From positions 2,356,001 through 2,420,000 of the forward strand of contig NZ_AP027728.1 in assembly GCF_030296555.1 (NCBI RefSeq): a DNA stretch of 64,000 bases. The letters run 5' to 3'. A model generated the notes under the pieces. That model was given only the letters and a program-made list of their open reading frames with translations, searched no databases and was not told the origin of the DNA. The number at the start of each line of letters is the position of its first letter. Positions within the stretch are counted from its first letter, which is position 1. Made by a program: the position numbers and the translations under genes. Origin of the DNA: Microbacterium suwonense (GTDB lineage: Bacteria > Actinomycetota > Actinomycetes > Actinomycetales > Microbacteriaceae). Below are positions 1 through 64,000 of this stretch, one piece after another.

Positions 1-3
1 CAT
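1..3 (-). CDS. start codon of a divergent gene running off the left edge
   Basis: The first three bases are CAT, which is ATG on the minus strand. They are preceded, in the minus-strand sense, by an AGGAGG ribosome binding site (complement of about 9-14) at ideal spacing. So a gene facing left begins exactly at the window edge, divergent from the Lrp regulator at 151. Lrp/AsnC regulators often face the exporter or enzyme they control, but the product cannot be seen here. The intergenic stretch 15-150 carries a CGGGGC/GCCCCG hairpin at about 23-40. Confidence 0.5.
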
Positions 4-150
4 TGCGTCCTCCTGAGACATCGGGGCTTGGAGACGCCCCGCTCACCTCGATTATGCAGATCTCGTGCGAAGAGAGGGACAGTGTCGAAAGATCCTGCGT
101 ATCCTTATCGGGTTGAGTACAGATTCTTCGACCACGGTGAGGAAGTGGGC

Positions 151-651
151 ATGTCGGCATCCGATTCTTCGCCGCCTCGTCGTGCGCCGGTGACGGAGGC
201 CGGACTCGACGCCGTCGACCGCACGATCATCTCCGAGCTCAGTCGCAACGGGCGCCTGTCGAACACCGAGCTCGCGGTGCGCGCGGGCATCGCCGAATCG
301 ACCTGCCTGAAGCGCGTGCGCGCGCTGCAGGCGAACGGCGTGATCGTCGGGTTCCATGCCGAGATCTCGCCTGCGGCAGTCGGCCTGCACCTCGAAGCGC
401 TCATCACCATCCGGCTGCATGCGCACGCGCGCGGCGATCTGCGGAGGTTCCAGGCCTACGTGGAGAATCTGCCGGCCACGCAGCGGGTGTACTTCCTCGC
501 CGGCGACCGCGATTTCCTGGTGCATGTCGCCGTTCCGGACGCCGCGGCGCTGCGCGAGCTCGTCTCGGACACGCTCAGTCTGCGTCCCGAGGTCGCGTCG
601 ACGTCGACGAGCCTGATCTTCGCCCACGCCGCCGGATCCCGCGGACTCTGA
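151..651 (+). CDS. Lrp/AsnC family transcriptional regulator
   Basis: 166 aa. An N-terminal AsnC-type winged helix-turn-helix (about residues 20-70: LDAVDRTIISELSRNGRLSN, then ELAVRAGIAESTCLKRVRAL) is followed by a RAM/ligand-binding alpha-beta domain ending near residue 160. Such proteins sense an amino acid or related metabolite and act as dimers or octamers on a neighbouring promoter. I chose the ATG at 151 because GGTGAGGAAG lies just upstream and the domain begins soon after; an upstream in-frame ATG at 28 would add a tail of no recognisable character. The divergent gene starting at position 3 is the natural candidate target. The ligand is not predictable. Confidence 0.9.
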   Translation: MSASDSSPPRRAPVTEAGLDAVDRTIISELSRNGRLSNTELAVRAGIAESTCLKRVRALQANGVIVGFHAEISPAAVGLHLEALITIRLHAHARGDLRRFQAYVENLPATQRVYFLAGDRDFLVHVAVPDAAALRELVSDTLSLRPEVASTSTSLIFAHAAGSRGL

Positions 652-660
652 GCTGCGCTG

Positions 661-714
661 TCTCCCCCTGCTTGGCCCTCTCCCCCTGCTTGGCCCTCTC
701 CCCCTGCTTGGCCC
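661..714. repeat. 18-bp tandem repeat, three perfect copies
   Basis: Three head-to-tail copies of TCTCCCCCTGCTTGGCCC (661-678, 679-696, 697-714) directly after the Lrp stop codon. No gene overlaps it. Several other intergenic spots in this window hold similar short tandem arrays, so it looks like a recurrent local-expansion phenomenon rather than a regulatory site. Confidence 0.9.
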
Positions 715-729
715 TCTCCACCGCCGTCA

Positions 730-780
730 GGTGGCGCAAATGGCTGCCTCAGCGGCCAGGAAGCCACAAACTGCGCCACC
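730..780. repeat. 51-bp imperfect palindrome between convergent genes
   Basis: Outer arms GGTGGCGCA (730-738) and TGCGCCACC (772-780) are perfect complements, and the interior (GGCT..AGCC) pairs partly. It lies between the convergent Lrp and DeoR genes, so a bidirectional terminator is possible. There is no T-tract, and it resembles the other long palindromes of this window. Confidence 0.75.
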
Positions 781-798
781 CGAACACCACGGAACGGG

Positions 799-1575
799 TC
801 AGTCGGCGATGCGCACCTCGTAGCCGGCATCCGTGAGGGCGTCGCGCGCGGATGCCGTGACCGCGGCATCCGTGAGCACCACCGGGAACAGCTCCGCACC
901 ACCGACCTGCGCGAACGCCGCCTGCCCGATCTTCGACGCGTCGGCGACGATCACCGCCCGGGCGGCACGCTCGGCCATCATGCGGTTCACCGCCGACTCG
1001 GACTCGTCATGCGTGGTCGCGCCGTCGGCCGCCGACAGCCCGTTGACGCCGATGAAGGCGATGTCCAGACGGATGCCGGCGAGCAGCTGCTCCACGAACG
1101 GGCCGACCAGCTCGAAACTGCGCGCGTGGATCACTCCCCCGGTGACGACCACCTTGAACTCCGGTCGCATCGCGAGCTGAGCGGCGATGTTCACCGCGTT
1201 CGTCACCACGGTCAGCCCGTCAGCGGCAAGATCATCGCGGGCCGCCAGCGCTGCGGCGATCGCCGTCGTGGTGGTGCCGCCCGACAGCCCGACCACATCG
1301 CCCGGTGAGACGAGCCCTGCCGCAGCGACGGCGATGCGCTCCTTCGCCCCGGTGCCGAGATGGCTCTTGTACCGGATCGGCAGATCGTAGGCGACGGACT
1401 GCGCGACCGCACCACCGTGCGTGCGCGTGAGCAGCCGCCGCTCGGCGAGGCTGTCGAGGTCGCGGCGGGTGGTGGCGGCGGATGCCCCGAAGCGTTCCGC
1501 GAGCTGGTCGATGGACACCTCGCCCTGCTCCGCGAGCAGTTCGAGGATCGCGTTGAGACGGGCGGCGCGGTTCAC
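799..1575 (-). CDS. DeoR/GlpR family sugar-phosphate-responsive repressor
   Basis: 258 aa, the usual length. An N-terminal DeoR helix-turn-helix (about residues 5-57, including ATTRRDLDSLAERRLLTRTHGG, shown in part) is followed by a DeoRC sugar-phosphate sensor domain (about 75-235) with the GLSGGTTTTAIA phosphate-binding loop and IAFIGVNGLSA. It is the last gene of the minus-strand operon SIS-ROK-PfkB-aldolase-DeoR, 118 bp after the aldolase, and probably represses that operon until a phosphorylated intermediate accumulates. A plausible operator is the inverted repeat at 5929-5952 ahead of the first gene. The effector (for instance tagatose-6-phosphate or an amino-sugar phosphate) is inferred only. 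Confidence 0.9.
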   Translation of the reverse strand: MNRAARLNAILELLAEQGEVSIDQLAERFGASAATTRRDLDSLAERRLLTRTHGGAVAQSVAYDLPIRYKSHLGTGAKERIAVAAAGLVSPGDVVGLSGGTTTTAIAAALAARDDLAADGLTVVTNAVNIAAQLAMRPEFKVVVTGGVIHARSFELVGPFVEQLLAGIRLDIAFIGVNGLSAADGATTHDESESAVNRMMAERAARAVIVADASKIGQAAFAQVGGAELFPVVLTDAAVTASARDALTDAGYEVRIAD

Positions 1576-1602
1576 AGCATCTCCTTGTCCTTGTTGCCTC
1601 GC

Positions 1603-1660
1603 TCCCGTCGCACCTTCTGCCGCTCAGCGCACCGGGAAAGCGACCGAAAGTGCGACGGGA
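1603..1660. repeat. long intergenic palindrome
   Basis: Arms TCCCGTCGCAC (1603-1613) and GTGCGACGGGA (1650-1660) are perfect complements and the inner 36 nt can pair partly. It sits in the 118-bp gap between the aldolase and DeoR genes of one operon, so it could attenuate or protect the mRNA. It is also of the same style as the repetitive palindromes elsewhere in the window. Confidence 0.7.
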
Positions 1661-1693
1661 AGGAAGTGCGGCGGGCGGGGTGGCGGGGCATCG

Positions 1694-2566
1694 TCAGGCT
1701 CGGGTGGATACGAGGGCGAAGAGGCGCAGCATCCGTGCCGCCTCGGTGGCGACCGCCTCGCGGCCGGGCGCGACGTACTTTCGCGAGTCGACGAGCTTCT
1801 CGTCGTCGGCGAGCGTCTCGCGGATCGCGCGGGTGAAGAAGCCGTTCAGGTGCGTGGAGACGTTGATCTTGGTCATCCCCGCACGCACGGCCTGGACGAT
1901 CGTGTCGTCGGCGACGCCCGAGGATCCGTGCAGCACGAGCGGCACATTGCCGCCATTGCGACCCACTCCGCGCAGGGCGTCGCGCAGGCGGCCGATCAGC
2001 GCGATGTCGAGGGATGCCGAACGGTCGAGCATCGCGTGCGACGAGCCCACCGCGACGGCGAGCGCGTCCACCCCGGTCGCCTTCACGAAGGCGCGTGCCT
2101 CGTCGGGATCGGTGCGGACGCCGGGAGCGTGGGCACCGTCTTTGCCGCCCACCTCGCCGAGCTCCGCCTCGACGAACACCCCGGCGACACGGGCGCGCGC
2201 CGCGACGTCGGCGGTGAGAGAGACGTTCTCGTCGTAGTCGAGCTTGCCGCCGTCGAACATCACCGACCCGAATCCCAGCTCGATGGCCTCGTCTACGAGC
2301 TCGGGACGCTCGGCGTGGTCGAGGTGCACGGCGACGGCCGTCGACGCCCGGCGGGCGATCGCGAGGGTGGCCCAGCCGATCGGCTCGAGGCCGCCGTGGT
2401 AGTCGGCGCAGTTCTGCGAGATCTGCACGATCACCGGCAGCTGCGCGCGCTCGGATGCCGCGACCAGCGCCTCGGCAGTCTCGAGGTGTATGACGTTGAA
2501 CGCGCCGAGCCCCGTGCCGGCGGCAGCGGATGCGCGCACGAGGTCGCGGGCGGAGACGAGAGTCAT
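1694..2566 (-). CDS. class II ketose-1,6-bisphosphate aldolase (tagatose/fructose type)
   Basis: 290 aa. A zinc-dependent class II aldolase cleaving fructose- or tagatose-1,6-bisphosphate to glyceraldehyde-3-P and dihydroxyacetone-P. Visible features: GAFNVIHLET near the N-terminus, the metal-binding AVHLDHAE segment (about residue 80), VEAELGEVGG (about 130), VGSSHA, LVLHGSSGV and a TKINVSTHLN segment near 220. The start ATG at 2566 overlaps the stop of the upstream kinase (ATGA), which indicates translational coupling and rules out the longer reading upstream. With the SIS protein, ROK kinase and PfkB kinase it fits a GatY/KbaY/AgaY-like tagatose-bisphosphate step of galactosamine-type catabolism. 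Fructose-bisphosphate specificity cannot be excluded from sequence. Confidence 0.88.
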   Translation of the reverse strand: MTLVSARDLVRASAAAGTGLGAFNVIHLETAEALVAASERAQLPVIVQISQNCADYHGGLEPIGWATLAIARRASTAVAVHLDHAERPELVDEAIELGFGSVMFDGGKLDYDENVSLTADVAARARVAGVFVEAELGEVGGKDGAHAPGVRTDPDEARAFVKATGVDALAVAVGSSHAMLDRSASLDIALIGRLRDALRGVGRNGGNVPLVLHGSSGVADDTIVQAVRAGMTKINVSTHLNGFFTRAIRETLADDEKLVDSRKYVAPGREAVATEAARMLRLFALVSTRA

Positions 2567-3933
2567 CGGGATTCCTTCGGGTCGGATGCCTCGGGTGAGG
2601 CGGATGCTTCGGGTGAGGCAGAGGCTTCCGGTGAGGCGGAGGCTTCCGGTGAGGCGGATGCTTCTGGCCGGGCGAATGCCCCACCGGATGACGAGACTTC
2701 CTCTCCAGCACGAGACTGCACAGCAGACACTGTGTCTCGTGCTGGAAGGGAAGTCTCGGCGGGGGCGGAAGCGGGGGCGGCGACGGGGGCGGCGACGGGG
2801 GCGACGGTGAGGGCGTGCTCGAGGTCGGGCCAGGAGGGGTGGATCTCGCCGGCAAGCGGCATCAGCACGGCGGCTGCCGACCAGGCCGTCGCGCGGCGAA
2901 GGATCTGCTCGGGGTCGCGGATGCCGGCATCCATCAGCACGGCGCACGCAGCGACCGCGGAGTCGCCCGCCCCGGTCGGGTTCCCTGCGAGCGGGGTGTC
3001 GAGCCGGGTGCGCAGGATGCTGAGATCGAGCCGATCTTCGGCATCCGTTCCCTCGCCGTCGTTCCCGGGTGCCGCCCCGCCGGCCGACACGCCAGATGTC
3101 GGACGGTTTGCGCGAATCGGTCCGACATCTGGCGTGTCGGCCCCCGATTCGTAACCGGGGGAGACGGCGGATGCCGTGGACACGGCCAGCATCCCCTCGG
3201 CGCCGAGTGAGAGCAGCACCAGCTCGGCGCCACGGCGCAGCAGCTCACGGGCGCCGTCGATCGGGTCGTCGAGGCCGGTGGCGTCCCGCAGCTCGTGCTC
3301 ATTGGGCTTGAGAACGGATGCTCCGGCATCCGCCGCCGCCAGGAGTGCCGGCCCCGAGGTGTCGGCGATCACGGTCGCGCCGGCCTCGCGCCCCAGCCGG
3401 ATGAGCGACGGCAGCAGCTGGTCCGGGGTTCCGGGCGGGAAGCTCCCCGAGATCACGAGCACGTCGCCGATCGCGGCATCCGCTCCCCGATCCCCCGTCG
3501 AGAGATCACTATCCGCAGGAGAAGCCTGTGCAGACCTCGCGTCTCGTGCGCGAAGGGCAGCGGCCACGGCATCCGTCAGGGCCGACCATTCGGCATCCGT
3601 CGGCGCGACGCCGTACTCGTTGACGATGGTGGTGTCGCCGAGCGACTCGTCGACCAGCGCGATGCTGCGACGCGTAGAAGCCGCCACCGGCACGAGCACG
3701 TGCGGCACGCCCGACGCCTCCAGCTCCGAGGCGAACTCCGCACCGGTCGCACCACCCGAGGTCGTGACCGCGAGCACAGACGCGCCCTGCGCGTGGGCGA
3801 CGCGGGCGACGTTGAGACCTTTCCCTCCGGCGCGCGCCCGTCCGGCATCCGCTCGATGCGTTCCACCCATCGCCAGCGAGGCGACGTGCCAGGTGAGGTC
3901 GAGGGCAGGGTTCGCGGTGACGGTGACGATCAT
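2563..3933 (-). CDS. PfkB-family hexose-phosphate kinase with palindrome-derived insertions
   Basis: 456 aa against about 310 for the family. It resembles 1-phosphofructokinase/tagatose-6-phosphate kinase: the N-terminus MIVTVTANPALDLTW, the substrate-binding ARAGGKGLNVAR, and the C-terminal catalytic motif NPTGAGD at about residues 317-323 are intact. The extra length comes from two places. Residues about 264-282 ([16 protein letters not shown]) are encoded by a 61-bp palindrome (3082-3142) placed just before the catalytic motif. Residues from about 393 onward include a second palindrome (2692-2758) and four ASPEAS hexapeptides (2588-2671). Both insertions keep frame, so the enzyme may still work. 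The start at 3933 is the ATG of MIVTVT; the stop overlaps the aldolase start. Role: phosphorylates the sugar phosphate that the aldolase then splits. Confidence 0.85.
   Translation of the reverse strand: MIVTVTANPALDLTWHVASLAMGGTHRADAGRARAGGKGLNVARVAHAQGASVLAVTTSGGATGAEFASELEASGVPHVLVPVAASTRRSIALVDESLGDTTIVNEYGVAPTDAEWSALTDAVAAALRARDARSAQASPADSDLSTGDRGADAAIGDVLVISGSFPPGTPDQLLPSLIRLGREAGATVIADTSGPALLAAADAGASVLKPNEHELRDATGLDDPIDGARELLRRGAELVLLSLGAEGMLAVSTASAVSPGYESGADTPDVGPIRANRPTSGVSAGGAAPGNDGEGTDAEDRLDLSILRTRLDTPLAGNPTGAGDSAVAACAVLMDAGIRDPEQILRRATAWSAAAVLMPLAGEIHPSWPDLEHALTVAPVAAPVAAPASAPAETSLPARDTVSAVQSRAGEEVSSSGGAFARPEASASPEASASPEASASPEASASPEASDPKESR
2588..2671. repeat. 18-bp tandem repeat encoding ASPEAS hexapeptides
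   Basis: Units start at 2588, 2606, 2624 and 2642, with a partial fifth at 2660, differing by only 1-3 bases each (for example GCTTCCGGTGAGGCGGAG). On the minus strand they encode repeated ASPEAS at the extreme C-terminus of the PfkB kinase. The array lies beside the palindrome at 2692 and is outside the kinase fold. Confidence 0.92.
2692..2758. repeat. family B palindromic repeat, copy 1 (inside the kinase gene)
   Basis: Arms 2692-2716 and 2734-2758 (25 bp, one mismatch; core GAGACTTCCTCTCCAGCACG) flank a 17-nt loop. The same core recurs at 52924-52988, 50 kb away, so it is a dispersed element. This copy is translated in frame within the C-terminal tail of the PfkB kinase. Confidence 0.9.
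3082..3142. repeat. family A palindromic repeat, copy 1 (inside the kinase gene)
   Basis: Perfect 23-bp arms (3082-3104 and 3120-3142; core GCCGACACGCCAGATGTCGG) with a 15-nt loop. Further copies lie at 26544-26604 and 49961-50029. Flanks are shared as well: the CCCCCGATTCG after the right arm is found next to copy 2, and copy 3 carries a similar sequence in the opposite orientation. So the element is longer than the palindrome and has a polarity. Here it is read in frame as part of the PfkB kinase. Confidence 0.95.
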
Positions 3934-3944
3934 GCGATCACCCA

Positions 3945-4004
3945 CCGTGCATCCGTACCGGCGAACCGTGCATCCGTACCGGCGAACCGTGCTTCCGCAC
4001 CACC
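3945..4004. repeat. 21-bp tandem repeat between ROK and PfkB kinase genes
   Basis: Two perfect units (3945-3965, 3966-3986; CCGTGCATCCGTACCGGCGA plus A) and a degenerate third. It fills most of the 82-bp gap between the ROK kinase stop and the PfkB start in an otherwise tightly packed operon. Confidence 0.9.
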
Positions 4005-4015
4005 CCGGGCCCTGA

Positions 4016-4999
4016 TCATGACGCCGCCTCCCGCGCGCGCAGCGCCGATCCGAGGATGCCGGCGTTGCCGGACAGCTCTGCCGGGACCAGCACGGGGATG
4101 CGGTGGAAGCTGAGCCGGTCCGCCAGCCGGGCGCGCAGCTGGTCGAACAGCGCACCGCCCGCCCGCGACAGACCTCCGCCGATCACCACGGCCTGCGGCG
4201 CCATCACGGCGGTGAGCTGCGCGATCGACATGGTCAGCGCGTCGAGCGCCTCGTCCCAGATGCGCGCCGCCGTCTCATCGCCGCCCGCCGCCCGGGCGAT
4301 GACTTCGCGGGCACCGTCCACTGCAGTCCCGGTCGCCTCGACGTAGCGTCGCGAGATGGCCCCGGCCGAGGCGCGGGCCTCCAGGCATCCGCGCGCCCCG
4401 CACGGGCACGGCCACTCCCCGATCGGCGAGTGCCCGATCTCGCCCGCGTAGCCGCCCGCGGTGTACGGTTGCCCGCCCACCAGCAGCGCTCCGGCGATCC
4501 CGGTGCCGATGATGAGCACGACCGCGTCGGCGTAATCGCGCGCGCCGCCGAGCACCCGCTCGGCCCAGCTGGCCGCCCGCACATCGTGATCGAAGGCGAC
4601 GGGCAGGCCGAAACGCTGCCTCATCAGCTCACGCATCGGGGCGTTCCGCCAGCCCAGGTTGCTGCTGAACACGCCGATGCCGTTCTCGGAGTCGACGATG
4701 CCGGGCACGACCAGTCCGACGGCCTCGGGCGCGACATCCGGATGCTGATCCTGCAGCTGCGCAGCCAACTTGGCCAGGCGGTCGATCAGCGCACCCTCCG
4801 GATCCGCGTCCGCGACCGGTGTCGGCGTGCGGCGCAGGCCTCGCGCCACGCCCTCACCGTCGAAGAGCGCCGACTTGATGTCGGTGCCGCCCACGTCGAA
4901 GGCGAGCACGGGCACGCCGTGACCGATGCTGTCGGCGCGCATGAGCCGCTCACCGGAGGGGTCCGTGACGACGTCGGGGATGCTGTCGTGCCCGGTCAT
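4016..4999 (-). CDS. ROK family sugar kinase
   Basis: 327 aa. The phosphate-binding motif VLAFDVGGTDIKSALFDG lies near residue 30. DHDVRAASWAE supplies the catalytic Asp region, followed by GTGIAGALLVGG, GEIGHSPIGE and the zinc-binding CPCGARGCLEARAS signature, all typical of glucokinase/N-acetylhexosamine kinases of the ROK family. No helix-turn-helix precedes it, so it is a kinase and not a ROK repressor. The start at 4999 follows the SIS stop by 8 bp; an internal ATG at about 4940 is the alternative. In this operon it would phosphorylate the incoming amino sugar or hexose before the SIS protein acts. The exact sugar is not deducible. Confidence 0.88.
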   Translation of the reverse strand: MTGHDSIPDVVTDPSGERLMRADSIGHGVPVLAFDVGGTDIKSALFDGEGVARGLRRTPTPVADADPEGALIDRLAKLAAQLQDQHPDVAPEAVGLVVPGIVDSENGIGVFSSNLGWRNAPMRELMRQRFGLPVAFDHDVRAASWAERVLGGARDYADAVVLIIGTGIAGALLVGGQPYTAGGYAGEIGHSPIGEWPCPCGARGCLEARASAGAISRRYVEATGTAVDGAREVIARAAGGDETAARIWDEALDALTMSIAQLTAVMAPQAVVIGGGLSRAGGALFDQLRARLADRLSFHRIPVLVPAELSGNAGILGSALRAREAAS

Positions 5000-5007
5000 G
5001 TCGGTCT

Positions 5008-5901
5008 TCAGTCCGCAAGGATGACGGAGCGGGTGAGGTTGCGCGGCTGGTCGGGGTCGAGCCCGCGACCGACGGCGCGGTCGAGGGCGACGCGGTGCAG
5101 GCGCACCAGGTCGGCCATCGGGTCGATCGGATGCTGCACGAAGCGCGCCCCGGTGGCCTCGACCTGCGCCTGAAGACCCTCGGGGGCCGTGCCGAACTGC
5201 CAGGTGATGCGACCGGGTGCGGCGATGGCGATGGGCCCGTGACGGTACTCCATCGCGCTGTACGACTCGGTCCACGACTGCGAGGACTCGCGCATCTTCA
5301 ACGCCGCCTCGTGGGCGAGCCCGATCGTCCAGCCGAGTCCGAGGAAGGAGTACTGCTCGGCATCGCCGAGAGCCGGGTCGGAGGGCGAGGCGAGCACAGC
5401 CTGCGCGTCGGCGACCGCGCCGTCGAGGGATTCGCCGAGCGACGCACGGAACAGGGCCAGTGCGGTGGTGGCGAAGCGGGTCTGCACGACCGACTGCTCA
5501 TCGGCGAACGGCAGGGCGATGACCGTATCGGCGAGGTCGACCAGGGGCGAGCTGTCGTCGCCGAGCACGGCGATCACCGGGGTCGTGCCCTTGACGCGCT
5601 CAGTCAGCTCGAGCACCTCGGTGGTGGTGCCGGAGCGGGTGAGCGCGACGATCGCGTCATAGCCGCGGCCGGCGGGAACCTCGGATGCCGTGAACGCATC
5701 GGTCTCGCCGTGACCTGCGGCCTCGCGCAGCGCGGCGTAGGACTGCGCCATGAACCAGGAGGTGCCGCAGCCGACGACGGCGATGCGCGCACCGGATGCC
5801 GGCAGCAGCGCCTGCTCGGCTCGCATCCCGGCCGCGCGTGCCCAGGTCTCGGGCTGTGAGGTGAGCTCCGCGCGCATGTGCGCGCCGGCGGTGATGGTCA
5901 T
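5008..5901 (-). CDS. SIS-domain sugar isomerase/deaminase (AgaS-like)
   Basis: 297 aa with two SIS modules: the first around IAVVGCGTSWFMAQSY and LTRSGTTTEVLEL, the second around YSFLGLGWTIGLAHEAALKMRE (shown in part) with SYSAMEYRHGP. This is the architecture of the GlmS isomerase half and of AgaS/FrlB-type proteins that act on amino-sugar phosphates; no glutaminase domain is present. It is the first gene of the operon with the ROK kinase, PfkB kinase, aldolase and DeoR regulator, which supports an amino-sugar-phosphate deaminase/isomerase role. The start at 5901 has GGGAGT 8 nt upstream; an ATG at 5922 is less likely. Confidence 0.85.
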   Translation of the reverse strand: MTITAGAHMRAELTSQPETWARAAGMRAEQALLPASGARIAVVGCGTSWFMAQSYAALREAAGHGETDAFTASEVPAGRGYDAIVALTRSGTTTEVLELTERVKGTTPVIAVLGDDSSPLVDLADTVIALPFADEQSVVQTRFATTALALFRASLGESLDGAVADAQAVLASPSDPALGDAEQYSFLGLGWTIGLAHEAALKMRESSQSWTESYSAMEYRHGPIAIAAPGRITWQFGTAPEGLQAQVEATGARFVQHPIDPMADLVRLHRVALDRAVGRGLDPDQPRNLTRSVILAD

Positions 5902-5928
5902 GTCCGACTCCCGTTGGTGCAAGATTAT

Positions 5929-5952
5929 GATCGTTTAATAGACGTAACGATC
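5929..5952. promoter_or_regulatory. candidate operator of the SIS operon
   Basis: A perfect inverted repeat GATCGTT-N10-AACGATC lies 28-51 bp upstream of the SIS start, in an AT-rich island unusual for this genome. A minus-strand CATAAT -10-like hexamer (complement of 5924-5929) abuts it. The linked DeoR regulator is the obvious candidate to bind; this is inference. Confidence 0.6.
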
Positions 5953-6029
5953 AGATTATCGCATCCGGTGACGGTGGTTGTCGAGCCGTGGGCGCACGAA
6001 ACACAGGAGAACTCTCGAAACACAGGAAC

Positions 6030-6047
6030 GGATGCTGATCAGCATCC
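6030..6047. repeat. 18-bp perfect palindrome
   Basis: GGATGCTGATCAGCATCC sits in the 200-bp gap between the SIS promoter and the chorismate mutase stop. A near-direct repeat (CGAAACACAGGA at about 5998 and 6016) precedes it. It could form a terminator stem for chorismate mutase transcripts, although no T-run follows. Confidence 0.6.
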
Positions 6048-6099
6048 TGCATTCCGTGCGATCTCCTGCGAATCCGGATGCCGTCGGATGAGGACGACC

Positions 6100-6396
6100 T
6101 CAGCGCCCCTCTGCGGCCTCGGTGTGGTGCCGGATGACCTCGGCGACGACGAAGTTGAACCACTTCTCGGCGAACTCGGGATCCAGATGCGCCTCTCCGG
6201 CCAGCGCGCGCAGTCGAGCGACCTGCTGCTCCTCGCGCTTCGGGTCGGATGCCGGCATCTCGTGCTCCGCCTTCAGATGGCCGACCTGCTGGGTGGCGCG
6301 GAACCGCTCGGCCAGCATGAAGATCAGTGCGGCGTCGATGTTGTCGATGCTGGCGCGCAGGCGCAGCAGCTCGGCGCGGGCGTCTTCGTCGGACAT
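6100..6396 (-). CDS. chorismate mutase, AroQ type
   Basis: 98 aa, a compact all-helical AroQ fold that converts chorismate to prephenate in Phe/Tyr synthesis. Visible signature: LLRLRASIDNIDAALIFMLAERFRATQQVG (shown for recognition only in part: RASIDNIDAALIFMLAERF) with active-site Arg/Lys positions, HLKAEHEMPASDPKREEQQV and the C-terminal helix with EVIRHHTE. The start at 6396 is set by a strong GGAGGAGG just upstream. It stands alone between two divergent units, as is common for actinobacterial free-standing chorismate mutases. Confidence 0.88.
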   Translation of the reverse strand: MSDEDARAELLRLRASIDNIDAALIFMLAERFRATQQVGHLKAEHEMPASDPKREEQQVARLRALAGEAHLDPEFAEKWFNFVVAEVIRHHTEAAEGR

Positions 6397-6528
6397 GGTC
6401 CTCCTCCGGGTGCGGCCTGGGTACGACAGTTCGACGATAGTCGGCATCCGTCCTTCGAATCGCGCACATTGCCGCATCCGGCCTCTGGATACGGCAATTC
6501 ACGCGACTCGAATCGGGCCGGTCGCGCA

Positions 6529-6534
6529 TAGAGT
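6529..6534 (+). promoter_or_regulatory. leaderless-type -10 hexamer of the AI-2E transporter
   Basis: TAGAGT ends 7 nt before the ATG at 6542, with no Shine-Dalgarno in between. That is the spacing expected when transcription starts at the A of the start codon. Confidence 0.5.
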
Positions 6535-6541
6535 GTTCCGC

Positions 6542-7729
6542 ATGAGCGCCGAAGATTCCGTGCGGCCTGACTCCGCCGCCGAGGTCACCGAGAACCCCGC
6601 CGCCGAGCCGGACGCCGCTGAGCCCACCGCGGCGACCGCCCCGAGCCCGGTCATCGAGCCGCCCACACCGAGCCGCTCGTTCTGGACCCGCATCGACAAG
6701 CCGTTCGTGTTCGGCTTTCTCGTCACGATCGGCGGTCTGGTCGCGATCCTGCTGGCGATCACGCTGTCGAGCCTGTCGACCGTGCTCATCTACATCGCGT
6801 TCGCGCTGTTCGCCGCGCTCGGCCTCGATCCCGCCGTGCGCTTTCTGGAGCGTCGCGGCCTCTCCCGCGGGCTGAGCGTGCTCTCGGTGATCCTGGGCCT
6901 GATCGTCGTGCTGGCGCTGGTGCTGCTGATGATCATCCCTGTGGTGGTGGAGCAGATCACCCTGTTCGTGAAGTCGGTGCCCGACCTGATCACCGACTTC
7001 ATGCACAGCGACGTCTACGGCTTCCTGGAGAAGCAGTTCGGCGACCAGTTCGAGCAGCTGGTCGAGGATGCCCAGAACTTCCTCACCGACGGCAAGACCT
7101 GGCAGGCCATCGGCGGCGGCGCCCTGCAGGTGGGCAGCTCGATCGCCACCGGCATCTCGGGCTTCATCGTGGTGCTGGTGCTGACGCTGTACTTCGTCGC
7201 GGGTCTGCCCACGATCAAGACGGCGATGCTGCGCTTCGCCCCGGCCCGCGACCGCAAGCGCGCTCGCGAGATCACCGACCAGATCACGGATTCGGTCGGC
7301 GGCTACGTGCAGGGCATGGTGATCCTCGCGTTCGCCAACGCGATCGTCACCCTCATCATCTACCTCTCCCTGCAGCTGCCCTTCCCGCCGCTGATGGCGA
7401 CGGTGGCCTTCCTGATCACGCTGATCCCGCTGGTCGGATCGGTGCTGTTCTGGGCTATCGGCTCGGTGATCGCCCTGTTCGCCGATCCGCTGCACGCGCT
7501 GCTGTTCGCCGTGATCTACCTGGTGTACATGCAGGTCGAGGCGTACTTCCTCACCCCACGCGTGATGAACAAGGCCGTCTCGGTGCCCGGTGCGCTGGTC
7601 GTGATCGGCGCACTCGCCGGCGGCACTCTGCTCGGCCTGCTGGGTGCACTGGTGGCCGTGCCGGTGACGGCATCCATCCTGATCATCATCAATCAGGTGT
7701 GGCTGCCGCGGCAGGACGCCCGGGTCTGA
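6542..7729 (+). CDS. AI-2E family (PerM/TqsA-like) membrane transporter
   Basis: 395 aa. A Pro/Ala/Glu-rich cytoplasmic N-terminus (about 45 residues) precedes roughly eight membrane spans. Recognisable family features are the paired N-terminal helices, a long soluble loop (about residues 140-200) and the C-terminal stretch LITLIPLVGSVLFWAIGSVIA (in part), then VEAYFLTPRVMNKAVSVPGA and a glycine-rich final pair of helices. Family members include autoinducer-2 exporters and Na+/H+ antiporter-like proteins; the substrate here is unknown. The start fits a leaderless promoter at 6529. It is divergent from chorismate mutase. Confidence 0.85.
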   Translation: MSAEDSVRPDSAAEVTENPAAEPDAAEPTAATAPSPVIEPPTPSRSFWTRIDKPFVFGFLVTIGGLVAILLAITLSSLSTVLIYIAFALFAALGLDPAVRFLERRGLSRGLSVLSVILGLIVVLALVLLMIIPVVVEQITLFVKSVPDLITDFMHSDVYGFLEKQFGDQFEQLVEDAQNFLTDGKTWQAIGGGALQVGSSIATGISGFIVVLVLTLYFVAGLPTIKTAMLRFAPARDRKRAREITDQITDSVGGYVQGMVILAFANAIVTLIIYLSLQLPFPPLMATVAFLITLIPLVGSVLFWAIGSVIALFADPLHALLFAVIYLVYMQVEAYFLTPRVMNKAVSVPGALVVIGALAGGTLLGLLGALVAVPVTASILIIINQVWLPRQDARV

Positions 7730-7756
7730 GCGGCCGGGTCTGAGCGGCGGCCGGAT

Positions 7757-7820
7757 GCTGGGGCCTGACCCGCGTCAAGACGCTGGGGCCTGACCCGCGT
7801 CAAGACGCCGGGGCCTGATC
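7757..7820. repeat. 25-bp tandem repeat downstream of the transporter
   Basis: Units at 7757-7781 and 7782-7806 and a truncated third to 7820 (GCTGGGGCCTGACCCGCGTC plus AAGAC). A shorter direct repeat CTGCAGCGAGCC follows at about 7824-7851. It lies between convergent genes and encodes nothing convincing. Confidence 0.9.
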
Positions 7821-7859
7821 CCACTGCAGCGAGCCCCTCTGCAGCGAGCCCAGGGCGGC

Positions 7860-8246
7860 TCAGCGCGCTGCGTCGTGAACCCACTGCCGGTCGAGGCCGA
7901 GCAGCACACGATCCGCGGTGAGCAGTTCGATCCCCTCCGCGCGGGCCTGAGCGATCAGCATCCGGTCGAAAGGATTGTGCCTGACCAGCGTCGGGTCATC
8001 CCGGAGAGCGTTCGCGTGACGTGCTGTGAAGGGCAGCTCGACCAGGCCGGAGCGGGCGAAGATCTCCGGAAATCGCTCCCCGCCCGGCAACTCGATCTTG
8101 CCCAGCATGTGCTTGATGACGAGTTCCGAGATCGAGACCGACGAGTAGAGCACGCGCGGTGCATGCATGATCCGATCCCGCGCTCGCTCGCCGAGCCGGG
8201 CATCGTCCATCGTCAGCCAGAGCAGGGCGTGGGTGTCGAGCAGCAC
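7860..8246 (-). CDS. PIN-domain toxin, VapC-like
   Basis: 128 aa. PIN-domain ribonucleases cleave RNA (often initiator tRNA or rRNA) when freed from their antitoxin. The acidic residues of the active site are visible: LLDTHALLWL (first Asp), VSISELVIKH (Glu), HNPFDRMLIAQA (Asp) and LLTADRVLL (Asp). The GTG start at 8246 overlaps the antitoxin stop by one base (TAGTG), so translation is coupled and antitoxin comes first. The length and motifs match the PIN subfamily paired with Phd/YefM antitoxins. Confidence 0.9.
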   Translation of the reverse strand: MLLDTHALLWLTMDDARLGERARDRIMHAPRVLYSSVSISELVIKHMLGKIELPGGERFPEIFARSGLVELPFTARHANALRDDPTLVRHNPFDRMLIAQARAEGIELLTADRVLLGLDRQWVHDAAR

Positions 8247-8485
8247 TACGCGTCGGCTCCGTAGAACATCTCGCGGATCTCCTCGTCCGCGTCGTCGAAT
8301 GCCTTTGCGTCGTACTCGTAGGCGCCTTTCAGCAGCCCGAAGACCGGCGATGCACTGCGGTGCACGACGAGATCGACGACGGGCGTGCCCGCACGAGCGA
8401 TCGTGACCTGCTCCCCGGCGAGCACGCGCTCGACGAGCGCAGAGAGCTGCGATTTCGCCTCGTGCATGTTGACCTGGGTGCCCAT
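8246..8485 (-). CDS. Phd/YefM-family antitoxin
   Basis: 79 aa. The N-terminal Phd fold is visible as VNMHEAKSQLSALVERVLAG, then EQVTIARAGTPVVDLV, which binds DNA as a dimer. The acidic C-terminus (DDADEEIREMFYGADA) would wrap and inhibit the PIN toxin encoded just downstream. The ATG at 8485 is inside a 44-bp palindrome and lies 5 nt after a TAAACT hexamer, suggesting a leaderless autoregulated transcript. An alternative in-frame ATG lies 18 nt further in (MHEAKS). Antitoxin-first order and the one-base overlap are typical. Confidence 0.88.
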   Translation of the reverse strand: MGTQVNMHEAKSQLSALVERVLAGEQVTIARAGTPVVDLVVHRSASPVFGLLKGAYEYDAKAFDDADEEIREMFYGADA

Positions 8486-8520
8486 GGGCTTAGTTTAGCC
8501 CGACTAACCCCATGGGCACC
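8477..8520. promoter_or_regulatory. 44-bp palindromic operator over the antitoxin start codon
   Basis: Perfect 12-bp arms GGTGCCCATGGG (8477-8488) and CCCATGGGCACC (8509-8520) enclose an inner pair TTAGT/ACTAA (8490-8494 and 8503-8507). The antitoxin ATG (8483-8485, complement) and the likely -10 are inside it. Binding of the Phd/VapC complex here would block both transcription and leaderless initiation. The sequence is seen; the role is inferred. Confidence 0.7.
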
Positions 8521-8525
8521 GGGGC

Positions 8526-9443
8526 TCAGTCGAGCCCGTTGTCCTTCAGCCACTTCGCGGCGATGTCCTTCGCCGAGGCCTGATCCACGGTCGACTGCAC
8601 GTTCATGTCCACCAGGTCCTCGGCGCTGAGCGCGGCGCTGACCGGGTTGATGACCTTCGCGATCTCGTCAGCCAGGTCGCTGGAGGCGATCGGCACCACG
8701 TTCGAGGCGAGGATCATGTTCTCCGGATCCTCCAGCGCCACGATGTCCTCGGTCTGGAAAGCCGGGCTGGCGGTGTAGATGTCAGCCACCTGCACCTGAC
8801 CGGCCAGCAGCGACTCGAGTGTGCTCTCGCCGGTGGCGGAGAAGCCCAGATCCACGCCGTAGACATCCTTCGCGCCGGCCGGGCCGTACGGACGCTGCTC
8901 CAGCTCGGGCGAGCCGCCGAGCGTCGGCTTCGTGGTCAGCTTCGACAGGTCCCCGATCGTGGTGAGGCCGTTCTCGTCGGCGAAGGACTTCAGCACCGTG
9001 TAGGTGTCCTGGTCGCTGGCATCCGCATAGTCGAGCGCGGTCAGGCCGTCGGGCAGCGCCTTCTGCAGCGCGACGTACACATCGTCGGGACTGGTGGCGG
9101 TGGCGTCCTCATCGAGGTACTCCAGCAGGTTTCCGGTGTACTCCGGGAACAGGCCGATCTTGCCGGACTCCACATCGGGCATGTATGCGTCGCGCTGGCC
9201 GATGTTGAACTTCCGGTCGACGTCGAATCCCGCATTCTCCAGTGCCTGCGCGTAGATCTCGGCGACGATCTCGTTCGAGTAGTACGCCTGCGAGCCGACG
9301 ACGATGGTGTCACTGCTGCCGCCGCCGTCATCGCTGCTGGGCTCGTCGAGGGGATTGCTGCTGCCGCATCCGGCGAGCGCCAGCGACGCGGCGAACGCGA
9401 CGCCGACGGCGAGCGCGAGACGGGACTTTCGTGGGGTGGTCAT
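8526..9443 (-). CDS. glycine betaine/choline ABC transporter substrate-binding lipoprotein
   Basis: 305 aa. A lipoprotein signal (MTTPRKSRLALAVGVAF, then LALAGC lipobox, Cys about residue 26) is followed by an acidic Ser/Gly linker and an OpuAC-type binding domain (TIVVGSQAYYSNEIVAEIYA, FPEYTGNLLEYL, ADIYTASPAF, VVPIASSDLADEI). It would capture quaternary ammonium compounds outside the membrane and deliver them to the two permeases upstream in the same operon. Ligand identity (betaine, choline, carnitine or related) needs binding-pocket comparison. Confidence 0.9.
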   Translation of the reverse strand: MTTPRKSRLALAVGVAFAASLALAGCGSSNPLDEPSSDDGGGSSDTIVVGSQAYYSNEIVAEIYAQALENAGFDVDRKFNIGQRDAYMPDVESGKIGLFPEYTGNLLEYLDEDATATSPDDVYVALQKALPDGLTALDYADASDQDTYTVLKSFADENGLTTIGDLSKLTTKPTLGGSPELEQRPYGPAGAKDVYGVDLGFSATGESTLESLLAGQVQVADIYTASPAFQTEDIVALEDPENMILASNVVPIASSDLADEIAKVINPVSAALSAEDLVDMNVQSTVDQASAKDIAAKWLKDNGLD

Positions 9444-9470
9444 GATGTGCCTCCTACAGGATGGTGCGGT

Positions 9471-10198
9471 TCAGGCGACGGCCGACGCGCGTCGTGCAGC
9501 ACGTCGATCGCCGAGGTCGGTTGGCGGATTCGAGGTTCGGATGCCGACGGGCACGACCGCGCGCTGGGCGAGGGCGAGCAGCAGGTCGACGATGAGGGCG
9601 AACACGGCCACGAGCAGGGCGCCGGCGAGCACCTGGTCGAATCGGCCCAGCGGAATGCCCTGGATGATCGGCCACCCGAGGCCGCCGAGGTTGACGTAGG
9701 CGCCGATGGTGACGGTGGCGATGACCTGCAGCAGGGCCGAGCGGATGCCGCCGACCAGCAGCGGCATGCCCAGCGGCAGCTCCACCTTGGTGAAGATCTG
9801 CCATTCGGTCATGCCCATCGCCCGGGCAGCGTCCACCGTGCGCCGGTCGATCGCCTCGAAGCCGGTGTACGCGCCGGCCAGCAGCGAGGGGATGGCCAGC
9901 AGGACGAAGGTGATCACTGCGGCCAGGGGCGTGCGCAGCACACCGAGCAGCAGCACGAGCAGCACCAGCAGGCCGAACGACGGTACGGCACGCGCGGCGC
10001 CGGAGATGGCGACGGCGATCTCCCGGCCCTTGCCGGTGTGGCCGATCAGCCAGCCTGCCGGCAGCGCGATGGCGGCGGCCACGGCCACCGAGATCACCGT
10101 GTACAGCAGGTGCTGTCCGAACAGCACGGGCAGGGCGTACTGCCCCTGCATCCGTTCGGGGAGAACAGCCACGCGAGGGCATCGGCGAGCAGGTTCAT
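9471..10198 (-). pseudogene. OpuC-type ABC permease, frameshifted near the N-terminus (probably intact in reality)
   Basis: Membrane subunit of the betaine/choline importer with the EAA-type loop AARAMGMTEWQIFTKVELPL and about five spans. The natural start is the ATG at 10198, overlapping the previous permease stop (ATGA) and giving MNLLADALAWLFSP. The rest, PERMQGQYALPVLFGQHLL, is in another frame. The break is at a run of four G (10158-10161, plus strand); one more base joins the parts into 242 aa, the family length. Without it, translation could begin only at a GTG at 10172, losing the conserved N-terminus. Seven other breaks in this window occur at the same kind of run, so an assembly error is the likeliest cause. 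Confidence 0.8.
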
Positions 10199-10893
10199 GC
10201 GGCTGACCTCAGAGGGGCACGGCCCATGCTGCGGCCCTTCGGTGAACCGGCCGATCCCGCCGCAGCGCGGCTCCACGGCATCAGCATCCGCCCGAGCAGC
10301 ACGAGCAGCGCGTCGATGGCCAGCGCGATCACGACCACCGCGAGCACGCCCGCGAGCACCTCGACGATGATGCGCCGCTGCAGGCCGTTGGTGAACAGGT
10401 AGCCGAGGTTCTCGACGCCGACCAGGATGCCGACGGTGGCCAGCGAGATCGTGCTGACCGCCGCGACGCGGAGCCCGGCGAGGATCACAGGACCTGCCAG
10501 CGGCAGCTCGACCGCGAAGAAGCGCCGCGGAGCGGCATAGCCCATGGCTGTCGCAGCCTGGCGCACGTCGGGATCGACGGAGTCCAGCCCGTCGGCGACC
10601 GCACGCACGAGGATGGCGATCGCGTAGATGGTCAGGGCGATCACGAGGTTCGGCTCATCGGTGGCCGAGTACCCGAACACGGCCGGCATCAGAATCAGCA
10701 GTGCCAGCGACGGGATCGTGTACAGCAGGCCGGTGAGCACGATGACCGGTCCGCGCACCAGGCGGAACCGCCAGGCGACCCAGCCCAACGGGATGGACAG
10801 CATCAGGCCCAGCACGATCGGGATCACGCTCTGCCGCAGGTGATCGGTCGTGCGGTCGAGGATGAGATCCAGGTTGTCGAGGACCCAGGTCAC
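10195..10893 (-). CDS. glycine betaine/choline ABC transporter permease
   Basis: 232 aa with five to six hydrophobic segments and the BPD_transp_1 coupling loop DVRQAATAMGYAAPRRFFAVELPLAG (in part: QAATAMGYAAPRRFFAVELP). The GTG start at 10893 overlaps the ATPase stop (GTGA) and its own stop overlaps the next permease start, so the four transporter genes are translationally coupled. Having two permeases is the OpuB/OpuC arrangement. Confidence 0.9.
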   Translation of the reverse strand: MTWVLDNLDLILDRTTDHLRQSVIPIVLGLMLSIPLGWVAWRFRLVRGPVIVLTGLLYTIPSLALLILMPAVFGYSATDEPNLVIALTIYAIAILVRAVADGLDSVDPDVRQAATAMGYAAPRRFFAVELPLAGPVILAGLRVAAVSTISLATVGILVGVENLGYLFTNGLQRRIIVEVLAGVLAVVVIALAIDALLVLLGRMLMPWSRAAAGSAGSPKGRSMGRAPLRSAA

Positions 10894-11732
10894 GGGGTTC
10901 CCTCACCACCCGAGGCGATCGCATCATGCAGCACACCCTGCGTGCGCCCTTCGGAATCCACCACCACCGTGCCCCGAGCGGTCTGCTTGAGCGAGAGCGC
11001 CCGACGCCCACGCTCGGCGCCGATGAATGCCTCGACGAACTCGTCGGCCGGGTTCTCGATGATCTCGCTGGGGCTGCCGACCTGCACGATCCGCGCGCCC
11101 TTGTCGAGGATCACCACCTGGTCGCCCAGCAGGAAGGCCTCGTCGATGTCGTGCGTCACGAACACCACGGTCTTGTCGAGCTCGTGCTGCAGGCGGATCA
11201 GCTCCTGCTGAAGATCGGCGCGCACGATCGGGTCGACCGCGCCGAAGGGCTCGTCCATGAGCAGGATGTTGGGGTCGGCGGCCAGGCCACGCGCCACGCC
11301 GACGCGCTGCTGCTGTCCGCCGGACAGCTGGCTGGGGTACCGGTCGGCGAGCTCGGTGTCCAGGCCCACGGTTCCGAGCAGCTCGCGTGCCCGGCCGTGC
11401 GCCTCGCGGCGGCTCACGCCGTTCAGCCGCAGCACGGTGGCGACGTTGTCGATCACCGTGAAGTGCGGCATCAGCCCGGAGTTCTGCATGACGTAGCCGA
11501 TGCGACGCCGCAGCTGCACGGGGTCTCCGCCGAGCACGCTCTCGCCGTCGATCGCGACGGTGCCGCTGCTGGGCTCGACCATGCGGTTGATCATGCGCAG
11601 CAGGGTGGTCTTGCCGCATCCGGACGACCCGACGAAGACGGTCGTCTTGCGCGAGGGGAGCACGAGGCTGAAGTCCTCGACCGCCAGGGTGCCGTCGGGA
11701 AACTGCTTCGAGACCGATGTGAACTCGATCAT
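10890..11732 (-). CDS. glycine betaine/choline ABC transporter ATP-binding protein
   Basis: 280 aa. Walker A GSSGCGKTT (about residues 36-44), Q-loop YVMQNSGLMP, signature LSGGQQQR, Walker B ILLMDEPFG, and switch His in FVTHDIDEA are all present. A C-terminal extension of about 40 residues resembles a degenerate regulatory segment; a full CBS pair as in OpuAA is not evident. The ATG at 11732 lies 10 nt after the DUF427 stop, so the transporter is probably transcribed from the promoter ahead of DUF427. Confidence 0.92.
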   Translation of the reverse strand: MIEFTSVSKQFPDGTLAVEDFSLVLPSRKTTVFVGSSGCGKTTLLRMINRMVEPSSGTVAIDGESVLGGDPVQLRRRIGYVMQNSGLMPHFTVIDNVATVLRLNGVSRREAHGRARELLGTVGLDTELADRYPSQLSGGQQQRVGVARGLAADPNILLMDEPFGAVDPIVRADLQQELIRLQHELDKTVVFVTHDIDEAFLLGDQVVILDKGARIVQVGSPSEIIENPADEFVEAFIGAERGRRALSLKQTARGTVVVDSEGRTQGVLHDAIASGGEGTP

Positions 11733-11742
11733 CCGCCGCGGC

Positions 11743-12045
11743 CTACGGGCCCACCTGCACGCTGGGGTCGAAGGCGAGATAGCCGGAGAAGTCGCGGCCC
11801 ACCTTCTCGATCGCGGTCGGATACGGTGTCGGGTACGCCCAGGCCAGATCCGTGTGCGTCCGTCCGTCGAGCACCAGCGAGTAGTACTGGGCCGCGCCCT
11901 TCCACGGACAGGTGTATTCCGTCGGGCTCTCCACGAGCTCACCGCGCCGCAGCGAGATGGCGGGGAAGTAGTGGTTGCCTTCGATCAGAATCGTCTCGGC
12001 ATCGTCCGCCTCGGCGATCACGGTTCCTTCGAGTACTGCCTTCAT
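11743..12045 (-). CDS. DUF427 domain protein
   Basis: 100 aa. The single-domain DUF427 fold is recognised by MKAVLEGTVIAEADDAETILIEGNHYFP (in part), SPTEYTCPWKGAAQYYSLV and AWAYPTPYPTA with the TxCPWKG core. Function of the family is not established. AGGAGGT directly upstream fixes the start at 12045. It is the first gene of the transcription unit that continues into the betaine/choline importer. Confidence 0.88.
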   Translation of the reverse strand: MKAVLEGTVIAEADDAETILIEGNHYFPAISLRRGELVESPTEYTCPWKGAAQYYSLVLDGRTHTDLAWAYPTPYPTAIEKVGRDFSGYLAFDPSVQVGP

Positions 12046-12171
12046 GCGTACCTCCTGGCCTCTCTTCGAGCGTAGGCGACACGTCCGACAACGCGGGGGT
12101 GACTCAGAAACTTCCCGGGTTCGCCGATCTTCGGCATCCGTCGCCTTCTGCACCCGATCCGGATGCCGGCC

Positions 12172-13581
12172 TCAGGCCGACTGCCGTCCGTACTTCTCCA
12201 GCAGCCGCAGCCACACCTCGCTGATGGTCGGGTAGGCGGGCACCGCGTGCCAGAGGCGACTGATCGGCACCTCGGCGGCGACCGCGACGGTCGCCGCCTG
12301 CAGCAGCTCGGCGACATCCGGACCGGCGAAGGTGACCCCGAGCAGCACCTCCCGCTCCGTGTCGACGATCATGCGCGCCCTGCCCGTGTATCCGTCGGCG
12401 TGCAGGCTCGACCCCGCCACCGCGCCGAGGTCGCAGTCGACCACCTCGATCTCATGGCCGGCCGCGCGCGCGGCATCCGCTGTCAGCCCGACCGACGCGA
12501 CCTCGGGCTCGCAGAACACCACCTGAGGGACCGCGGCGTGATCCGCCGTGGCGACATGCCGACCCCAGGCCTGGTCGGCGAGCACCTCATCGCGCGAGCG
12601 TGCCGCGATCGCATCGCCGGCCGCCCGCGCCTGATACTTGCCCTGGTGGGTCAGCAGCGCACGCCCGTTCACGTCGCCGACGGCGTACAGCCAGTCGACA
12701 CCGGGCACCCGCATCGTATCGTCGACGTCGATCGACCGGCCCGGTTCGAGACCGGCGACCTCCAGCCCGATGTCGCCGGTGCGCGGCATCCGTCCGGTCG
12801 CGACGAGCACCTCGGATGCCGCGATCTCCTCGCCCTCGCCGACCGTGATCGTCACCGCGTCGCCGTCGCGACGCACTGCGGATGTCGTGGCGTTCAGCCG
12901 CACGTCCACGCCCAGACCGCGCAGCCCGTCCGCGACCAGCTCGCCGGCGAACGGCTCCATGCTCCCGAGCAGTCCGCTGCGGGCGATCAGGGTGACGGTC
13001 GATCCGAGGCCGGCGTACGCGGTGGCCATCTCCACCCCGACGACGCCACCGCCGATGATCGCCAGCGACTCGGGCACGTGCTGGGCGCTGGTCGCCTCGC
13101 GGCTGGTCCAGGGTTTCGCATCCGCCAGGCCCGGGATGCCGGGGATCGCGGCATCCGTGCCGGTGCTGATCGCGACCGCGTGCCGAGCGCGCAGCACGCG
13201 CTCTCCGTCGTCCGTCGCGACCGTCACCTCGCGTTCGCCGCTCAGGCGGCCATGGCCTCGCACCAGGTCGATGCCGGCGCTGTTCAGCCAGTCGACCTGG
13301 CCGTCATCCGACCAGTGCGCGGCGAAGGAGTCGCGGCGGGCGAGCACCTCCGCCGGGTTCAGAGCGCCGCCGGTGACGCCCTTCACCTGCTGGGCTGCAC
13401 GCAGCGCCTGCGCCGACCGCAGCAGCGCCTTCGACGGCATGCACGCCCAGTAGGAGCATTCACCGCCGACCAGCTCACTCTCCACGATCACGGCGGTCAG
13501 CCCGCCCTGCACGGCCCGATCGGCCACGTTCTCGCCGACCGGCCCGCCACCCAGCACGATGAGGTCGTATTCGTCGCTCAT
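12172..13581 (-). CDS. FAD-dependent pyridine nucleotide-disulfide oxidoreductase
   Basis: 469 aa, two-dinucleotide-binding-domain flavoprotein of the dihydrolipoamide dehydrogenase/mercuric reductase superfamily. FAD site DLIVLGGGPVGENVAD at the N-terminus. The redox pair is CSYWAC (about residues 40-47), which keeps the C-x4-C spacing but not the usual CLNxGC context, followed by MPSKALLR. The NAD(P) site is LAIIGGGVVGVEMATAYAGLG and the second FAD motif is VDWLYAVGDVNGRALLTHQG. The C-terminal dimerisation domain is complete (HAVPAYPTISEVWLRLLE). The unusual active-site neighbourhood means the substrate is not lipoamide for certain; it may be a quinone or thiol reductase. The gene stands alone. 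Confidence 0.85.
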   Translation of the reverse strand: MSDEYDLIVLGGGPVGENVADRAVQGGLTAVIVESELVGGECSYWACMPSKALLRSAQALRAAQQVKGVTGGALNPAEVLARRDSFAAHWSDDGQVDWLNSAGIDLVRGHGRLSGEREVTVATDDGERVLRARHAVAISTGTDAAIPGIPGLADAKPWTSREATSAQHVPESLAIIGGGVVGVEMATAYAGLGSTVTLIARSGLLGSMEPFAGELVADGLRGLGVDVRLNATTSAVRRDGDAVTITVGEGEEIAASEVLVATGRMPRTGDIGLEVAGLEPGRSIDVDDTMRVPGVDWLYAVGDVNGRALLTHQGKYQARAAGDAIAARSRDEVLADQAWGRHVATADHAAVPQVVFCEPEVASVGLTADAARAAGHEIEVVDCDLGAVAGSSLHADGYTGRARMIVDTEREVLLGVTFAGPDVAELLQAATVAVAAEVPISRLWHAVPAYPTISEVWLRLLEKYGRQSA

Positions 13582-13671
13582 ACGCTCCAGTCTTGCGCGC
13601 TTCGGTGGGCGTGTCACGGGGTGCTGGTGCGGGGTGCGAGGTGGGATGCGGCTCGCGACGGATGCCGATCC

Positions 13672-14772
13672 TCAGCGCGCGGGCAGGATCGCCGTCGGCG
13701 TGGGGGCCGAGGCGGTGTGCCGCACCTCGCGCGGGGCGCCGGTGCGCTCGTCGAGGTCGATCGCGGCGACCGTGCCGGAACGCTGCCCGGCGACCAGCAG
13801 CACACCCTCGTGCACGAGGTGATGACGAGGCCAGTCGACCCCGGAGTCGGCGAGCGCGAGCGGCTCGACGGTCTCGCCGGAGCCGCGCACGCGCAGTGCC
13901 GAGACGGTGTTGCTGCCGCGCAGTGCGGTGTACAGGGTCTGTCCGTCGCGGGAGAGCGCCAGCTCGGCGGGGAAGTCGACGCCGACCTGGGCGATCGGCG
14001 AGGCGGTGGTCGCGGATGCCAGGCTCCAACTGCCGTCGCGGGCGGATGCCAGGGTGAACACCTCGCAGGAGTACTCGGTCACCACGTGCAAGTGTCCGCT
14101 GGGGTGCATCACCATGTGCCGGGGGCCGGTGCCGCGCGGCAGCACGACCTCGTGGTCGATGGTCAGGCCGGTGCCGGATGCCCGCCAGATGCGCACCAGG
14201 TCGAAGCCGAGGTCGGTGGTGGCGATGCGCCCGCCGGGCAGGAAGACCGCCGAATGCGCGTGCGAGTCGCGGGGTTCGTCCCCCGCGGGGGTCGGGTAGG
14301 GGTCTGATGCTGCCGCCGCATCCGTCTCGTTCTCCGAAGCCTCCTCACCGAACAGGGCGGCACGCAGTGCTGCGGCCTTGTCGGGAGCTGCGGGCACGAG
14401 CCGTCCGTCGTCGGCGATGCCGTACCGCACGACTCGCCCGTCGCCGTAGCAGCTGGCGATCAGCATCCGTCCGACGGGCGAGACCGCGAGGTGGCAGACC
14501 GAGTCGCCTGCGGCGAGCGCCGGGCCGAGCGGATGCAGCGACGACTCTCCGGAACGGGCGAAGGCCTGCACCTCTCCCGCGCCCTCAAGTGCCGCGTAGA
14601 CGACGTCGAGCGAGGGGTGCTGTGCGAGCCACGACGGTGAGGCGACCGGCGCCGCGACCCCACGGTAGGTGAGGGTCGAGGCTCCACGCCCCTCATCGAC
14701 GGAGAGGAAGCCGATGCCCTCGGCATCCCCCTGCATGTCGTCGCCGTACCCGCCGACCCAGAACCGTGTCAT
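13672..14772 (-). CDS. lactonase family beta-propeller protein (6-phosphogluconolactonase-like)
   Basis: 366 aa covering a seven-bladed propeller of the YbhE/Pgl lactonase family: WVGGYGDDMQG at the N-terminus, PSWLAQHPSLDVVYAALEG, HLAVSPVGRMLIASCYGDG, DSHAHSAVFLPGGRIATTDLG and GTGPRHMVMHPSGHLHVVTE. These proteins hydrolyse 6-phosphogluconolactone or related sugar lactones. An acidic insertion around residues 140-165 is not conserved. It stands alone between the flavoprotein and purA. Confidence 0.85.
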   Translation of the reverse strand: MTRFWVGGYGDDMQGDAEGIGFLSVDEGRGASTLTYRGVAAPVASPSWLAQHPSLDVVYAALEGAGEVQAFARSGESSLHPLGPALAAGDSVCHLAVSPVGRMLIASCYGDGRVVRYGIADDGRLVPAAPDKAAALRAALFGEEASENETDAAAASDPYPTPAGDEPRDSHAHSAVFLPGGRIATTDLGFDLVRIWRASGTGLTIDHEVVLPRGTGPRHMVMHPSGHLHVVTEYSCEVFTLASARDGSWSLASATTASPIAQVGVDFPAELALSRDGQTLYTALRGSNTVSALRVRGSGETVEPLALADSGVDWPRHHLVHEGVLLVAGQRSGTVAAIDLDERTGAPREVRHTASAPTPTAILPAR

Positions 14773-14787
14773 TCCCGCCCCTCTCCT

Positions 14788-14855
14788 GCCCGTCTATTTG
14801 GCGCTTAAGCCCGCTTTACGCCCGAAATCCGTGCACGCGCGCCATATAGACGGGC
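14788..14855. repeat. long palindrome between lactonase and purA
   Basis: Arms GCCCGTCTATTTGGCGC (14788-14804) and GCGCCATATAGACGGGC (14839-14855) match over 17 bp with one mismatch; the loop is 34 nt. It follows the purA stop by 9 bp in the direction of transcription. The loop is too long for a classic terminator, and it fits the style of dispersed palindromes here. Confidence 0.8.
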
Positions 14856-14864
14856 TTGAGAGGG

Positions 14865-16151
14865 TCAGTCGAGCAGGTCGTGGCGGACGATGACCTGCTC
14901 GCGCTCGGGGCCCACGCCGATGACCGAGATGCGGGTGTTGCTCATCTTCTCCAGCGCCAGCACATAGTCCTGCGCGTTCTGCGGCATGTCCTCGAAGGAG
15001 CGCGCCGTCGAGATGTCCTCGCTCCAGCCGGGAAAGTACTCGTAGATCGGCTTGGCGTGGTGGAAGTCGGTCTGGTTCACCGGCACGTCGTCGAAGCGCG
15101 TTCCGTCGACGTCGTAGGCGACGCACACCGGGATCCGCTCCAGGCCGGTGAGGATGTCGAGCTTGGTGAGCACCAGGTCGGTGATGCCGTTCACGCGCGT
15201 GGCGTAGCGGGTGATCGGCGCGTCGTACCAGCCCACCCGGCGCGGCCGGCCGGTGGTGGTGCCGAACTCGAAGCCCTGCTTGCGCAGCCAGTCGCCGCTC
15301 TCGTCGAACAGCTCGGTCGGGAACGGGCCCGAGCCGACGCGGGTCGTGTAGGCCTTGACGATGCCGACGATGCGGTCCAGGCGGTTCGGGCCCACACCCG
15401 AGCCCGATGCCGCGCCCGCCGCAGTCGCGGTGGAGGAAGTGACGAACGGATAGGTGCCGTGATCGATGTCGAGCATGGTGGCCTGACCGCCCTCGAAGAC
15501 GACGACCTCGCCACGGTCGAGGGCCTCATCGACGAGATGACCCGTGTCGGCGACCATCGGCCGCAGCTTCTCGGCGTAGGCGAGCAGCTCCTCGATGATC
15601 TCGTCGCAGGTGATAGCGCGCCGGTTGAACACCTTCACCAGCAGGTGGTTCTTCTGATCGAGGGCGCCCTCGATCTTCTGGCGCAGGATGTTCTCGTCGA
15701 ACAGATCCTGCACCCGGATGCCTACCCGGTTGATCTTGTCGGCGTAGGCGGGGCCGATGCCGCGGCCGGTGGTGCCGATGTTGCGCTTGCCGAGGAAGCG
15801 CTCGGTGACCTTGTCGAGCGTGCGGTGGTACTGGGTGATCAGGTGCGCGTTGGCGCTCACCTTGAGACGCGAGACATCCACACCACGGGCGGAGAGCGCT
15901 TCGAGCTCGCTGAACAGCACCTCCAGGTCGACGACGACGCCGTTGCCGATCACCGGGGTGACGCCGGGGGTGAGGATGCCGGAGGGCAGCAGGTGCAGCG
16001 CGTACTTCTCGTCGCCGACGACGACGGTGTGCCCGGCGTTGTTGCCGCCGTTGAACTTCACCACCCAGTCGGTGCGCTCACCGAGCAGGTCTGTCGCCTT
16101 GCCCTTGCCCTCATCGCCCCACTGGACGCCGACGATCACGATTCCTGGCAT
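14865..16151 (-). CDS. purA: adenylosuccinate synthetase
   Basis: 428 aa, full length. Catalyses IMP + Asp + GTP to adenylosuccinate, the first committed step to AMP. The N-terminal [20 protein letters not shown] contains the catalytic Asp and the GDEGKGK P-loop; then [12 protein letters not shown] with the catalytic His, [15 protein letters not shown], and the PurA signature [12 protein letters not shown]. The start at 16151 has AGGGGT upstream. A minus-strand TAGGAT -10 candidate (complement of 16225-16230) would give a leader of about 70 nt. Confidence 0.97.
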
Positions 16152-16261
16152 GGGGTACCCCTGGTACTGCACGCTGTTCGCCGGGTTTGCACCGGCAGAT
16201 GAGCTGGCCCGAACGGGCGAGTCCATCCTACCGAAGGGTGCCGTGTCAGTAGAGTTTCGCC

Positions 16262-16987
16262 CTGACGACCTGGTGGCCATGGGCCCGGCTCACGGCATCC
16301 GCTCTGGGCTTCGCCGCGATCATCGGGCAGCTCGCACTCACGCTCGGCATCGCCGTGCACGCGCAGACGGAGTGGGGTTCGCACCTGCCCACCGTCGCGA
16401 CGAACTTCTTCAGCTTCTTCACGATCCTCTCGAACCTGGGGGCGGCGGTTGTCCTCGCGATCGCCGCGGTCTGGGCATGGACGCGAGGGCGGGATGCCGC
16501 GATTGAGCCGCGCTGGCTCGCCGTGTCGCTCGCCTGCATCGCCACCTACATGATCGTCACCGGCATCGTGTACAACCTTCTGCTGCGCGGCGTAGAGCTG
16601 CCGCAGGGGACGACGCTGGGCTGGTCGAACGAGGTGCTGCACGTGGTCATCCCGCTGTTCCTGCTGGCCGACGTGCTGCTCGCGCCGAAGCGACGGATGC
16701 TGTCGTGGCCCGTCGTCGCGGTGATCGCCACGTTCCCGCTCGTCTGGGCCCTCTACACGCTGCTGCGTGCGAACCTCATCGTCGCACCTGGCACCGGTGA
16801 CCCGTACTGGTACCCGTACCCCTTCCTGAACCCGCACATCACCGCGGGCGGCTATCTCGGCGTGGCCGGCTACGTGGTCGGCATCGCCGTCGCGATCCTC
16901 GCGGTGGGCGCCGGCGTCGTCGGGGTGTCGCGCCGGCGCGCGGCGTCCGCTTCGGCATCCGCTTCCGGCGCTTCGGTCGCGGGATGA
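16262..16987 (+). CDS. Pr6Pr-like six-helix membrane protein with a problematic start
   Basis: About 241 aa if read from 16262. Six hydrophobic segments, with [16 protein letters not shown] and [20 protein letters not shown] matching the Pr6Pr family of unknown function. The first helix ([20 protein letters not shown]) is encoded upstream of the first usable start codon, a GTG at 16355. No ATG, GTG or TTG lies in frame between the stop at 16250 and that GTG. A CTG at 16262, 6 nt after a TAGAGT hexamer, would restore the full helix and fit a leaderless mRNA. So either a CTG start is used, the start codon has been lost, or the protein is shortened. It is divergent from purA. Confidence 0.7.
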
Positions 16988-17016
16988 CCGGCACCTCCGC
17001 ATCCGCGGCACTTCTC

Positions 17017-17050
17017 AGCATCTGCTGCATCGATCGATGCAGCGGATGCT
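17017..17050. repeat. 34-bp palindrome, family E copy 1
   Basis: AGCATCTGCTGCATCGA and its complement TCGATGCAGCGGATGCT meet without a loop (one mismatch, a G-U pair in RNA). It lies 30 bp after the Pr6Pr stop and may act as its terminator. A related palindrome at 38960-38995 shares the CATCYGCTGC core. Confidence 0.75.
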
Positions 17051-17445
17051 GATCTCTGCAGCGGATGAGCAAGATGGGGGTGCCGGGCCGGGCGCCGGAG
17101 GAACAGCCCCGGGAGATTCCTCCGCCGGAGACGCCTCCCCCGGGACGTCGGAGCCGGGTTCGTCGGATGCAGACGGGACCCCGTCCGCGCCGGCACCGCT
17201 GGATCCGGCTGCACCGTCCGTGCTCGCCGCGAGCTGCTGATCGGCTTCGTGCACCAGGTGCAGGCCCGCTAGGCCCTCGATGCGCCACCCGGGAAGGGGT
17301 GGAAACTTCCGGCCCGTTCGACCACCGTCCGTCGCTGATCGCTGATCGCGAGGTCCGCACTCAGTCGGGTGCACGATGCGCCGGTTACCCTGTACCGGGG
17401 GATCAGCGGTGGTCGTCGGTTCCCCGACGCGCGAGGAGATGACAG
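17051..17445. other. 395-bp stretch without a supported gene
   Basis: Both strands can be read open for part of this stretch, but the peptides are Pro/Gly/Ser-rich low-complexity sequence with no start context or family resemblance. The last 100 bp should hold the promoter of the MoxR operon, with GAGGAGATG as ribosome binding site at about 17430. Confidence 0.6.
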
Positions 17446-18699
<1,254 letters not shown>

Positions 18700-18730
18700 C
18701 CGGCCCGTTCCCAACCCGGACAGAGCACTG

Positions 18731-19669
18731 ATGACCAGCCTGATCACCCAGGTGAAGAGCAAGCTCTTCATTCGCTCGACGCAGAAGTCGATGCACGCGC
18801 TCGATGGCGCCTACGCATCGCTGCTGCGCGGGCGCAGCCTCGACTTCGAGGATCTGCGCCCCTACGAGTACGGCGATCAGGTGCGCGACATCGACTGGCG
18901 TGCGACCGCGAAGCAGGGCGAGCCGCTCATCAAGCGCACCAAGGCGACCCGGATGCACACCGTACTGTTCCTGGTCGATGCCGGGCGCGGCATGAAAGCG
19001 CTGGCCGAGGACGAACGGCCCAAGCGCGACCTCGCGGTGCTGATCGCCGGTGCCCTCGGATTTCTGACGGTGCGCCACGGCGACGATTTCTCGATGATCT
19101 ACGGCGATGCCTCCCGTGTCCGCCGGCTCCCTCCCGGGGGAACCGAGGGCGCGCTCGAGCACGCGCTGCGCACGATCAGCGCCGCCATCGACGCCAGTGA
19201 CGCGCCCAACGATCGTGACGCGCTGCTCAGCTACACGGCGCGCAACATCTCGCGCCATTCGATCGTGGTGATCGTGACCGACGAGGCGCCGATGACCGCC
19301 GACACCGACCGTCTGCTGCGCAGGCTCAAGGTGCAGCACGACGTACTGTGGCTGACGGTGCGGGATGCCGAGATCGTGGTCGCAGGCGGCCGGCCCGGGA
19401 TGTTCGACCGGCTCGTCGATCCCGCGAACGCCCCGGGCGCCGGGCTCACGCACCGCCGCGACGTGGACACCGGCTGGGCCATTCCCGATTTCGTGCACGG
19501 TGACGCCGAGGTGATGGCCGAGCTCGCCGCGCAGGAGGCGGCCGACACCGCGCACCGCAACGATGTGCTGCGCCGCAACGAGATCACGCATGCCGAGTTC
19601 GGCGGTCAGGATGCCGCGGTGCCGACGCTGTTGGCGATGCTGAATCGGAGGTCGCATGCCCGCCTCTGA
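18731..19669 (+). CDS. DUF58 domain protein
   Basis: 312 aa. The conserved DUF58 block is near the N-terminus: RGRSLDFEDLRPYEYGDQVR then DIDWRATAKQGEPLIKR. After it comes a VWA-like fold (LFLVDAGRGMKAL, IVVIVTDEAPM). DUF58 proteins accompany MoxR ATPases and are thought to be their clients or adaptors; biochemical function is unknown. It follows moxR by 31 bp and overlaps the next gene by 14 bp. Confidence 0.9.
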   Translation: MTSLITQVKSKLFIRSTQKSMHALDGAYASLLRGRSLDFEDLRPYEYGDQVRDIDWRATAKQGEPLIKRTKATRMHTVLFLVDAGRGMKALAEDERPKRDLAVLIAGALGFLTVRHGDDFSMIYGDASRVRRLPPGGTEGALEHALRTISAAIDASDAPNDRDALLSYTARNISRHSIVVIVTDEAPMTADTDRLLRRLKVQHDVLWLTVRDAEIVVAGGRPGMFDRLVDPANAPGAGLTHRRDVDTGWAIPDFVHGDAEVMAELAAQEAADTAHRNDVLRRNEITHAEFGGQDAAVPTLLAMLNRRSHARL

Positions 19670-20144
19670 CGACCTCTACCCTCCCGTGCAGTACGGCTGG
19701 GGCTGGATCCTGCTGGCCATCGGCATCCTGCTGCTGCTCGCCGGCGCCGCCTGGCTGCTGATCGTCCTCACCCGCCCTCGTCGCCGCATCACCCTGCCGG
19801 GAACGGCCACCTTTGCCCCTCCGACCGAAGAGGTGCTCAGCCGGTTGCGCGCCGAGTACCTCGATGATGTGCAGCGCATCGAAGATGCATACCGTTCACG
19901 GAATATGGACCCGAAGCGCGCCAATCTCGAGCTCAGCCGTCTGGTGCGCCGCTTCGTGAACGAGTACTCCGGGCTCGAGGCGCCGGTGCTCGCTTTGGAC
20001 GACCTGATCGCGCGCGGCGTCGATCCCACGCTCATCGACGCGATCCGCCGACACTACTACCCCAGCATCTTTCAACGCGGCCCCGCCATCGACCCGATCT
20101 ACGGCGCCGAGGCCGCGCGCACCGTCGTGAAGAGTTGGCGCTGA
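19656..20144 (+). CDS. single-pass membrane protein of the MoxR operon
   Basis: 162 aa. Short extracytoplasmic N-terminus, one transmembrane helix (WGWILLAIGILLLLAGAAWL), a basic stop-transfer RPRRR, then a cytoplasmic helical domain. Position and layout match the DUF4381-like protein found between DUF58 and the first VWA protein in Bat-type operons, but sequence resemblance is weak by eye. Confidence 0.8.
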   Translation: MPASDDLYPPVQYGWGWILLAIGILLLLAGAAWLLIVLTRPRRRITLPGTATFAPPTEEVLSRLRAEYLDDVQRIEDAYRSRNMDPKRANLELSRLVRRFVNEYSGLEAPVLALDDLIARGVDPTLIDAIRRHYYPSIFQRGPAIDPIYGAEAARTVVKSWR

Positions 20145-20153
20145 GGTGATCGC

Positions 20154-21140
20154 ATGGCACTGAACACCTGGTGGATGATCCTCGTCGCACTCGGCGCGCT
20201 GGTCGTGGCGCTGCTCCTCGGCATCCTGCTCGGTCTGCGCGGTCGCGAACGCGCCGAGAACGCGCCCTCGGCACTCGTCTCCCGCGCCGAACGGCTGCGC
20301 ACCCTGCCGTCGTTCCGCGCCTCGGTGCGCCGCCGGATGAGCCTGCTCTCCGGCATCCTCGTCGTCGGCGCGATCGCCGTGCTCCTGGGCGGCGTGGTGG
20401 CCGCCCGCCCCATGTCGCCGAAGACCATCCACCCGGTGAACACCAGCCGCGACATCATGCTCTGCCTGGACGTCTCCGGCTCGATGTCCGACGTCGACGT
20501 CGAGGTGCTCGGCGTGTTCGAGGAGCTGCTGAAGGGCTTCCAGGGTGAGCGGATCGGTCTGACGATCTTCAACAGCTCCCCGGTGCAGGTCTTCCCGCTC
20601 ACCGACGACTACCCGTTCATCGCGCAGCAGCTCAAGAACATCCGCTCCAGCTTCGACTACCGCGACCAGACGCCGGAGCACTGGGTGGGCACGCTCAACG
20701 GCCCGGGCGCCTCGCTCATCGGCGACGGCCTGGCCGCCTGCACGATGCGCTTCGACCACGCCGACGACGAGCGCAGCCGCTCGGTGATCCTGGCCACCGA
20801 CAACGAGCTCGCCGGCGCCTCGATCCTCACTCTCGAAGAGGCCGCACAGTACGCCAAGTCGAAGAAGGTGCGGGTTTTCGCGCTGAACCCGGTGCAGGGC
20901 AAGGATGCCGAGGTCAGCGCTCAGCTCGTGGCGGCCGCCCAGCTGACCGGCGGGCAGTCGTACGCGCTGCGCGACACGACCACGGTCGCGGACATCATCA
21001 CCGAGATCCAGAAGCAGGAGGCGACGGCGCTGAAGGGACAGGCGCAGGTGGTCCAGGTCGACACCCCGAACCTCGCGATCGCGCTGATGCTCGTTGCGAT
21101 CCTGGGATTCCTGGTGCTGCTGTGGAGGGTGAGACTGTGA
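20154..21140 (+). CDS. VWA-domain membrane protein (BatA-like)
   Basis: 328 aa. Two N-terminal membrane helices, a VWA domain with the canonical metal-ion site DVSGSMSD (about residue 105) and ILATDNELAG, and a C-terminal anchor helix (LAIALMLVAILGFLVLLWRV). This is the topology of BatA/BatB proteins, with the VWA domain outside or at the membrane face between anchors. Its stop overlaps the next VWA gene. Confidence 0.9.
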   Translation: MALNTWWMILVALGALVVALLLGILLGLRGRERAENAPSALVSRAERLRTLPSFRASVRRRMSLLSGILVVGAIAVLLGGVVAARPMSPKTIHPVNTSRDIMLCLDVSGSMSDVDVEVLGVFEELLKGFQGERIGLTIFNSSPVQVFPLTDDYPFIAQQLKNIRSSFDYRDQTPEHWVGTLNGPGASLIGDGLAACTMRFDHADDERSRSVILATDNELAGASILTLEEAAQYAKSKKVRVFALNPVQGKDAEVSAQLVAAAQLTGGQSYALRDTTTVADIITEIQKQEATALKGQAQVVQVDTPNLAIALMLVAILGFLVLLWRVRL

Positions 21141-22150
21141 TCCTCCAACCCGTCTTGCATCCGGTGCTGCTGGTGCTGCTGTGCGCAGCGCCGACGGTGA
21201 TCGTCGTCCGAGCGCTGATCAGGCCTTCGAAGGCCGGCGCGGGGGCGCCGCGCTCGATCTGGGCGCTGCGGCTGGGGATGATCGTGGTGGTGTTCGCGAT
21301 GCTGCTGCGCCCCGGCATCCCCGGTGGCACCTCCCAGACCCTCGCGACCGATACCGACATCGTGATCGTCGTCGACACCACGGCCAGCATCATCGCCGAG
21401 GACTGGGACGGCGATCAGCCGCGCCTGGTCGGGGTGCGCGCCGATGTGCAATCCATCGTCGACGAGTATCCCGGAGCGCGGTTCTCGCTGATCAGCTTCG
21501 ACGCGGCGGCGCAGCTGCGCCTGCCGCTGACCACGGATGCCACGGCGCTGATGTCTGCGCTGGACGTGATGCTCCCCGAGATCACCGACCAGTCGCGCGG
21601 GTCGTCGATCAGCATCGCGAACCGGATGCTGGCCGACACCCTCTCCGCCGCCGCGAAGGCCTCCCCCGACCGCAGCCGCATGGTGTTCTACCTCGGCGAC
21701 GGCGAGCAGACCGCGTCCCGCGATCCGGAGTCGTTCGCGAGCAGCGCCAAGTACGTCGACGGCGGGGTCGTGCTCGGCTACGGCACCGCCGAGGGCGGGC
21801 CGATGAAGCGGACCACCGGTCGCACCGATGACGCCGGCGGCGACTACATCGAGTACCAGGGCGAGCGGGCCATGTCGGTGATCGACGAGGACAACCTGCG
21901 GAAGATCTCCGAGCAGCTGGGCGTCGAATACCAGCACCGGTCGGCGGATGCCGAGATCACCCTGCCCGAGGCGCCGAGAAGCACCACCGACTACGCCGCC
22001 TCCGGCGAGGTCGGCAACGTGATCGAGCTGTACTGGATCGCCGCCCTCGTGCTGATCGCGCTGGTCGCCGTGGAGCTCGCGCGCGCAGCCATGCTCATCG
22101 CCCGGCTGCGCGGCCTGGCTCGGGGTCCGGGTCAGGGAGGTGCGCGATGA
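21137..22150 (+). CDS. second VWA-domain membrane protein (BatB-like) with altered metal site
   Basis: 337 aa with the same anchor-VWA-anchor layout as its upstream neighbour. The metal-ion site reads VDTTASI instead of the usual DxSxS: the first Ser is Thr, a change that often weakens metal binding. I start it at the GTG at 21137 because it overlaps the previous stop (GTGA) and has GGAGGGTGAG upstream; a GTG at 21122 is the alternative. Probably forms a complex with the first VWA protein, remodelled by MoxR. Confidence 0.88.
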   Translation: MILQPVLHPVLLVLLCAAPTVIVVRALIRPSKAGAGAPRSIWALRLGMIVVVFAMLLRPGIPGGTSQTLATDTDIVIVVDTTASIIAEDWDGDQPRLVGVRADVQSIVDEYPGARFSLISFDAAAQLRLPLTTDATALMSALDVMLPEITDQSRGSSISIANRMLADTLSAAAKASPDRSRMVFYLGDGEQTASRDPESFASSAKYVDGGVVLGYGTAEGGPMKRTTGRTDDAGGDYIEYQGERAMSVIDEDNLRKISEQLGVEYQHRSADAEITLPEAPRSTTDYAASGEVGNVIELYWIAALVLIALVAVELARAAMLIARLRGLARGPGQGGAR

Positions 22151-22923
22151 CCGACGGGACTCCCACGCCGGCCGACGCCGCGGCGGCGCTGCTCGCTGCG
22201 AACCGGCGACGCCGCAGCATCCGCCGCTGGGTCGCGATCGGGACCCTGCCGCTGACGCTCGCTGCCCTGCTGCTGGTCGGCAAGCTGCTGAGCATGTACG
22301 CCTTCGCGCATCAGTCGATCAGCGCGTTCGTGTCGGCCGGCTACGCCGAGTCGGAGTCCGCCGCCCGCGGTCAGGACGTCGTCAACTGGTTCGAGCCCTT
22401 CAAGGCTCCGTACAACATCGGCACGGCACTCGCGGGGGCCGAGAAGCTTCCCGAGGCGCGCGCCGAGCTGGAGCGCGCCCTGCCGCTGGCCGAGGGCCTC
22501 GAGGTCTGCTACGTGCGCATCAATCTGTCACTGGTGATCGAACGGCAGGGCGACGCGGCGCAGGCCGACGGCGATGCCGCGCGCGCGACGGAGCTCTACG
22601 GCGAGGCGCTGCAGATCACGGTGGAGACGCCGGACGAGTGCAGCAGCAGCGATGCGCAGGACCAGTCGCCCGACCCGGACCGCGACATGAGCGACACCCT
22701 GGACGAGAACCAGCAGCGTCAGCAGGAGAAGCAGCAGCAGAGCCAGCAGGATCCCGATCAGAACCCGCAGCCCGAGCCGGACGACAGCACGCAGCAGGAC
22801 CAGCCATCGCAGAGCGACCTCGACGACATCGAGAAGAAGCTGAACGAGGGCGCACAGGAGCGCGAGGATCAGCTGCGCGGCGACGACGAGGGCACCGGCG
22901 TCGGAACGGACAAGCCGTGGTAG
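22147..22923 (+). CDS. TPR-like membrane protein with a Gln/Asp-rich tail (BatC-like)
   Basis: 258 aa. One N-terminal transmembrane helix (WVAIGTLPLTLAALLLVGKL), a short TPR-like helical region (YNIGTALAGAEKLPEARAEL, ERALPLAEGLEVCYVRINLS, ARATELYGEALQI), then about 90 residues rich in Q, D, E and S. In Bat operons the TPR partner of the VWA proteins occupies this place. The tail looks disordered and strongly acidic. It overlaps the VWA stop (ATGA) and the next gene start. Confidence 0.85.
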   Translation: MTDGTPTPADAAAALLAANRRRRSIRRWVAIGTLPLTLAALLLVGKLLSMYAFAHQSISAFVSAGYAESESAARGQDVVNWFEPFKAPYNIGTALAGAEKLPEARAELERALPLAEGLEVCYVRINLSLVIERQGDAAQADGDAARATELYGEALQITVETPDECSSSDAQDQSPDPDRDMSDTLDENQQRQQEKQQQSQQDPDQNPQPEPDDSTQQDQPSQSDLDDIEKKLNEGAQEREDQLRGDDEGTGVGTDKPW

Positions 22924-24022
22924 AACAGCGCAACGCGTACCTGGGCGGCGCCGACGGTGCCCCGCCGCTGCCCCCGCCGGGCGGCTATCACGGCGCACGG
23001 CGCGCCTCGACCGGGCTGGATGCCGCCGCGGGGCTCATCCCGGCATCCGGCGAGGTCAGCTACGCCGCACCGGATGCCGAGAAGAAGACCGTCAGCGTGC
23101 TGGGCCTGGTCGCCCTCTCGGCGACCGTGCTGTTCGTGCTGGTCCTGCTGCTGCTGATGGGCGCGGGCGGGACGGATGCCGTGTACGGCGCGTCGATGAT
23201 CGTGCTGCAGTTCGTGGTGATCGGGGTGATCGTCGCCGCGCTGCTGACTCCGGCGGGACGGATGCTGGGGGCGATCGCCCTCGCGGTCACGCTGGTCTTC
23301 AACGTCGCGACGGTCGGCGCGATGGGGGCGCTGCGCTCGGCGGCCACGCACGCCTACGACGGCACGAAGACCGAGAAGCAGAAGCATGAGGAGGCGTATC
23401 CGGGCGTCAAGGGGTTCCGAACTACGACGTCCTCAACGGGCCATCGCTGGAGGACGTGCAGGCCGAAGGCGACGAGCTGATGGCGCAGGTGCGCCGACGT
23501 CTGACCGACGAGTACGGCTACACCTGGGTGCAGTCGGGTGCGGTGGACATCAGCCCCGAGCGCAACGGCTACGGCGGGGAGTCGATGCTCAGAAGGTACA
23601 CCTCGACGGTGTGGACCACCGAGCAGCCGGTGCGGGACGATCAGCGCAAGCGCAACGTGATGCGCGCCATCGACCAGGTGCTGGACCAGCGCGGCATGCC
23701 GCGGCTGTATCCGCTCAACGAGACCGGCTCGGGCATCTCCGACGACATGGTCGCCAAGCTGTACGGCTCCAGCGACCCGGCACGGCAGCACACCTGGGAG
23801 TACTACAGCGACACCTACCCCGAGCCGCTGCGGTTCTACGCCTACGTGTACGACCTGTCGAACGATCCGACCGGTGAGTTCCGTCAGCAGCGCGAGGCGC
23901 TCAGCAAGCAGGACGGCGAGCCGCTGGAGGGCGTGCAGCTGGTCGTCTTCGCCCGTCAGGTTCTTCCCGAGGCCGACCGCGCCGAGTACCAGGAGAGGCT
24001 CGGGGACTATCCCGGCTTCTGA
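22917..24022 (+). pseudogene. last gene of the MoxR operon, frameshifted at a G4 run (probably intact in reality)
   Basis: The N-terminal part (GTG at 22917, VEQRNAYLGGADG, a Pro-rich stretch and three membrane segments) is read up to GVKG at about 23414. The matching C-terminal domain then continues in another frame: VPNYDVLNGPSLEDVQAEGD followed by ELMAQVRRRLTDEYGYTWVQ. The break is the run of four G at 23411-23414; a fifth G gives one 368-aa protein. The family is not recognised; it combines a membrane domain with a soluble alpha-beta domain unique to actinobacterial versions of this operon, as far as I can tell. Without correction it would look like two genes, the second with ATG at 23456. 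Confidence 0.7.
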
Positions 24023-24026
24023 GAGC

Positions 24027-24494
24027 TCAAGCCAGGTCGAGGGCGCGCAGCGCGTACCCGTCGGGCACCGCGCCCTGCAGCCGGTAGGCCGTGAACACCT
24101 CGGCCGCTTCGTCGGCCGTGAACACCTCGTTCGGGCGCACGGTGGTGCTGTGCCGGCCGTCGTCCCACCGGATGACGGCAGCTGGCCCGGCGTCCACACC
24201 GGCTCCGGGCTTGCCGACCACGTACTGCTGAGCGGTTCCCGCAGCATCCGTCTTGCGTACTTCTATCGTCAGCGCATCGGCCGTTCCCGCACAGTGGATG
24301 TACTCGTCGGACGCCGGCAGCGACTCCAGCAGGTCTGCACCCTCGGGTGCCCGCCACAGGCTCCACGCCCAGAACGACGTGCCGTTCAGACGGTTGAGCG
24401 TGAATCTGATCTGCTCGGGATAGGGCCGGATGTCATCCACCAGCAGCATTCGCGAGGAGCCGTTGCGTTCCGTGATGTGCGTGGGCGCTGTCAT
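24027..24494 (-). CDS. conserved hypothetical protein
   Basis: 155 aa, soluble, no signal peptide or membrane helix. Contains DIRPYPEQIRFTLNRLNGTS, FWAWSLWRAPEG and VIRWDDGRHSTTV. I do not recognise a family. It converges on the MoxR operon with only 4 bp between the stops. Codon use and base composition fit the chromosome, so a real gene is likely. Confidence 0.65.
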   Translation of the reverse strand: MTAPTHITERNGSSRMLLVDDIRPYPEQIRFTLNRLNGTSFWAWSLWRAPEGADLLESLPASDEYIHCAGTADALTIEVRKTDAAGTAQQYVVGKPGAGVDAGPAAVIRWDDGRHSTTVRPNEVFTADEAAEVFTAYRLQGAVPDGYALRALDLA

Positions 24495-24694
24495 GGCACT
24501 TCCTCGAGGGTCACTGCGACGATGTCGATGGGCTTGCGATCGAGGGTAGCGCGAGCCGGTCGGCCGCGACCGGCCCTCCTTTCCGGTGAGGCGATCGCAC
24601 AGGGCCTCGACGTCGATGCAGGTGGGCCCCTGCGCCGGTACGCTGGCATCTGCCGCAATCGCCTCGGCTCATCCATCACCAGGAGTCCGCACGT

Positions 24695-28118
<3,424 letters not shown>

Positions 28119-28156
28119 CACGCAGCGTCCCGCAACACTTCGGGGGCCGTTCTGTA

Positions 28157-28200
28157 TCACCGCAGGACGGCGGATGCGTCACCGCAGGACGTCGGATGCC
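28157..28200. repeat. 22-bp direct repeat between argG and tetR
   Basis: TCACCGCAGGACGGCGGATG plus CG (28157-28178) is repeated with two changes at 28179-28200. Non-coding. Confidence 0.85.
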
Positions 28201-28227
28201 CGGATGCTGTGAGTCCGCCGAACTAAC

Positions 28228-28245
28228 TTGCACATAGCTGTGCAA
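28228..28245. promoter_or_regulatory. TetR-type operator
   Basis: TTGCACA-N4-TGTGCAA is a perfect inverted repeat 19 bp before the tetR start, in an AT-rich pocket next to CATAATTAT. Probably bound by the TetR protein encoded just downstream (autoregulation of the three-gene operon). Confidence 0.7.
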
Positions 28246-28263
28246 CATAATTATCCTGGAGGC

Positions 28264-28881
28264 ATGCCTACCGTCCGCACGCCCCGTGCCGATGCCCGCG
28301 CCAACCGCGCCGGCATCCTCGATGCCGCGCGCACCGCGCTGGCCGCCGACCCGTACGCGTCGGTCGACGTGATCGCGCGCAGCGCGGGGCTGAGCCGTCG
28401 CACCCTGTACGGGCACTTCGACGATCGCGACGCCCTGATCCGCGAACTCATCTCGGCGGGCGCGCAACGCTTCAACGCGATTGCGGAGTCGATCACGGAT
28501 GCCGATTGCCAGCTGGTCCTCGCGCGCCTGGCGGCACGTTTGTGGCAGGAGGCCGCGCACGTGCAGTTCATCGCCGCGCTGGCTCTGGACGAGGCGCACG
28601 TGCAGCACACCGCCCGCGCTCTCGCCCCGCTTCGCCGCGCCGTCGCGGATCTCGTGCGCCGCGGTCAGGGCGACGGCAGCTTCCGCACCGACCTCGCCGC
28701 CGAGGCCCTCGCCCGCCTGATCGAGGAGATGGCGCGCACCGTCGTGGCCAGAGCGGATGCCAGCAAGGCAGACACCGAGAACATCGCCGTCCGCACCGTT
28801 CTGAGCATCGCCGGGCTCTCGTGGCGCGAGGCCGACGCGCTGCTCGCCGCGCACCCCGACATCGCCGAGGGCGTCGCATGA
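28264..28881 (+). CDS. TetR/AcrR family regulator
   Basis: 205 aa. The N-terminal helix-turn-helix is RAGILDAARTALAADPYASV, then DVIARSAGLSRRTLYGHFDD; the C-terminal ligand domain is helical and variable. The stop overlaps the start of the first YhgE/Pip gene (ATGA), so it is co-translated with it and presumably controls these membrane proteins through the operator at 28228-28245. The inducer is unknown. Confidence 0.9.
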   Translation: MPTVRTPRADARANRAGILDAARTALAADPYASVDVIARSAGLSRRTLYGHFDDRDALIRELISAGAQRFNAIAESITDADCQLVLARLAARLWQEAAHVQFIAALALDEAHVQHTARALAPLRRAVADLVRRGQGDGSFRTDLAAEALARLIEEMARTVVARADASKADTENIAVRTVLSIAGLSWREADALLAAHPDIAEGVA

Positions 28882-31493
28882 GGGCAGCATCTCCCACCGT
28901 GTGGAGCGTTCTGCGTCGCGATCTCCGGCGACTCGCCCGCGTGAGCAAGGCGTGGATCATCATCATCGGCGTGATCGTCACGCCCTCGCTGTACGCCTGG
29001 TTCAACATCGTGGCGTTCTGGGACCCGTACTCGAGCACTCAGCACGTCAGCGTGGCCATCGTGAACCAGGACGCGGGGGCATCCTCCGAGCTGACCGGCC
29101 GCATCGATGTGGGCGGCGAGCTGGTCGATCAGCTCACGCAGAACGACGAGCTCGGCTGGGATTTCGTCGATGAGGACGAGGCGATGGATCTCGTGCGCAG
29201 CGGCCGCAGCTACGCCGCGATCATCATCCCGCAGGATTTCAGCCGCGACCTCATCAGCATCACCACCGGAACGCCCGTGCGCCCCGACCTGAAGTACTAC
29301 GTGAACGAGAAGGCGAGCGCGATCGCCCCGAAGATCACCGATGTGGGCGCCTCCACGCTCGACACGCAGATCAACAGCACGTTCGTCTCGGTGGTGTCGC
29401 AGGCTGTCACCGAACAGCTGAAGGATGCCGGCATCGACGTCGAGGACAGGCTCGGCGACGCGCGCGACAGCTCGGTCACCGCCCTCGACGACGCCGTCGC
29501 GGAGGTCGCATCCGCGCGCGGCCGCATCACCGAGCTGCAGAGCGGGCTGACGGATGCGCAGAACCGACTCGACAGCGCTGCCGGCACCCTGCGCACGGTG
29601 GACGGCACGCTCGGCAGGGTGCAGACCGCTGTCGCGCAGGCGCAAAGCCTCGCCGCCGAGGCGCAGCAGGAACTGCTCACCGTCACCGACAAGGTCACCT
29701 CCGCATACGTTTCGGCCACGACGCTCATTTCTGACGCGTCCGCGAAGATGAACGCCTCGATCTCGACGCTGTCGGCCGGCCTGCAGCAGGCGAATGTGGC
29801 GGTCGGCACCGCGATCGACGATCTGTCGGCCGTGGTCAAGGCGAACGGCACTGCGCTGGACCAGCTGCAGTCCGTGCTGGATCAGACCGACCCCGGCTCC
29901 GAGGCCGCGCAGCAGCTGCGCCAGGCCATCGACGACCTTCAGCAGCGCAATGCCGACGATCAGCAGGTGCTCGACGACCTGAAGGCGCTCAACGGCGACG
30001 TCACGAACACGATCGGCTCGGTCAAGACGGCGGGCGACAAGGTGAACGCCGCAAGCTCGCAGGCCGCGACCTCGGCAGGTGCGATCCGCGATGCGCTGGC
30101 GAAGAGCGTCCCCGACCTCAACAGCGCGATGTCGGCGCTGTCGGCCGGCGCCGACGGCTTCTCGGCGGCTCTCGACGCACAGCGCACCCAGATCACGCAG
30201 GCGCAGAACCTGCTGTCTGGCCTGAAGACCCAGCTTGTCTCGACCAGCACCGCGCTCGACGCGCTGGACGGCAACCTCGCGACCGCGGAGTCGGGCCTCG
30301 GCAGCGTGCGCACCGACGTGCTGGCGCTGAGCACGGCTGACATCTGGGAGCGTCTCGGCACGATCAGCGGGCTCGACCCCGAACAGATCGCGACCTTCAT
30401 GGCCGCACCCGTCGAGGTGCACGAGAACGCCCTGTTCCCGACCAAGACGTACGGCTCGGCGATGGCCGCGCTGTTCACGAACCTCACGCTGTGGATCGGC
30501 GCATTCGTACTGATGGTGATCTTCCGCCTGGAGGTCGACACCGAGGGTGTGGAGGGCATCTCGGTGCGGCAGGCCTACCTCGGCCGCTGGATGCTGTTCG
30601 CGGCGATCGGCGTGTGCCAGGCCGTGCTCGTCTCGGTGGGCAACCTGTTCATCGGGGTGCAGACGGTGAACGCCTTCGCTTTTGTGGGCACCAGCGTGCT
30701 GATCGGGCTGGCATACCTCAGCATCATCTACGCGCTCTCGGTGTGCTTCGGGTACGTGGGAAAGGGCCTGTGCATCCTGCTGGTGATCTTCCAGATCCCC
30801 GGGGCATCCGGCCTGTACCCGATCGAGATGATGCCGGACTTCTTCCGTGGGCTGTACCCGTTCCTGCCGTTCACCTACGGCATCGATGCGCTGCGCGAGA
30901 CCATCAGCGGCTTCTCCGACGGCGCCTGGTGGCGTGCCATGGGAACGCTCTCGATCTACGTCGTGCTGGCGTTCGCGCTCGGGCTGCTGCTGCGCCGCCG
31001 GCTGGGCAACTTCGCGCTGCTGTTCAACCGCGGGCTCGCCAAGTCCGAGCTGTTCGTCAACGAAGACGTGCAGATCACCGGGCGGCGCCGCACGCCCGAG
31101 ATCATCCGGGCGCTCACCGACGGCGACGGCTACCGCGCGCAGGTCGCCGAGCGCGCCCGCAGGTTCACCGAGCGGTACCCCACCAGGCTGCGACTCACGC
31201 TCATCGTCGGTGTGGCGGTGGTAGCTGTGATCGGCGTCGCCGCGTGGCTGCTGCCGGATGCCAAGGCGACCATGCTCGGCCTGTGGGCGCTGTGGTGCCT
31301 GATCCTGATCGCGCTCCTCGTCACGCTGGAGTACATCAGACAGAGCATCGAGCAGGCATCCGCACTGGGAGAGATGCCGGATGCCGCGCTGCGCCAGGCG
31401 CTGGTCGAGGACGACGCGACGCTTCGACAAGTTCCGCGACCCAGGGATGACCGCGACGACGAGGACGTCTGGGAAGGGCAGGGCCTGGCATGA
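28878..31493 (+). CDS. YhgE/Pip-domain membrane protein (EsaA/ABC-2-like), long version
   Basis: 871 aa. N-terminal helix WIIIIGVIVTPSLYAWFNIV and the YhgE/Pip N-domain (VAIVNQDAGASSELTGR, YAAIIIPQDFSRDLI, YYVNEKASAIAPKITDVGAS) are followed by about 300 residues of coiled-coil repeats and then an ABC-2-type membrane block with five to six helices (LTLWIGAFVLMVIFRLEV, GYVGKGLCILLVIFQIPGAS). An additional C-terminal pair of helices follows. Relatives include the phage-infection protein Pip and the type VII secretion component EsaA. Its function here (drug tolerance, surface export, phage receptor) is unknown. It is the second gene of a TetR-controlled trio. Confidence 0.88.
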   Translation: MRAASPTVWSVLRRDLRRLARVSKAWIIIIGVIVTPSLYAWFNIVAFWDPYSSTQHVSVAIVNQDAGASSELTGRIDVGGELVDQLTQNDELGWDFVDEDEAMDLVRSGRSYAAIIIPQDFSRDLISITTGTPVRPDLKYYVNEKASAIAPKITDVGASTLDTQINSTFVSVVSQAVTEQLKDAGIDVEDRLGDARDSSVTALDDAVAEVASARGRITELQSGLTDAQNRLDSAAGTLRTVDGTLGRVQTAVAQAQSLAAEAQQELLTVTDKVTSAYVSATTLISDASAKMNASISTLSAGLQQANVAVGTAIDDLSAVVKANGTALDQLQSVLDQTDPGSEAAQQLRQAIDDLQQRNADDQQVLDDLKALNGDVTNTIGSVKTAGDKVNAASSQAATSAGAIRDALAKSVPDLNSAMSALSAGADGFSAALDAQRTQITQAQNLLSGLKTQLVSTSTALDALDGNLATAESGLGSVRTDVLALSTADIWERLGTISGLDPEQIATFMAAPVEVHENALFPTKTYGSAMAALFTNLTLWIGAFVLMVIFRLEVDTEGVEGISVRQAYLGRWMLFAAIGVCQAVLVSVGNLFIGVQTVNAFAFVGTSVLIGLAYLSIIYALSVCFGYVGKGLCILLVIFQIPGASGLYPIEMMPDFFRGLYPFLPFTYGIDALRETISGFSDGAWWRAMGTLSIYVVLAFALGLLLRRRLGNFALLFNRGLAKSELFVNEDVQITGRRRTPEIIRALTDGDGYRAQVAERARRFTERYPTRLRLTLIVGVAVVAVIGVAAWLLPDAKATMLGLWALWCLILIALLVTLEYIRQSIEQASALGEMPDAALRQALVEDDATLRQVPRPRDDRDDEDVWEGQGLA

Positions 31494-33670
31494 GGAACAT
31501 CCTGCGGCTGCTCCGCTTCGATCTTCGCCGCGCCACGAGCAGCGTCATGGCGGTGATCGTGCTCTTCGGCCTGGTCGTGATCCCCTCGCTGTTCACGTGG
31601 TTCAACGTGATCGCCAGTTGGAACCCGTTCGACAACACGAAGAACCTGAAGGTCGCGGTCGCCAGCACCGACGAGGGGTATCAGAGCGACCTCGTGCCGA
31701 TCCGCCTGAACGTGGGCGAGCAGGTGCTCTCCACGCTGCGCGCGAACCACGACCTGGACTGGGTCTTCACCACCGAGGACGACGCGATCGACGGCACCCG
31801 CTCGGGCGACTACTACGCCGCGATCGTGCTGCCGCCCACCTTCAGCGAAGACATGATGACGTTCTACGCGAACGGCGCCGAGCGCACCCGCATCGACTAC
31901 TACACGAACGAGAAGAAGAACGCCCTGGCTCCGAAGATCACGGGCCAGGGTGCCGGCGAGGTCGCCACGACCATCAACGAGGCGTTCACATCGACACTCA
32001 GCGAGGCGGGCCTCGGCATCATCACGTCGCTGTCGACGTACCTCGACGATGCCGACACCCAGGTCGCGCTGTCGCGCCTGCAGGCGCACGTCGGCGAGGT
32101 TGCCGCGCAGCGGGCCGGGGCCTCCACCGCCGACATGTTCACCGCGCTGATCTCGTCGAGCCGTCCTCTGGTCGAGAGCGCCTCGGGTCTGGCATCCGCT
32201 TCCGGCGATGCCCTGCGCGACGCGACCGGCGCGCTGGGCGACGGCAAGCAGGCCGCGCAGTCACTGAAGCAGGTGCTCGCCTCGACCACGTCCGCGCTCG
32301 GGGACGCGCTCTCCGGCACGGTCGACAGCTATCAGGCGGTCGCCGACAGCGTCGATGACGTGTTCGCGTCGATGAACGCGCAGGCGACGAGCTCGGCCGA
32401 CTCGCTGCGGGCCCTCGCGACCCGGGTGCAGACGCAGGTCGATCAGCACCAGAGGCTGCGCGACGACCTGGTGAACACCGTGCGTCCGCTGCTTCCCGAG
32501 AACACGCTGGACGCGTTCGATGCGGCCGTGTCGCGAATCGACGCCGCGATCGCCCGCGAGCAGGCACTGCAGGATCGGCTGGCCGAGGGTGCGACGCAGA
32601 TCGCCGACGGCGATGCCGACAGCCAGGCCATGCACGCCGAGATCTCGCGGCTGATCGCGCAGGCGAAGGATGCCGTGCAGGACGCCCGCAGCGCGTACAC
32701 GGGCAGCCTGCAGCCCAAGCTCGACGCTCTTGCCGGCACGCTCGCCTCGATCGGACGCGACGTCGACCGGGTCGGCGGCGAGCTCTCCGCCGCCGCCAGG
32801 TCGCTCACCGGTTCAGGTTCGCTGGACGGCGCGCTGACGGATGCCGAGGGTCTGACCACCGGGATCTCGCAGTCGCTCACCGAGACCGCCGACCGCTTCG
32901 ACCAGCTGGACGCCGCGCTGACGACGGCCATCGACACAGGCGACCTGAGTGACCTGAACAAGGTGATCGGATCCGACCCGAAGTCCCTGGCCACCTTTCT
33001 GGCCGAACCGGTCGGTCTCACCCGGGTGCCGGTGTACTCGGTGGTCAGCTTCGGAGCGGCGATGACTCCGCTCTATACCGTGCTCGCGCTGTGGGTCGGC
33101 GCGCTGCTGGCGGCGGTCTCCATCCGCGTCGATCCGCCACAGGGCGAGGACTCACCGCTTCCGCCGCTCTCCCCCGCTGAGACGTACCTGGGCCGGTTCG
33201 GGATCTTCGCGATCGTCGGCTTCCTGCAGAGTTCGCTCGTGTGCCTGGGCAGCATCCTGTTCACGCAGGTGCAGCCGCAGCATCCGCTCCTGCTGTTGCT
33301 CGCAGGCTGGGTCAGCTCGCTGGTGTTCATGCTGATCGTCTACACGCTCGTGGTGACGTTCGGCAACGCGGGCAAGGCGCTGGCCGTGCTGCTGCTGGTG
33401 ATCCAGATCTCCGGCTCGGGCGGTGCCTACCCGCTGCAGGTGCTGCCGCAGTGGTTCCAGAACATCAGCCCCTTCCTGCCCGCCACGCACGCGGTGAACG
33501 CGATGCGCTCGGCGATCGCGGGCGTGTACCAAGGCGACTACTGGGTGTCGCTGGGCTGGCTGGCGCTGTTCGTCGCGCCCGCCCTGCTGCTGGGCCTGGC
33601 GCTGCGGCTGCCGTTCATCGGCAGCAATCAGCGGATGCTGCAGGCGCTGCACTCCACGAAGCTCATGTGA
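31490..33670 (+). CDS. YhgE/Pip-domain membrane protein, shorter paralogue
   Basis: 726 aa, same architecture as its neighbour: VMAVIVLFGLVVIPSLFTWF, AVASTDEGYQSDLVPIRLNV, YYAAIVLPPTFSEDMMTFYA and YYTNEKKNALAPKITGQGA, a long coiled coil, and a C-terminal ABC-2-like set of helices ending with LRLPFIG. The ATGA overlap with the longer paralogue suggests equimolar synthesis and possibly a heterodimer. It lacks the extra C-terminal helices of its partner. Confidence 0.88.
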   Translation: MRNILRLLRFDLRRATSSVMAVIVLFGLVVIPSLFTWFNVIASWNPFDNTKNLKVAVASTDEGYQSDLVPIRLNVGEQVLSTLRANHDLDWVFTTEDDAIDGTRSGDYYAAIVLPPTFSEDMMTFYANGAERTRIDYYTNEKKNALAPKITGQGAGEVATTINEAFTSTLSEAGLGIITSLSTYLDDADTQVALSRLQAHVGEVAAQRAGASTADMFTALISSSRPLVESASGLASASGDALRDATGALGDGKQAAQSLKQVLASTTSALGDALSGTVDSYQAVADSVDDVFASMNAQATSSADSLRALATRVQTQVDQHQRLRDDLVNTVRPLLPENTLDAFDAAVSRIDAAIAREQALQDRLAEGATQIADGDADSQAMHAEISRLIAQAKDAVQDARSAYTGSLQPKLDALAGTLASIGRDVDRVGGELSAAARSLTGSGSLDGALTDAEGLTTGISQSLTETADRFDQLDAALTTAIDTGDLSDLNKVIGSDPKSLATFLAEPVGLTRVPVYSVVSFGAAMTPLYTVLALWVGALLAAVSIRVDPPQGEDSPLPPLSPAETYLGRFGIFAIVGFLQSSLVCLGSILFTQVQPQHPLLLLLAGWVSSLVFMLIVYTLVVTFGNAGKALAVLLLVIQISGSGGAYPLQVLPQWFQNISPFLPATHAVNAMRSAIAGVYQGDYWVSLGWLALFVAPALLLGLALRLPFIGSNQRMLQALHSTKLM

Positions 33671-33826
33671 CGTCGGGCTGTTGACGCACGTTTCCGGCCC
33701 GGGTGCAGATATTCGCGCGCCCGACGGGCCGCGGAACGTCTGGATAGGATGCCGGGTGTGCGCCACCCGAAACGCGCACCCGGGCTCCGTGACACGGAGT
33801 CCCACGTTCTACCCCTGGGGATCCCG
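33671..33826. promoter_or_regulatory. promoter region of the penicillin acylase gene
   Basis: 156-bp gap. A TAGGAT -10-like hexamer at about 33744 would give a leader of about 70 nt. Near the gene a CTCCGTG/CGGAG stem could form (about 33785-33799). No gene. Confidence 0.35.
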
Positions 33827-36493
33827 ATGACGACAGAGACCACCACCGCACCCCGCCGATCGATCGCCGGACGGATCGGCCGCATCGCCTTCATGGTGGT
33901 CGCAGCCCTTCTCGTCATCGCGACGGCGGCGGCGTTCTTCCTGGTGTGGACCATCCAGCGCTCGTTCCCCCAGACCTCGGGGCAGGTCTCGCTGACGGGC
34001 CTGCGCAGCGACGTCACCGTGCAGCGCGACGACCTCGGCATCCCGACCATCACCGCCTCGTCCACCGACGACCTGTTCTTCGCGCAGGGATTCACGCACG
34101 CGCAGGATCGCTTCTTCGAGATGGACTTCCGCCGCCACGTGACCTCGGGTCGGGTGGCCGAGATGTTCGGCGAATCGCAGGTCGCCACGGACAAGTTCCT
34201 GCGCACCCTGGGCTGGCACAAGGTCGCCGAGCAGGAGGTCGAGGCGCTCGACGACACGACCCGCGGGTACTACGACGCCTATGCCGCAGGCGTGAATGCA
34301 TACCTCGCATCCCGCTCCGGCGCCGAGCTCTCCCTGGAGTATGCCGTTCTCGGCATACAGAACCCGGACTACGAGCCCGAGCCGTGGCAGCCGGCCGACT
34401 CCGTCGCCTGGCTGAAGGCGATGGCCTGGGATCTGCGCACGAACATCGGCGACGAGACCGACCGCGCGCTGCTCGCCGCCCGGCTGAACGAGGCCGGGGA
34501 GACGGATGCCGACACCCAGGCGCTCATCGAGAAGGTATACCCGGGGTATCCGTTCGACCGGAACCCGATGATCGTCCCGACCATTTCCGCAGTCGAGCCG
34601 CTGCCCACGGAGGACGAGACCGGCACCGCCCCGGCGTCCTTCTCCGGCCCCACGGAGTCCGATGCCACCGACACGCATACCACCGACGCTCTTGCCACGG
34701 TCCAGTGGCAGCATGCCGACAGCGTGATAGAAGCTGCGAGCATGCTGCTCGGTCCGGTCGGCGAGGGCATCGGCTCCAACTCGTGGGTGGTCTCGGGCGA
34801 TCTCACCGAGTCCGGCAAACCGCTGCTCGCGAACGACCCGCATCTCGGGGCCGCCCTGCCGAGCGTCTGGTACCAGATGCAGCTGAAGTGCGCCGACGTC
34901 AGTCAGACGTGCCCGTTCGATGTGGCCGGGTTCTCGTTCTCGGGGCTGCCCGGGATCGTGATCGGACACAACGCCGAGATCGCCTGGGGCTTCACGAACC
35001 TCACCACCGACGTCGCCGACCTGTACATCGAGAAGGTCGAGGGCGACCAGTACTGGCGAGATGGAGAGCTGCAGCCCCTCGACGTCGAGGAGGACGTCAT
35101 CAGGGTCGCCGGAGGCGATGACGTTCCGCTCACCATCCGCCGCACCGTGCACGGGCCGATCATCTCGGGGCTGACCGACGACTTCACGGCCATCGCCGAG
35201 GCACCCGCCGCCGAGGCCGGCGAGAGGGTGCTCTCCCTGACCGATGCTCCCGAGGTGCCCAGCGGTGATTTCGCGGTCAGCCTGCGCTGGACCGCGCTGG
35301 ATCCCGGCACCACGGCGAGCGCGATCTTCGCCCTCGACACGGCACGGAACTTCACGGACTTCCGCCGTGCGGCATCCCTGTTCGACGTTCCCGCGCAGAA
35401 CCTGATCTATGCCGACGCCGAGGGCAACATCGGGTACCAGGCGCCGGGTCGGCTGCCGATCCGCGGCGCGGGTGACGGCTGGCTGCCGCAGCCCGGCTGG
35501 GACAGCGCGTACGACTGGACCGGGTTCATCCCCTTCGACGATCTGCCGGTGTCGTACAACCCACCCGAGGACTACATCGTCACGGCGAACAACGCGATCG
35601 TCGGCGATGACTACGAGCACTTCCTCTCTCGAGACTGGGACTACGGCTATCGTGCCGCGCGCATCTCGCACCTGATCGAGCGCAGGTCGGCTGCCGGTCC
35701 ACTGACTGCGGAGGATCTGCGCGGCATCCAGATGGACGATGAGATGTGGATCGGCAAGCAGCTGGCCGTTGCGATGGATGGCGTGTCGGTCGACGGCACG
35801 GGCCCGCAGGCGGCCGTCGATCTGCTGCGCACCTGGGACGCCCAGAATCACGCGAACTCCCCTGCGGCGGCATATGCGAACGTGCTGTGGTCGAACCTGG
35901 TGCGCAACGTCTTCGTCGATCGCGACGTGGCGCTGCCGGTCGGTGATCAGGGCCGGCTGTTCACCGTCGTCGGGGCGATGCTCGATGATCCGTCGGACCC
36001 GTTGTGGACCAACGACCGGCTCGATGTGACCGGCAGGGACGGCATGCTCGCACTGTCGGCGAAGCAGGCCTATGACGAGCTGGCACAGCTGCAGGGCACC
36101 GATGTGAAGCGTTGGAACTGGGGCACGCTGCATGCACTGTCACTGACCAGCTCCACGCTCGGCTCATCGGGGATCGCACCGATCGAGATGCTGTTCAACC
36201 GCGGGCCGTACCCGGTCAGCGGCGGCTCCTCGGTCGTGAACGCCACCGGCTGGAAGGTCGGCGAGTCCTACGCGACCACGACCGTGCCGTCGATGCGGAT
36301 GGTGGTCGATCTCGACGACTTCGATGCGTCGACCTGGATCCACCTCACCGGTGCCAGCGGCCACGCGTTCAACAGGCACTACACCGACCAGACCGAGGAC
36401 TGGGCGAAGGGCGTGCAGCGTCCCTGGCCATTCACGAAGAAGGCCGTGGCGGCTGCCGCCGTCGACACCCTGGTGCTGACGCGTGCGGACTGA
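33827..36493 (+). CDS. membrane-anchored penicillin acylase family Ntn-hydrolase
   Basis: 888 aa precursor. A signal-anchor helix (IAFMVVAALLVIATAAAFFL) precedes the alpha subunit, which begins with VTVQRDDLGIPTITASSTDD and FFAQGFTHAQDRFFEMDFRR. The cleavage site is at GIG-SNSWVVSGDLTESGKPLL: Ser about residue 317 would be the N-terminal nucleophile of the beta subunit after autoprocessing. Downstream NDPHLGAALPSVWYQMQL and the beta-domain HGPIISG are typical. Family members cleave amide bonds of beta-lactams, N-acyl-homoserine lactones or other acylated amines; the natural substrate here is not known. Likely acts on the outer face of the membrane. Confidence 0.9.
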   Translation: MTTETTTAPRRSIAGRIGRIAFMVVAALLVIATAAAFFLVWTIQRSFPQTSGQVSLTGLRSDVTVQRDDLGIPTITASSTDDLFFAQGFTHAQDRFFEMDFRRHVTSGRVAEMFGESQVATDKFLRTLGWHKVAEQEVEALDDTTRGYYDAYAAGVNAYLASRSGAELSLEYAVLGIQNPDYEPEPWQPADSVAWLKAMAWDLRTNIGDETDRALLAARLNEAGETDADTQALIEKVYPGYPFDRNPMIVPTISAVEPLPTEDETGTAPASFSGPTESDATDTHTTDALATVQWQHADSVIEAASMLLGPVGEGIGSNSWVVSGDLTESGKPLLANDPHLGAALPSVWYQMQLKCADVSQTCPFDVAGFSFSGLPGIVIGHNAEIAWGFTNLTTDVADLYIEKVEGDQYWRDGELQPLDVEEDVIRVAGGDDVPLTIRRTVHGPIISGLTDDFTAIAEAPAAEAGERVLSLTDAPEVPSGDFAVSLRWTALDPGTTASAIFALDTARNFTDFRRAASLFDVPAQNLIYADAEGNIGYQAPGRLPIRGAGDGWLPQPGWDSAYDWTGFIPFDDLPVSYNPPEDYIVTANNAIVGDDYEHFLSRDWDYGYRAARISHLIERRSAAGPLTAEDLRGIQMDDEMWIGKQLAVAMDGVSVDGTGPQAAVDLLRTWDAQNHANSPAAAYANVLWSNLVRNVFVDRDVALPVGDQGRLFTVVGAMLDDPSDPLWTNDRLDVTGRDGMLALSAKQAYDELAQLQGTDVKRWNWGTLHALSLTSSTLGSSGIAPIEMLFNRGPYPVSGGSSVVNATGWKVGESYATTTVPSMRMVVDLDDFDASTWIHLTGASGHAFNRHYTDQTEDWAKGVQRPWPFTKKAVAAAAVDTLVLTRAD

Positions 36494-36513
36494 GCGGGGG
36501 CCTGCGAGATCCG

Positions 36514-37809
36514 TCAACGCGGGCGGGACACCCAGCCGCGCTCCAGGGCGTGGTCGCGGATGCTGGTCAGCATCCGCTCGATGAACTCTTGGTCGCCGAG
36601 CTGGGCCCGAGCGATCTCGGCGGATGCGTCGTAGGCGTCGACGATGTGCGACGTGATCTCGGTGGCGCGCTCGAACGCGTATGTCTCGTCCAACCTCAGG
36701 CGACGGGCACCGCGAGCGAGCGAAAGCGTCGTGATCCCAGTGGCGCGGTACTCGCCCTCGACGGACATCGCGAGCCTGGGGAACGCATCGCCGCGCACGG
36801 GGTAGGGCGCATGACTGCCGAGATCATAGAGCGGAGCCAGGGTCACACGGTCCCCCTCGAGCAGCAGAGAATAGTTCTTCGCGTGCGCGTCGGTGCCGAG
36901 TGCGGCCACGTTGAAGACGATCGCGTCGAAGAACCGCCGGGCGTTGTCGCGCGCGTCAGCGGCATCCGGGTTGGAACCCAGCAGCTGGGCGATCGTCGCG
37001 ATGCCTGGACCCCCATCAGCCTGATACTTCTTCTCGGGCGGGGTGGCCATCGCCTGGCAGAGGTCCTCCTGATGCAGCCGTCTCCAGCGTCCGCCGACGT
37101 CTCTTCGGTCGTATCTGACCGAGACGAAGGCATGATCTCCTCGTGTCGTCGTGGTGACGAAGTCGTCAGCGACGACGAGACCGAGATGCCGGGCCGCAGC
37201 CATGGTCATGAACTCATTGATGTGGTGATCGGAGTACGGCGGCACAGCCGGTTTCACGATGTGCGTGGTCGGCGTGGAATCACGCGGAACAGCCCAGTGC
37301 CCCGCGGCTGTGCGGAACAGGGCGACCTTCGGCTGCGCACCGGGCAGACTCCACCGCACGTTCGCGTTGTCTCGCCGACCCCAGGTGTCCTGATTCGCGA
37401 TGACATCGGCGATCAGGTCTGCGAAGTCATCCTCGTCGAGGACGTCCAGCTCCCCTGTTCGCACCGCCGCATCACCGCTCGCCTCGCCTTCGGGAAGGAT
37501 CTGCACGGCTCCCGCTGCATCCCGTCCCATGTGCGCGAGCAGGGCGAAGGTGTTGCGGGGCGATACTCCGAACTCGCGGGAGAGTTCTTCCAACCGGCCC
37601 GGGCTGTCGGGCAGCAGGCCCTGAAGGAACGCTCGCGTCGGCCTGTTCCTGTGCTCCGCTCGAGCGAGAGGCAGCGACAGCGACAGCGGCGTTGCTCCCC
37701 GCTGTCGACGGTAGGTGTCGTCGTATACGAACGTCAGGTTGCCCTGGGGCGCCTGGAACAGCGTCCCGATGCGCCGACCGTCGAGATACGTGGCGAGCTG
37801 CTCGGTCAC
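36514..37809 (-). CDS. hipA: HipA-like Ser/Thr kinase toxin
   Basis: 431 aa. HipA kinases phosphorylate translation factors or tRNA synthetases (GltX in E. coli) and halt growth. Visible: the N-terminal subdomain TEQLATYLDGRRIGTLFQ, RAFLQGLLPDSPGRLEEL, the ATP-binding LPGAQPKVALF and THIVKPAV, NEFMTMAAARHLGL, the catalytic loop FNVAALGTDAHAKNYSLLL with Asp in TDAH, and APLYDLGSH as the metal-binding site. The GTG at 37809 starts 4 nt after the hipB stop; an ATG at 37851 would lie inside hipB and is less likely. Transcribed with hipB from the operator region at 38045-38114. Confidence 0.9.
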   Translation of the reverse strand: MTEQLATYLDGRRIGTLFQAPQGNLTFVYDDTYRRQRGATPLSLSLPLARAEHRNRPTRAFLQGLLPDSPGRLEELSREFGVSPRNTFALLAHMGRDAAGAVQILPEGEASGDAAVRTGELDVLDEDDFADLIADVIANQDTWGRRDNANVRWSLPGAQPKVALFRTAAGHWAVPRDSTPTTHIVKPAVPPYSDHHINEFMTMAAARHLGLVVADDFVTTTTRGDHAFVSVRYDRRDVGGRWRRLHQEDLCQAMATPPEKKYQADGGPGIATIAQLLGSNPDAADARDNARRFFDAIVFNVAALGTDAHAKNYSLLLEGDRVTLAPLYDLGSHAPYPVRGDAFPRLAMSVEGEYRATGITTLSLARGARRLRLDETYAFERATEITSHIVDAYDASAEIARAQLGDQEFIERMLTSIRDHALERGWVSRPR

Positions 37810-37813
37810 GATC

Positions 37814-38035
37814 TCACGCAGCCTCGTCGCGCACGACCAGGTCGAGGCCAAGGACCCTGTAGACGCGCATCACCCGGGCGATCGTCACGTTCGGCGACCC
37901 CGTCTCGAAGCGTGCCAGCCAATCACGCGTCACGTCAGCGCGCTGGGCGAGCTCGGACTGGGTGAGGCCGATCTTGATGCGCTGCTCTGCCGCGACCGCG
38001 CCGAGGTCTGTGGTGTTGACGAGTCTGACATCCAT
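37814..38035 (-). CDS. hipB: HipB-like helix-turn-helix antitoxin
   Basis: 73 aa, an XRE-type helix-turn-helix: AEQRIKIGLTQSELAQRADV then TRDWLARFETGSPNVTI. It should bind the promoter as a dimer, neutralise HipA and repress the operon. Three equally spaced TGTGGG-N6-CCCACA-like sites lie directly upstream. The start at 38035 is followed by MDVRLVNTTDLGAV; GGAGGGG on the minus strand (complement of about 38039-38045) serves as ribosome binding site. Confidence 0.9.
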   Translation of the reverse strand: MDVRLVNTTDLGAVAAEQRIKIGLTQSELAQRADVTRDWLARFETGSPNVTIARVMRVYRVLGLDLVVRDEAA

Positions 38036-38044
38036 GGCCCCTCC

Positions 38045-38114
38045 TGTGGGATTTATCCCACTCTATACTCTGTGGGTTCTATCCCACAAGAGGCCTAATG
38101 GGATGGAACCCACA
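38045..38114. promoter_or_regulatory. three HipB-type operators at 26-bp spacing
   Basis: Site 1 TGTGGG-ATTTAT-CCCACT (38045-38062), site 2 TGTGGG-TTCTAT-CCCACA (38071-38088) and site 3 AATGGG-ATGGAA-CCCACA (38097-38114). Centre-to-centre distances are 26 and 26 bp, about two and a half helical turns. The array fills the gap between hipB and the divergent hydrolase, whose start is at 38165, so it could control both directions. Confidence 0.8.
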
Positions 38115-38164
38115 GCGATGTCGGTCCGGAGTGCGGTGTCAACGCCGCCCGGTACGGTGGAAGG

Positions 38165-38938
38165 ATGCCGGAACGTCTGCTCGCCCCCGACGGGATGCCC
38201 GTCGACGTCGGCAAGTTCGTGCATGGCGGCGCGACGCTCGTCTACGAGGACTTCGGCACCGGGCCCCGGCCGATCGTGCTGCTGCACGGAATCGGCATGG
38301 GCCGCAGCGTCTACATCGACTTCGTGCAGCAACTGAGCAAACGCGGCGGCCACCGGGTGATCGGTATCGACTTGCCGGGCTTCGGTGAGGCCCCCGAACC
38401 GGCCCGCACGCTCACCATGGAGCGGCACGCCGACCTCGTCGCCGCTTTCCTGCGCACGAAGGGGATCACGGATGCCGTGGTGCTCGGCCACTCCATGGGC
38501 AGTCAGATCGCCACCGAGGTCGCGGTGCGGCATCCGGAGGTCCTCTCCGCCCTGATCCTGGCCGGCCCCACCGTGAACAGCGCCGCCCGCAGCATCCGGA
38601 TGCAGGCCGGGTATCTGCTGCGCGACCTGATCAGCGAGCGGCCCGTCGTGCTGTGGCGCGGCGCCCGCGAATATCTGCGCGGCGGCCCGCACCTGATCCG
38701 CAAGATCCGCGCGACCGTCGTGCACGAACCCGAGAAGGCGTACCCGCGCGTGCACGTGCCGACCCTCGTCGTGCGCGGCTCGCGCGATCCGCTCGCTCCG
38801 ATGACGTGGTGCCGCGAGATCGTGGACACGGTGCCCGATGCCCGGTTCGAGGAGATCCCCGACCACGGACACGGCACGCTGATCAGCGACTCGTGGGCTG
38901 CCGCCGAGAAGATCAGCGGCTTCGTCGACGGGCTCTGA
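38165..38938 (+). CDS. alpha/beta-fold hydrolase
   Basis: 257 aa. Oxyanion motif LLHGIGMG, strand-turn VIGIDLPGFGEA, nucleophile elbow LGHSMGS (Ser about residue 110), and later VVRGSRDPLAP (acid) and IPDHGHGT (His) make a complete triad. The substrate is unknown. The ATG is preceded by GGAAGG and also by TACGGT six bases before it, so either a leadered or a leaderless start is possible. It is divergent from hipBA and separated by its operator array. Confidence 0.85.
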   Translation: MPERLLAPDGMPVDVGKFVHGGATLVYEDFGTGPRPIVLLHGIGMGRSVYIDFVQQLSKRGGHRVIGIDLPGFGEAPEPARTLTMERHADLVAAFLRTKGITDAVVLGHSMGSQIATEVAVRHPEVLSALILAGPTVNSAARSIRMQAGYLLRDLISERPVVLWRGAREYLRGGPHLIRKIRATVVHEPEKAYPRVHVPTLVVRGSRDPLAPMTWCREIVDTVPDARFEEIPDHGHGTLISDSWAAAEKISGFVDGL

Positions 38939-38959
38939 ACCGGCATCCGCGGCAGTCTT

Positions 38960-38995
38960 CGGCATCCGCTGCGCCGATCGTTGCGGCGGATGCCG
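38960..38995. repeat. palindrome, family E copy 2
   Basis: CGGCATCCGC (38960-38969) and GCGGATGCCG (38986-38995) are perfect complements around a GATC-centred core. It lies between the convergent hydrolase and mnhG genes and resembles the palindrome at 17017-17050. Likely a bidirectional terminator or a repetitive element. Confidence 0.7.
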
Positions 38996-39019
38996 AGAAC
39001 TGGCGCGGATACGGAACCA

Positions 39020-39412
39020 TCAGCCCGCAGCGGGCGGGGTCTGCTTCGACTCGGCGTACTCGTCGGCGACCAGGTCGCGCTGGTTGATGGTGCCGTTGCG
39101 GTACGCCTGACGGCCGACCATGTGCGCTGACAGGGGCGCCGTGGCGAACTGCAGCAGAATCACCGGGATCACGACCAGCAGGCCCATCAGCATCCCGCCG
39201 ATCGTGCGCTGCGCGACCGCGATCGCCAGGCAGATCAGCACCAGCCCGAGCACCTGCGGCTTGGTGGCCGCGTGCAGCCGACCCGGCACATCGCGGAAGT
39301 GCAGCAGCCCGACCGCGGCCGACAGGCACAGGATCGCGCCGAGCAGCACGAGCACGAGCACGATGGTCTCCGCCACCGGCCGTGGCAGTGCGAGTTCGAG
39401 GAACGGAGTCAT
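39020..39412 (-). CDS. mnhG: Mrp-type Na+/H+ antiporter subunit G
   Basis: 130 aa. Three helices with the MrpG core LGAILCLSAAVGLLHFRDVP, GRLHAATKPQVLGLVLI. The soluble tail is hydrophilic. Last gene of the Mrp operon; the ATG overlaps the mnhF stop (ATGA). Confidence 0.93.
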   Translation of the reverse strand: MTPFLELALPRPVAETIVLVLVLLGAILCLSAAVGLLHFRDVPGRLHAATKPQVLGLVLICLAIAVAQRTIGGMLMGLLVVIPVILLQFATAPLSAHMVGRQAYRNGTINQRDLVADEYAESKQTPPAAG

Positions 39413-39678
39413 GGCGTGGGGTTGTCCCTTCGCGCGACGTAGCGGGCCACCGCGATCGACCCGAACACGGCGACGGCGGCGATGATGAGCATCACCGGCA
39501 CGTTACGGGTGTGCCCGTTGATGGCCATATCGGCGCCCAGCACGCACATCACCTCGGTCAGCAGCACGTCCGACGCGACCGTGCGGTCGAGGATCGACGG
39601 TCCGCGCACGATGCGGATCACGCACAGCAGCGCGGCGATGCCGAACACCGCCATGATCGCAATGAGGAGCGGATTCAT
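39409..39678 (-). CDS. mnhF: Mrp-type Na+/H+ antiporter subunit F
   Basis: 89 aa. Three helices and the MrpF signature RIVRGPSILDRTVASDVLLT. GGAGGCC sits just upstream of the ATG at 39678. In the sequence as given it is overlapped by the runaway 3' end of mnhE. Confidence 0.93.
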   Translation of the reverse strand: MNPLLIAIMAVFGIAALLCVIRIVRGPSILDRTVASDVLLTEVMCVLGADMAINGHTRNVPVMLIIAAVAVFGSIAVARYVARRDNPTP

Positions 39679-40321
39679 CGGAGGCCTCCTTCGGCTCGCT
39701 GCGATCGCTCGGGGCATCGCCGTTCCCGGCATCCGTCATCGACGCCTGAGCGGACGACGCGAGACGGAGCTCATCGGCCTTCAGCGCCCGGTACTGCTGC
39801 GGCGTGCCCACCGCCCGCACGATGCGACGCTCCCAGCGCAGCACCTCGTCGCGGAAGTCGTCGACGTCGGCGCGGCTGTGCACACCGATCACGTGCAGGT
39901 ACAGGATGCGGCGGTTGCGATCGCTCTCCACCACCAGCGACCCGGGGATGAGCGAGGCGGTCACCGCCACGTGCGTCGTGACGATGTCGTCGGCGTAGCG
40001 CAGCGGGATCTCCACGATCGCGGCTCCCGGCTGACGCCGGAAGTCGAACACCTGAATGGTGACGCTGATCGCACCCATCACGACCGCGCCGAGGAACAGC
40101 ACGACGAACACCAGCGCGTACCAGGGATTCACCCGCCCGACCAGCTCCACGGTCGGCAGCCGGAAGACACGGGTCACGAAGATCGCGACGAGGATGCCGG
40201 TGAGCAGCGCCAGCGGCGTGAACTGGTGCCACAGCAGCATCCACAGCACGGTCAGCCACAGCATGAACGGCAGCTGCAGCAGAATGTCGCGGAGCAGGCT
40301 GCGCTTCGATCCGGGGCTCAT
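39503..40321 (-). CDS. mnhE: Mrp-type Na+/H+ antiporter subunit E, 3' end probably frameshifted
   Basis: The family portion is complete: two to three N-terminal helices (FMLWLTVLWMLLWHQFTPLA), then RQPGAAIVEIPLRYADDIVT and HVIGVHSRADVDDF. As read, the frame runs to 39503, overlapping mnhF by 176 bp, which is abnormal in an operon where the other junctions overlap by only one to four bases. Adding one base at the run of four G at 39711-39714 gives a 215-aa protein whose stop (39675-39677) overlaps the mnhF ATG. That is very likely the true end. Confidence 0.85.
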   Translation of the reverse strand: MSPGSKRSLLRDILLQLPFMLWLTVLWMLLWHQFTPLALLTGILVAIFVTRVFRLPTVELVGRVNPWYALVFVVLFLGAVVMGAISVTIQVFDFRRQPGAAIVEIPLRYADDIVTTHVAVTASLIPGSLVVESDRNRRILYLHVIGVHSRADVDDFRDEVLRWERRIVRAVGTPQQYRALKADELRLASSAQASMTDAGNGDAPSDRSEPKEASDESAPHCDHGGVRHRRAAVRDPHRARTVDPRPHGRVGRAADRGDVRAGRRYGHQRAHP

Positions 40322-41871
40322 CCTGCCTCCTCATCGATCTGCTGGAGGGTGACCGGCTGCAGCAGTCCCGTGCCGATCCGGTCGCACAGAGCGTACAGCG
40401 GACCGGCGAACACCGTCAGGGCCAGGGTGACGGTGACCATGCCGGCGGTCGCCACCGTCATGATCGCGGGGATGCGGCGGGTCTCGGTCTGCACATCCGC
40501 GGCGGGTGCGTTGCCGAGGTAGCCGACGCGCCCCTCGATCTCGGCGAGGTCGTCGCCCTCGCGCCAGAACGCCAGGTTCCAGGCGCGCATCAGCGCGTAC
40601 AGCGTGAGCAGCGAGGTGAGGATGCCGCCGAAGATCAACACGATCATCAGCGGCGTGCCCACATCCGCCGCCGCCTCGAACAGAGCGATCTTGCCGATGA
40701 ACCCGGAGAACGGCGGGAGCCCGCCCAGGTTGATCGCCGGCACGAAGTACAGCACGGCCAGCAGCGGGGCCGCCTTCATCAGCCCGCTCACCCGCAGGAT
40801 CGAGGTGCTGCCGGCCTTGCGCTCGATGAGCCCGACCGCGAGGAACAGCGTGGTCTGCACGACGATGTGGTGCACGATGTAGTACACCGTCGCGCCGATG
40901 GCCTCCTCCGTCGCGATCGCCAGGCCGAAGATCATGTACCCGACGTGGCTGACCAGCGTGAACGACAGGATCCGCTTCAGCTCGGCCTGCGCCACGGCGC
41001 CGAGCACGCCGATCACCAGGGTCGCCAGCGCGACGATCAGCAGCAGCGTGTCGATGCTGTTCTCGGCGAACAGCTGCGTCTCGGTGCGGATCAGCGCGTA
41101 CACGCCGACCTTGGTCAGCAGGCCGGCGAACACGGCGGTGACCGGGGCGGGTGCGGTGGGATAGGAGTCGGGCAGCCAGAATGACACCGGGAAGATGGCG
41201 GCCTTGATGCCGAAGGCCACCACCAGCATCAGGTGCAGCACGAGCTGGGTCTCCTGCGGCAGCTGCGCCACCCGCTCGGCGACCTGCGCCATGTTCACCG
41301 TGCCCACCGCACCGTAGATCATCGCGATAGCGGCGAGGAACAGGATCGATGAGACCAGCGAGACGACGATATAGACGGCACCAGTGCGGATGCGGGACTC
41401 CGTGCTGCCCAGGGTGATCAGCACGTACGAGGCCACCAGCAGGATCTCGAACCCGACGTACAGATTGAACAGGTCGCCGGCGATGAACGCATCGAAGATG
41501 CCCGCGGCGAGGATGAGATAAGTGGGGTTGAAGATCGAGATCGGCGTCTCGTCCAGTCCGTCGGCGGCACCCTGACCGATCGAGAACAGCAGCACTGCGA
41601 GCAGCACGATGCTCGAGACCAGCACCAGCAGCGCCGCGAAGCGGTCGACGTAGAGGATGATGCCGAACGGCACCGGCCAGCCCCCGACCGACACGGCGAA
41701 CGGCTGATCGGCGGCGTCCACCGCGACCAGCAGCACCGCGGCGATGATCGAGACGGCCGCCAGGGTTCCGGCGGTCACGAGCATCTGCAGGCGCGGGTTG
41801 CGGCCGAAGATCAGGGTGATCGCCGCGCCGAGCAGCGGCAGCATCACGATGAGGGGGACGAGTGCGCTCAC
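40318..41871 (-). CDS. mnhD: Mrp-type Na+/H+ antiporter subunit D
   Basis: 517 aa, about 14 helices, related to NuoM/NuoN of complex I. Conserved proton-channel segments include LILAAGIFDAFIAGDLFNLY, VGFEILLVASYVLITLGSTE, the lysine helix FGIKAAIFPVSFWLPDSYPT and PAPVTAVFAGLLTKVGVYAL. Works with MnhA in proton translocation. ATGA overlap with mnhC. Confidence 0.95.
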   Translation of the reverse strand: MSALVPLIVMLPLLGAAITLIFGRNPRLQMLVTAGTLAAVSIIAAVLLVAVDAADQPFAVSVGGWPVPFGIILYVDRFAALLVLVSSIVLLAVLLFSIGQGAADGLDETPISIFNPTYLILAAGIFDAFIAGDLFNLYVGFEILLVASYVLITLGSTESRIRTGAVYIVVSLVSSILFLAAIAMIYGAVGTVNMAQVAERVAQLPQETQLVLHLMLVVAFGIKAAIFPVSFWLPDSYPTAPAPVTAVFAGLLTKVGVYALIRTETQLFAENSIDTLLLIVALATLVIGVLGAVAQAELKRILSFTLVSHVGYMIFGLAIATEEAIGATVYYIVHHIVVQTTLFLAVGLIERKAGSTSILRVSGLMKAAPLLAVLYFVPAINLGGLPPFSGFIGKIALFEAAADVGTPLMIVLIFGGILTSLLTLYALMRAWNLAFWREGDDLAEIEGRVGYLGNAPAADVQTETRRIPAIMTVATAGMVTVTLALTVFAGPLYALCDRIGTGLLQPVTLQQIDEEAG

Positions 41872-42398
41872 GGGCGATCCTCCTGGCCGTGGGCCCCGTC
41901 GGGAACGTCCATGGGCGCGTCGTCGTGGATGGCGGGGTGGTCCTTCATGTGCAGCACGGTGATCGGCGTCGTGGCCGTCTCGATGAAGTCGGTGGTGGCT
42001 TCCTCTTCTTCCGGCGTCGATTCGTCGTCGATGATCTCGTCCTCGGCATCCGTGCGCTCGCGCAGTGCGACATCGTCCTCGTCGTCCTCGACCGTGTCGG
42101 CCTGGCCGAGCTGCCAGGAGCGGTAGATCAGGGCCAGCAGGAACGCCGAGACGGCGAAGGTGATCACGATCGCCGTGAGCGTGAGCGCCTGCGGCAGCGG
42201 ATCGCTGATCTCGCTCTCCTCGCCGAAGAACGGCGCCATGCCCGGCGTGCCCATCACGATCAGCAGCAGAAGGTTGGTGGCGTTTCCCAGCAGCAGGAAT
42301 CCGATCAGCACGCGGGTGAGACTGCGCTCCATCATCGCGTAGACGCCGGCGGCGAACAGCACGGCCATGATGATGATCAGGGTCAGCGAGACGTCCAT
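41868..42398 (-). CDS. mnhC: Mrp-type Na+/H+ antiporter subunit C
   Basis: 176 aa, NuoK-like. Three helices (LTLIIIMAVLFAAGVYAMME, LTRVLIGFLLLGNATNLLLL, ALTLTAIVITFAVSAFLLAL) and an unusually long acidic cytoplasmic tail of about 70 residues (EDDEDDVALRERTDAEDEII and following) not found in short MrpC proteins. The start overlaps the mnhA stop by one base (TGATG). Confidence 0.94.
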   Translation of the reverse strand: MDVSLTLIIIMAVLFAAGVYAMMERSLTRVLIGFLLLGNATNLLLLIVMGTPGMAPFFGEESEISDPLPQALTLTAIVITFAVSAFLLALIYRSWQLGQADTVEDDEDDVALRERTDAEDEIIDDESTPEEEEATTDFIETATTPITVLHMKDHPAIHDDAPMDVPDGAHGQEDRP

Positions 42399-45322
42399 CA
42401 GACGTGCACCCTCCTGGTCCTCATCTCGGCGGCCTGCCGGTCGACTTCGGCACCCAGGCTGCGCAGCACGTCGAGCACGAGCCCGATCACCACCAGGTAC
42501 ACGCCGACATCGAAGATCGTCGACGAGACGAACTCCAGGTGACCCAGGATCGGGACCTCCGCCTCCCAGACCGCGCTCTGCAGCGGCGCCATCCCGAAGA
42601 ACAGCGGCAGCAGTGCGGCGCCCACGGCGAGCACCAGACCGAAGCCGAGCAGGCGACCGGCATCCGTCGGTGCGGCCGCACCCAGCTCCCAGCGCCCGCC
42701 GGCGATGTACCGCATGACCAGCGCCATGCCGGCGACCAGCCCGCCCGCGAAACCGCCGCCCGGTCCGTTGTGGCCGGCGAACAGCAGGTAGATCGACACG
42801 ACGATGATGGTGTGGAACAGCACCCGCACGATCACCTCGAGCAGGATCGACCGGTTCTCGGCCTTCAGCTGCGTGCCGCTGACCAGCCACGCCCGCGGCG
42901 CACCGCGGTTCTCGGGCGTCTGGAAGCGCAGGCCGTCGGGGGTCTCCACCATCGGACGGCGGGCCGTGCGGCGGCGCTTGGTCTGCGGCAGGTCCCGGGT
43001 GGCCGAGAGCAGATCCGCACGGTGGGTGACGAACACCAGCGATGCCACGCCCGTCGCAGCCAGCACCAGCACGCTGAGCTCGCCCATGGTGTCCCACCCG
43101 CGCAGGTCGACGAGGGCGACGTTGACGACGTTCCTGCCGTGACCAAGCTCGTAGGCGAGCTGCGGGAAGTCCAATGAGATCGGGTCGAAGATGCGGGCCT
43201 GTGTGGCCACGATCGCCACCAGCGCCATCGTCACGCCCACCCCGATCGCGAGGATCGCACGCGGAACACGGCCGACGGATGCGTTGTGCTCGCCCATCCG
43301 CGACGGCAGCCTGCGCAGCACGAGGGCGAAGGTGACCATGGTGACGGTCTCGACGAGGATCTGCGTGAGCGCCAGGTCCGGAGCACCGCTGGTCGCGAAC
43401 AGCACCACCATTCCCAGACCCGTCACCGAGACCAGCACCACACCCGTGTAGCGCTTGCGCGCGCGCACGGACACCACTCCGGCGACGGCCATGATCGGCG
43501 CGACCACGAGCTGCACCGGGGTGTGCCAGGCCGAGAGCGCCAGGCGGTCGGGAGCCGCACCGACCAGTGCGGTCGCCTCGGCCGCCAGCAGCACGACGAA
43601 GATCGTGCCGACGTACAGCGGCAGCGAACCGCGCTGGGTGATACCGGTGGTCAGCACCGACAGCCGGTCGACCCCGCGCATGGTGACGTAGTAGACATCG
43701 GCGGCGGTGAAGCGCATCAGACGCGGCCGGCGGTGCCAGCCCGAGCGGATGCTGAGCACGAACGCGCCGATGCCGACGACGATCGCCGCGATGGACAGCA
43801 ACAGCGCGGGCTCGAGTCCGTGCCACAGCGCTAAGTGGCCGGTGCCGCCGAGTGCGGGATCGAACGTGCGCGCGTACCCCTGCAGCGCGACACCCAGCGC
43901 CGGCGCCCCGATGCCGGCGGCGATGCTGAGCCCGGCGAGGATGATCGGCGAGGCGAGGAAGCCGACCGGCGGATCGGGCCATGCCGTTTCGGGCATATGG
44001 GCGCCTTCGGGGCTCTTCTTCCGCCAGAACGCGCCCCAGAGGAATCGGCATCCGTAGGCCGTCGTCAGCACCGCGCCGACGGTGACCCCCACCAGGGCGA
44101 CCCACCCCCACATCGAGCCCTGTAGCGCATCCTCGAGCAGGGCGGTGAGCGTGGACTCCTTGGCGACGTATCCGATCGTGGGGGCGACACCGACCATCGA
44201 CGCGATCGAGATGAAGGCGGCGGTCGCCATGACGGGTGCCTGCCGACCGACACCGGAGAGCTCGGTGATGTCGCGTGTGGACAGCTGACGGTCGATCACA
44301 CCGACGATCAGGAACAGCGCCGACTTGAACAGCGCGTGCCCGATCACCAGGGCAAGCCCCGCCAACGCGGCCCCGGGCGTGCCGAAGCCGATCACCACCG
44401 AGAAGAAGCCGAGCTGGCTGACCGTGCCGAACGCCAGGATGCGCTTGAGGTCGGTCTCGCGCAGCGCCTGGATACCGCCGATCAGCATCGTGAGCACACC
44501 CAGCGAGATGACAATGGGACGCCACGGCGCGGAGAGCGCGAAGATCGGCGCGAAGCGCGCGATGAGGTAGATGCCGGCCTTCACCATGGCGGCGGCGTGC
44601 AGGTAGGCGCTCACCGGCGTCGGCGCGGCCATCGCACCGGGCAGCCAGAAGTGGAACGGGAACAGGGCGGACTTCGAGATCGCCCCGATCAGCAGCATCA
44701 CGATCGCGGCGTCGACCAGCGGTCCGGTGGGTGCGAGCTCGAGCAGCTGACGGATGCTGGAGGTGCCCGCCTCGACGACCAGCAGGACGGCGCCGACGAA
44801 CAGCACCAGCCCGCCGAGTGTGGTCACCAGCAGCGCCTGCAGGGCGGCGCGACGGCTGGCGGCACGACGGCGATAGTGGCCGATGAGCAGGTAGGACAGG
44901 ATGCTGGTGATCTCCCAGAACATCACCAGCATGATGAGGTCGTCGGTGAGCACCAGCCCGTACATGGCGCCGGCGAAGCCGAGCAGCACGCCGGCGAACT
45001 GACCCACCCCGACGGCGTCGTCGTGGAAGTACCAGCGGCAGTACAGCAGCACCAGTGCGCCGACGCCGGTGACGATCAAGGTCAGCACCCAGCCGAGTAC
45101 GTCCATGCGCATGGAGAGATGCAGGCCCAGCTGCGGGATCCACTCGTAGTCCTGGAAGGGGATGGTCACCGGATCGAGCACGTCGGGTGTGCGGGTCAGC
45201 GCATGCACGAATGCGGCGGCCGGGACCAGAGCGGCGATGACGAATGCCTGCGCTCCGAGCCAGCGGACCAGAACGGGGAGAAGGATGGACCCGATCAGGA
45301 ACACGGCGAGGAGCAAAAGCAT
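42398..45322 (-). CDS. mnhA: Mrp-type Na+/H+ antiporter subunit A with fused MnhB domain
   Basis: 974 aa. NuoL-like N-terminal part (WEITSILSYLLIGHYRRRAA, KSALFPFHFWLPGAMAAPTP, HAAAMVKAGIYLIARFAPIF) with its essential Lys/His/Glu helices. An MbhD/NuoJ-like region follows, and the last 200 residues are a full MnhB domain (LFHTIIVVSIYLLFAGHNGP, GGGFAGGLVAGMALVMRYIA). No separate mnhB exists in the operon, as expected for this fused actinobacterial form. The complex exports Na+ in exchange for H+ and supports alkaline and salt tolerance. GAGGAG precedes the ATG; it is the first gene of the operon. Confidence 0.95.
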   Translation of the reverse strand: MLLLLAVFLIGSILLPVLVRWLGAQAFVIAALVPAAAFVHALTRTPDVLDPVTIPFQDYEWIPQLGLHLSMRMDVLGWVLTLIVTGVGALVLLYCRWYFHDDAVGVGQFAGVLLGFAGAMYGLVLTDDLIMLVMFWEITSILSYLLIGHYRRRAASRRAALQALLVTTLGGLVLFVGAVLLVVEAGTSSIRQLLELAPTGPLVDAAIVMLLIGAISKSALFPFHFWLPGAMAAPTPVSAYLHAAAMVKAGIYLIARFAPIFALSAPWRPIVISLGVLTMLIGGIQALRETDLKRILAFGTVSQLGFFSVVIGFGTPGAALAGLALVIGHALFKSALFLIVGVIDRQLSTRDITELSGVGRQAPVMATAAFISIASMVGVAPTIGYVAKESTLTALLEDALQGSMWGWVALVGVTVGAVLTTAYGCRFLWGAFWRKKSPEGAHMPETAWPDPPVGFLASPIILAGLSIAAGIGAPALGVALQGYARTFDPALGGTGHLALWHGLEPALLLSIAAIVVGIGAFVLSIRSGWHRRPRLMRFTAADVYYVTMRGVDRLSVLTTGITQRGSLPLYVGTIFVVLLAAEATALVGAAPDRLALSAWHTPVQLVVAPIMAVAGVVSVRARKRYTGVVLVSVTGLGMVVLFATSGAPDLALTQILVETVTMVTFALVLRRLPSRMGEHNASVGRVPRAILAIGVGVTMALVAIVATQARIFDPISLDFPQLAYELGHGRNVVNVALVDLRGWDTMGELSVLVLAATGVASLVFVTHRADLLSATRDLPQTKRRRTARRPMVETPDGLRFQTPENRGAPRAWLVSGTQLKAENRSILLEVIVRVLFHTIIVVSIYLLFAGHNGPGGGFAGGLVAGMALVMRYIAGGRWELGAAAPTDAGRLLGFGLVLAVGAALLPLFFGMAPLQSAVWEAEVPILGHLEFVSSTIFDVGVYLVVIGLVLDVLRSLGAEVDRQAAEMRTRRVHV

Positions 45323-45379
45323 AAGCGGCTCCTCAAGCTCGTCGAAGCCAACTGGCGCAGGCGGGCGATTTTCTTCATT

Positions 45380-46441
45380 CTACAGCGAAGCGGCGGTCTC
45401 CCCTTCGCGGAATACACAGGTGAAGTGCACGGACTCCCCGGTTCGCCCGCCAGCATCCGTGTCACCTGCTCGCCGGCCGCGCGCCCCTTCGCGACCGCCG
45501 GCTGCGCGATCGTGGTGAGCTTCAAGGAGCCCAGTCCGTCGGCTGCTATGCCGTCGAAGCCGACCACGGTCAGGTCCTCGGGCACCCGCAGACCGAGCTC
45601 CTCCGCGGCGCGGATGACCCCCACCGCGAGCAGGTCGCTCTGCGCGACGATGGCCGTCGGCCGGTCGGCGTGCAGCGCGCCGTCGGCATCCGTCAGCAGT
45701 GTGCGAGCGGCGATCATGCCCTCGTCGACCAGGCTCGCGTCGGCCATCACGCCGGGAGCCTGCGGGAAGACCTCGCGGAATCCGGCGAGCCGGTCCAGGG
45801 TCACGTCGACGGTCGCCTGGGCCACCCGCTCCGGTGTGAGCGGGCCGCGACCGCGCTCGGCATCCAGGGGCAGGGTGACCGTCGCGACGTTCGTATGCCC
45901 CAGATCGAATACATAACGGGAGATCGCGGCGCTGGCCTCTCGGTTGTCCAGCGTGATCCGCGGAACCCCTCGCCGGCGTCCCCCTCGATCACCACGACCG
46001 GCAGGCCGCGCTGCCGCACGATCTCCAGGGCGGCGCGGGTGCGGCCCGAACATCCGATCAGCACGACCGCGTCGACCGGGGCCTCCGTGATCGGCGGCGC
46101 CTCGTCGTCGTGCGGGTCGTCGCGCAGCAGCAGGATGCCGGCGCTGATCGAGGCGAGCGCATCGGCGAGTCCATCCATCATCGCGGTGGTGACCGGGTCG
46201 AGGAACGCGTGCCGCAGCTCTCCCCGAGCACGATGCCCACGATGCCGCTTCGCCCGAGCCGCAGCGACGCAGCGCGCGGGTCGGGGCCGGCGTATCCGAG
46301 TGAGGCGGCAGCCGCCAGCACCTTTTCGCGCGTGGCATCCGCGACGTTGACCTTGCCGCTGAACACGACCGACGCCGTCGACGTCGAGACGCCCGCCTCG
46401 CGGGCGACGTCGGCGATGGTCGCGCGGCGTGCGGTGCTCAT
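45380..46441 (-). pseudogene. LacI-family regulator broken by three G4-run frameshifts (probably intact in reality)
   Basis: Pieces of one LacI protein occur in successive frames. First, MSTARRATIADVAREAGVST (helix-turn-helix) up to GIVGIVLG. Then RHAFLDPVTTAMMDGLADAL through VVVIEGDAG. Then RITLDNREASAAISRYVFDL through the effector domain to MLAGEPG. Last, ESVHFTCVFREGETAASL with a stop at 45380-45382. The three joins fall at runs of four C on the plus strand (46222-46225, 45966-45969, 45436-45439). Adding one base at each yields 354 aa, a normal LacI length. It is divergent from an MFS transporter and shares a 16-bp palindromic operator with it. Confidence 0.85.
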
Positions 46442-46473
46442 CCTCCGAGGATAACCCGGCCGCGCGCGATCAG

Positions 46474-46489
46474 ATCGAATCGATTCGAT
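46474..46489. promoter_or_regulatory. LacI-type operator between lacI and MFS genes
   Basis: ATCGAATCGATTCGAT is a perfect 16-bp palindrome with the central CG typical of LacI-family sites. A TACACT hexamer (46489-46494) touches its right edge and lies 6 nt before the MFS start, so binding would block the transporter promoter directly. Confidence 0.75.
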
Positions 46490-46500
46490 ACACTGTTGCG

Positions 46501-47724
46501 ATGGACACCGCGCTCTCCCGTTCGCAGTTCGTGCGCTGGCGCGCGGCGGTCTTCGCGATCTTCCTGGCCAGTGGCCTGTCGATCGCGACCTGGGCGTCCC
46601 GCGTGCCGGACATCGCCGGCTCGCTCGGCATCGACAAAGCGCAGATCGGACTGCTCCTGCTGGGCATGGGCATCTCGTCGATCATCGGCATCTCCACCGG
46701 GCCGCTCGTGATGGCGCGCACCGGCGCGCGTCTCGGAATGCTCATCATGATGCTGTCCTTCGGCGCCGGAGTATGCCTGATCGGCCTCGGGGCAGACCTG
46801 TTCGGCTCGATCCCGCTGGTGGTCGTCGGCATGGTGCTGTTCGGCTTCGGGAACGGGTCGGTCGACGTGATGATGAACGTCGAGGCCACGGCCATCGAGC
46901 AGCAGATGGGCCGAACCATCCTGCCGGTCTTCCACGCCTTCTTCAGCTTCGGCACCGTGCTCGGCGCGGGTGCCGGCTCGGCGGCAGCGCTTCTTCACCT
47001 GAACGTCGCCGCGCACGCGGGGATCATGAGCACCGTGATCGTGACCGCGGCGATCGTCTGCTTCTTCCAGGTGCCGGTGCGCGAAGCCGCCCTCGATCCG
47101 ACGCCCGAGGTCAAGCCGCGCTTCCGCCAGCGCATGCACACCGCGCTGGAGGCCTGGCGCGAGCCGCGCACCTACGCGCTGGGCATCGTGATGCTCGGAA
47201 TGTCCTTCGCAGAGGGCGGCGCGAACGACTGGATCGCGCTGGGCGTCGTGGAGGGCCACCAGCAACCGTCCGGGATGGGTGCGCTCGCCCTGGCCGTCTT
47301 CTCGGTCGGCATGACCGTCGTGCGGCTGTTCGGCGGTCCGTTGGTGGATCGCTTCGGCCGGGTCGGGGTGCTGCGCGTGCTCGCGCTGGCCGCGGCATCC
47401 GGCATCCTGCTGTTCATCCTCGGCCCGACCCTGCCGCTCGTGCTGCTCGGTGCCGCGCTGTGGGGGATCGGCGCATCGCTCGGCTTCCCGCTCGGCATGT
47501 CGGCCGCGGCCGACGATCCGGCCAAGGCGGCCGCGCGGGTCAGCGCCGCGGCGACCATCGGCTACGTCGCGTTCCTGGGCGGTCCGCCGATCCTCGGCAT
47601 GATCAGCGAGCACGTCGGCCTGCTGAACACGCTGTTCATCCTCGTGGCGCTGGTGGTGATGTCGGGGCTGTTCTCCAGTGCGGCCCGTCCGCTGCGCGTC
47701 GGAGCACCGGTCACCACGAAGTAG
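46501..47724 (+). CDS. MFS transporter (sugar permease-like)
   Basis: 407 aa, 12 helices. Starts SQFVRWRAAVFAIFLASGLS, IATWASRVPDIAGSLGIDKA, which is typical of the FucP/YbjJ-like group of MFS sugar carriers; the second half opens with ALGIVMLGMSFAEGGANDWI. Control by the divergent LacI protein supports uptake of a sugar or sugar-like compound. The ATG at 46501 follows a -10 hexamer by 6 nt, a leaderless arrangement. Confidence 0.85.
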   Translation: MDTALSRSQFVRWRAAVFAIFLASGLSIATWASRVPDIAGSLGIDKAQIGLLLLGMGISSIIGISTGPLVMARTGARLGMLIMMLSFGAGVCLIGLGADLFGSIPLVVVGMVLFGFGNGSVDVMMNVEATAIEQQMGRTILPVFHAFFSFGTVLGAGAGSAAALLHLNVAAHAGIMSTVIVTAAIVCFFQVPVREAALDPTPEVKPRFRQRMHTALEAWREPRTYALGIVMLGMSFAEGGANDWIALGVVEGHQQPSGMGALALAVFSVGMTVVRLFGGPLVDRFGRVGVLRVLALAAASGILLFILGPTLPLVLLGAALWGIGASLGFPLGMSAAADDPAKAAARVSAAATIGYVAFLGGPPILGMISEHVGLLNTLFILVALVVMSGLFSSAARPLRVGAPVTTK

Positions 47725-47873
47725 GCTCATCGGCTGCACCTCGTCATCGCCGCTGCTCGGTCGAGGAGACCGGTCGGCTCAGCGCCGTGAGCGGATTGTG
47801 AGTGCCCCTTGTTAGCGTCGGCGCGCCGTCGAATACGGCTGAGTCGGCTGAGACAACAACGAGCGAGGAAGCA

Positions 47874-48383
47874 ATGTTGACGAAAGAGATGCGGTGGTCG
47901 CGGCGATTGAGATACACCGCCGCTGTGAGTGGTGCGCTGGTACTGCTCTTGACGGGCTGCGGAGAGGACCAGACCCACGGCACCACAACGGTCGACGACA
48001 TCCAGGGTTCGGTACCCACGGAGCGCGAAGAGGGCATCGAATCCGCGCAGATTTTCGTTGCTGCCTTTGAAGACGAAGGGTTGACGTGCGCGCCAGCGGA
48101 CCGGCTCGGCTCGGGCGTCGTGGAGCAATTCACCTGTAAAGGTGAAGACCACCTTGTCATGACGATTCGTAACTTCGAAGACATCACCGCTCGCGATAAG
48201 CAGCTGGAGAAGGTTCAGGATCTGGCGTGCGAGATCGCTGATTCAGGCCAAGACATTCAGCGACTGTCAATCTCAGACACATGGATCTTGATGGCCGGAG
48301 GGGACCGCGACATCGACTTCGAGGTGTTCGGCAACGCCATGACGAGCCTCGGCCTCGAGTCGGAGGACTACACCTGTTCATGA
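47874..48383 (+). CDS. small lipoprotein of unknown function
   Basis: 169 aa. Lipoprotein signal RWSRRLRYTAAVSGALVLLL ending in the lipobox LTGC (Cys about residue 31). The mature part has Cys residues at GLTCAPAD, FTCKGED, DLACEIAD and the very end (DYTCS), suggesting two disulfides. GAGGAA precedes the ATG. Base composition is a little lower in GC than its neighbours. It converges with another lipoprotein gene at 48433. Confidence 0.75.
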   Translation: MLTKEMRWSRRLRYTAAVSGALVLLLTGCGEDQTHGTTTVDDIQGSVPTEREEGIESAQIFVAAFEDEGLTCAPADRLGSGVVEQFTCKGEDHLVMTIRNFEDITARDKQLEKVQDLACEIADSGQDIQRLSISDTWILMAGGDRDIDFEVFGNAMTSLGLESEDYTCS

Positions 48384-48432
48384 TGCGCCACGCAGGCACA
48401 AGCCGTCATCCGACAGCGCCGACGTAAACGGC

Positions 48433-48997
48433 TCAGCCGATCTCCACGAAGGTGATGTCCGTGGGTGGCTGGAAGATGGAGGCCGGTCCGTCATAGGCCT
48501 TGCAGTCGTGAGCGTTCTTGGTCAAGCGCTTCTGCAGTTCATCCCCACCGCCGTTGGTGACGTCCTCGCTCTTGATGGCCTTGCTCTCACTGGGCACTTT
48601 CCACGTGTACAGAAATCCATCGGTCGCCAGCATGTGCGACATTCTGCCGTCTGGCTGGGGGATGTCCCAGTAGATCGTGCCCCGATCCATATAGATGGTC
48701 GCCTCGGGAGGCACCTCGGCAGAGGGCGACAGCATCCTCAAGCCAGCGAGCTCTTGTTCGTCGTACGTGTAGCCGCACGTGATCGCCAGTTCCTTCATGA
48801 GACAGGACCGGCGACGCGTCTTCAGTGGCCGTGTCTCCATCGGGTGTCGTGTCCGCATCAGCTCCAGTACCTGATCCGGCACCGTTCTCGGCGCCAACAT
48901 CAGTGGCGTCATCGACACCGCAAGCACTCAGCGCGAATGCAAGCCCCAGAGCCGTGACCGCAGCTGCCAGCGTTCGGGCGTGGAGGAGAAATGACAT
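48433..48997 (-). pseudogene. lipoprotein gene split by a one-base frameshift
   Basis: The N-terminus (MSFLLHARTLAAAVTALGLA, lipobox LSAC, acidic Asp/Thr/Gly linker) runs to DTATEDASP in one frame. The folded part (SCLMKELAITCGYTYDEQEL, YMDRGTIYWDIPQPDGRMSH, FLYTWKVPSESKAIKSEDV) is in another. Removing one base near 48806-48811 gives a 187-aa lipoprotein. This is the opposite sign to the other frameshifts here and not at a G4 run, so it may be a genuine mutation. Function unknown; two Cys in the folded part. Confidence 0.65.
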
Positions 48998-49215
48998 CGA
49001 TTGATCCTTCGCATCGGGAAGACGACTCGGGAAGATGACTTGTGGAGGCGTGCCTTCACCGGGGATTAGATCAGAACCGGCTCACAGGTCACTCACACAC
49101 CACAAGCTCGGGCCATGACACCCCAGGCGAGCGTGTCACGGGGGCCACCACGGGCACGCTGACAGCGAGTTCGTCATCCCGCGACGGGGAGTAGGTGTTC
49201 GGTAGGTTTGAGCAG
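48998..49215. other. 218-bp intergenic region
   Basis: Holds the divergent promoters of the lipoprotein gene and nucS. A TAGGTT hexamer at 49203-49208 lies 7 nt before the nucS ATG, a leaderless arrangement. Nothing else recognised. Confidence 0.45.
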
Positions 49216-49911
49216 ATGAGACTTGTCATAGCCCGCTGCTCGGTCGACTACACCGGCCGGCTCAACGCCCATCTGCCGCTCGCCACGCGTCTGCTGGTGC
49301 ACAAGGGCGACGGCAGCCTGCTCGTGCACTCGGACGGAGGCTCGTACAAGCCTCTGAACTGGATGAGCCCGCCGTGCACGCTCACGCCCGAGGAACCCGG
49401 CGAGGAGGAGTCGATCGCGGGCGTCGTCGAGGTGTGGCGCGTGACCCACAAGAAGACCGGCGATGCGCTGCGCGTGCAGATCTACGAGATCATCCACGAC
49501 TCGAATCACGATCTCGGCATCGATCCGGGCCTGCAGAAGGACGGCGTCGAGGCCGACCTGCAGCGCCTGCTCGCCGAGCAGGTCGATCTGATCTGTGAGG
49601 GCGGCACCCTGGTGCGCCGCGAGTATCCGACTGCGATCGGCCCGGTCGACCTGATGATCCGGGATGCCGGGGGCGCGGCGATCGCGGTGGAGGTCAAGCG
49701 CCGCGGCGACATCGACGGGGTGGAGCAGCTCACCCGCTACCTGGAACTGCTGGGCCGCGACCCGCATCTGACGCCCATCACCGGCGTCTTCGCCGCCCAG
49801 GAGATCAAGCCGCAGGCTCGCGTGCTGGCCGAGGACCGCGGCATCCGCTGCGTCGTGCTCGACTACGAGGATATGAAGGGCGCCGAGTCGGGCGCTCCGC
49901 GCCTGTTCTGA
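49216..49911 (+). CDS. nucS: mismatch-specific endonuclease NucS/EndoMS
   Basis: 231 aa, the length of actinobacterial NucS. Starts [16 protein letters not shown] with the N-terminal dimerisation/DNA-binding domain. The C-terminal RecB-like nuclease has [20 protein letters not shown] (catalytic Asp and ExK) and [11 protein letters not shown]. It replaces MutS/MutL mismatch repair in Actinobacteria by cutting both strands at mismatches. I use the ATG at 49216, not the in-frame ATG at 49195, because of the known N-terminus and the leaderless hexamer. Confidence 0.95.
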
Positions 49912-49960
49912 GGCGTTCCGGCTGCGGCCCGTCCCCTTCCGCCCTCCGCCCGTTACAAAA

Positions 49961-50029
49961 CGGGGGCCGACACGCCAGATGCAGGCCGTTTCCCGTGAAT
50001 CCGTCCGACATCTGGCGTGTCGGCCCCCG
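49961..50029. repeat. family A palindromic repeat, copy 3 (inverted orientation)
   Basis: Outer arms 49961-49981 and 50009-50029 are perfect 21-bp complements (core GCCGACACGCCAGATG). The inner part of the left arm has drifted (CAGGCC instead of TCGGAC). The flank GTTAC..CGGGGG matches the other end of copy 1, so this copy is flipped. It lies between nucS and the HAD gene. Confidence 0.93.
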
Positions 50030-50078
50030 AGGTGTCACCGTCGCGAGGGGGCGCGTGCCGGAGCCATAGGCTGGATGC

Positions 50079-50747
50079 ATGCCCGTTTCGCCCTATTCCT
50101 GCATCCTCTGGGACGTCGACGGCACCATCGCCGACGCGTCGGCGGGCATTCTGCCGCGGCTGCGTCAGGTGTTCGCGTCGTTCGGGCTGCCGGATCCGGA
50201 TGCCGAGGAGCTGTCGCTGTGGATCGGACCGCCGATGCACGAGTCGTTCCAGCTGCGTGCGGGTCTGGGCGAAGCGCAGGCCCATGAGGCCGTCGAACGG
50301 TATCGCGCGCTCGCGGCGGCCGACGGCTACGCGTCTTCGGTCAACATCTATCCCGGCGTTCCGGAGGTGCTGCGGGCGGTGCAGGATGCCGGCATTCCGC
50401 AGTCCACGGCCAGCACCAAGCCCGAGAACCAGGTGCGCGCGATCCTGGAGCACTACGAGCTGATGAGCATCTTCACCGCGATCTCAGGGGCACGGCCGGT
50501 TCCGGAGGGTCGCACCGACGGCAAGTCGTTCGTGATCGGCCAGGCGCTCGAGCGCCTGCGTGCTGCCGGCGTCGACACCTCACGCCCAGTGCTGATCGGC
50601 GATCGCCACCATGACGTCGAGGGCGCCGCCGAACACGGGATGCCGGTGATCTTCGTCAGCTGGGGCTTCGGCGAGCCCGGTGAAGCGGATGGTGCCGCAT
50701 TCCTGGCATCCGATCCCGCCGACCTGCCCGCCCTGCTGCTCGGCTGA
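50079..50747 (+). CDS. HAD-superfamily hydrolase (phosphoglycolate phosphatase-like)
   Basis: 222 aa. Motif I LWDVDGTIADAS (nucleophile Asp), alpha-helical cap, motif II STASTKP, motif III Lys in DGKSFVIGQAL and motif IV VLIGDRHHDVEGA are present. The HAD-IA type matches Gph/pyrophosphatase-like enzymes; substrate open. TAGGCT six bases before the ATG suggests a leaderless mRNA. Confidence 0.87.
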   Translation: MPVSPYSCILWDVDGTIADASAGILPRLRQVFASFGLPDPDAEELSLWIGPPMHESFQLRAGLGEAQAHEAVERYRALAAADGYASSVNIYPGVPEVLRAVQDAGIPQSTASTKPENQVRAILEHYELMSIFTAISGARPVPEGRTDGKSFVIGQALERLRAAGVDTSRPVLIGDRHHDVEGAAEHGMPVIFVSWGFGEPGEADGAAFLASDPADLPALLLG

Positions 50748-50788
50748 CGATCAGCGAGCCCAGCAGCTCGCACTCGCCGCAAACGCAG

Positions 50789-50832
50789 AACTCCCCGGTG
50801 GATGCGGCAGCTGCCGCATCCACCGGGGAGTT
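50789..50832. terminator. 44-bp perfect palindrome between convergent genes
   Basis: AACTCCCCGGTGGATGCGGC and onward is an uninterrupted palindrome centred between 50810 and 50811, with AACTCCCC at one end and GGGGAGTT at the other. It lies between the HAD stop and the cspA stop, so it can terminate both. No T-run beyond the terminal TT. Confidence 0.8.
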
Positions 50833-50842
50833 CAAGCCCGCC

Positions 50843-51049
50843 TCAGAGAGGGCGGATGTTCTCAGCCTGCAGGCCTTTGGGGCCCTGCGCCACATCGAAC
50901 TCGACGCGCTGGTTCTCGTCGAGTGAGCGGTAGCCGTTGGACTGGATGGCGGAGTAGTGCGCGAAAACGTCGGCGCCGCCGTCGTCAGGGGAGATGAAGC
51001 CGAAGCCCTTCTCCGAGTTGAACCACTTGACCGTGCCCTGGGTGCTCAT
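50843..51049 (-). CDS. cspA: cold-shock protein
   Basis: 68 aa single cold-shock domain: [20 protein letters not shown] (RNP1), DVFAHYSAI (RNP2), [20 protein letters not shown]. Binds single-stranded RNA/DNA as an RNA chaperone. A leader of roughly 80 nt precedes the ATG on the minus strand, common for csp genes. Confidence 0.96.
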
Positions 51050-51232
51050 TTACTGCCGTTCTGCTGATTGCTACGCCGACGCAGGACGCACCGACTGTCG
51101 CTAACGCTATCTCAGGCGACGCGCCCGGCAAGGGCCGAGACCAGATGGTGATCTAAATGTTGCAAGACGGCGCCGGCGAGACAAGCACGATGCCCGCCGA
51201 GGGCCGTACACACAGACCCAGAACACGAAGTT

Positions 51233-51262
51233 GGCCCTCACCGCGGGGGAGCGGTGAGGGCC
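51233..51262. terminator. strong 12-bp hairpin
   Basis: GGCCCTCACCGC (51233-51244), loop GGGGGA, GCGGTGAGGGCC (51251-51262), perfect arms. No T-tract on either side and no gene ends nearby, so terminator function is doubtful although the stem is very stable. Confidence 0.5.
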
Positions 51263-51316
51263 GAAGACGACCGGAGGGTGCGTCAGATTTCAGCATACAC
51301 AACTTCACAGACTTTT

Positions 51317-51334
51317 GTCCCCCATATGGGGGAC
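51317..51334. promoter_or_regulatory. 18-bp perfect palindrome, possible operator
   Basis: GTCCCCCATATGGGGGAC is flanked by T/A-rich sequence (ACTTTT before, ATTTTC after), unusual here. It has the symmetry of a dimeric regulator site but no adjacent gene that I can support. Confidence 0.45.
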
Positions 51335-51647
51335 ATTTTCTCCATTCAGTGTCATCATGGAGCATGGCTATTCGAGCAGCGCGCTGGGGACTGCGCCAAG
51401 CGCTGGTGCCATCGCATGTGCGGACCACCGGATCACTGGGGAATCGCCGCCGCCCGATGTCGGCGAAGGCGATCCATCCGCCCCGCGCATGCAGCTCGAA
51501 CCCTGGGGCAGCGCCGGTCGGGATCGAAGAGATCTCGACCCCTCAGGGGTAGCCCGAAAGCAGCGGTCCGGGACGGAGCGGTGGAGGGGCCGTTCCACCC
51601 CGGGCCGGTCTGCTGAACCGGCGTCGTCGCGCACGCCCGCCGGTATC

Positions 51648-51689
51648 GTCGCGCACGGGTCGGCATCCGTCGCGCACGGGTCGGCATCC
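51648..51689. repeat. 21-bp tandem repeat
   Basis: GTCGCGCACGGGTCGGCATC plus C, two perfect copies, with partial GTCGCGCAC copies before. Non-coding. Confidence 0.85.
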
Positions 51690-51805
51690 GTCGTCCTTGA
51701 TGCACTTCCGCACCGCTGTCAATCCCCTGGCGCAGGATTGGTCGCGATCGCAGACTGGCCTTTCGTAATCGGGGCGGTCCGCCGCCTCCTCACGAAGGGA
51801 GCGAC

Positions 51806-51979
51806 ATGGGAGCCATGGACGACGCCAAGCACAACGTCGAGAAGATGATGGGCAAGGCCAAAGAGGGCATCGGCGACATGACCGACAACGAGAAGCTCGA
51901 GGCAGAGGGCAAGCTCGACCAGGCCAAGGCCGAGGCCAAGAAGCTCGGCGATGACGTCAAGGACGCCTTCGAGAAGTAG
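51806..51979 (+). CDS. CsbD-family stress protein
   Basis: 57 aa: MGAMDDAKHNVEKMMGKAKE, GIGDMTDNEKLEAEGKLDQA, then KAEAKKLGDDVKDAFEK. The charged, helical CsbD signature is clear. CsbD proteins accumulate under general stress (sigma-B regulon in Bacillus); molecular role unknown. CGAAGGGA precedes the start; a second ATG 9 bases in is possible. Confidence 0.88.
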   Translation: MGAMDDAKHNVEKMMGKAKEGIGDMTDNEKLEAEGKLDQAKAEAKKLGDDVKDAFEK

Positions 51980-52096
51980 AAGACACGCAGATCGACTCAT
52001 CGCTGACAGCTCGCTTGCGAGCCCATGCAGCATCGACGGGTGCGCTGCTGGTTCCGGCTGGGGCTGCGGCGCACCCGTCTTCTCGAGGGAGGCCGG

Positions 52097-52192
52097 ATGC
52101 CGGTGAGCACGCAATTCGGTGTGGAGGAGGAGTTCGTGCTGCTCGAGACGGCACGGGTGCGCACCGCCTCGACGCAGGCGGCACGTGCCGCG
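52097..52192 (+). pseudogene. possible remnant of a carboxylate-amine ligase (GCS2/YbdK type)
   Basis: From an ATG at 52097 the frame reads MPVSTQFGVEEEFVLLETAR, and FGVEEEF is the characteristic N-terminus of YbdK/GCS2 glutamate-cysteine ligase family enzymes. The resemblance stops after about 20 residues and becomes Arg/Ala-rich. It is in frame with the next gene, producing an apparent fusion. I take it as a decayed gene end; a chance match is possible. Confidence 0.35.
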
Positions 52193-52243
52193 CCGCGTCG
52201 CCGCCTCCACCGATCCGGCTCCGACGGGCTTAAGGTGCCCAGT

Positions 52244-52591
52244 ATGGGACGGCTCAGGTATGACGGCACGGCGGCACCGATCACGATCGACGATGCGACT
52301 CTCGCACATCTGAAGATCGTCATCGGCACCAAACTGCGCCGCAAGGAGAGCTTTCTGATGACCTGGGTGCGTCACGACGACAGCGACGACGCCAGGATCA
52401 CCATCTGGGTGCATCCGGCGATCCCGCTGCAGTTCGGCTTCGACGATGCGGCGATGCCGGCCGTCGATCCGGATCAGGTCACGGCGATGATGGCGGCGTT
52501 GAACGCGAGCGGGGAACTCGTGCTGGACGAGTACACGTCAGCCCGGGCCAGCACCCGAACCCAGGCGGGCACCCGATCCGAAAGCCCCTGA
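52244..52591 (+). CDS. DUF7882-like small conserved protein
   Basis: 115 aa. MGRLRYDGTAAPITIDDATL, AHLKIVIGTKLRRKESFLMT, RITIWVHPAIPLQFGF and an LNASGELVLDEYTS end match a small family common in Microbacteriaceae; function unknown. TAAGGT ends 7 nt before this ATG, supporting a leaderless start here rather than the upstream in-frame ATG. The last 15 residues are a Thr/Arg/Ser-rich tail. Confidence 0.8.
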   Translation: MGRLRYDGTAAPITIDDATLAHLKIVIGTKLRRKESFLMTWVRHDDSDDARITIWVHPAIPLQFGFDDAAMPAVDPDQVTAMMAALNASGELVLDEYTSARASTRTQAGTRSESP

Positions 52592-52703
52592 GAGCCATAC
52601 CTCTCGTGGCTCTGGCTGCGAGCTTCTCGAGTGCCAGCCTCACCGGGTTCCCGGCAGCCTTCCCCGCGGCCTGCGCGAACCCGATCGCCCACGCAACGAG
52701 ACA

Positions 52704-52740
52704 GCCCCTCACCTGGATCATGAGATCCCTGGTGAGGGGC
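52704..52740 (-). terminator. hairpin downstream of tRNA-Leu
   Basis: GCCCCTCACC (52704-52713) and GGTGAGGGGC (52731-52740) pair perfectly, 14 bp beyond the 3' end of the tRNA in its transcription direction. It also faces the end of the DUF7882 gene. Confidence 0.65.
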
Positions 52741-52753
52741 CATTTCATTCGTG

Positions 52754-52836
52754 TGCGCGAGGGGGACTTGAACCCCCACGCCCTTGCAGGCACTGGCACC
52801 TGAAGCCAGCGCGTCTACCTATTCCGCCACTCGCGC
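52754..52836 (-). tRNA. tRNA-Leu (anticodon CAG)
   Basis: 83 nt on the minus strand. Acceptor GCGCGAG/CTCGCGC with discriminator A, anticodon stem CTGGC/GCCAG with loop TTCAGGT (anticodon CAG, reads CUG), a short variable arm stem as in class II tRNAs (TGCC..GGGCG region), and T arm GGGGGTTCAAGTCCCCC. CCA is not encoded. CUG is the dominant Leu codon in this window, so this should be a major isoacceptor. It lies next to fhaA. Confidence 0.96.
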
Positions 52837-52923
52837 AGTCGTGTTCCTGAGAACTCAACCTGCCAAGGCTATCACGTGCACGCGCGTGCTTCGAACCCGG
52901 CCAGCACCTGGCATCCGCCCCTC

Positions 52924-52988
52924 GAGACTTCCTCTCCAGCACGAAACAACGTGCGTGCACGCACGTTTCATGCTGGAGAGGAAGTCTC
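52924..52988. repeat. family B palindromic repeat, copy 2
   Basis: GAGACTTCCTCTCCAGCACG on the left is mirrored by TGCTGGAGAGGAAGTCTC on the right, with an inner GTGCGTGCAC palindrome, so almost the full 65 bp is self-complementary (one mismatch and a 3-nt offset). It lies between tRNA-Leu and fhaA. Copy 1 is inside the PfkB kinase gene. Confidence 0.9.
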
Positions 52989-53080
52989 ACGCGCAGGAGA
53001 CCGAAATTGCGACCGCTGAAGCGCATCTTCAGCGGGGCTGGCTACGATGGCCCTACCGGTCGGCATGCCAGAGGAACCTT

Positions 53081-53782
53081 GTGGGACTACTTGACAGCTT
53101 TGAGAAGGGTCTGGAACGCGCTGTGAACAGCGCCTTCGCCAAGACCTTCCGCAGCGGCATCCAGCCCGTGGAGATCGCCTCGGCGCTGCGGCGGGAGGCC
53201 GACACGAACGCGGCAGTGGTCAGCCGCGAGCGCATCATCACGCCCAGCGACTACCTGGTGCGGCTCAGCTCCGAGGATCACGAGCGGATGCTGGCGCTCG
53301 GCCATGCCCTGAACGACGAACTGTTCGCGCTGCTGACCGCACACGCCCGCACCCAGGGCTACAGCTTCGCCGGTCCGCTGCACATCTCCCTCGAGGCCGA
53401 CCCGCACGTGGCCACCGGTACGGTGCGCGTGAACTCCTCAGCCGTGGAGAGCAGCGTCTCGTGGCAGGGCGTCATCGAGATCGACGGCAGGCAGCACACC
53501 CTGGCCAGTGCCCGCACGGTGATCGGCCGCGGCGGCGACGCCGACATCACCATCGCGGATGCCGGGTCCAGCCGGCGCCACGCCGAGATCCTCTGGGACG
53601 GCGAGCGTGCCATGCTGCGCGACCTCGGCTCCACCAACGGCACCAAGATCGACGACCAGAAGATCCGCGAGGCGGCGCTCGCGCCCGGCACGTCCTTCAC
53701 CATCGGGCGCACCCGGCTGATCTTCCGCGTCGTGCCCGTCTCGAATCCCTCGGCCGGAACCCAACGGGAGGTGCGTCGATGA
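53081..53782 (+). CDS. fhaA: FhaA-like protein: DUF3662 plus FHA domain
   Basis: 233 aa. The N-terminal DUF3662 domain starts GLLDSFEKGLERAVNSAFAK, then FRSGIQPVEIASALRREADT; a C-terminal FHA phosphothreonine-binding domain has TVIGRGGDADITIADAGSSR, RHAEILWDG, DLGSTNGTKID. There is almost no linker, unlike the long one of mycobacterial FhaA. Recruits proteins phosphorylated by PknA/PknB and links them to cell-wall synthesis. The GTG at 53081 has GAGGAA at good spacing. First gene of the division operon, overlapping fhaB (ATGA). Confidence 0.93.
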   Translation: MGLLDSFEKGLERAVNSAFAKTFRSGIQPVEIASALRREADTNAAVVSRERIITPSDYLVRLSSEDHERMLALGHALNDELFALLTAHARTQGYSFAGPLHISLEADPHVATGTVRVNSSAVESSVSWQGVIEIDGRQHTLASARTVIGRGGDADITIADAGSSRRHAEILWDGERAMLRDLGSTNGTKIDDQKIREAALAPGTSFTIGRTRLIFRVVPVSNPSAGTQREVRR

Positions 53783-54264
53783 GTGAGCTCGTGCTGCTCG
53801 TGCTGCGCATCGGCTTCCTGGTGCTGCTGTGGTTCTTCGTCTTCGCCGTGGTGTACTCGCTGCGCGCCGATCTGTTCGGCGTCCGCGTGCGCAAGATGCC
53901 CGCCGCCGAGGTGCCCGCACCGGCCCCGGTGCACCAGGCGCCGCGTCCCAGCAGCCCCTCGGCCGAGGTCGCCACCCGGCTGGTGATCACCTCGGGGCCG
54001 AAGGTGGGCCTGGAAGTGCCGCTCGGCGGTGCCGACTCGATGTCGATCGGGCGCTCCAGCGAATCCGGGCTCGTCATCCGCGACGACTACACCTCCAGCC
54101 ATCACGCCCGGCTCTCCAAGCGGGGCGACATCTGGACCCTGCAGGACCTCGGCTCCACGAACGGCACGTTCCTGAACGGTCAGCGGCTGAGCGACAAGCC
54201 CGTGCAGGTGCAGATCGGCACGCCCGTCAAGGTGGGTTCCACGACGTTCGAGCTGCGAGCGTAA
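53779..54264 (+). CDS. fhaB: FhaB/FipA-like FHA-domain membrane protein
   Basis: 161 aa. One N-terminal helix (LVLLVLRIGFLVLLWFFVFA) followed by a short linker and an FHA domain (SIGRSSESGLVIRDDYTSSH, HARLSK, LQDLGSTNGTFLNGQRL). The mycobacterial homologue helps recruit division proteins in response to Ser/Thr phosphorylation. Confidence 0.94.
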   Translation: MSELVLLVLRIGFLVLLWFFVFAVVYSLRADLFGVRVRKMPAAEVPAPAPVHQAPRPSSPSAEVATRLVITSGPKVGLEVPLGGADSMSIGRSSESGLVIRDDYTSSHHARLSKRGDIWTLQDLGSTNGTFLNGQRLSDKPVQVQIGTPVKVGSTTFELRA

Positions 54265-54279
54265 GGGCTCCGCGTCCAG

Positions 54280-55607
<1,328 letters not shown>

Positions 55608-55611
<4 letters not shown>

Positions 55612-56990
55612 CCGACGTCACCGCCGACACCAGCGTCCTGAAGGCGCTGAAGAGGATCCGGATGCCGCAGAAGCAGCGCAACCGGGAGTTCTGGCTGCTG
55701 CTGTTCGCCATCGCCATCGCCGGCGGCGCGCTCACCCTGGTGCAGCTGGGTGCGCTGCACGCCATCGACCCGATGATCCTCGTGATCGGCGGGGGACTGG
55801 CTGTGCTCGCCTTCGCCGTGCACGTGGTGCTGCGCGTGGTGGCATCGGATGCCGATCCCTTCGTGCTGCCGATCGCGACGGCGCTCACCGGGCTGGGCAT
55901 CGCGATGATCTACCGCATCGACATCGCCAAGCAGCTCTCGGGCTGGCCGGCGTTCTCGAACAAGCAGCTGGCCTGGACGGCGATCTCGCTCGCCGGCGTC
56001 ATCGCCCTGGTCATCGCGCTGCGCAACTATCGCGTGCTCTACCGCTTCACCTACCTCTCGGGCCTGGCCGGCATCGTGCTGCTCGTGCTGCCGTTCATCC
56101 CGGGCCTGAAGGCCAAGGGCGCCACGGCCGATGTCTGGGTGTCGATCCCCGGACTCATCTCCTTCCAGCCGGGCGAGCTGGCCAAGATCTGCCTGGCGAT
56201 CTTCTTCGCCGGCTACCTGGTGCGCACCCGCGAGAGCCTGAGCTCGGTGGGCCGCAGGTTCCTCGGGATGACGTGGCCGCGCATGCGCGAGCTCGGCCCG
56301 GTGCTCGTGGTGTGGCTGCTATCGCTGCTGATCATCGTCACCCAGCGCGACCTCGGCACCGGCGTGCTGATCTTCGGCATGTTCATCGCCATGCTGTACG
56401 TCGCCACAGGCAAGACCAGCTGGGTACTGATCGGCCTCGTCGGCGTCGGTGCGGGCGCGTTCCTGGCCACCCGCGTGCTGGCGTACGTGCAGCGGCGGTT
56501 CACCAACTGGCTGGACGCGTTCAACCCCGACATCATCAGCGCGAACGGCGGCAGCTATCAGCTGGTCGAGGGGATCTTCGGGCTGGCGCACGGCGGGCTC
56601 ATCGGCACCGGCTGGGGTCAGGGTCGCCCGCAGATCACGCCGCTGGCAGCCAGCGACTACATCATCCCAAGCCTGGGCGAAGAGCTCGGCATCGTCGGGC
56701 TGTTCGCCATCCTGTGCCTGTACATGGTGTTCATCAGCCGCGGCCTGCGCATCGGGCTCGCCGGCCAGGACGACTTCGGCAAGCTGCTCGCCACCGGCCT
56801 GTCGTTCACGATCGCGCTGCAGGTGTTCATCATGGTCGGCGGCGTCACCCGGGTGATCCCGCTGACCGGGCTGACCACGCCCTTCCTCGCCGCCGGCGGC
56901 TCGTCGCTGGTGGCCAACTGGCTCATCGTCGGGCTGCTGCTGCGCATCAGCGACGGCGTGCGCCGCCAGCCCAGAGTCGTGATCGGATGA
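55608..56990 (+). CDS. rodA: SEDS glycosyltransferase, RodA/FtsW family
   Basis: 460 aa, about 12 helices. SEDS peptidoglycan polymerase: the loop GLISFQPGELAKICLAIFFA, the catalytic-loop region LIIVTQRDLGTGVLIFGMFI with its Asp, and the C-terminal ITPLAASDYIIPSLGEELGI (YIFAxxxEE-type motif) and GLTTPFLAAGGSSLVANWLI are all present. Pairs with the PBP encoded next. Confidence 0.94.
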
Positions 56991-57002
56991 GGTGGTGATC
57001 GG

Positions 57003-58454
57003 ATGACCAAAGAGCTGAGAAGGCTGAGTTTCGTGGTGCTGGCGATGTTCCTGTCGCTGTTCGTCGCGACCAGCTGGATCCAGGTGGTGGATGCCGACAA
57101 CCTCGCACAGAACCCCGCGAACACGCGCACCCGCCTGGACAGCTACCAGATCCAGCGCGGGTCGATCCTCGTCGACGACTCGGCGATCGTCACCTCGGTG
57201 CCGGCCGGCGATCGCTATCAGTATCAGCGGGTGTACACGGATGCCGAGATGTGGGCGCCCGTGACCGGATACTTCAACCCGGCACTGCAGTCGTCGACCG
57301 GAATCGAGTCGGCGCTGAACGCCGAACTGTCCGGCACCGGGTCGAACGCCTTCTTCGCCGAGATCGAGCGCATCCTCACCGGCCAGCCACAGCAGGGGCT
57401 GAGCGTCGAGCTCACCCTCAGCGCCAAAGCACAGCGCGCCGCCTGGGACGCCCTGCAGGGTCTGCAGGGCGCCGTGGTCGCGATCGAGCCGTCCACCGGC
57501 CGCATCCTGGCGATGGCATCCACCCCCGGCTTCGACACGAACACGCTCGCCGCGCACAACTCCGCCGCTGTCGACGCCGAGCACGATCGACTCGTCGCCG
57601 ACCCGACAAAGCCGCTGTACAACCGGGCGATCGCGGGAAATCTCAACCCTCCCGGCTCGACCTTCAAGCTCGTCGTCGCCACCGCCGCCCTGGAGTCCGG
57701 CGACTGGACACTCGAATCGACCCTGCCGAACCCGGCCACTTACACGCCCCCCACCGGCAGGCCGATCTCCAACGCGTGGAACGGCACCTGCGGCGAGGGC
57801 GAGACCACCACGATCGCCGAAGCGCTGCGCCGCAGCTGCAACATCCCCATGGCCGAGCTGGCCGTCGAGCTGGGCGACAAGGCGATCCGCGAGACGGCCG
57901 AGAAGTACGGGTTCAACAGCGAGTTCGAGATCCCGCTCAAGGTCACGCCATCCAGCTACCCGTCGGGCCTCGACGGCCCGCAGACCGCCCTGACCGGCTT
58001 CGGCCAGGGTCGGGTGACCGCCACGCCCCTGCAGATGGCGATGGTGGCCGCGGGGATCGCCAATGACGGAGCGGTCATGAAGCCGCGGATGGTGGATTCC
58101 GTGATCGCCGACGATCTCACCGTTCACCAGCAGTTCACCGATGAGGCGTTCGATCAGGTGCTGACCGCCGCCCAGGCGCAGGCGCTCGGATCGGTGATGG
58201 TGCAGGGGGTCAGTTCCGGAGCGGCGACGGGTGCAAGAATAGACGGCGTCGATGTTGCCGGAAAGACGGGGACCGCTCAGAACGGCGATAACCCGTACTC
58301 GCTGTGGTTCACAGGTTTCGCACCGGCGGAGAATCCGCAGGTCGCGGTGGCAGTCGTCGTCGAAGACGGCGGTGGAAGAGGTCAGTCGGGTTCCGGCAAC
58401 GGCATAGCGGCTCCGATTGCGAAGAAAGTCATAGAGGCGGTGCTGGGCAGATGA
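57003..58454 (+). CDS. pbpA: class B penicillin-binding protein
   Basis: 483 aa. N-terminal anchor helix (LSFVVLAMFLSLFVATSWIQ), a pedestal region, and a transpeptidase domain with SxxK at PPGSTFKLVVATAA, SxN at RRSCNIPMAELAV and KTGT at VAGKTGTAQNGDNP. Cross-links the glycan made by RodA. Its stop overlaps the pknA start (ATGA). Confidence 0.95.
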   Translation: MTKELRRLSFVVLAMFLSLFVATSWIQVVDADNLAQNPANTRTRLDSYQIQRGSILVDDSAIVTSVPAGDRYQYQRVYTDAEMWAPVTGYFNPALQSSTGIESALNAELSGTGSNAFFAEIERILTGQPQQGLSVELTLSAKAQRAAWDALQGLQGAVVAIEPSTGRILAMASTPGFDTNTLAAHNSAAVDAEHDRLVADPTKPLYNRAIAGNLNPPGSTFKLVVATAALESGDWTLESTLPNPATYTPPTGRPISNAWNGTCGEGETTTIAEALRRSCNIPMAELAVELGDKAIRETAEKYGFNSEFEIPLKVTPSSYPSGLDGPQTALTGFGQGRVTATPLQMAMVAAGIANDGAVMKPRMVDSVIADDLTVHQQFTDEAFDQVLTAAQAQALGSVMVQGVSSGAATGARIDGVDVAGKTGTAQNGDNPYSLWFTGFAPAENPQVAVAVVVEDGGGRGQSGSGNGIAAPIAKKVIEAVLGR

Positions 58455-60214
58455 GGCCGACGCAGGGTGTGTCGTTCGGAGGACGCTACGAGCTGCAGTC
58501 GCGGATCGCGATCGGCGGCATGGGCGAGGTGTGGGAGGCGACGGATCACGTCATCGGACGCACGGTCGCCATCAAGATCCTCAAAGACGAGTACATGGGG
58601 GATCCGGGCTTCCTGGAGCGTTTCCGCGCCGAGGCGCGCCACGCGGCCCTGGTCAATCACGAGGGCATCGCCAGCGTTTTCGACTACGGCGAGGAGAACG
58701 GCTCCGCGTTCCTCGTGATGGAGCTCGTGCCCGGTGAGGCGCTGTCGACGATCCTCGAGCGCGACGGTGCGCTGAGTGCCGACAAGACCCTCGACATCGT
58801 CGCGCAGACCGCATCCGCGCTGCAGGCCGCGCACGCCGCGGGCCTGGTGCACCGCGACATCAAGCCGGGCAATCTGCTGATCACACCCGACGGGCGCGTG
58901 AAGATCACCGACTTCGGCATCGCCCGCATCGCCGACCAGGTGCCGCTGACCGCGACCGGTCAGGTGATGGGCACAGTGCAGTACCTCTCGCCGGAGCAGG
59001 CCTCAGGTCATGCGGCATCGCCCGCGACAGACGTGTACTCGCTGGGCATCGTCGCGTACGAATGCCTGGCCGGCAAGCGCCCGTTCACGGGCGAATCGCA
59101 GGTGGCCATCGCGATGGCGCAGATCAACGAGCAGCCTCCGCCGCTGCCGGCGACGGTGCCGACTCCGGTGCAGAACCTGGTCATGGCGATGATCGCCAAA
59201 AAGCCCGCCGACCGCCCCTCGTCGGCGGCGACGGTGTCGCGCGCCGCACAGGCACTGCGACGAGGCGACCTGAACTCGGCGGCGATCGCCGTGCCCGCCA
59301 TCGCGGGAGCCGGTGTGGCGGATGCCGATGACGCCACCCGCATCCTCACCGGGATGGACGACGGCGCCGCCACGCGCATCCTGCCGACCACCGCGCAGCT
59401 GCCCACCGAGCAGTCCGCCGCCGAGGAGCCGGTGCAGAAGAAGAAGCGCAGCCCGTGGACGTGGCCGCTGATCGCACTGATCGCACTGCTGGTGATCGCC
59501 CTCGGCGGCACCCTGCTGAGCCTGTTCCTCAACCAGGACGACAACGGCCCGGTAGAGAAGACATCGAGTTCGGCGCCGCCGGTCACCCCGGACAACACCC
59601 CGACCGAGGACGCACCCACGCCGGTCGACGTGAACGCGCTCGGCCTGGAGGGGATGACCTGCGAAGAGGCGACCGCCATCCTCACCGAGAACGGCCTGGA
59701 GCCCGACTGCCAGCCGGGGAACCCGGCGGAGACCGAGGCGGAGCAGGGCAAGATCTACGAGGTGCTCGACAGCGGCAACCAGACGCCGCCGGCGACCATC
59801 CGGGTCAAGTACTACGCCGACCAGGTCGCGATCGAGGCCCCGTTGACTCCGCCCAGCATCCCCGGCGTCGTGACCGAGGGCCAGGAGGCCACCGTCAACT
59901 GGAACGTCTATACCTGCCCGTCGGGAACCGCTCCGCTCAACGCCTACGAGGTGACGCTGACGAACGCGACGTTCAAGGCGGATCCGACCAAGACCGTGAT
60001 GAGCTTCACACCGGGCGACGGTTCCCAGGTGATCATCGTCGATGAGGGCTCGGCGGGCAAGGCCGTGACCGCGACCTATCGGGCCTTCTGCGGTGACCGT
60101 CCGTCCGACATGTCCGGATCGGGCACCTCGACGACGATCCAGCCTGCGGAAGCCGATCCCGAAGGCGACGATGATGCTTCCCCTCCCGCCGATCAGTCAG
60201 GAAACGACGGGTAG
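58451..60214 (+). CDS. pknA: membrane Ser/Thr protein kinase PknA-like
   Basis: 587 aa. Kinase domain with Gly-rich loop IAIGGMGEVWEATD, Lys in VAIKILKDEY, catalytic LVHRDIKPGNLL (Asp about residue 136) and TDFGIARI. A juxtamembrane region containing TRILTGM/TRILPTT, one helix (WPLIALIALLVIALGGTLLS), and an extracellular part of about 190 residues follow. The latter has one PASTA-like segment (LEGMTCEEATAILTENGLEP) and a beta-rich Ig-like end, longer than mycobacterial PknA. Controls division and cell-wall enzymes. Confidence 0.94.
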   Translation: MRPTQGVSFGGRYELQSRIAIGGMGEVWEATDHVIGRTVAIKILKDEYMGDPGFLERFRAEARHAALVNHEGIASVFDYGEENGSAFLVMELVPGEALSTILERDGALSADKTLDIVAQTASALQAAHAAGLVHRDIKPGNLLITPDGRVKITDFGIARIADQVPLTATGQVMGTVQYLSPEQASGHAASPATDVYSLGIVAYECLAGKRPFTGESQVAIAMAQINEQPPPLPATVPTPVQNLVMAMIAKKPADRPSSAATVSRAAQALRRGDLNSAAIAVPAIAGAGVADADDATRILTGMDDGAATRILPTTAQLPTEQSAAEEPVQKKKRSPWTWPLIALIALLVIALGGTLLSLFLNQDDNGPVEKTSSSAPPVTPDNTPTEDAPTPVDVNALGLEGMTCEEATAILTENGLEPDCQPGNPAETEAEQGKIYEVLDSGNQTPPATIRVKYYADQVAIEAPLTPPSIPGVVTEGQEATVNWNVYTCPSGTAPLNAYEVTLTNATFKADPTKTVMSFTPGDGSQVIIVDEGSAGKAVTATYRAFCGDRPSDMSGSGTSTTIQPAEADPEGDDDASPPADQSGNDG

Positions 60215-60256
60215 TCTGACTGCAGACTTCGAGAATCATCCAGGGGGAGACGAGAC

Positions 60257-61963
60257 GTGTCGACAGAGCCGCGTATTCTCGCCGACCGCTATCGCGTTGA
60301 CGAAGTGATCGGCCAGGGCGGCATGGCCCGGGTGCACCGCGGCTACGATCTGACTCTCGGCCGCGAAGTCGCGATCAAGATCCTCGACCCCGAACTGGCG
60401 CGTGACACCGCGTTCCGCACCCGCTTCCGGCTGGAGGCGCAGGCGGCTTCGCGCATGTCGCATCCGTCGATCGTGCGCGTCTTCGACGCAGGGGATCCCG
60501 CGGCGGGCTCCGGACAGGCGGGCGCCCAGGGCGATGAGCCGTACATCGTCATGGAGCTCGTGCAGGGCACGCTGCTGAAGGACATCATCGCTGCCGGCCC
60601 GCTGTCGGTCGAGGACGCAGTGCGCTACACAGACGGCATCCTCGAGGCACTGGACTACTCGCACCGCGCGGGTGTGGTGCACCGCGACATCAAACCGGGC
60701 AACGTGATGATCACCGAGACCGGCTCGGTCAAGGTGATGGACTTCGGCATCGCCCGCGCCGTCTCGGACTCGTCGTCGACGGTCGCCGAGACGACGCAGA
60801 TCATCGGCACCGCCGCCTACTTCTCACCGGAGCAGGCCAAGGGCGAGTCGGTCGACTCGCGCACCGACCTGTACTCCGCCGGTGTCGTGCTGTACGAGAT
60901 GCTCACCGCCCGTCAGCCGTTCCGCGGTGACTCGCCGGTCGCGGTCGCCTATCAGCACGTCAGCGAGACGCCGACGCCGCCGTCGGAGGTGAACGAAGAG
61001 CTGCCGCGATCGCTGGATGCCATCGTGCTGCGCGCTCTCGCCAAGGATCCGTACCAGCGCTTTCCGGACGCAGGGTCCTTCCGGGCGGCGCTGCAGGAGG
61101 CCACCTCGGGTGCGGCGCCCACGAAGAAGCAGATCGGTGCGCTCACCAGCGAGCTGTACGGCCCGAATCCCCGTCAGGCGCAGGAGACGGCCCGCTCGCT
61201 GCGCCAGCTGAGCACCGACACCACCATGACGCGCACCCAGTCGGGTCCTCCGGTCGCCTGGATCTGGGCGGGGGTAGCGCTGCTGGCCGTCCTGCTGATC
61301 TCGGTGCTGTTCTGGGTGGTCAGCCTGTCGATGCGGCCGCCCACGGTGCCGACCACGACGGTGACGGTGCCGAATCTCGTCGGATTGACGCTGGATCAGG
61401 CCAAGAGCAAGCTGAAAGAGGTCGAGCTCCCCGCCGACGTGCGCCACGAGTCCAATGCGGAGATCGAGGAGGATCATGTGATCCGCTCGCTGCCCAATAC
61501 CGGCGCAAAGGTGTCGAAGGGCGAGTCGATCATCGTCTACGTGTCGATCGGCGCCGACACGATCAAGATGCCGGTGATCGAGGGCCTCTCGCAGGATGCC
61601 GCGAAGAAGGTGCTCAAGGACGCCGGGCTCGAGCTCGGCACGATCGAGCAGACCAACGATCCGCGCGCCGCCGCCGGCACCGTGCTGCACTCCAGCCAGG
61701 AGGCCGGCGAGCAGGTCACCCCGGGGACGACGGTGAACCTGGTGGTCGCCAACGGCAAGGTCACCATCAAGGACATGACCGGCTTCACGGTCAACGCAGC
61801 GACGAAAGAGCTCGAGGCGCTGGCGCTGACCGCAGCCCCCAACGAGCTGGGGCCGTGCGCCGAAGGGCAGGCCCCGAACACCGTGCTCTCGATGAGCGTC
61901 TCGCCCGGTGAGGTGCCGATCCTCTCGACCGTGGGGCTGAGCTACTGCGTGGCGGGGGAGTGA
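60257..61963 (+). CDS. pknB: membrane Ser/Thr protein kinase PknB-like with PASTA domains
   Basis: 568 aa. Kinase domain: IGQGGMARVHRGYD, AIKILDPELA, VVHRDIKPGNVM (Asp about residue 144), MDFGIARAVSDSSSTVAETT as activation loop. One helix (AWIWAGVALLAVLLISVLFW) and three to four PASTA repeats follow: VPNLVGLTLDQAKSKLKEVE, MPVIEGLSQDAAKKVLKDAG and IKDMTGFTVNAATKELEALA. PASTA domains sense peptidoglycan fragments. GTG start with AGGGGGAG upstream. Its 3' end overlaps the convergent trpG by 22 bp. Confidence 0.96.
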   Translation: MSTEPRILADRYRVDEVIGQGGMARVHRGYDLTLGREVAIKILDPELARDTAFRTRFRLEAQAASRMSHPSIVRVFDAGDPAAGSGQAGAQGDEPYIVMELVQGTLLKDIIAAGPLSVEDAVRYTDGILEALDYSHRAGVVHRDIKPGNVMITETGSVKVMDFGIARAVSDSSSTVAETTQIIGTAAYFSPEQAKGESVDSRTDLYSAGVVLYEMLTARQPFRGDSPVAVAYQHVSETPTPPSEVNEELPRSLDAIVLRALAKDPYQRFPDAGSFRAALQEATSGAAPTKKQIGALTSELYGPNPRQAQETARSLRQLSTDTTMTRTQSGPPVAWIWAGVALLAVLLISVLFWVVSLSMRPPTVPTTTVTVPNLVGLTLDQAKSKLKEVELPADVRHESNAEIEEDHVIRSLPNTGAKVSKGESIIVYVSIGADTIKMPVIEGLSQDAAKKVLKDAGLELGTIEQTNDPRAAAGTVLHSSQEAGEQVTPGTTVNLVVANGKVTIKDMTGFTVNAATKELEALALTAAPNELGPCAEGQAPNTVLSMSVSPGEVPILSTVGLSYCVAGE

Positions 61964-62550
61964 ACTGATCCCACGCCCGCCAGCCAGTTGCCGAGCAGGC
62001 GATGGCCGCTCTCGGTGAGCACGCTCTCGGGATGGAACTGCACGCCGACGATCGGCAGGCTCTCATGGGCGATGGCCATGATCGTGCCCTGCTCGGCGCG
62101 AGCCGTGACCGTCAGCTCGGCCGGCAGGTGCGCCTCGACGAGGGCAAGTGAGTGGTACCGTCCGGCCGAGAACGGCGAGCGGATGCCGTCGAACAGTGCC
62201 GACCCGTCGTGGCTGACCTGCGACACCATGCCGTGCATCAGCTCGGGCGCCCTGGCCACCGTGCCGCCGAACGCCTCGCCGATGGCCTGGTGTCCCAAGC
62301 AGACGCCGATCAGCGGCATCCGTCTCTCCGCCGCCAGGCGCACCACCTCGAGTGATGCCCCGGCATCGGCGGGCGTGCCGGGGCCGGGGGAGATCATGAC
62401 GCCATCATGCGTGTCCAGCATCCGACGCAGCGACGCGATCCCGGCATCCGCCTCGACCATCGTCACCTCGGCACCGAGCTCGACCAGATAGCCGATCAGC
62501 GTGTGCACGAAGCTGTCGTGGTTGTCCACAACCAGCACGCGCACGCTCAT
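61942..62550 (-). CDS. glutamine amidotransferase, anthranilate/aminodeoxychorismate synthase component II
   Basis: 202 aa, class I amidotransferase. VLVVDNHDSFVHTLIGYL, ISPGPGTPADAG, the nucleophile in GVCLGHQAIGEAFGG (Cys) and the His-Glu pair in VGVQFHPESVLTESG. It supplies ammonia to a chorismate-using partner that is not in this window; the orthologue beside pknB is called trpG/pabA. Overlaps the next small gene by ATGA. Confidence 0.93.
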   Translation of the reverse strand: MSVRVLVVDNHDSFVHTLIGYLVELGAEVTMVEADAGIASLRRMLDTHDGVMISPGPGTPADAGASLEVVRLAAERRMPLIGVCLGHQAIGEAFGGTVARAPELMHGMVSQVSHDGSALFDGIRSPFSAGRYHSLALVEAHLPAELTVTARAEQGTIMAIAHESLPIVGVQFHPESVLTESGHRLLGNWLAGVGSVHSPATQ

Positions 62551-62702
62551 TCCAGGTCGACCTCAGCCGGCGATACGATCGGGCTCACCCACGGGAACAC
62601 GTAGAAGAACAGCGCATAGAGCACCGCGGTCAGCAGCGCCAGGAGGATGATCAGGCGCACCCACCACGGACCGGGCAGCAGGCGCCAGAGTGCGGCATAC
62701 AT
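62547..62702 (-). CDS. 51-aa membrane protein between sortase and trpG
   Basis: MYAALWRLLPGPWWVRLIIL, then LALLTAVLYALFFYVFPWVS: one long or two short helices and a negatively charged end (PAEVDLE). A small protein of this kind is usually found here in Microbacteriaceae; function unknown. The stop overlaps the trpG start and it begins 11 bp after the sortase stop, so it is co-transcribed. Confidence 0.8.
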   Translation of the reverse strand: MYAALWRLLPGPWWVRLIILLALLTAVLYALFFYVFPWVSPIVSPAEVDLE

Positions 62703-62713
62703 CCAGGGTCTCC

Positions 62714-63487
62714 TCAGAGTGATGGCGGGGCGACGTCGACGTGGGCGAGGGACGCCGGTGGCCCTTCGGACCGCGGCTGGAAGCCCTCGAAGACACCGTA
62801 GGCGACGATGCGCTCGGCGAGCGAGTACAACGGGGAGCACGCGGTCATGGTGATGTACCGCTCGCCGGTCTGCAGCTCGGGCATCTGCGGCACATCCAGC
62901 AGCACGTCGACCCGGGTGGGCTTGACGTACTCCAGGGTGCGGAACCGGTAGGTGTACCAGCCGTCGGGCGTCTCGATGACGATCGCATCGTTCAGCCTCA
63001 GCTTGTCGATCTTGTTGAACGGCTTGCCCCAGGTGGTGCGATGCGCGGCGAGTGCGAAGTTGCCGACCTCACCGGGCATCTTCGACTGCGTGTACAGGCC
63101 GATGCCGATGTGGTCGAGGGTGCGTGCGCGCGTGGTGCCTCCGGCGATGTCCTTGATGTAGTCGTCACCGAAGCGCGGGATGCGCATGACGGCGAACTTC
63201 TCGGCATCCGCCGGATGCGGCAGGATCGGCGGCTCGTAGTAGGTGGTGCCGTCGGGCTCCTCGACCAGAGGCGGCGGCTCGGGCACCGGGGCCTGGGCCC
63301 ACTGCTGCACGACCTCGGCGCCTTCGGCGTTCTTCTGCGCGTCGATGATGATGTCGCCGACCCACATCTGCCAGACCACGAACAGCAGCACCAGCACACC
63401 GGCGGTGAGCAGCAGCTCGCCGAGCACGCTGGCGACGGTCGCCCTGGGTCGACGACGCGGACGCCGGGACGACGCGAGAGCATGCAT
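62714..63487 (-). CDS. class E sortase
   Basis: 257 aa. N-terminal basic region and one helix (LGELLLTAGVLVLLFVVWQM), a Pro-rich stem, then the sortase barrel: MRIPRFGDDYIKDIAGGTT, NFALAAHRTTWGKPFN (His about 149), YITMTACSPLYS (Cys about 217) and AERIVAYG (Arg). Class E enzymes anchor proteins with LAxTG-type signals to peptidoglycan; no substrate is seen in this window. Confidence 0.93.
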   Translation of the reverse strand: MHALASSRRPRRRPRATVASVLGELLLTAGVLVLLFVVWQMWVGDIIIDAQKNAEGAEVVQQWAQAPVPEPPPLVEEPDGTTYYEPPILPHPADAEKFAVMRIPRFGDDYIKDIAGGTTRARTLDHIGIGLYTQSKMPGEVGNFALAAHRTTWGKPFNKIDKLRLNDAIVIETPDGWYTYRFRTLEYVKPTRVDVLLDVPQMPELQTGERYITMTACSPLYSLAERIVAYGVFEGFQPRSEGPPASLAHVDVAPPSL

Positions 63488-63524
63488 GAGAGGAAGTCTA
63501 TTCGTCCCCGCTAGACTGAACCGC

Positions 63525-63763
63525 ATGGCACGATCCCGCGTACCCGAAGAGCCCGTCGACCGTCCGGAGAGCGACGAGGCCGCACCCAACGCCGTCTGGT
63601 TCAAGCCCGTCATGGTCGGCTTCATGCTGCTGGGGCTCGTCTGGATCCTGGTGTACTACATCTCGGAGTCGCGGTACCCGATTCCCGGCCTAGGGGCTGG
63701 AACCTGGGCATCGGCCTGGGCATCGCGCTGATCGGCTTCCTGATGACCACGCGTTGGCGCTGA
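63525..63763 (+). pseudogene. crgA: cell-division protein CrgA, frameshifted at a G4 run (probably intact in reality)
   Basis: ARSRVPEEPVDRPESDEAAP, FKPVMVGFMLLGLVWILVYY, ISESRYPIPGLG, then the frame breaks at the run of four G at 63693-63696. In the next frame WNLGIGLGIALIGFLMTTRW plus R completes the expected second helix and ends at 63763. One more G gives 79 aa, the standard CrgA length. CrgA recruits FtsI-type proteins to the septum. TAGACT (63512-63517) lies 7 nt before the ATG, a leaderless arrangement. Divergent from the sortase. Confidence 0.85.
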
Positions 63764-63783
63764 CCGTCAGCATCCGCAGTTCT

Positions 63784-63818
63784 TCGAAGGCCCCTCACCT
63801 GCAGTGAGGGGCCTTCGA
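63784..63818. terminator. 15-bp stem terminator between crgA and the right-end gene
   Basis: TCGAAGGCCCCTCAC, loop CTGCA, GTGAGGGGCCTTCGA, perfect arms, 20 bp after the crgA stop. It can also serve the convergent gene ending at 63900. Confidence 0.85.
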
Positions 63819-63819
63819 G

Positions 63820-63871
63820 TTATCCACAGGGTTCTCCACAACTGGGGAGAATTACACACGTGTTATTCACA
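63820..63871. promoter_or_regulatory. cluster of DnaA-box-like 9-mers
   Basis: TTATCCACA (63820-63828) and TTATTCACA (63863-63871) fit TTATNCACA; TTCTCCACA (63832-63840) is a weaker version. The stretch is AT-rich for this genome. The region is near the origin in Actinobacteria by gene order, so titration or regulation by DnaA is possible; it is not itself oriC as far as can be seen. Confidence 0.5.
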
Positions 63872-63899
63872 TGGGGAGAAGGCTGTCGACAACCTCTGA

Positions 63900-64000
63900 T
63901 CAGCCCAGGATCAGCGCCGGCGGCACGAACGCGACGACGACGAGCAGCAGCACCGTGAGCGCCGCCAGCAGCACCATCTGCCAGATCCGCTGCTCACGGC
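63900..64000 (-). CDS. C-terminal end of a membrane protein running off the right edge
   Basis: The last 32 residues are visible: REQRIWQMVLLAALTVLLLV followed by VVAFVPPALILG and a stop (complement of 63900-63902). This is a single hydrophobic helix. In related genomes a rhomboid-type protease gene often lies here next to crgA, but this fragment alone cannot confirm it. Confidence 0.55.
   Translation of the reverse strand, partial: REQRIWQMVLLAALTVLLLVVVAFVPPALILG

Follow-up and report, generated by a model that had tools for sequence, protein, structure and literature searches.

We analysed a window of 64,000 nucleotides (G000:C1:2356001-2420000) from the genome of Microbacterium suwonense; unless a contig is named, all coordinates below are those of this window. 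A gene on the minus strand (2563..3933) encodes a hexose kinase of the PfkB type, whose variable inserts fall in three regions: loop 1, loop 2 and the C-terminal tail. The PfkB assignment comes from Pfam (E 1.2e-30); the score for the NCBIfam 1-PFK hexose kinase subfamily, 215.3 bits, is slightly too low for the cut-off of 216.4 bits. Inside this gene lies a palindrome of 61 bp (3082-3142) with perfect 23-bp arms. The left arm (GGCCGACACGCCAGATGTCGGAC, 3082..3104, plus strand) is translated, the 15-nt spacer (3105..3119) is constant in length and variable in sequence among copies, and the right arm (3120..3142, minus strand) is the exact reverse complement of the left. The first-pass annotation of this DNA had described an in-frame palindrome adding about 20 residues to the kinase some 35 residues before the NPTGAGD motif, and this description is borne out by the arms and by Pfam: translated in frame, the palindrome forms kinase residues 265-284 (20 residues), and given that NPTGAGD (2962..2982, minus strand) occupies residues 318-324, the insert ends about 34 residues ahead of it. 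On the right side the element reaches to about 3160 through an outward extension (CCCGATTCGTAACCGGGG, 3143..3160, plus strand) that is partly common to other copies in this genome; on the left this extension is not kept.

The window contains six matches to the arm at three or fewer mismatches, compared to a mean of 0.01 in 100 shuffled sequences. Two further copies of the palindrome had been called intergenic from the sequence alone, and a simple gene caller agrees: one (26544..26604) lies between divergent genes, 85 bp from the next called gene start, and the other (49965..50025) lies between co-directional genes and has three mismatches in its left arm, a recurrent GCAGG variant. At gathering thresholds, Rfam models identified a single tRNA in the window; four element loci gave no match.

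To locate the insert in the kinase, we aligned the protein with its relatives, a comparison that the first-pass annotation had proposed; loop 2 proved 135 nt (45 residues) longer than in the empty relative G039, with the palindrome making up about 20 of these residues, but no target duplication was found. In the predicted structure of the kinase the core is confident, and pLDDT falls below 50 at residues 146-151, 260-286 (the insert), 393-434 and 436-456 (the tail); the model thus places the palindrome in a disordered loop. A survey of 118 related genomes gave 30 kinase loci, 23 of which were aligned with our kinase. Among these 23, the nearest relative, G182, has a decayed copy of the palindrome (DTPDYGQIRGKRPLSGVS) at the same site; apart from G182, the palindrome is absent from this site in the aligned relatives that cover loop 2. 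The possibility that relatives carry the same segment without the palindrome can be set aside, as most of them have no such segment.

Palindromes are also found in the other insert regions of the kinase. The C-terminal tail includes a second translated palindrome (2692..2758), which belongs to a different dispersed family (GAGACTTCC...) and has an arm spacing of 42, and loop 1 (3499..3552, minus strand) may hold a decayed copy of a GAGA...CACGAGA palindrome, judging by eye. The G030 kinase has the same palindrome as ours, but in loop 1. Among the 120 kinase homologues listed (1478 in total), 18 contain the translated palindrome in either loop; these were screened solely for the ADTPDVG/PTSGVSA frame and are therefore uninformative about any frame rule. 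Loop 2 varies between its anchors from 15 to 219 residues, with a median of 18.5, in 114 of the homologues listed. Inspecting the DNA of six genomes by eye, we saw a different palindrome (GCCCTTCGAC...GTCGAAGGGC) in loop 1 of the G294 kinase and further palindromes in the C-terminal tails of our own and the G040 kinases. A TGCACGAC copy near the G012 kinase sits upstream of the gene start, outside the gene. Nearly all of the named kinase relatives are from Microbacterium. These sequence comparisons indicate that the kinase gene is a repeated landing place for palindromes.

The palindrome is dispersed throughout the M. suwonense genome (G000, 3.16 Mb). A search with the 19-bp core of the arm, allowing up to three mismatches, returned 37 matches: 17 pairs (34 matches) with the arms 38 bp apart, and three unpaired singles with three mismatches each. 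No long tail of decayed copies appears at this threshold. The first-pass annotation had held that confinement of the core to orthologues of the kinase gene would be damaging to its reading; the core is not so confined and occurs at many non-orthologous places. A codon-score gene caller placed five of the 17 copies in ORFs, five between convergent genes, six between co-directional genes and one between divergent genes; these classes are approximate, since unusual genes, the nuclease-like gene described below among them, escape the caller. Within the genus, the exact 15-mer of the arm occurs in 35 of 366 genomes. A looser paired pattern was found in two of 398 genomes of the family, both from Microbacterium (nine of the 398 belong to this genus, counted by eye), and in none of the 389 outside it; all 31 stretches with a paired palindrome lie on contigs named Microbacterium. 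The palindrome has no match in 50,697 phage or 72,556 plasmid records, nor in viral contigs as compared by exact 18-mers, and we rejected a phage or plasmid origin on these grounds.

The design of the element is strict. When spacers of 0-60 nt were allowed, 73 of 75 distinct copies had a spacer of exactly 15 nt; the others have 16 and 26 nt, the latter in a stretch containing N. A control with reversed arms gave no pairs. Beyond the arms, weakly conserved positions echo the arm sequence, displaced by 19 bp. Judged by its sequence, the element looks like a large protein-binding site rather than a hairpin relic.

Arms and spacers differ sharply in their conservation. Between the copies of M. suwonense, the arms differ by 0.055-0.068 per site and the spacers by 0.52. 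For 12 copies in G127 the arms differ by 0.000-0.015 and the spacers by 0.67, compared to 0.70 for unrelated sequence; these copies were found through exact 15-mers, which biases the figure for the arms but could not produce the randomness of the spacers. Matching both flanks gave 51 site pairs, and we compared 27 of them together with a pair in a lactonase gene (n = 28). Divergence in these 28 orthologous pairs is 4.0% in the arms, 48.6% in the spacers and 51.5% in the flanks, for pairs that were chosen by hand, many of which share members, ten of which are brackets of the nuclease-like gene, and whose orientation was set to minimise differences. By this comparison the copies at orthologous sites are old. 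Since the arms and the spacer change at unequal rates, we rejected the view that the element is nothing more than an old insertion that was tolerated. The suggestion of a mobile palindrome tolerated in genes accordingly survives in part: the element is dispersed and sits in frame in ORFs, but its arms are conserved while the spacer changes, unlike the relics of a tolerated hop.

The five ORF copies in M. suwonense lie in the PfkB kinase, a fused carboxyltransferase, a DUF7059 methyltransferase and a Big_5 protein, all domain-bearing, and in the C-terminal tail of an Lrp-like regulator. The case for insertion is weak in the carboxyltransferase, where the linker varies in every aligned relative. 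Other genomes add further coding copies. A lactonase gene carries one in CBA3102 and G127 and is 60 nt longer than its G100 counterpart. An ATP-NAD-kinase-like gene of G127 carries a copy with the 16-nt spacer, and the frame shifts inside the insert. Three genomes (L010, L033, L158) have a copy in a Big_5-type protein, two (L023, L024) have one in an N-terminus resembling a membrane protein's, and a further copy lies in an ATPase-like tail with no Pfam match (L141). We saw no target-site duplication at three of the sites (lactonase, NAD-kinase-like and PfkB). Wherever we translated it, the left arm has one reading frame, which gives DTPDVG or GTPDVG in 9/9 caller-assigned ORF copies and in five more (L023, L024, L030, which is the G127 gene, L033 and the G030 kinase). 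Together these represent ten distinct sites, all in one of the three possible frames.

One gene of 278 codons in M. suwonense (G000:C1:1455417-1456250) is flanked by two copies of the palindrome. In eight genomes this gene has the palindrome next to it; four of these have it both upstream and downstream (our own, G127, G094 and L015, where one side is a single arm near a contig end); at L155, L156, L034 and L035 at least one near side has the palindrome. Pfam assigns the 278-aa protein to DUF559 (PF04480; 36.4 bits, cut-off 20.6 bits), AbiEi_4 scores 19 bits, under its 25-bit cut-off, and the PADLOC AbiEi model matches with an E of 6e-5. The predicted structure (pLDDT 90.8) has the AbiEi antitoxin 6y8q as its best Foldseek match (E 2.7e-6), the sole match below 0.001, followed by I-Bth0305I (3r3p, 1.5e-3), Vsr (1cw0, 2.7e-3) and Rv2827c (1zel, 3e-3). 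The likeness to Vsr and to I-Bth0305I, in the latter case to its catalytic domain, lies in the C-terminal half. Residues D208, E218, D220 and H225 are invariant in 54 sequences. From the model, the protein looks like an AbiEi-like DNA-binding half, a fold with a winged-helix N-terminus, fused to a Vsr/homing-endonuclease-like (DUF559) half.

M. suwonense has six DUF559 genes according to Pfam, one of which, L166, falls under the cut-off. Of the five besides the main gene, L162 and L166 are clearly bracketed by palindrome families of their own; the brackets of L164 and L165 are likewise two-sided but weaker (scores 10-16), and L161 has one downstream only. Judged by spacing, there appear to be extra copies of the L162 and L166 families within 165 kb of sequence from this genome. 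DUF559/AbiEi-domain proteins occur in 284 of 366 Microbacterium genomes (E <= 1e-30). The protein has no phage match and two plasmid matches; of these two Tsukamurella plasmid genes, one has a palindrome clearly above shuffles, upstream only. By single-linkage tblastx, the upstream flanks of all 29 top DUF559 genes form one cluster, so the gene seems mostly to have been inherited in place rather than moved.

Across the genus, palindromes bracket most genes of this family. We scored the flanks of 74 DUF559 genes: 51 genes carry palindromes both upstream and downstream, 71 carry at least one, and three have none at our threshold, which was reached by 11/432 control regions shuffled so as to preserve base but not dinucleotide composition. 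(L166, beyond the reach of tblastn, is outside this set.) The sequence of the brackets is specific to each clade, for example GCCGACACGCCAGATGTCGGAC, TGCACGAC or CAGATCGGG, and the architecture of a 15-nt spacer and 19-bp tandem half-sites is shared. In the pairing profile of 102 odd-centred regions, seven positions on each side of the centre are unpaired (15 in all) and pairing extends to about position 43, with peaks at 10-12, 19, 28-31 and 38, so that peaks recur 19 apart; even-centred regions account for 20 of 122 positives. Taking its size from this profile, the kinase-gene palindrome seems to be part of a larger site of about 87 bp. The two brackets of a gene also resemble each other: at 29 loci the upstream palindrome scores a mean of 31.4 against its own downstream partner and 14.9 against those of other genes, a difference reached in 0/10,000 permutations. 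The own downstream palindrome ranked first at 11 of the 29 loci and 17th or lower at six.

To relate the brackets to the dispersed copies, we classified brackets by short flank motifs rather than a full palindrome model (the main arm at three or fewer mismatches, or at least two TGCACGA or CAGATCGGG words). Among the 30 best DUF559 loci, at least two exact arm matches away from the gene were found in 13/17 genomes with main-type brackets and in 0/13 others. This association (Fisher 2e-5) was computed without the bracket copies, which were subtracted by hand from printed coordinates, partly as estimates from the ten matches listed per genome for G127, G194, G211 and G094 (4, 4, 2, 2); it left out L227-L237 and L247-L260, which had been chosen by copy count. 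We had further predicted, before counting though not in writing, that genomes with TGCACGAC brackets would contain dispersed palindromes of that type. Indeed, TGCACGAC-N15-GTCGTGCA palindromes number 18, 3, 9, 14, 9, 16 and 8 in these genomes, compared to an average of 1.8 (range 0 to 7) in the 23 others of the 30 (P 8e-4 after removing two bracket copies each). In the reverse test, which examined one gene per genome, TGCACGA motifs lie beside the gene in 8/11 high-count and 1/9 low-count genomes (P 0.009).

There are exceptions in both directions. The palindrome is present in G287 (15 arm matches), G236, G217, G251 and G254, where the DUF559 genes examined have other or unclassified brackets; this list excludes G267 (13 arm matches). 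Several genomes with a single match likewise have no main-type bracket at the DUF559 genes examined. Conversely, G283, G051 and G175 have main-like brackets and no exact dispersed arm. G323 has seven TGCACGAC palindromes and an unclassified bracket, and the high-count genomes G028, G012 and G227 have no TGCACGA motifs at the gene examined. In G182 the best gene has TGCACGA brackets and the genome contains no exact main arm. The palindrome-bearing genomes without a main bracket give the impression that the partner was lost or replaced there, or that we overlooked it. With these exceptions, bracket type predicts which palindrome is dispersed in a genome.

We propose that the palindrome is the cognate DNA site of the AbiEi/DUF559 nuclease-like protein and that it has spread by a route probably involving this protein; we put the probability of this reading at roughly 70%. 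The AbiEi half would bind each 22-23-bp arm, much as AbiEi antitoxins bind 23-bp inverted repeats, and the nuclease half would cut or nick the DNA at or near the site. New copies would be seeded over long times by break repair or transposition-like events; those landing in genes would survive if they are in loops, linkers or tails and in the single frame, ADTPDVG...PTSGVSA, that yields a plain hydrophilic peptide. The arms would be kept because the protein still reads them, and would decay once a lineage switches to another type of nuclease, of which G182 may be one example. Binding by the AbiEi half, argued from homology and the design of the site, is the best-supported of these steps; cleavage is likely, given the predicted fold and the invariant D208, E218, D220 and H225. 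Comparing one genome per species, we saw no fresh insertion and found no pair of close strains with an empty site in one of them.

Could the sites instead be regulatory or chromosome-organising, a regulon or binding landscape of the AbiEi/DUF559 protein held by benefit to the host with no selfish spread? The conservation of the arms at orthologous sites, the strict 15-nt spacer and the pairing pattern in steps of 9-10 bp would all fit, as would the position of the upstream bracket, which mostly ends about 90-125 bp ahead of the inferred start codon; AbiEi relatives autoregulate, according to PMC7319586. Regulation alone, however, leaves unexplained the second, downstream bracket, the loop insertions in the kinase and the lactonase that are absent from relatives, and the copies in or beside genes of unrelated function, and we regard it as unlikely. 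A role as bidirectional terminator hairpins captured in genes, linked to DUF559 only through gene ends, draws on the many intergenic copies near gene ends; of 73 copies, 27 lie between convergent genes and four, at locus edges, are unclassified. But a terminator would need no conserved 22-bp sequence, no 15-nt spacer and no outer half-sites. The gene has a bracket at its upstream side too, the palindrome families differ by nuclease clade, and no U-run is evident by eye in the listed copies. As a main role, termination is unsupported and very improbable.

Two further explanations dispense with this protein. The element could be an ordinary REP or REPIN moved by a RAYT or another IS200/IS605-like Y1 transposase: its inverted arms are paired and mostly intergenic, and copies flank a nuclease gene, as they do in REPIN/RAYT systems (PMC3116915). 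Yet the spacer length is fixed, GTAG is absent from the arms GGCCGACACGCCAGATGTCGGAC on either strand, and Y1_Tnp (PF01797) is found in one of 366 genomes of the genus and not in M. suwonense, whereas 5/14 control genomes were positive; because this domain is absent, we rejected a RAYT/IS200 origin, to which we give almost no weight. Finally, the palindromes could be inert, like those of Rickettsia, with no dedicated protein, and their link to the nuclease could be hitch-hiking in one conserved locus. The best 29 genes do share an upstream neighbourhood, but four DUF559-family genes elsewhere in the M. suwonense genome (with 35-58% identity, or too divergent to be aligned) have two-sided palindromes of their own, and copies are predicted by bracket type. 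We find this the hardest of all to credit.

The proposed pairing of palindrome and nuclease-like protein resembles several known systems in part. As in REPIN/RAYT systems, described in PMC3116915, there is a distinct, flanked nuclease gene with dispersed inverted pairs of arms, several such pairs per genome and apparent co-evolution; the 17 pairs in G000 are inverted pairs in that sense. The nuclease here is AbiEi plus Vsr/EDxHD-like, unlike the Y1 transposase, and the fixed 15-nt spacer, the 19-bp tandem half-sites and the in-frame gene copies also set the two apart. According to PMC3733652, GTAG-type REPs have a known enzyme partner in RAYTs and their kin, whereas CGTC-type REPs, among them the gene-invading palindromes of Rickettsia, apparently lack a transposase of their own. 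That paper describes the Rickettsia palindromes as in-frame insertions in ORFs, more than half of them dimers or groups encoding 20-30 residues, and the CGTC design as a CGTC tag, a stem of 8-9 bp starting with AT pairs, a loop of 4-5 nt and a CCA-like tail; Actinobacteria are not mentioned in PMC3733652. The likeness to Rickettsia drawn in the first-pass annotation holds for the in-frame insertion in several protein genes of a high-GC actinobacterium, but not for the CGTC sequence or the hairpin design: stem, loop and tail sequences differ in Microbacterium, and a nuclease-like gene is bracketed. The hairpin within the arm is CCGACA-N7-TGTCGG, and CGTC precedes the inner stem of the right arm in part of the copies only (the last spacer base is C in 10/16 own and 17/31 other copies).

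The sites are also reminiscent of operators. According to PMC7319586, AbiEi binds a pair of 23-bp inverted repeats separated by 3 bp, and Rv2827c has two pairs of inverted repeats 13 bp apart. Here too, inverted repeats of 22-23 bp lie at a fixed spacing upstream of an AbiEi-fold gene, but copies are also found downstream, genome-wide and within genes, and the protein has a nuclease-like half. That C-terminal half resembles the EDxHD/Vsr homing endonuclease I-Bth0305I, but unlike homing endonuclease genes, this gene leaves its site unsplit: complete palindromes lie on both sides and sites are found genome-wide. Compared with MITEs, a bracketed nuclease-like gene is present and no target duplication was seen at three sites. 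The pair of palindrome and nuclease looks like a counterpart of the known pairs of REP and transposase that is unrelated to them and independent. In what could be consulted of the open-licence PMC literature, we found no link between a DUF559/AbiEi-domain nuclease and dispersed palindromes, no description of such palindromes in Microbacterium and no functional study of DUF559/AbiEi-domain proteins with palindromes. Set against that literature, the tie between a palindrome that enters genes and a nuclease-like gene is new.

This tie makes the origin and persistence of coding palindromes testable with one purified protein and the DNA of its brackets, and several protein-palindrome pairs are available for comparison. 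It offers a hint to the function of the DUF559/AbiEi-domain proteins that abound in Microbacterium, and it points to palindromes as a concrete source of loop insertions in enzymes. A broader proposal, which we advance tentatively and at somewhat less than even odds, is that each AbiEi-Vsr fusion nuclease, of which there are several per genome, copies its own family of dyad sites of about 87 bp into the chromosome, both between genes and in frame into proteins, and that specificity and sites turn over together between species, as a widespread new class. If so, actinobacteria would have in these palindromes a lasting supply of new protein loops that depends on neither RAYTs nor IS elements.

Other palindrome families are present in the window, among them two palindromes of similar appearance: a TGGCGCA family palindrome (720-780) and one of the TCCCGTCGCAC family (1603-1660), a family with an arm spacing of 43 that recurs at 5021/5064 of locus L011. 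There is also a copy of the GAGACTTCC family at 52924-52988, with an arm spacing of 42; we found no nuclease partner for this family. A tRNA gene (52754-52836) lies close to this copy. An inverted repeat at 14779-14864 has arms of 26 nt and a gap of 34 nt. The commonest 8-mer of the window, GGATGCCG, occurs 112 times in 64 kb on both strands summed, close to the 102 predicted from its own sub-words.

At the 3' end of the kinase gene (2563-2693), near-repeats (EASASP) close the C-terminal tail, and there is an overlap between the kinase stop codon and the beginning of the following called gene, presumably an aldolase-like one.

Among the 366 genomes of the genus, the sole match to Y1_Tnp is at locus L045, in genome G329. 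In an ATPase-like tail (L141, 2335-3213), the main palindrome is followed by an apparent second translated palindrome family (ALRRAQGP...VAEPVEA). What looks like one and the same intergenic site (L147, 10455; L281, ~1355) carries a main-family palindrome in genomes G267 and G030, whereas G028 has a TGCACGAC palindrome there. Finally, locus L151 contains perfect copies of the main palindrome at 2974 and 3214, 240 bp apart and with near-identical spacers; this pair is a rare sign of local duplication.
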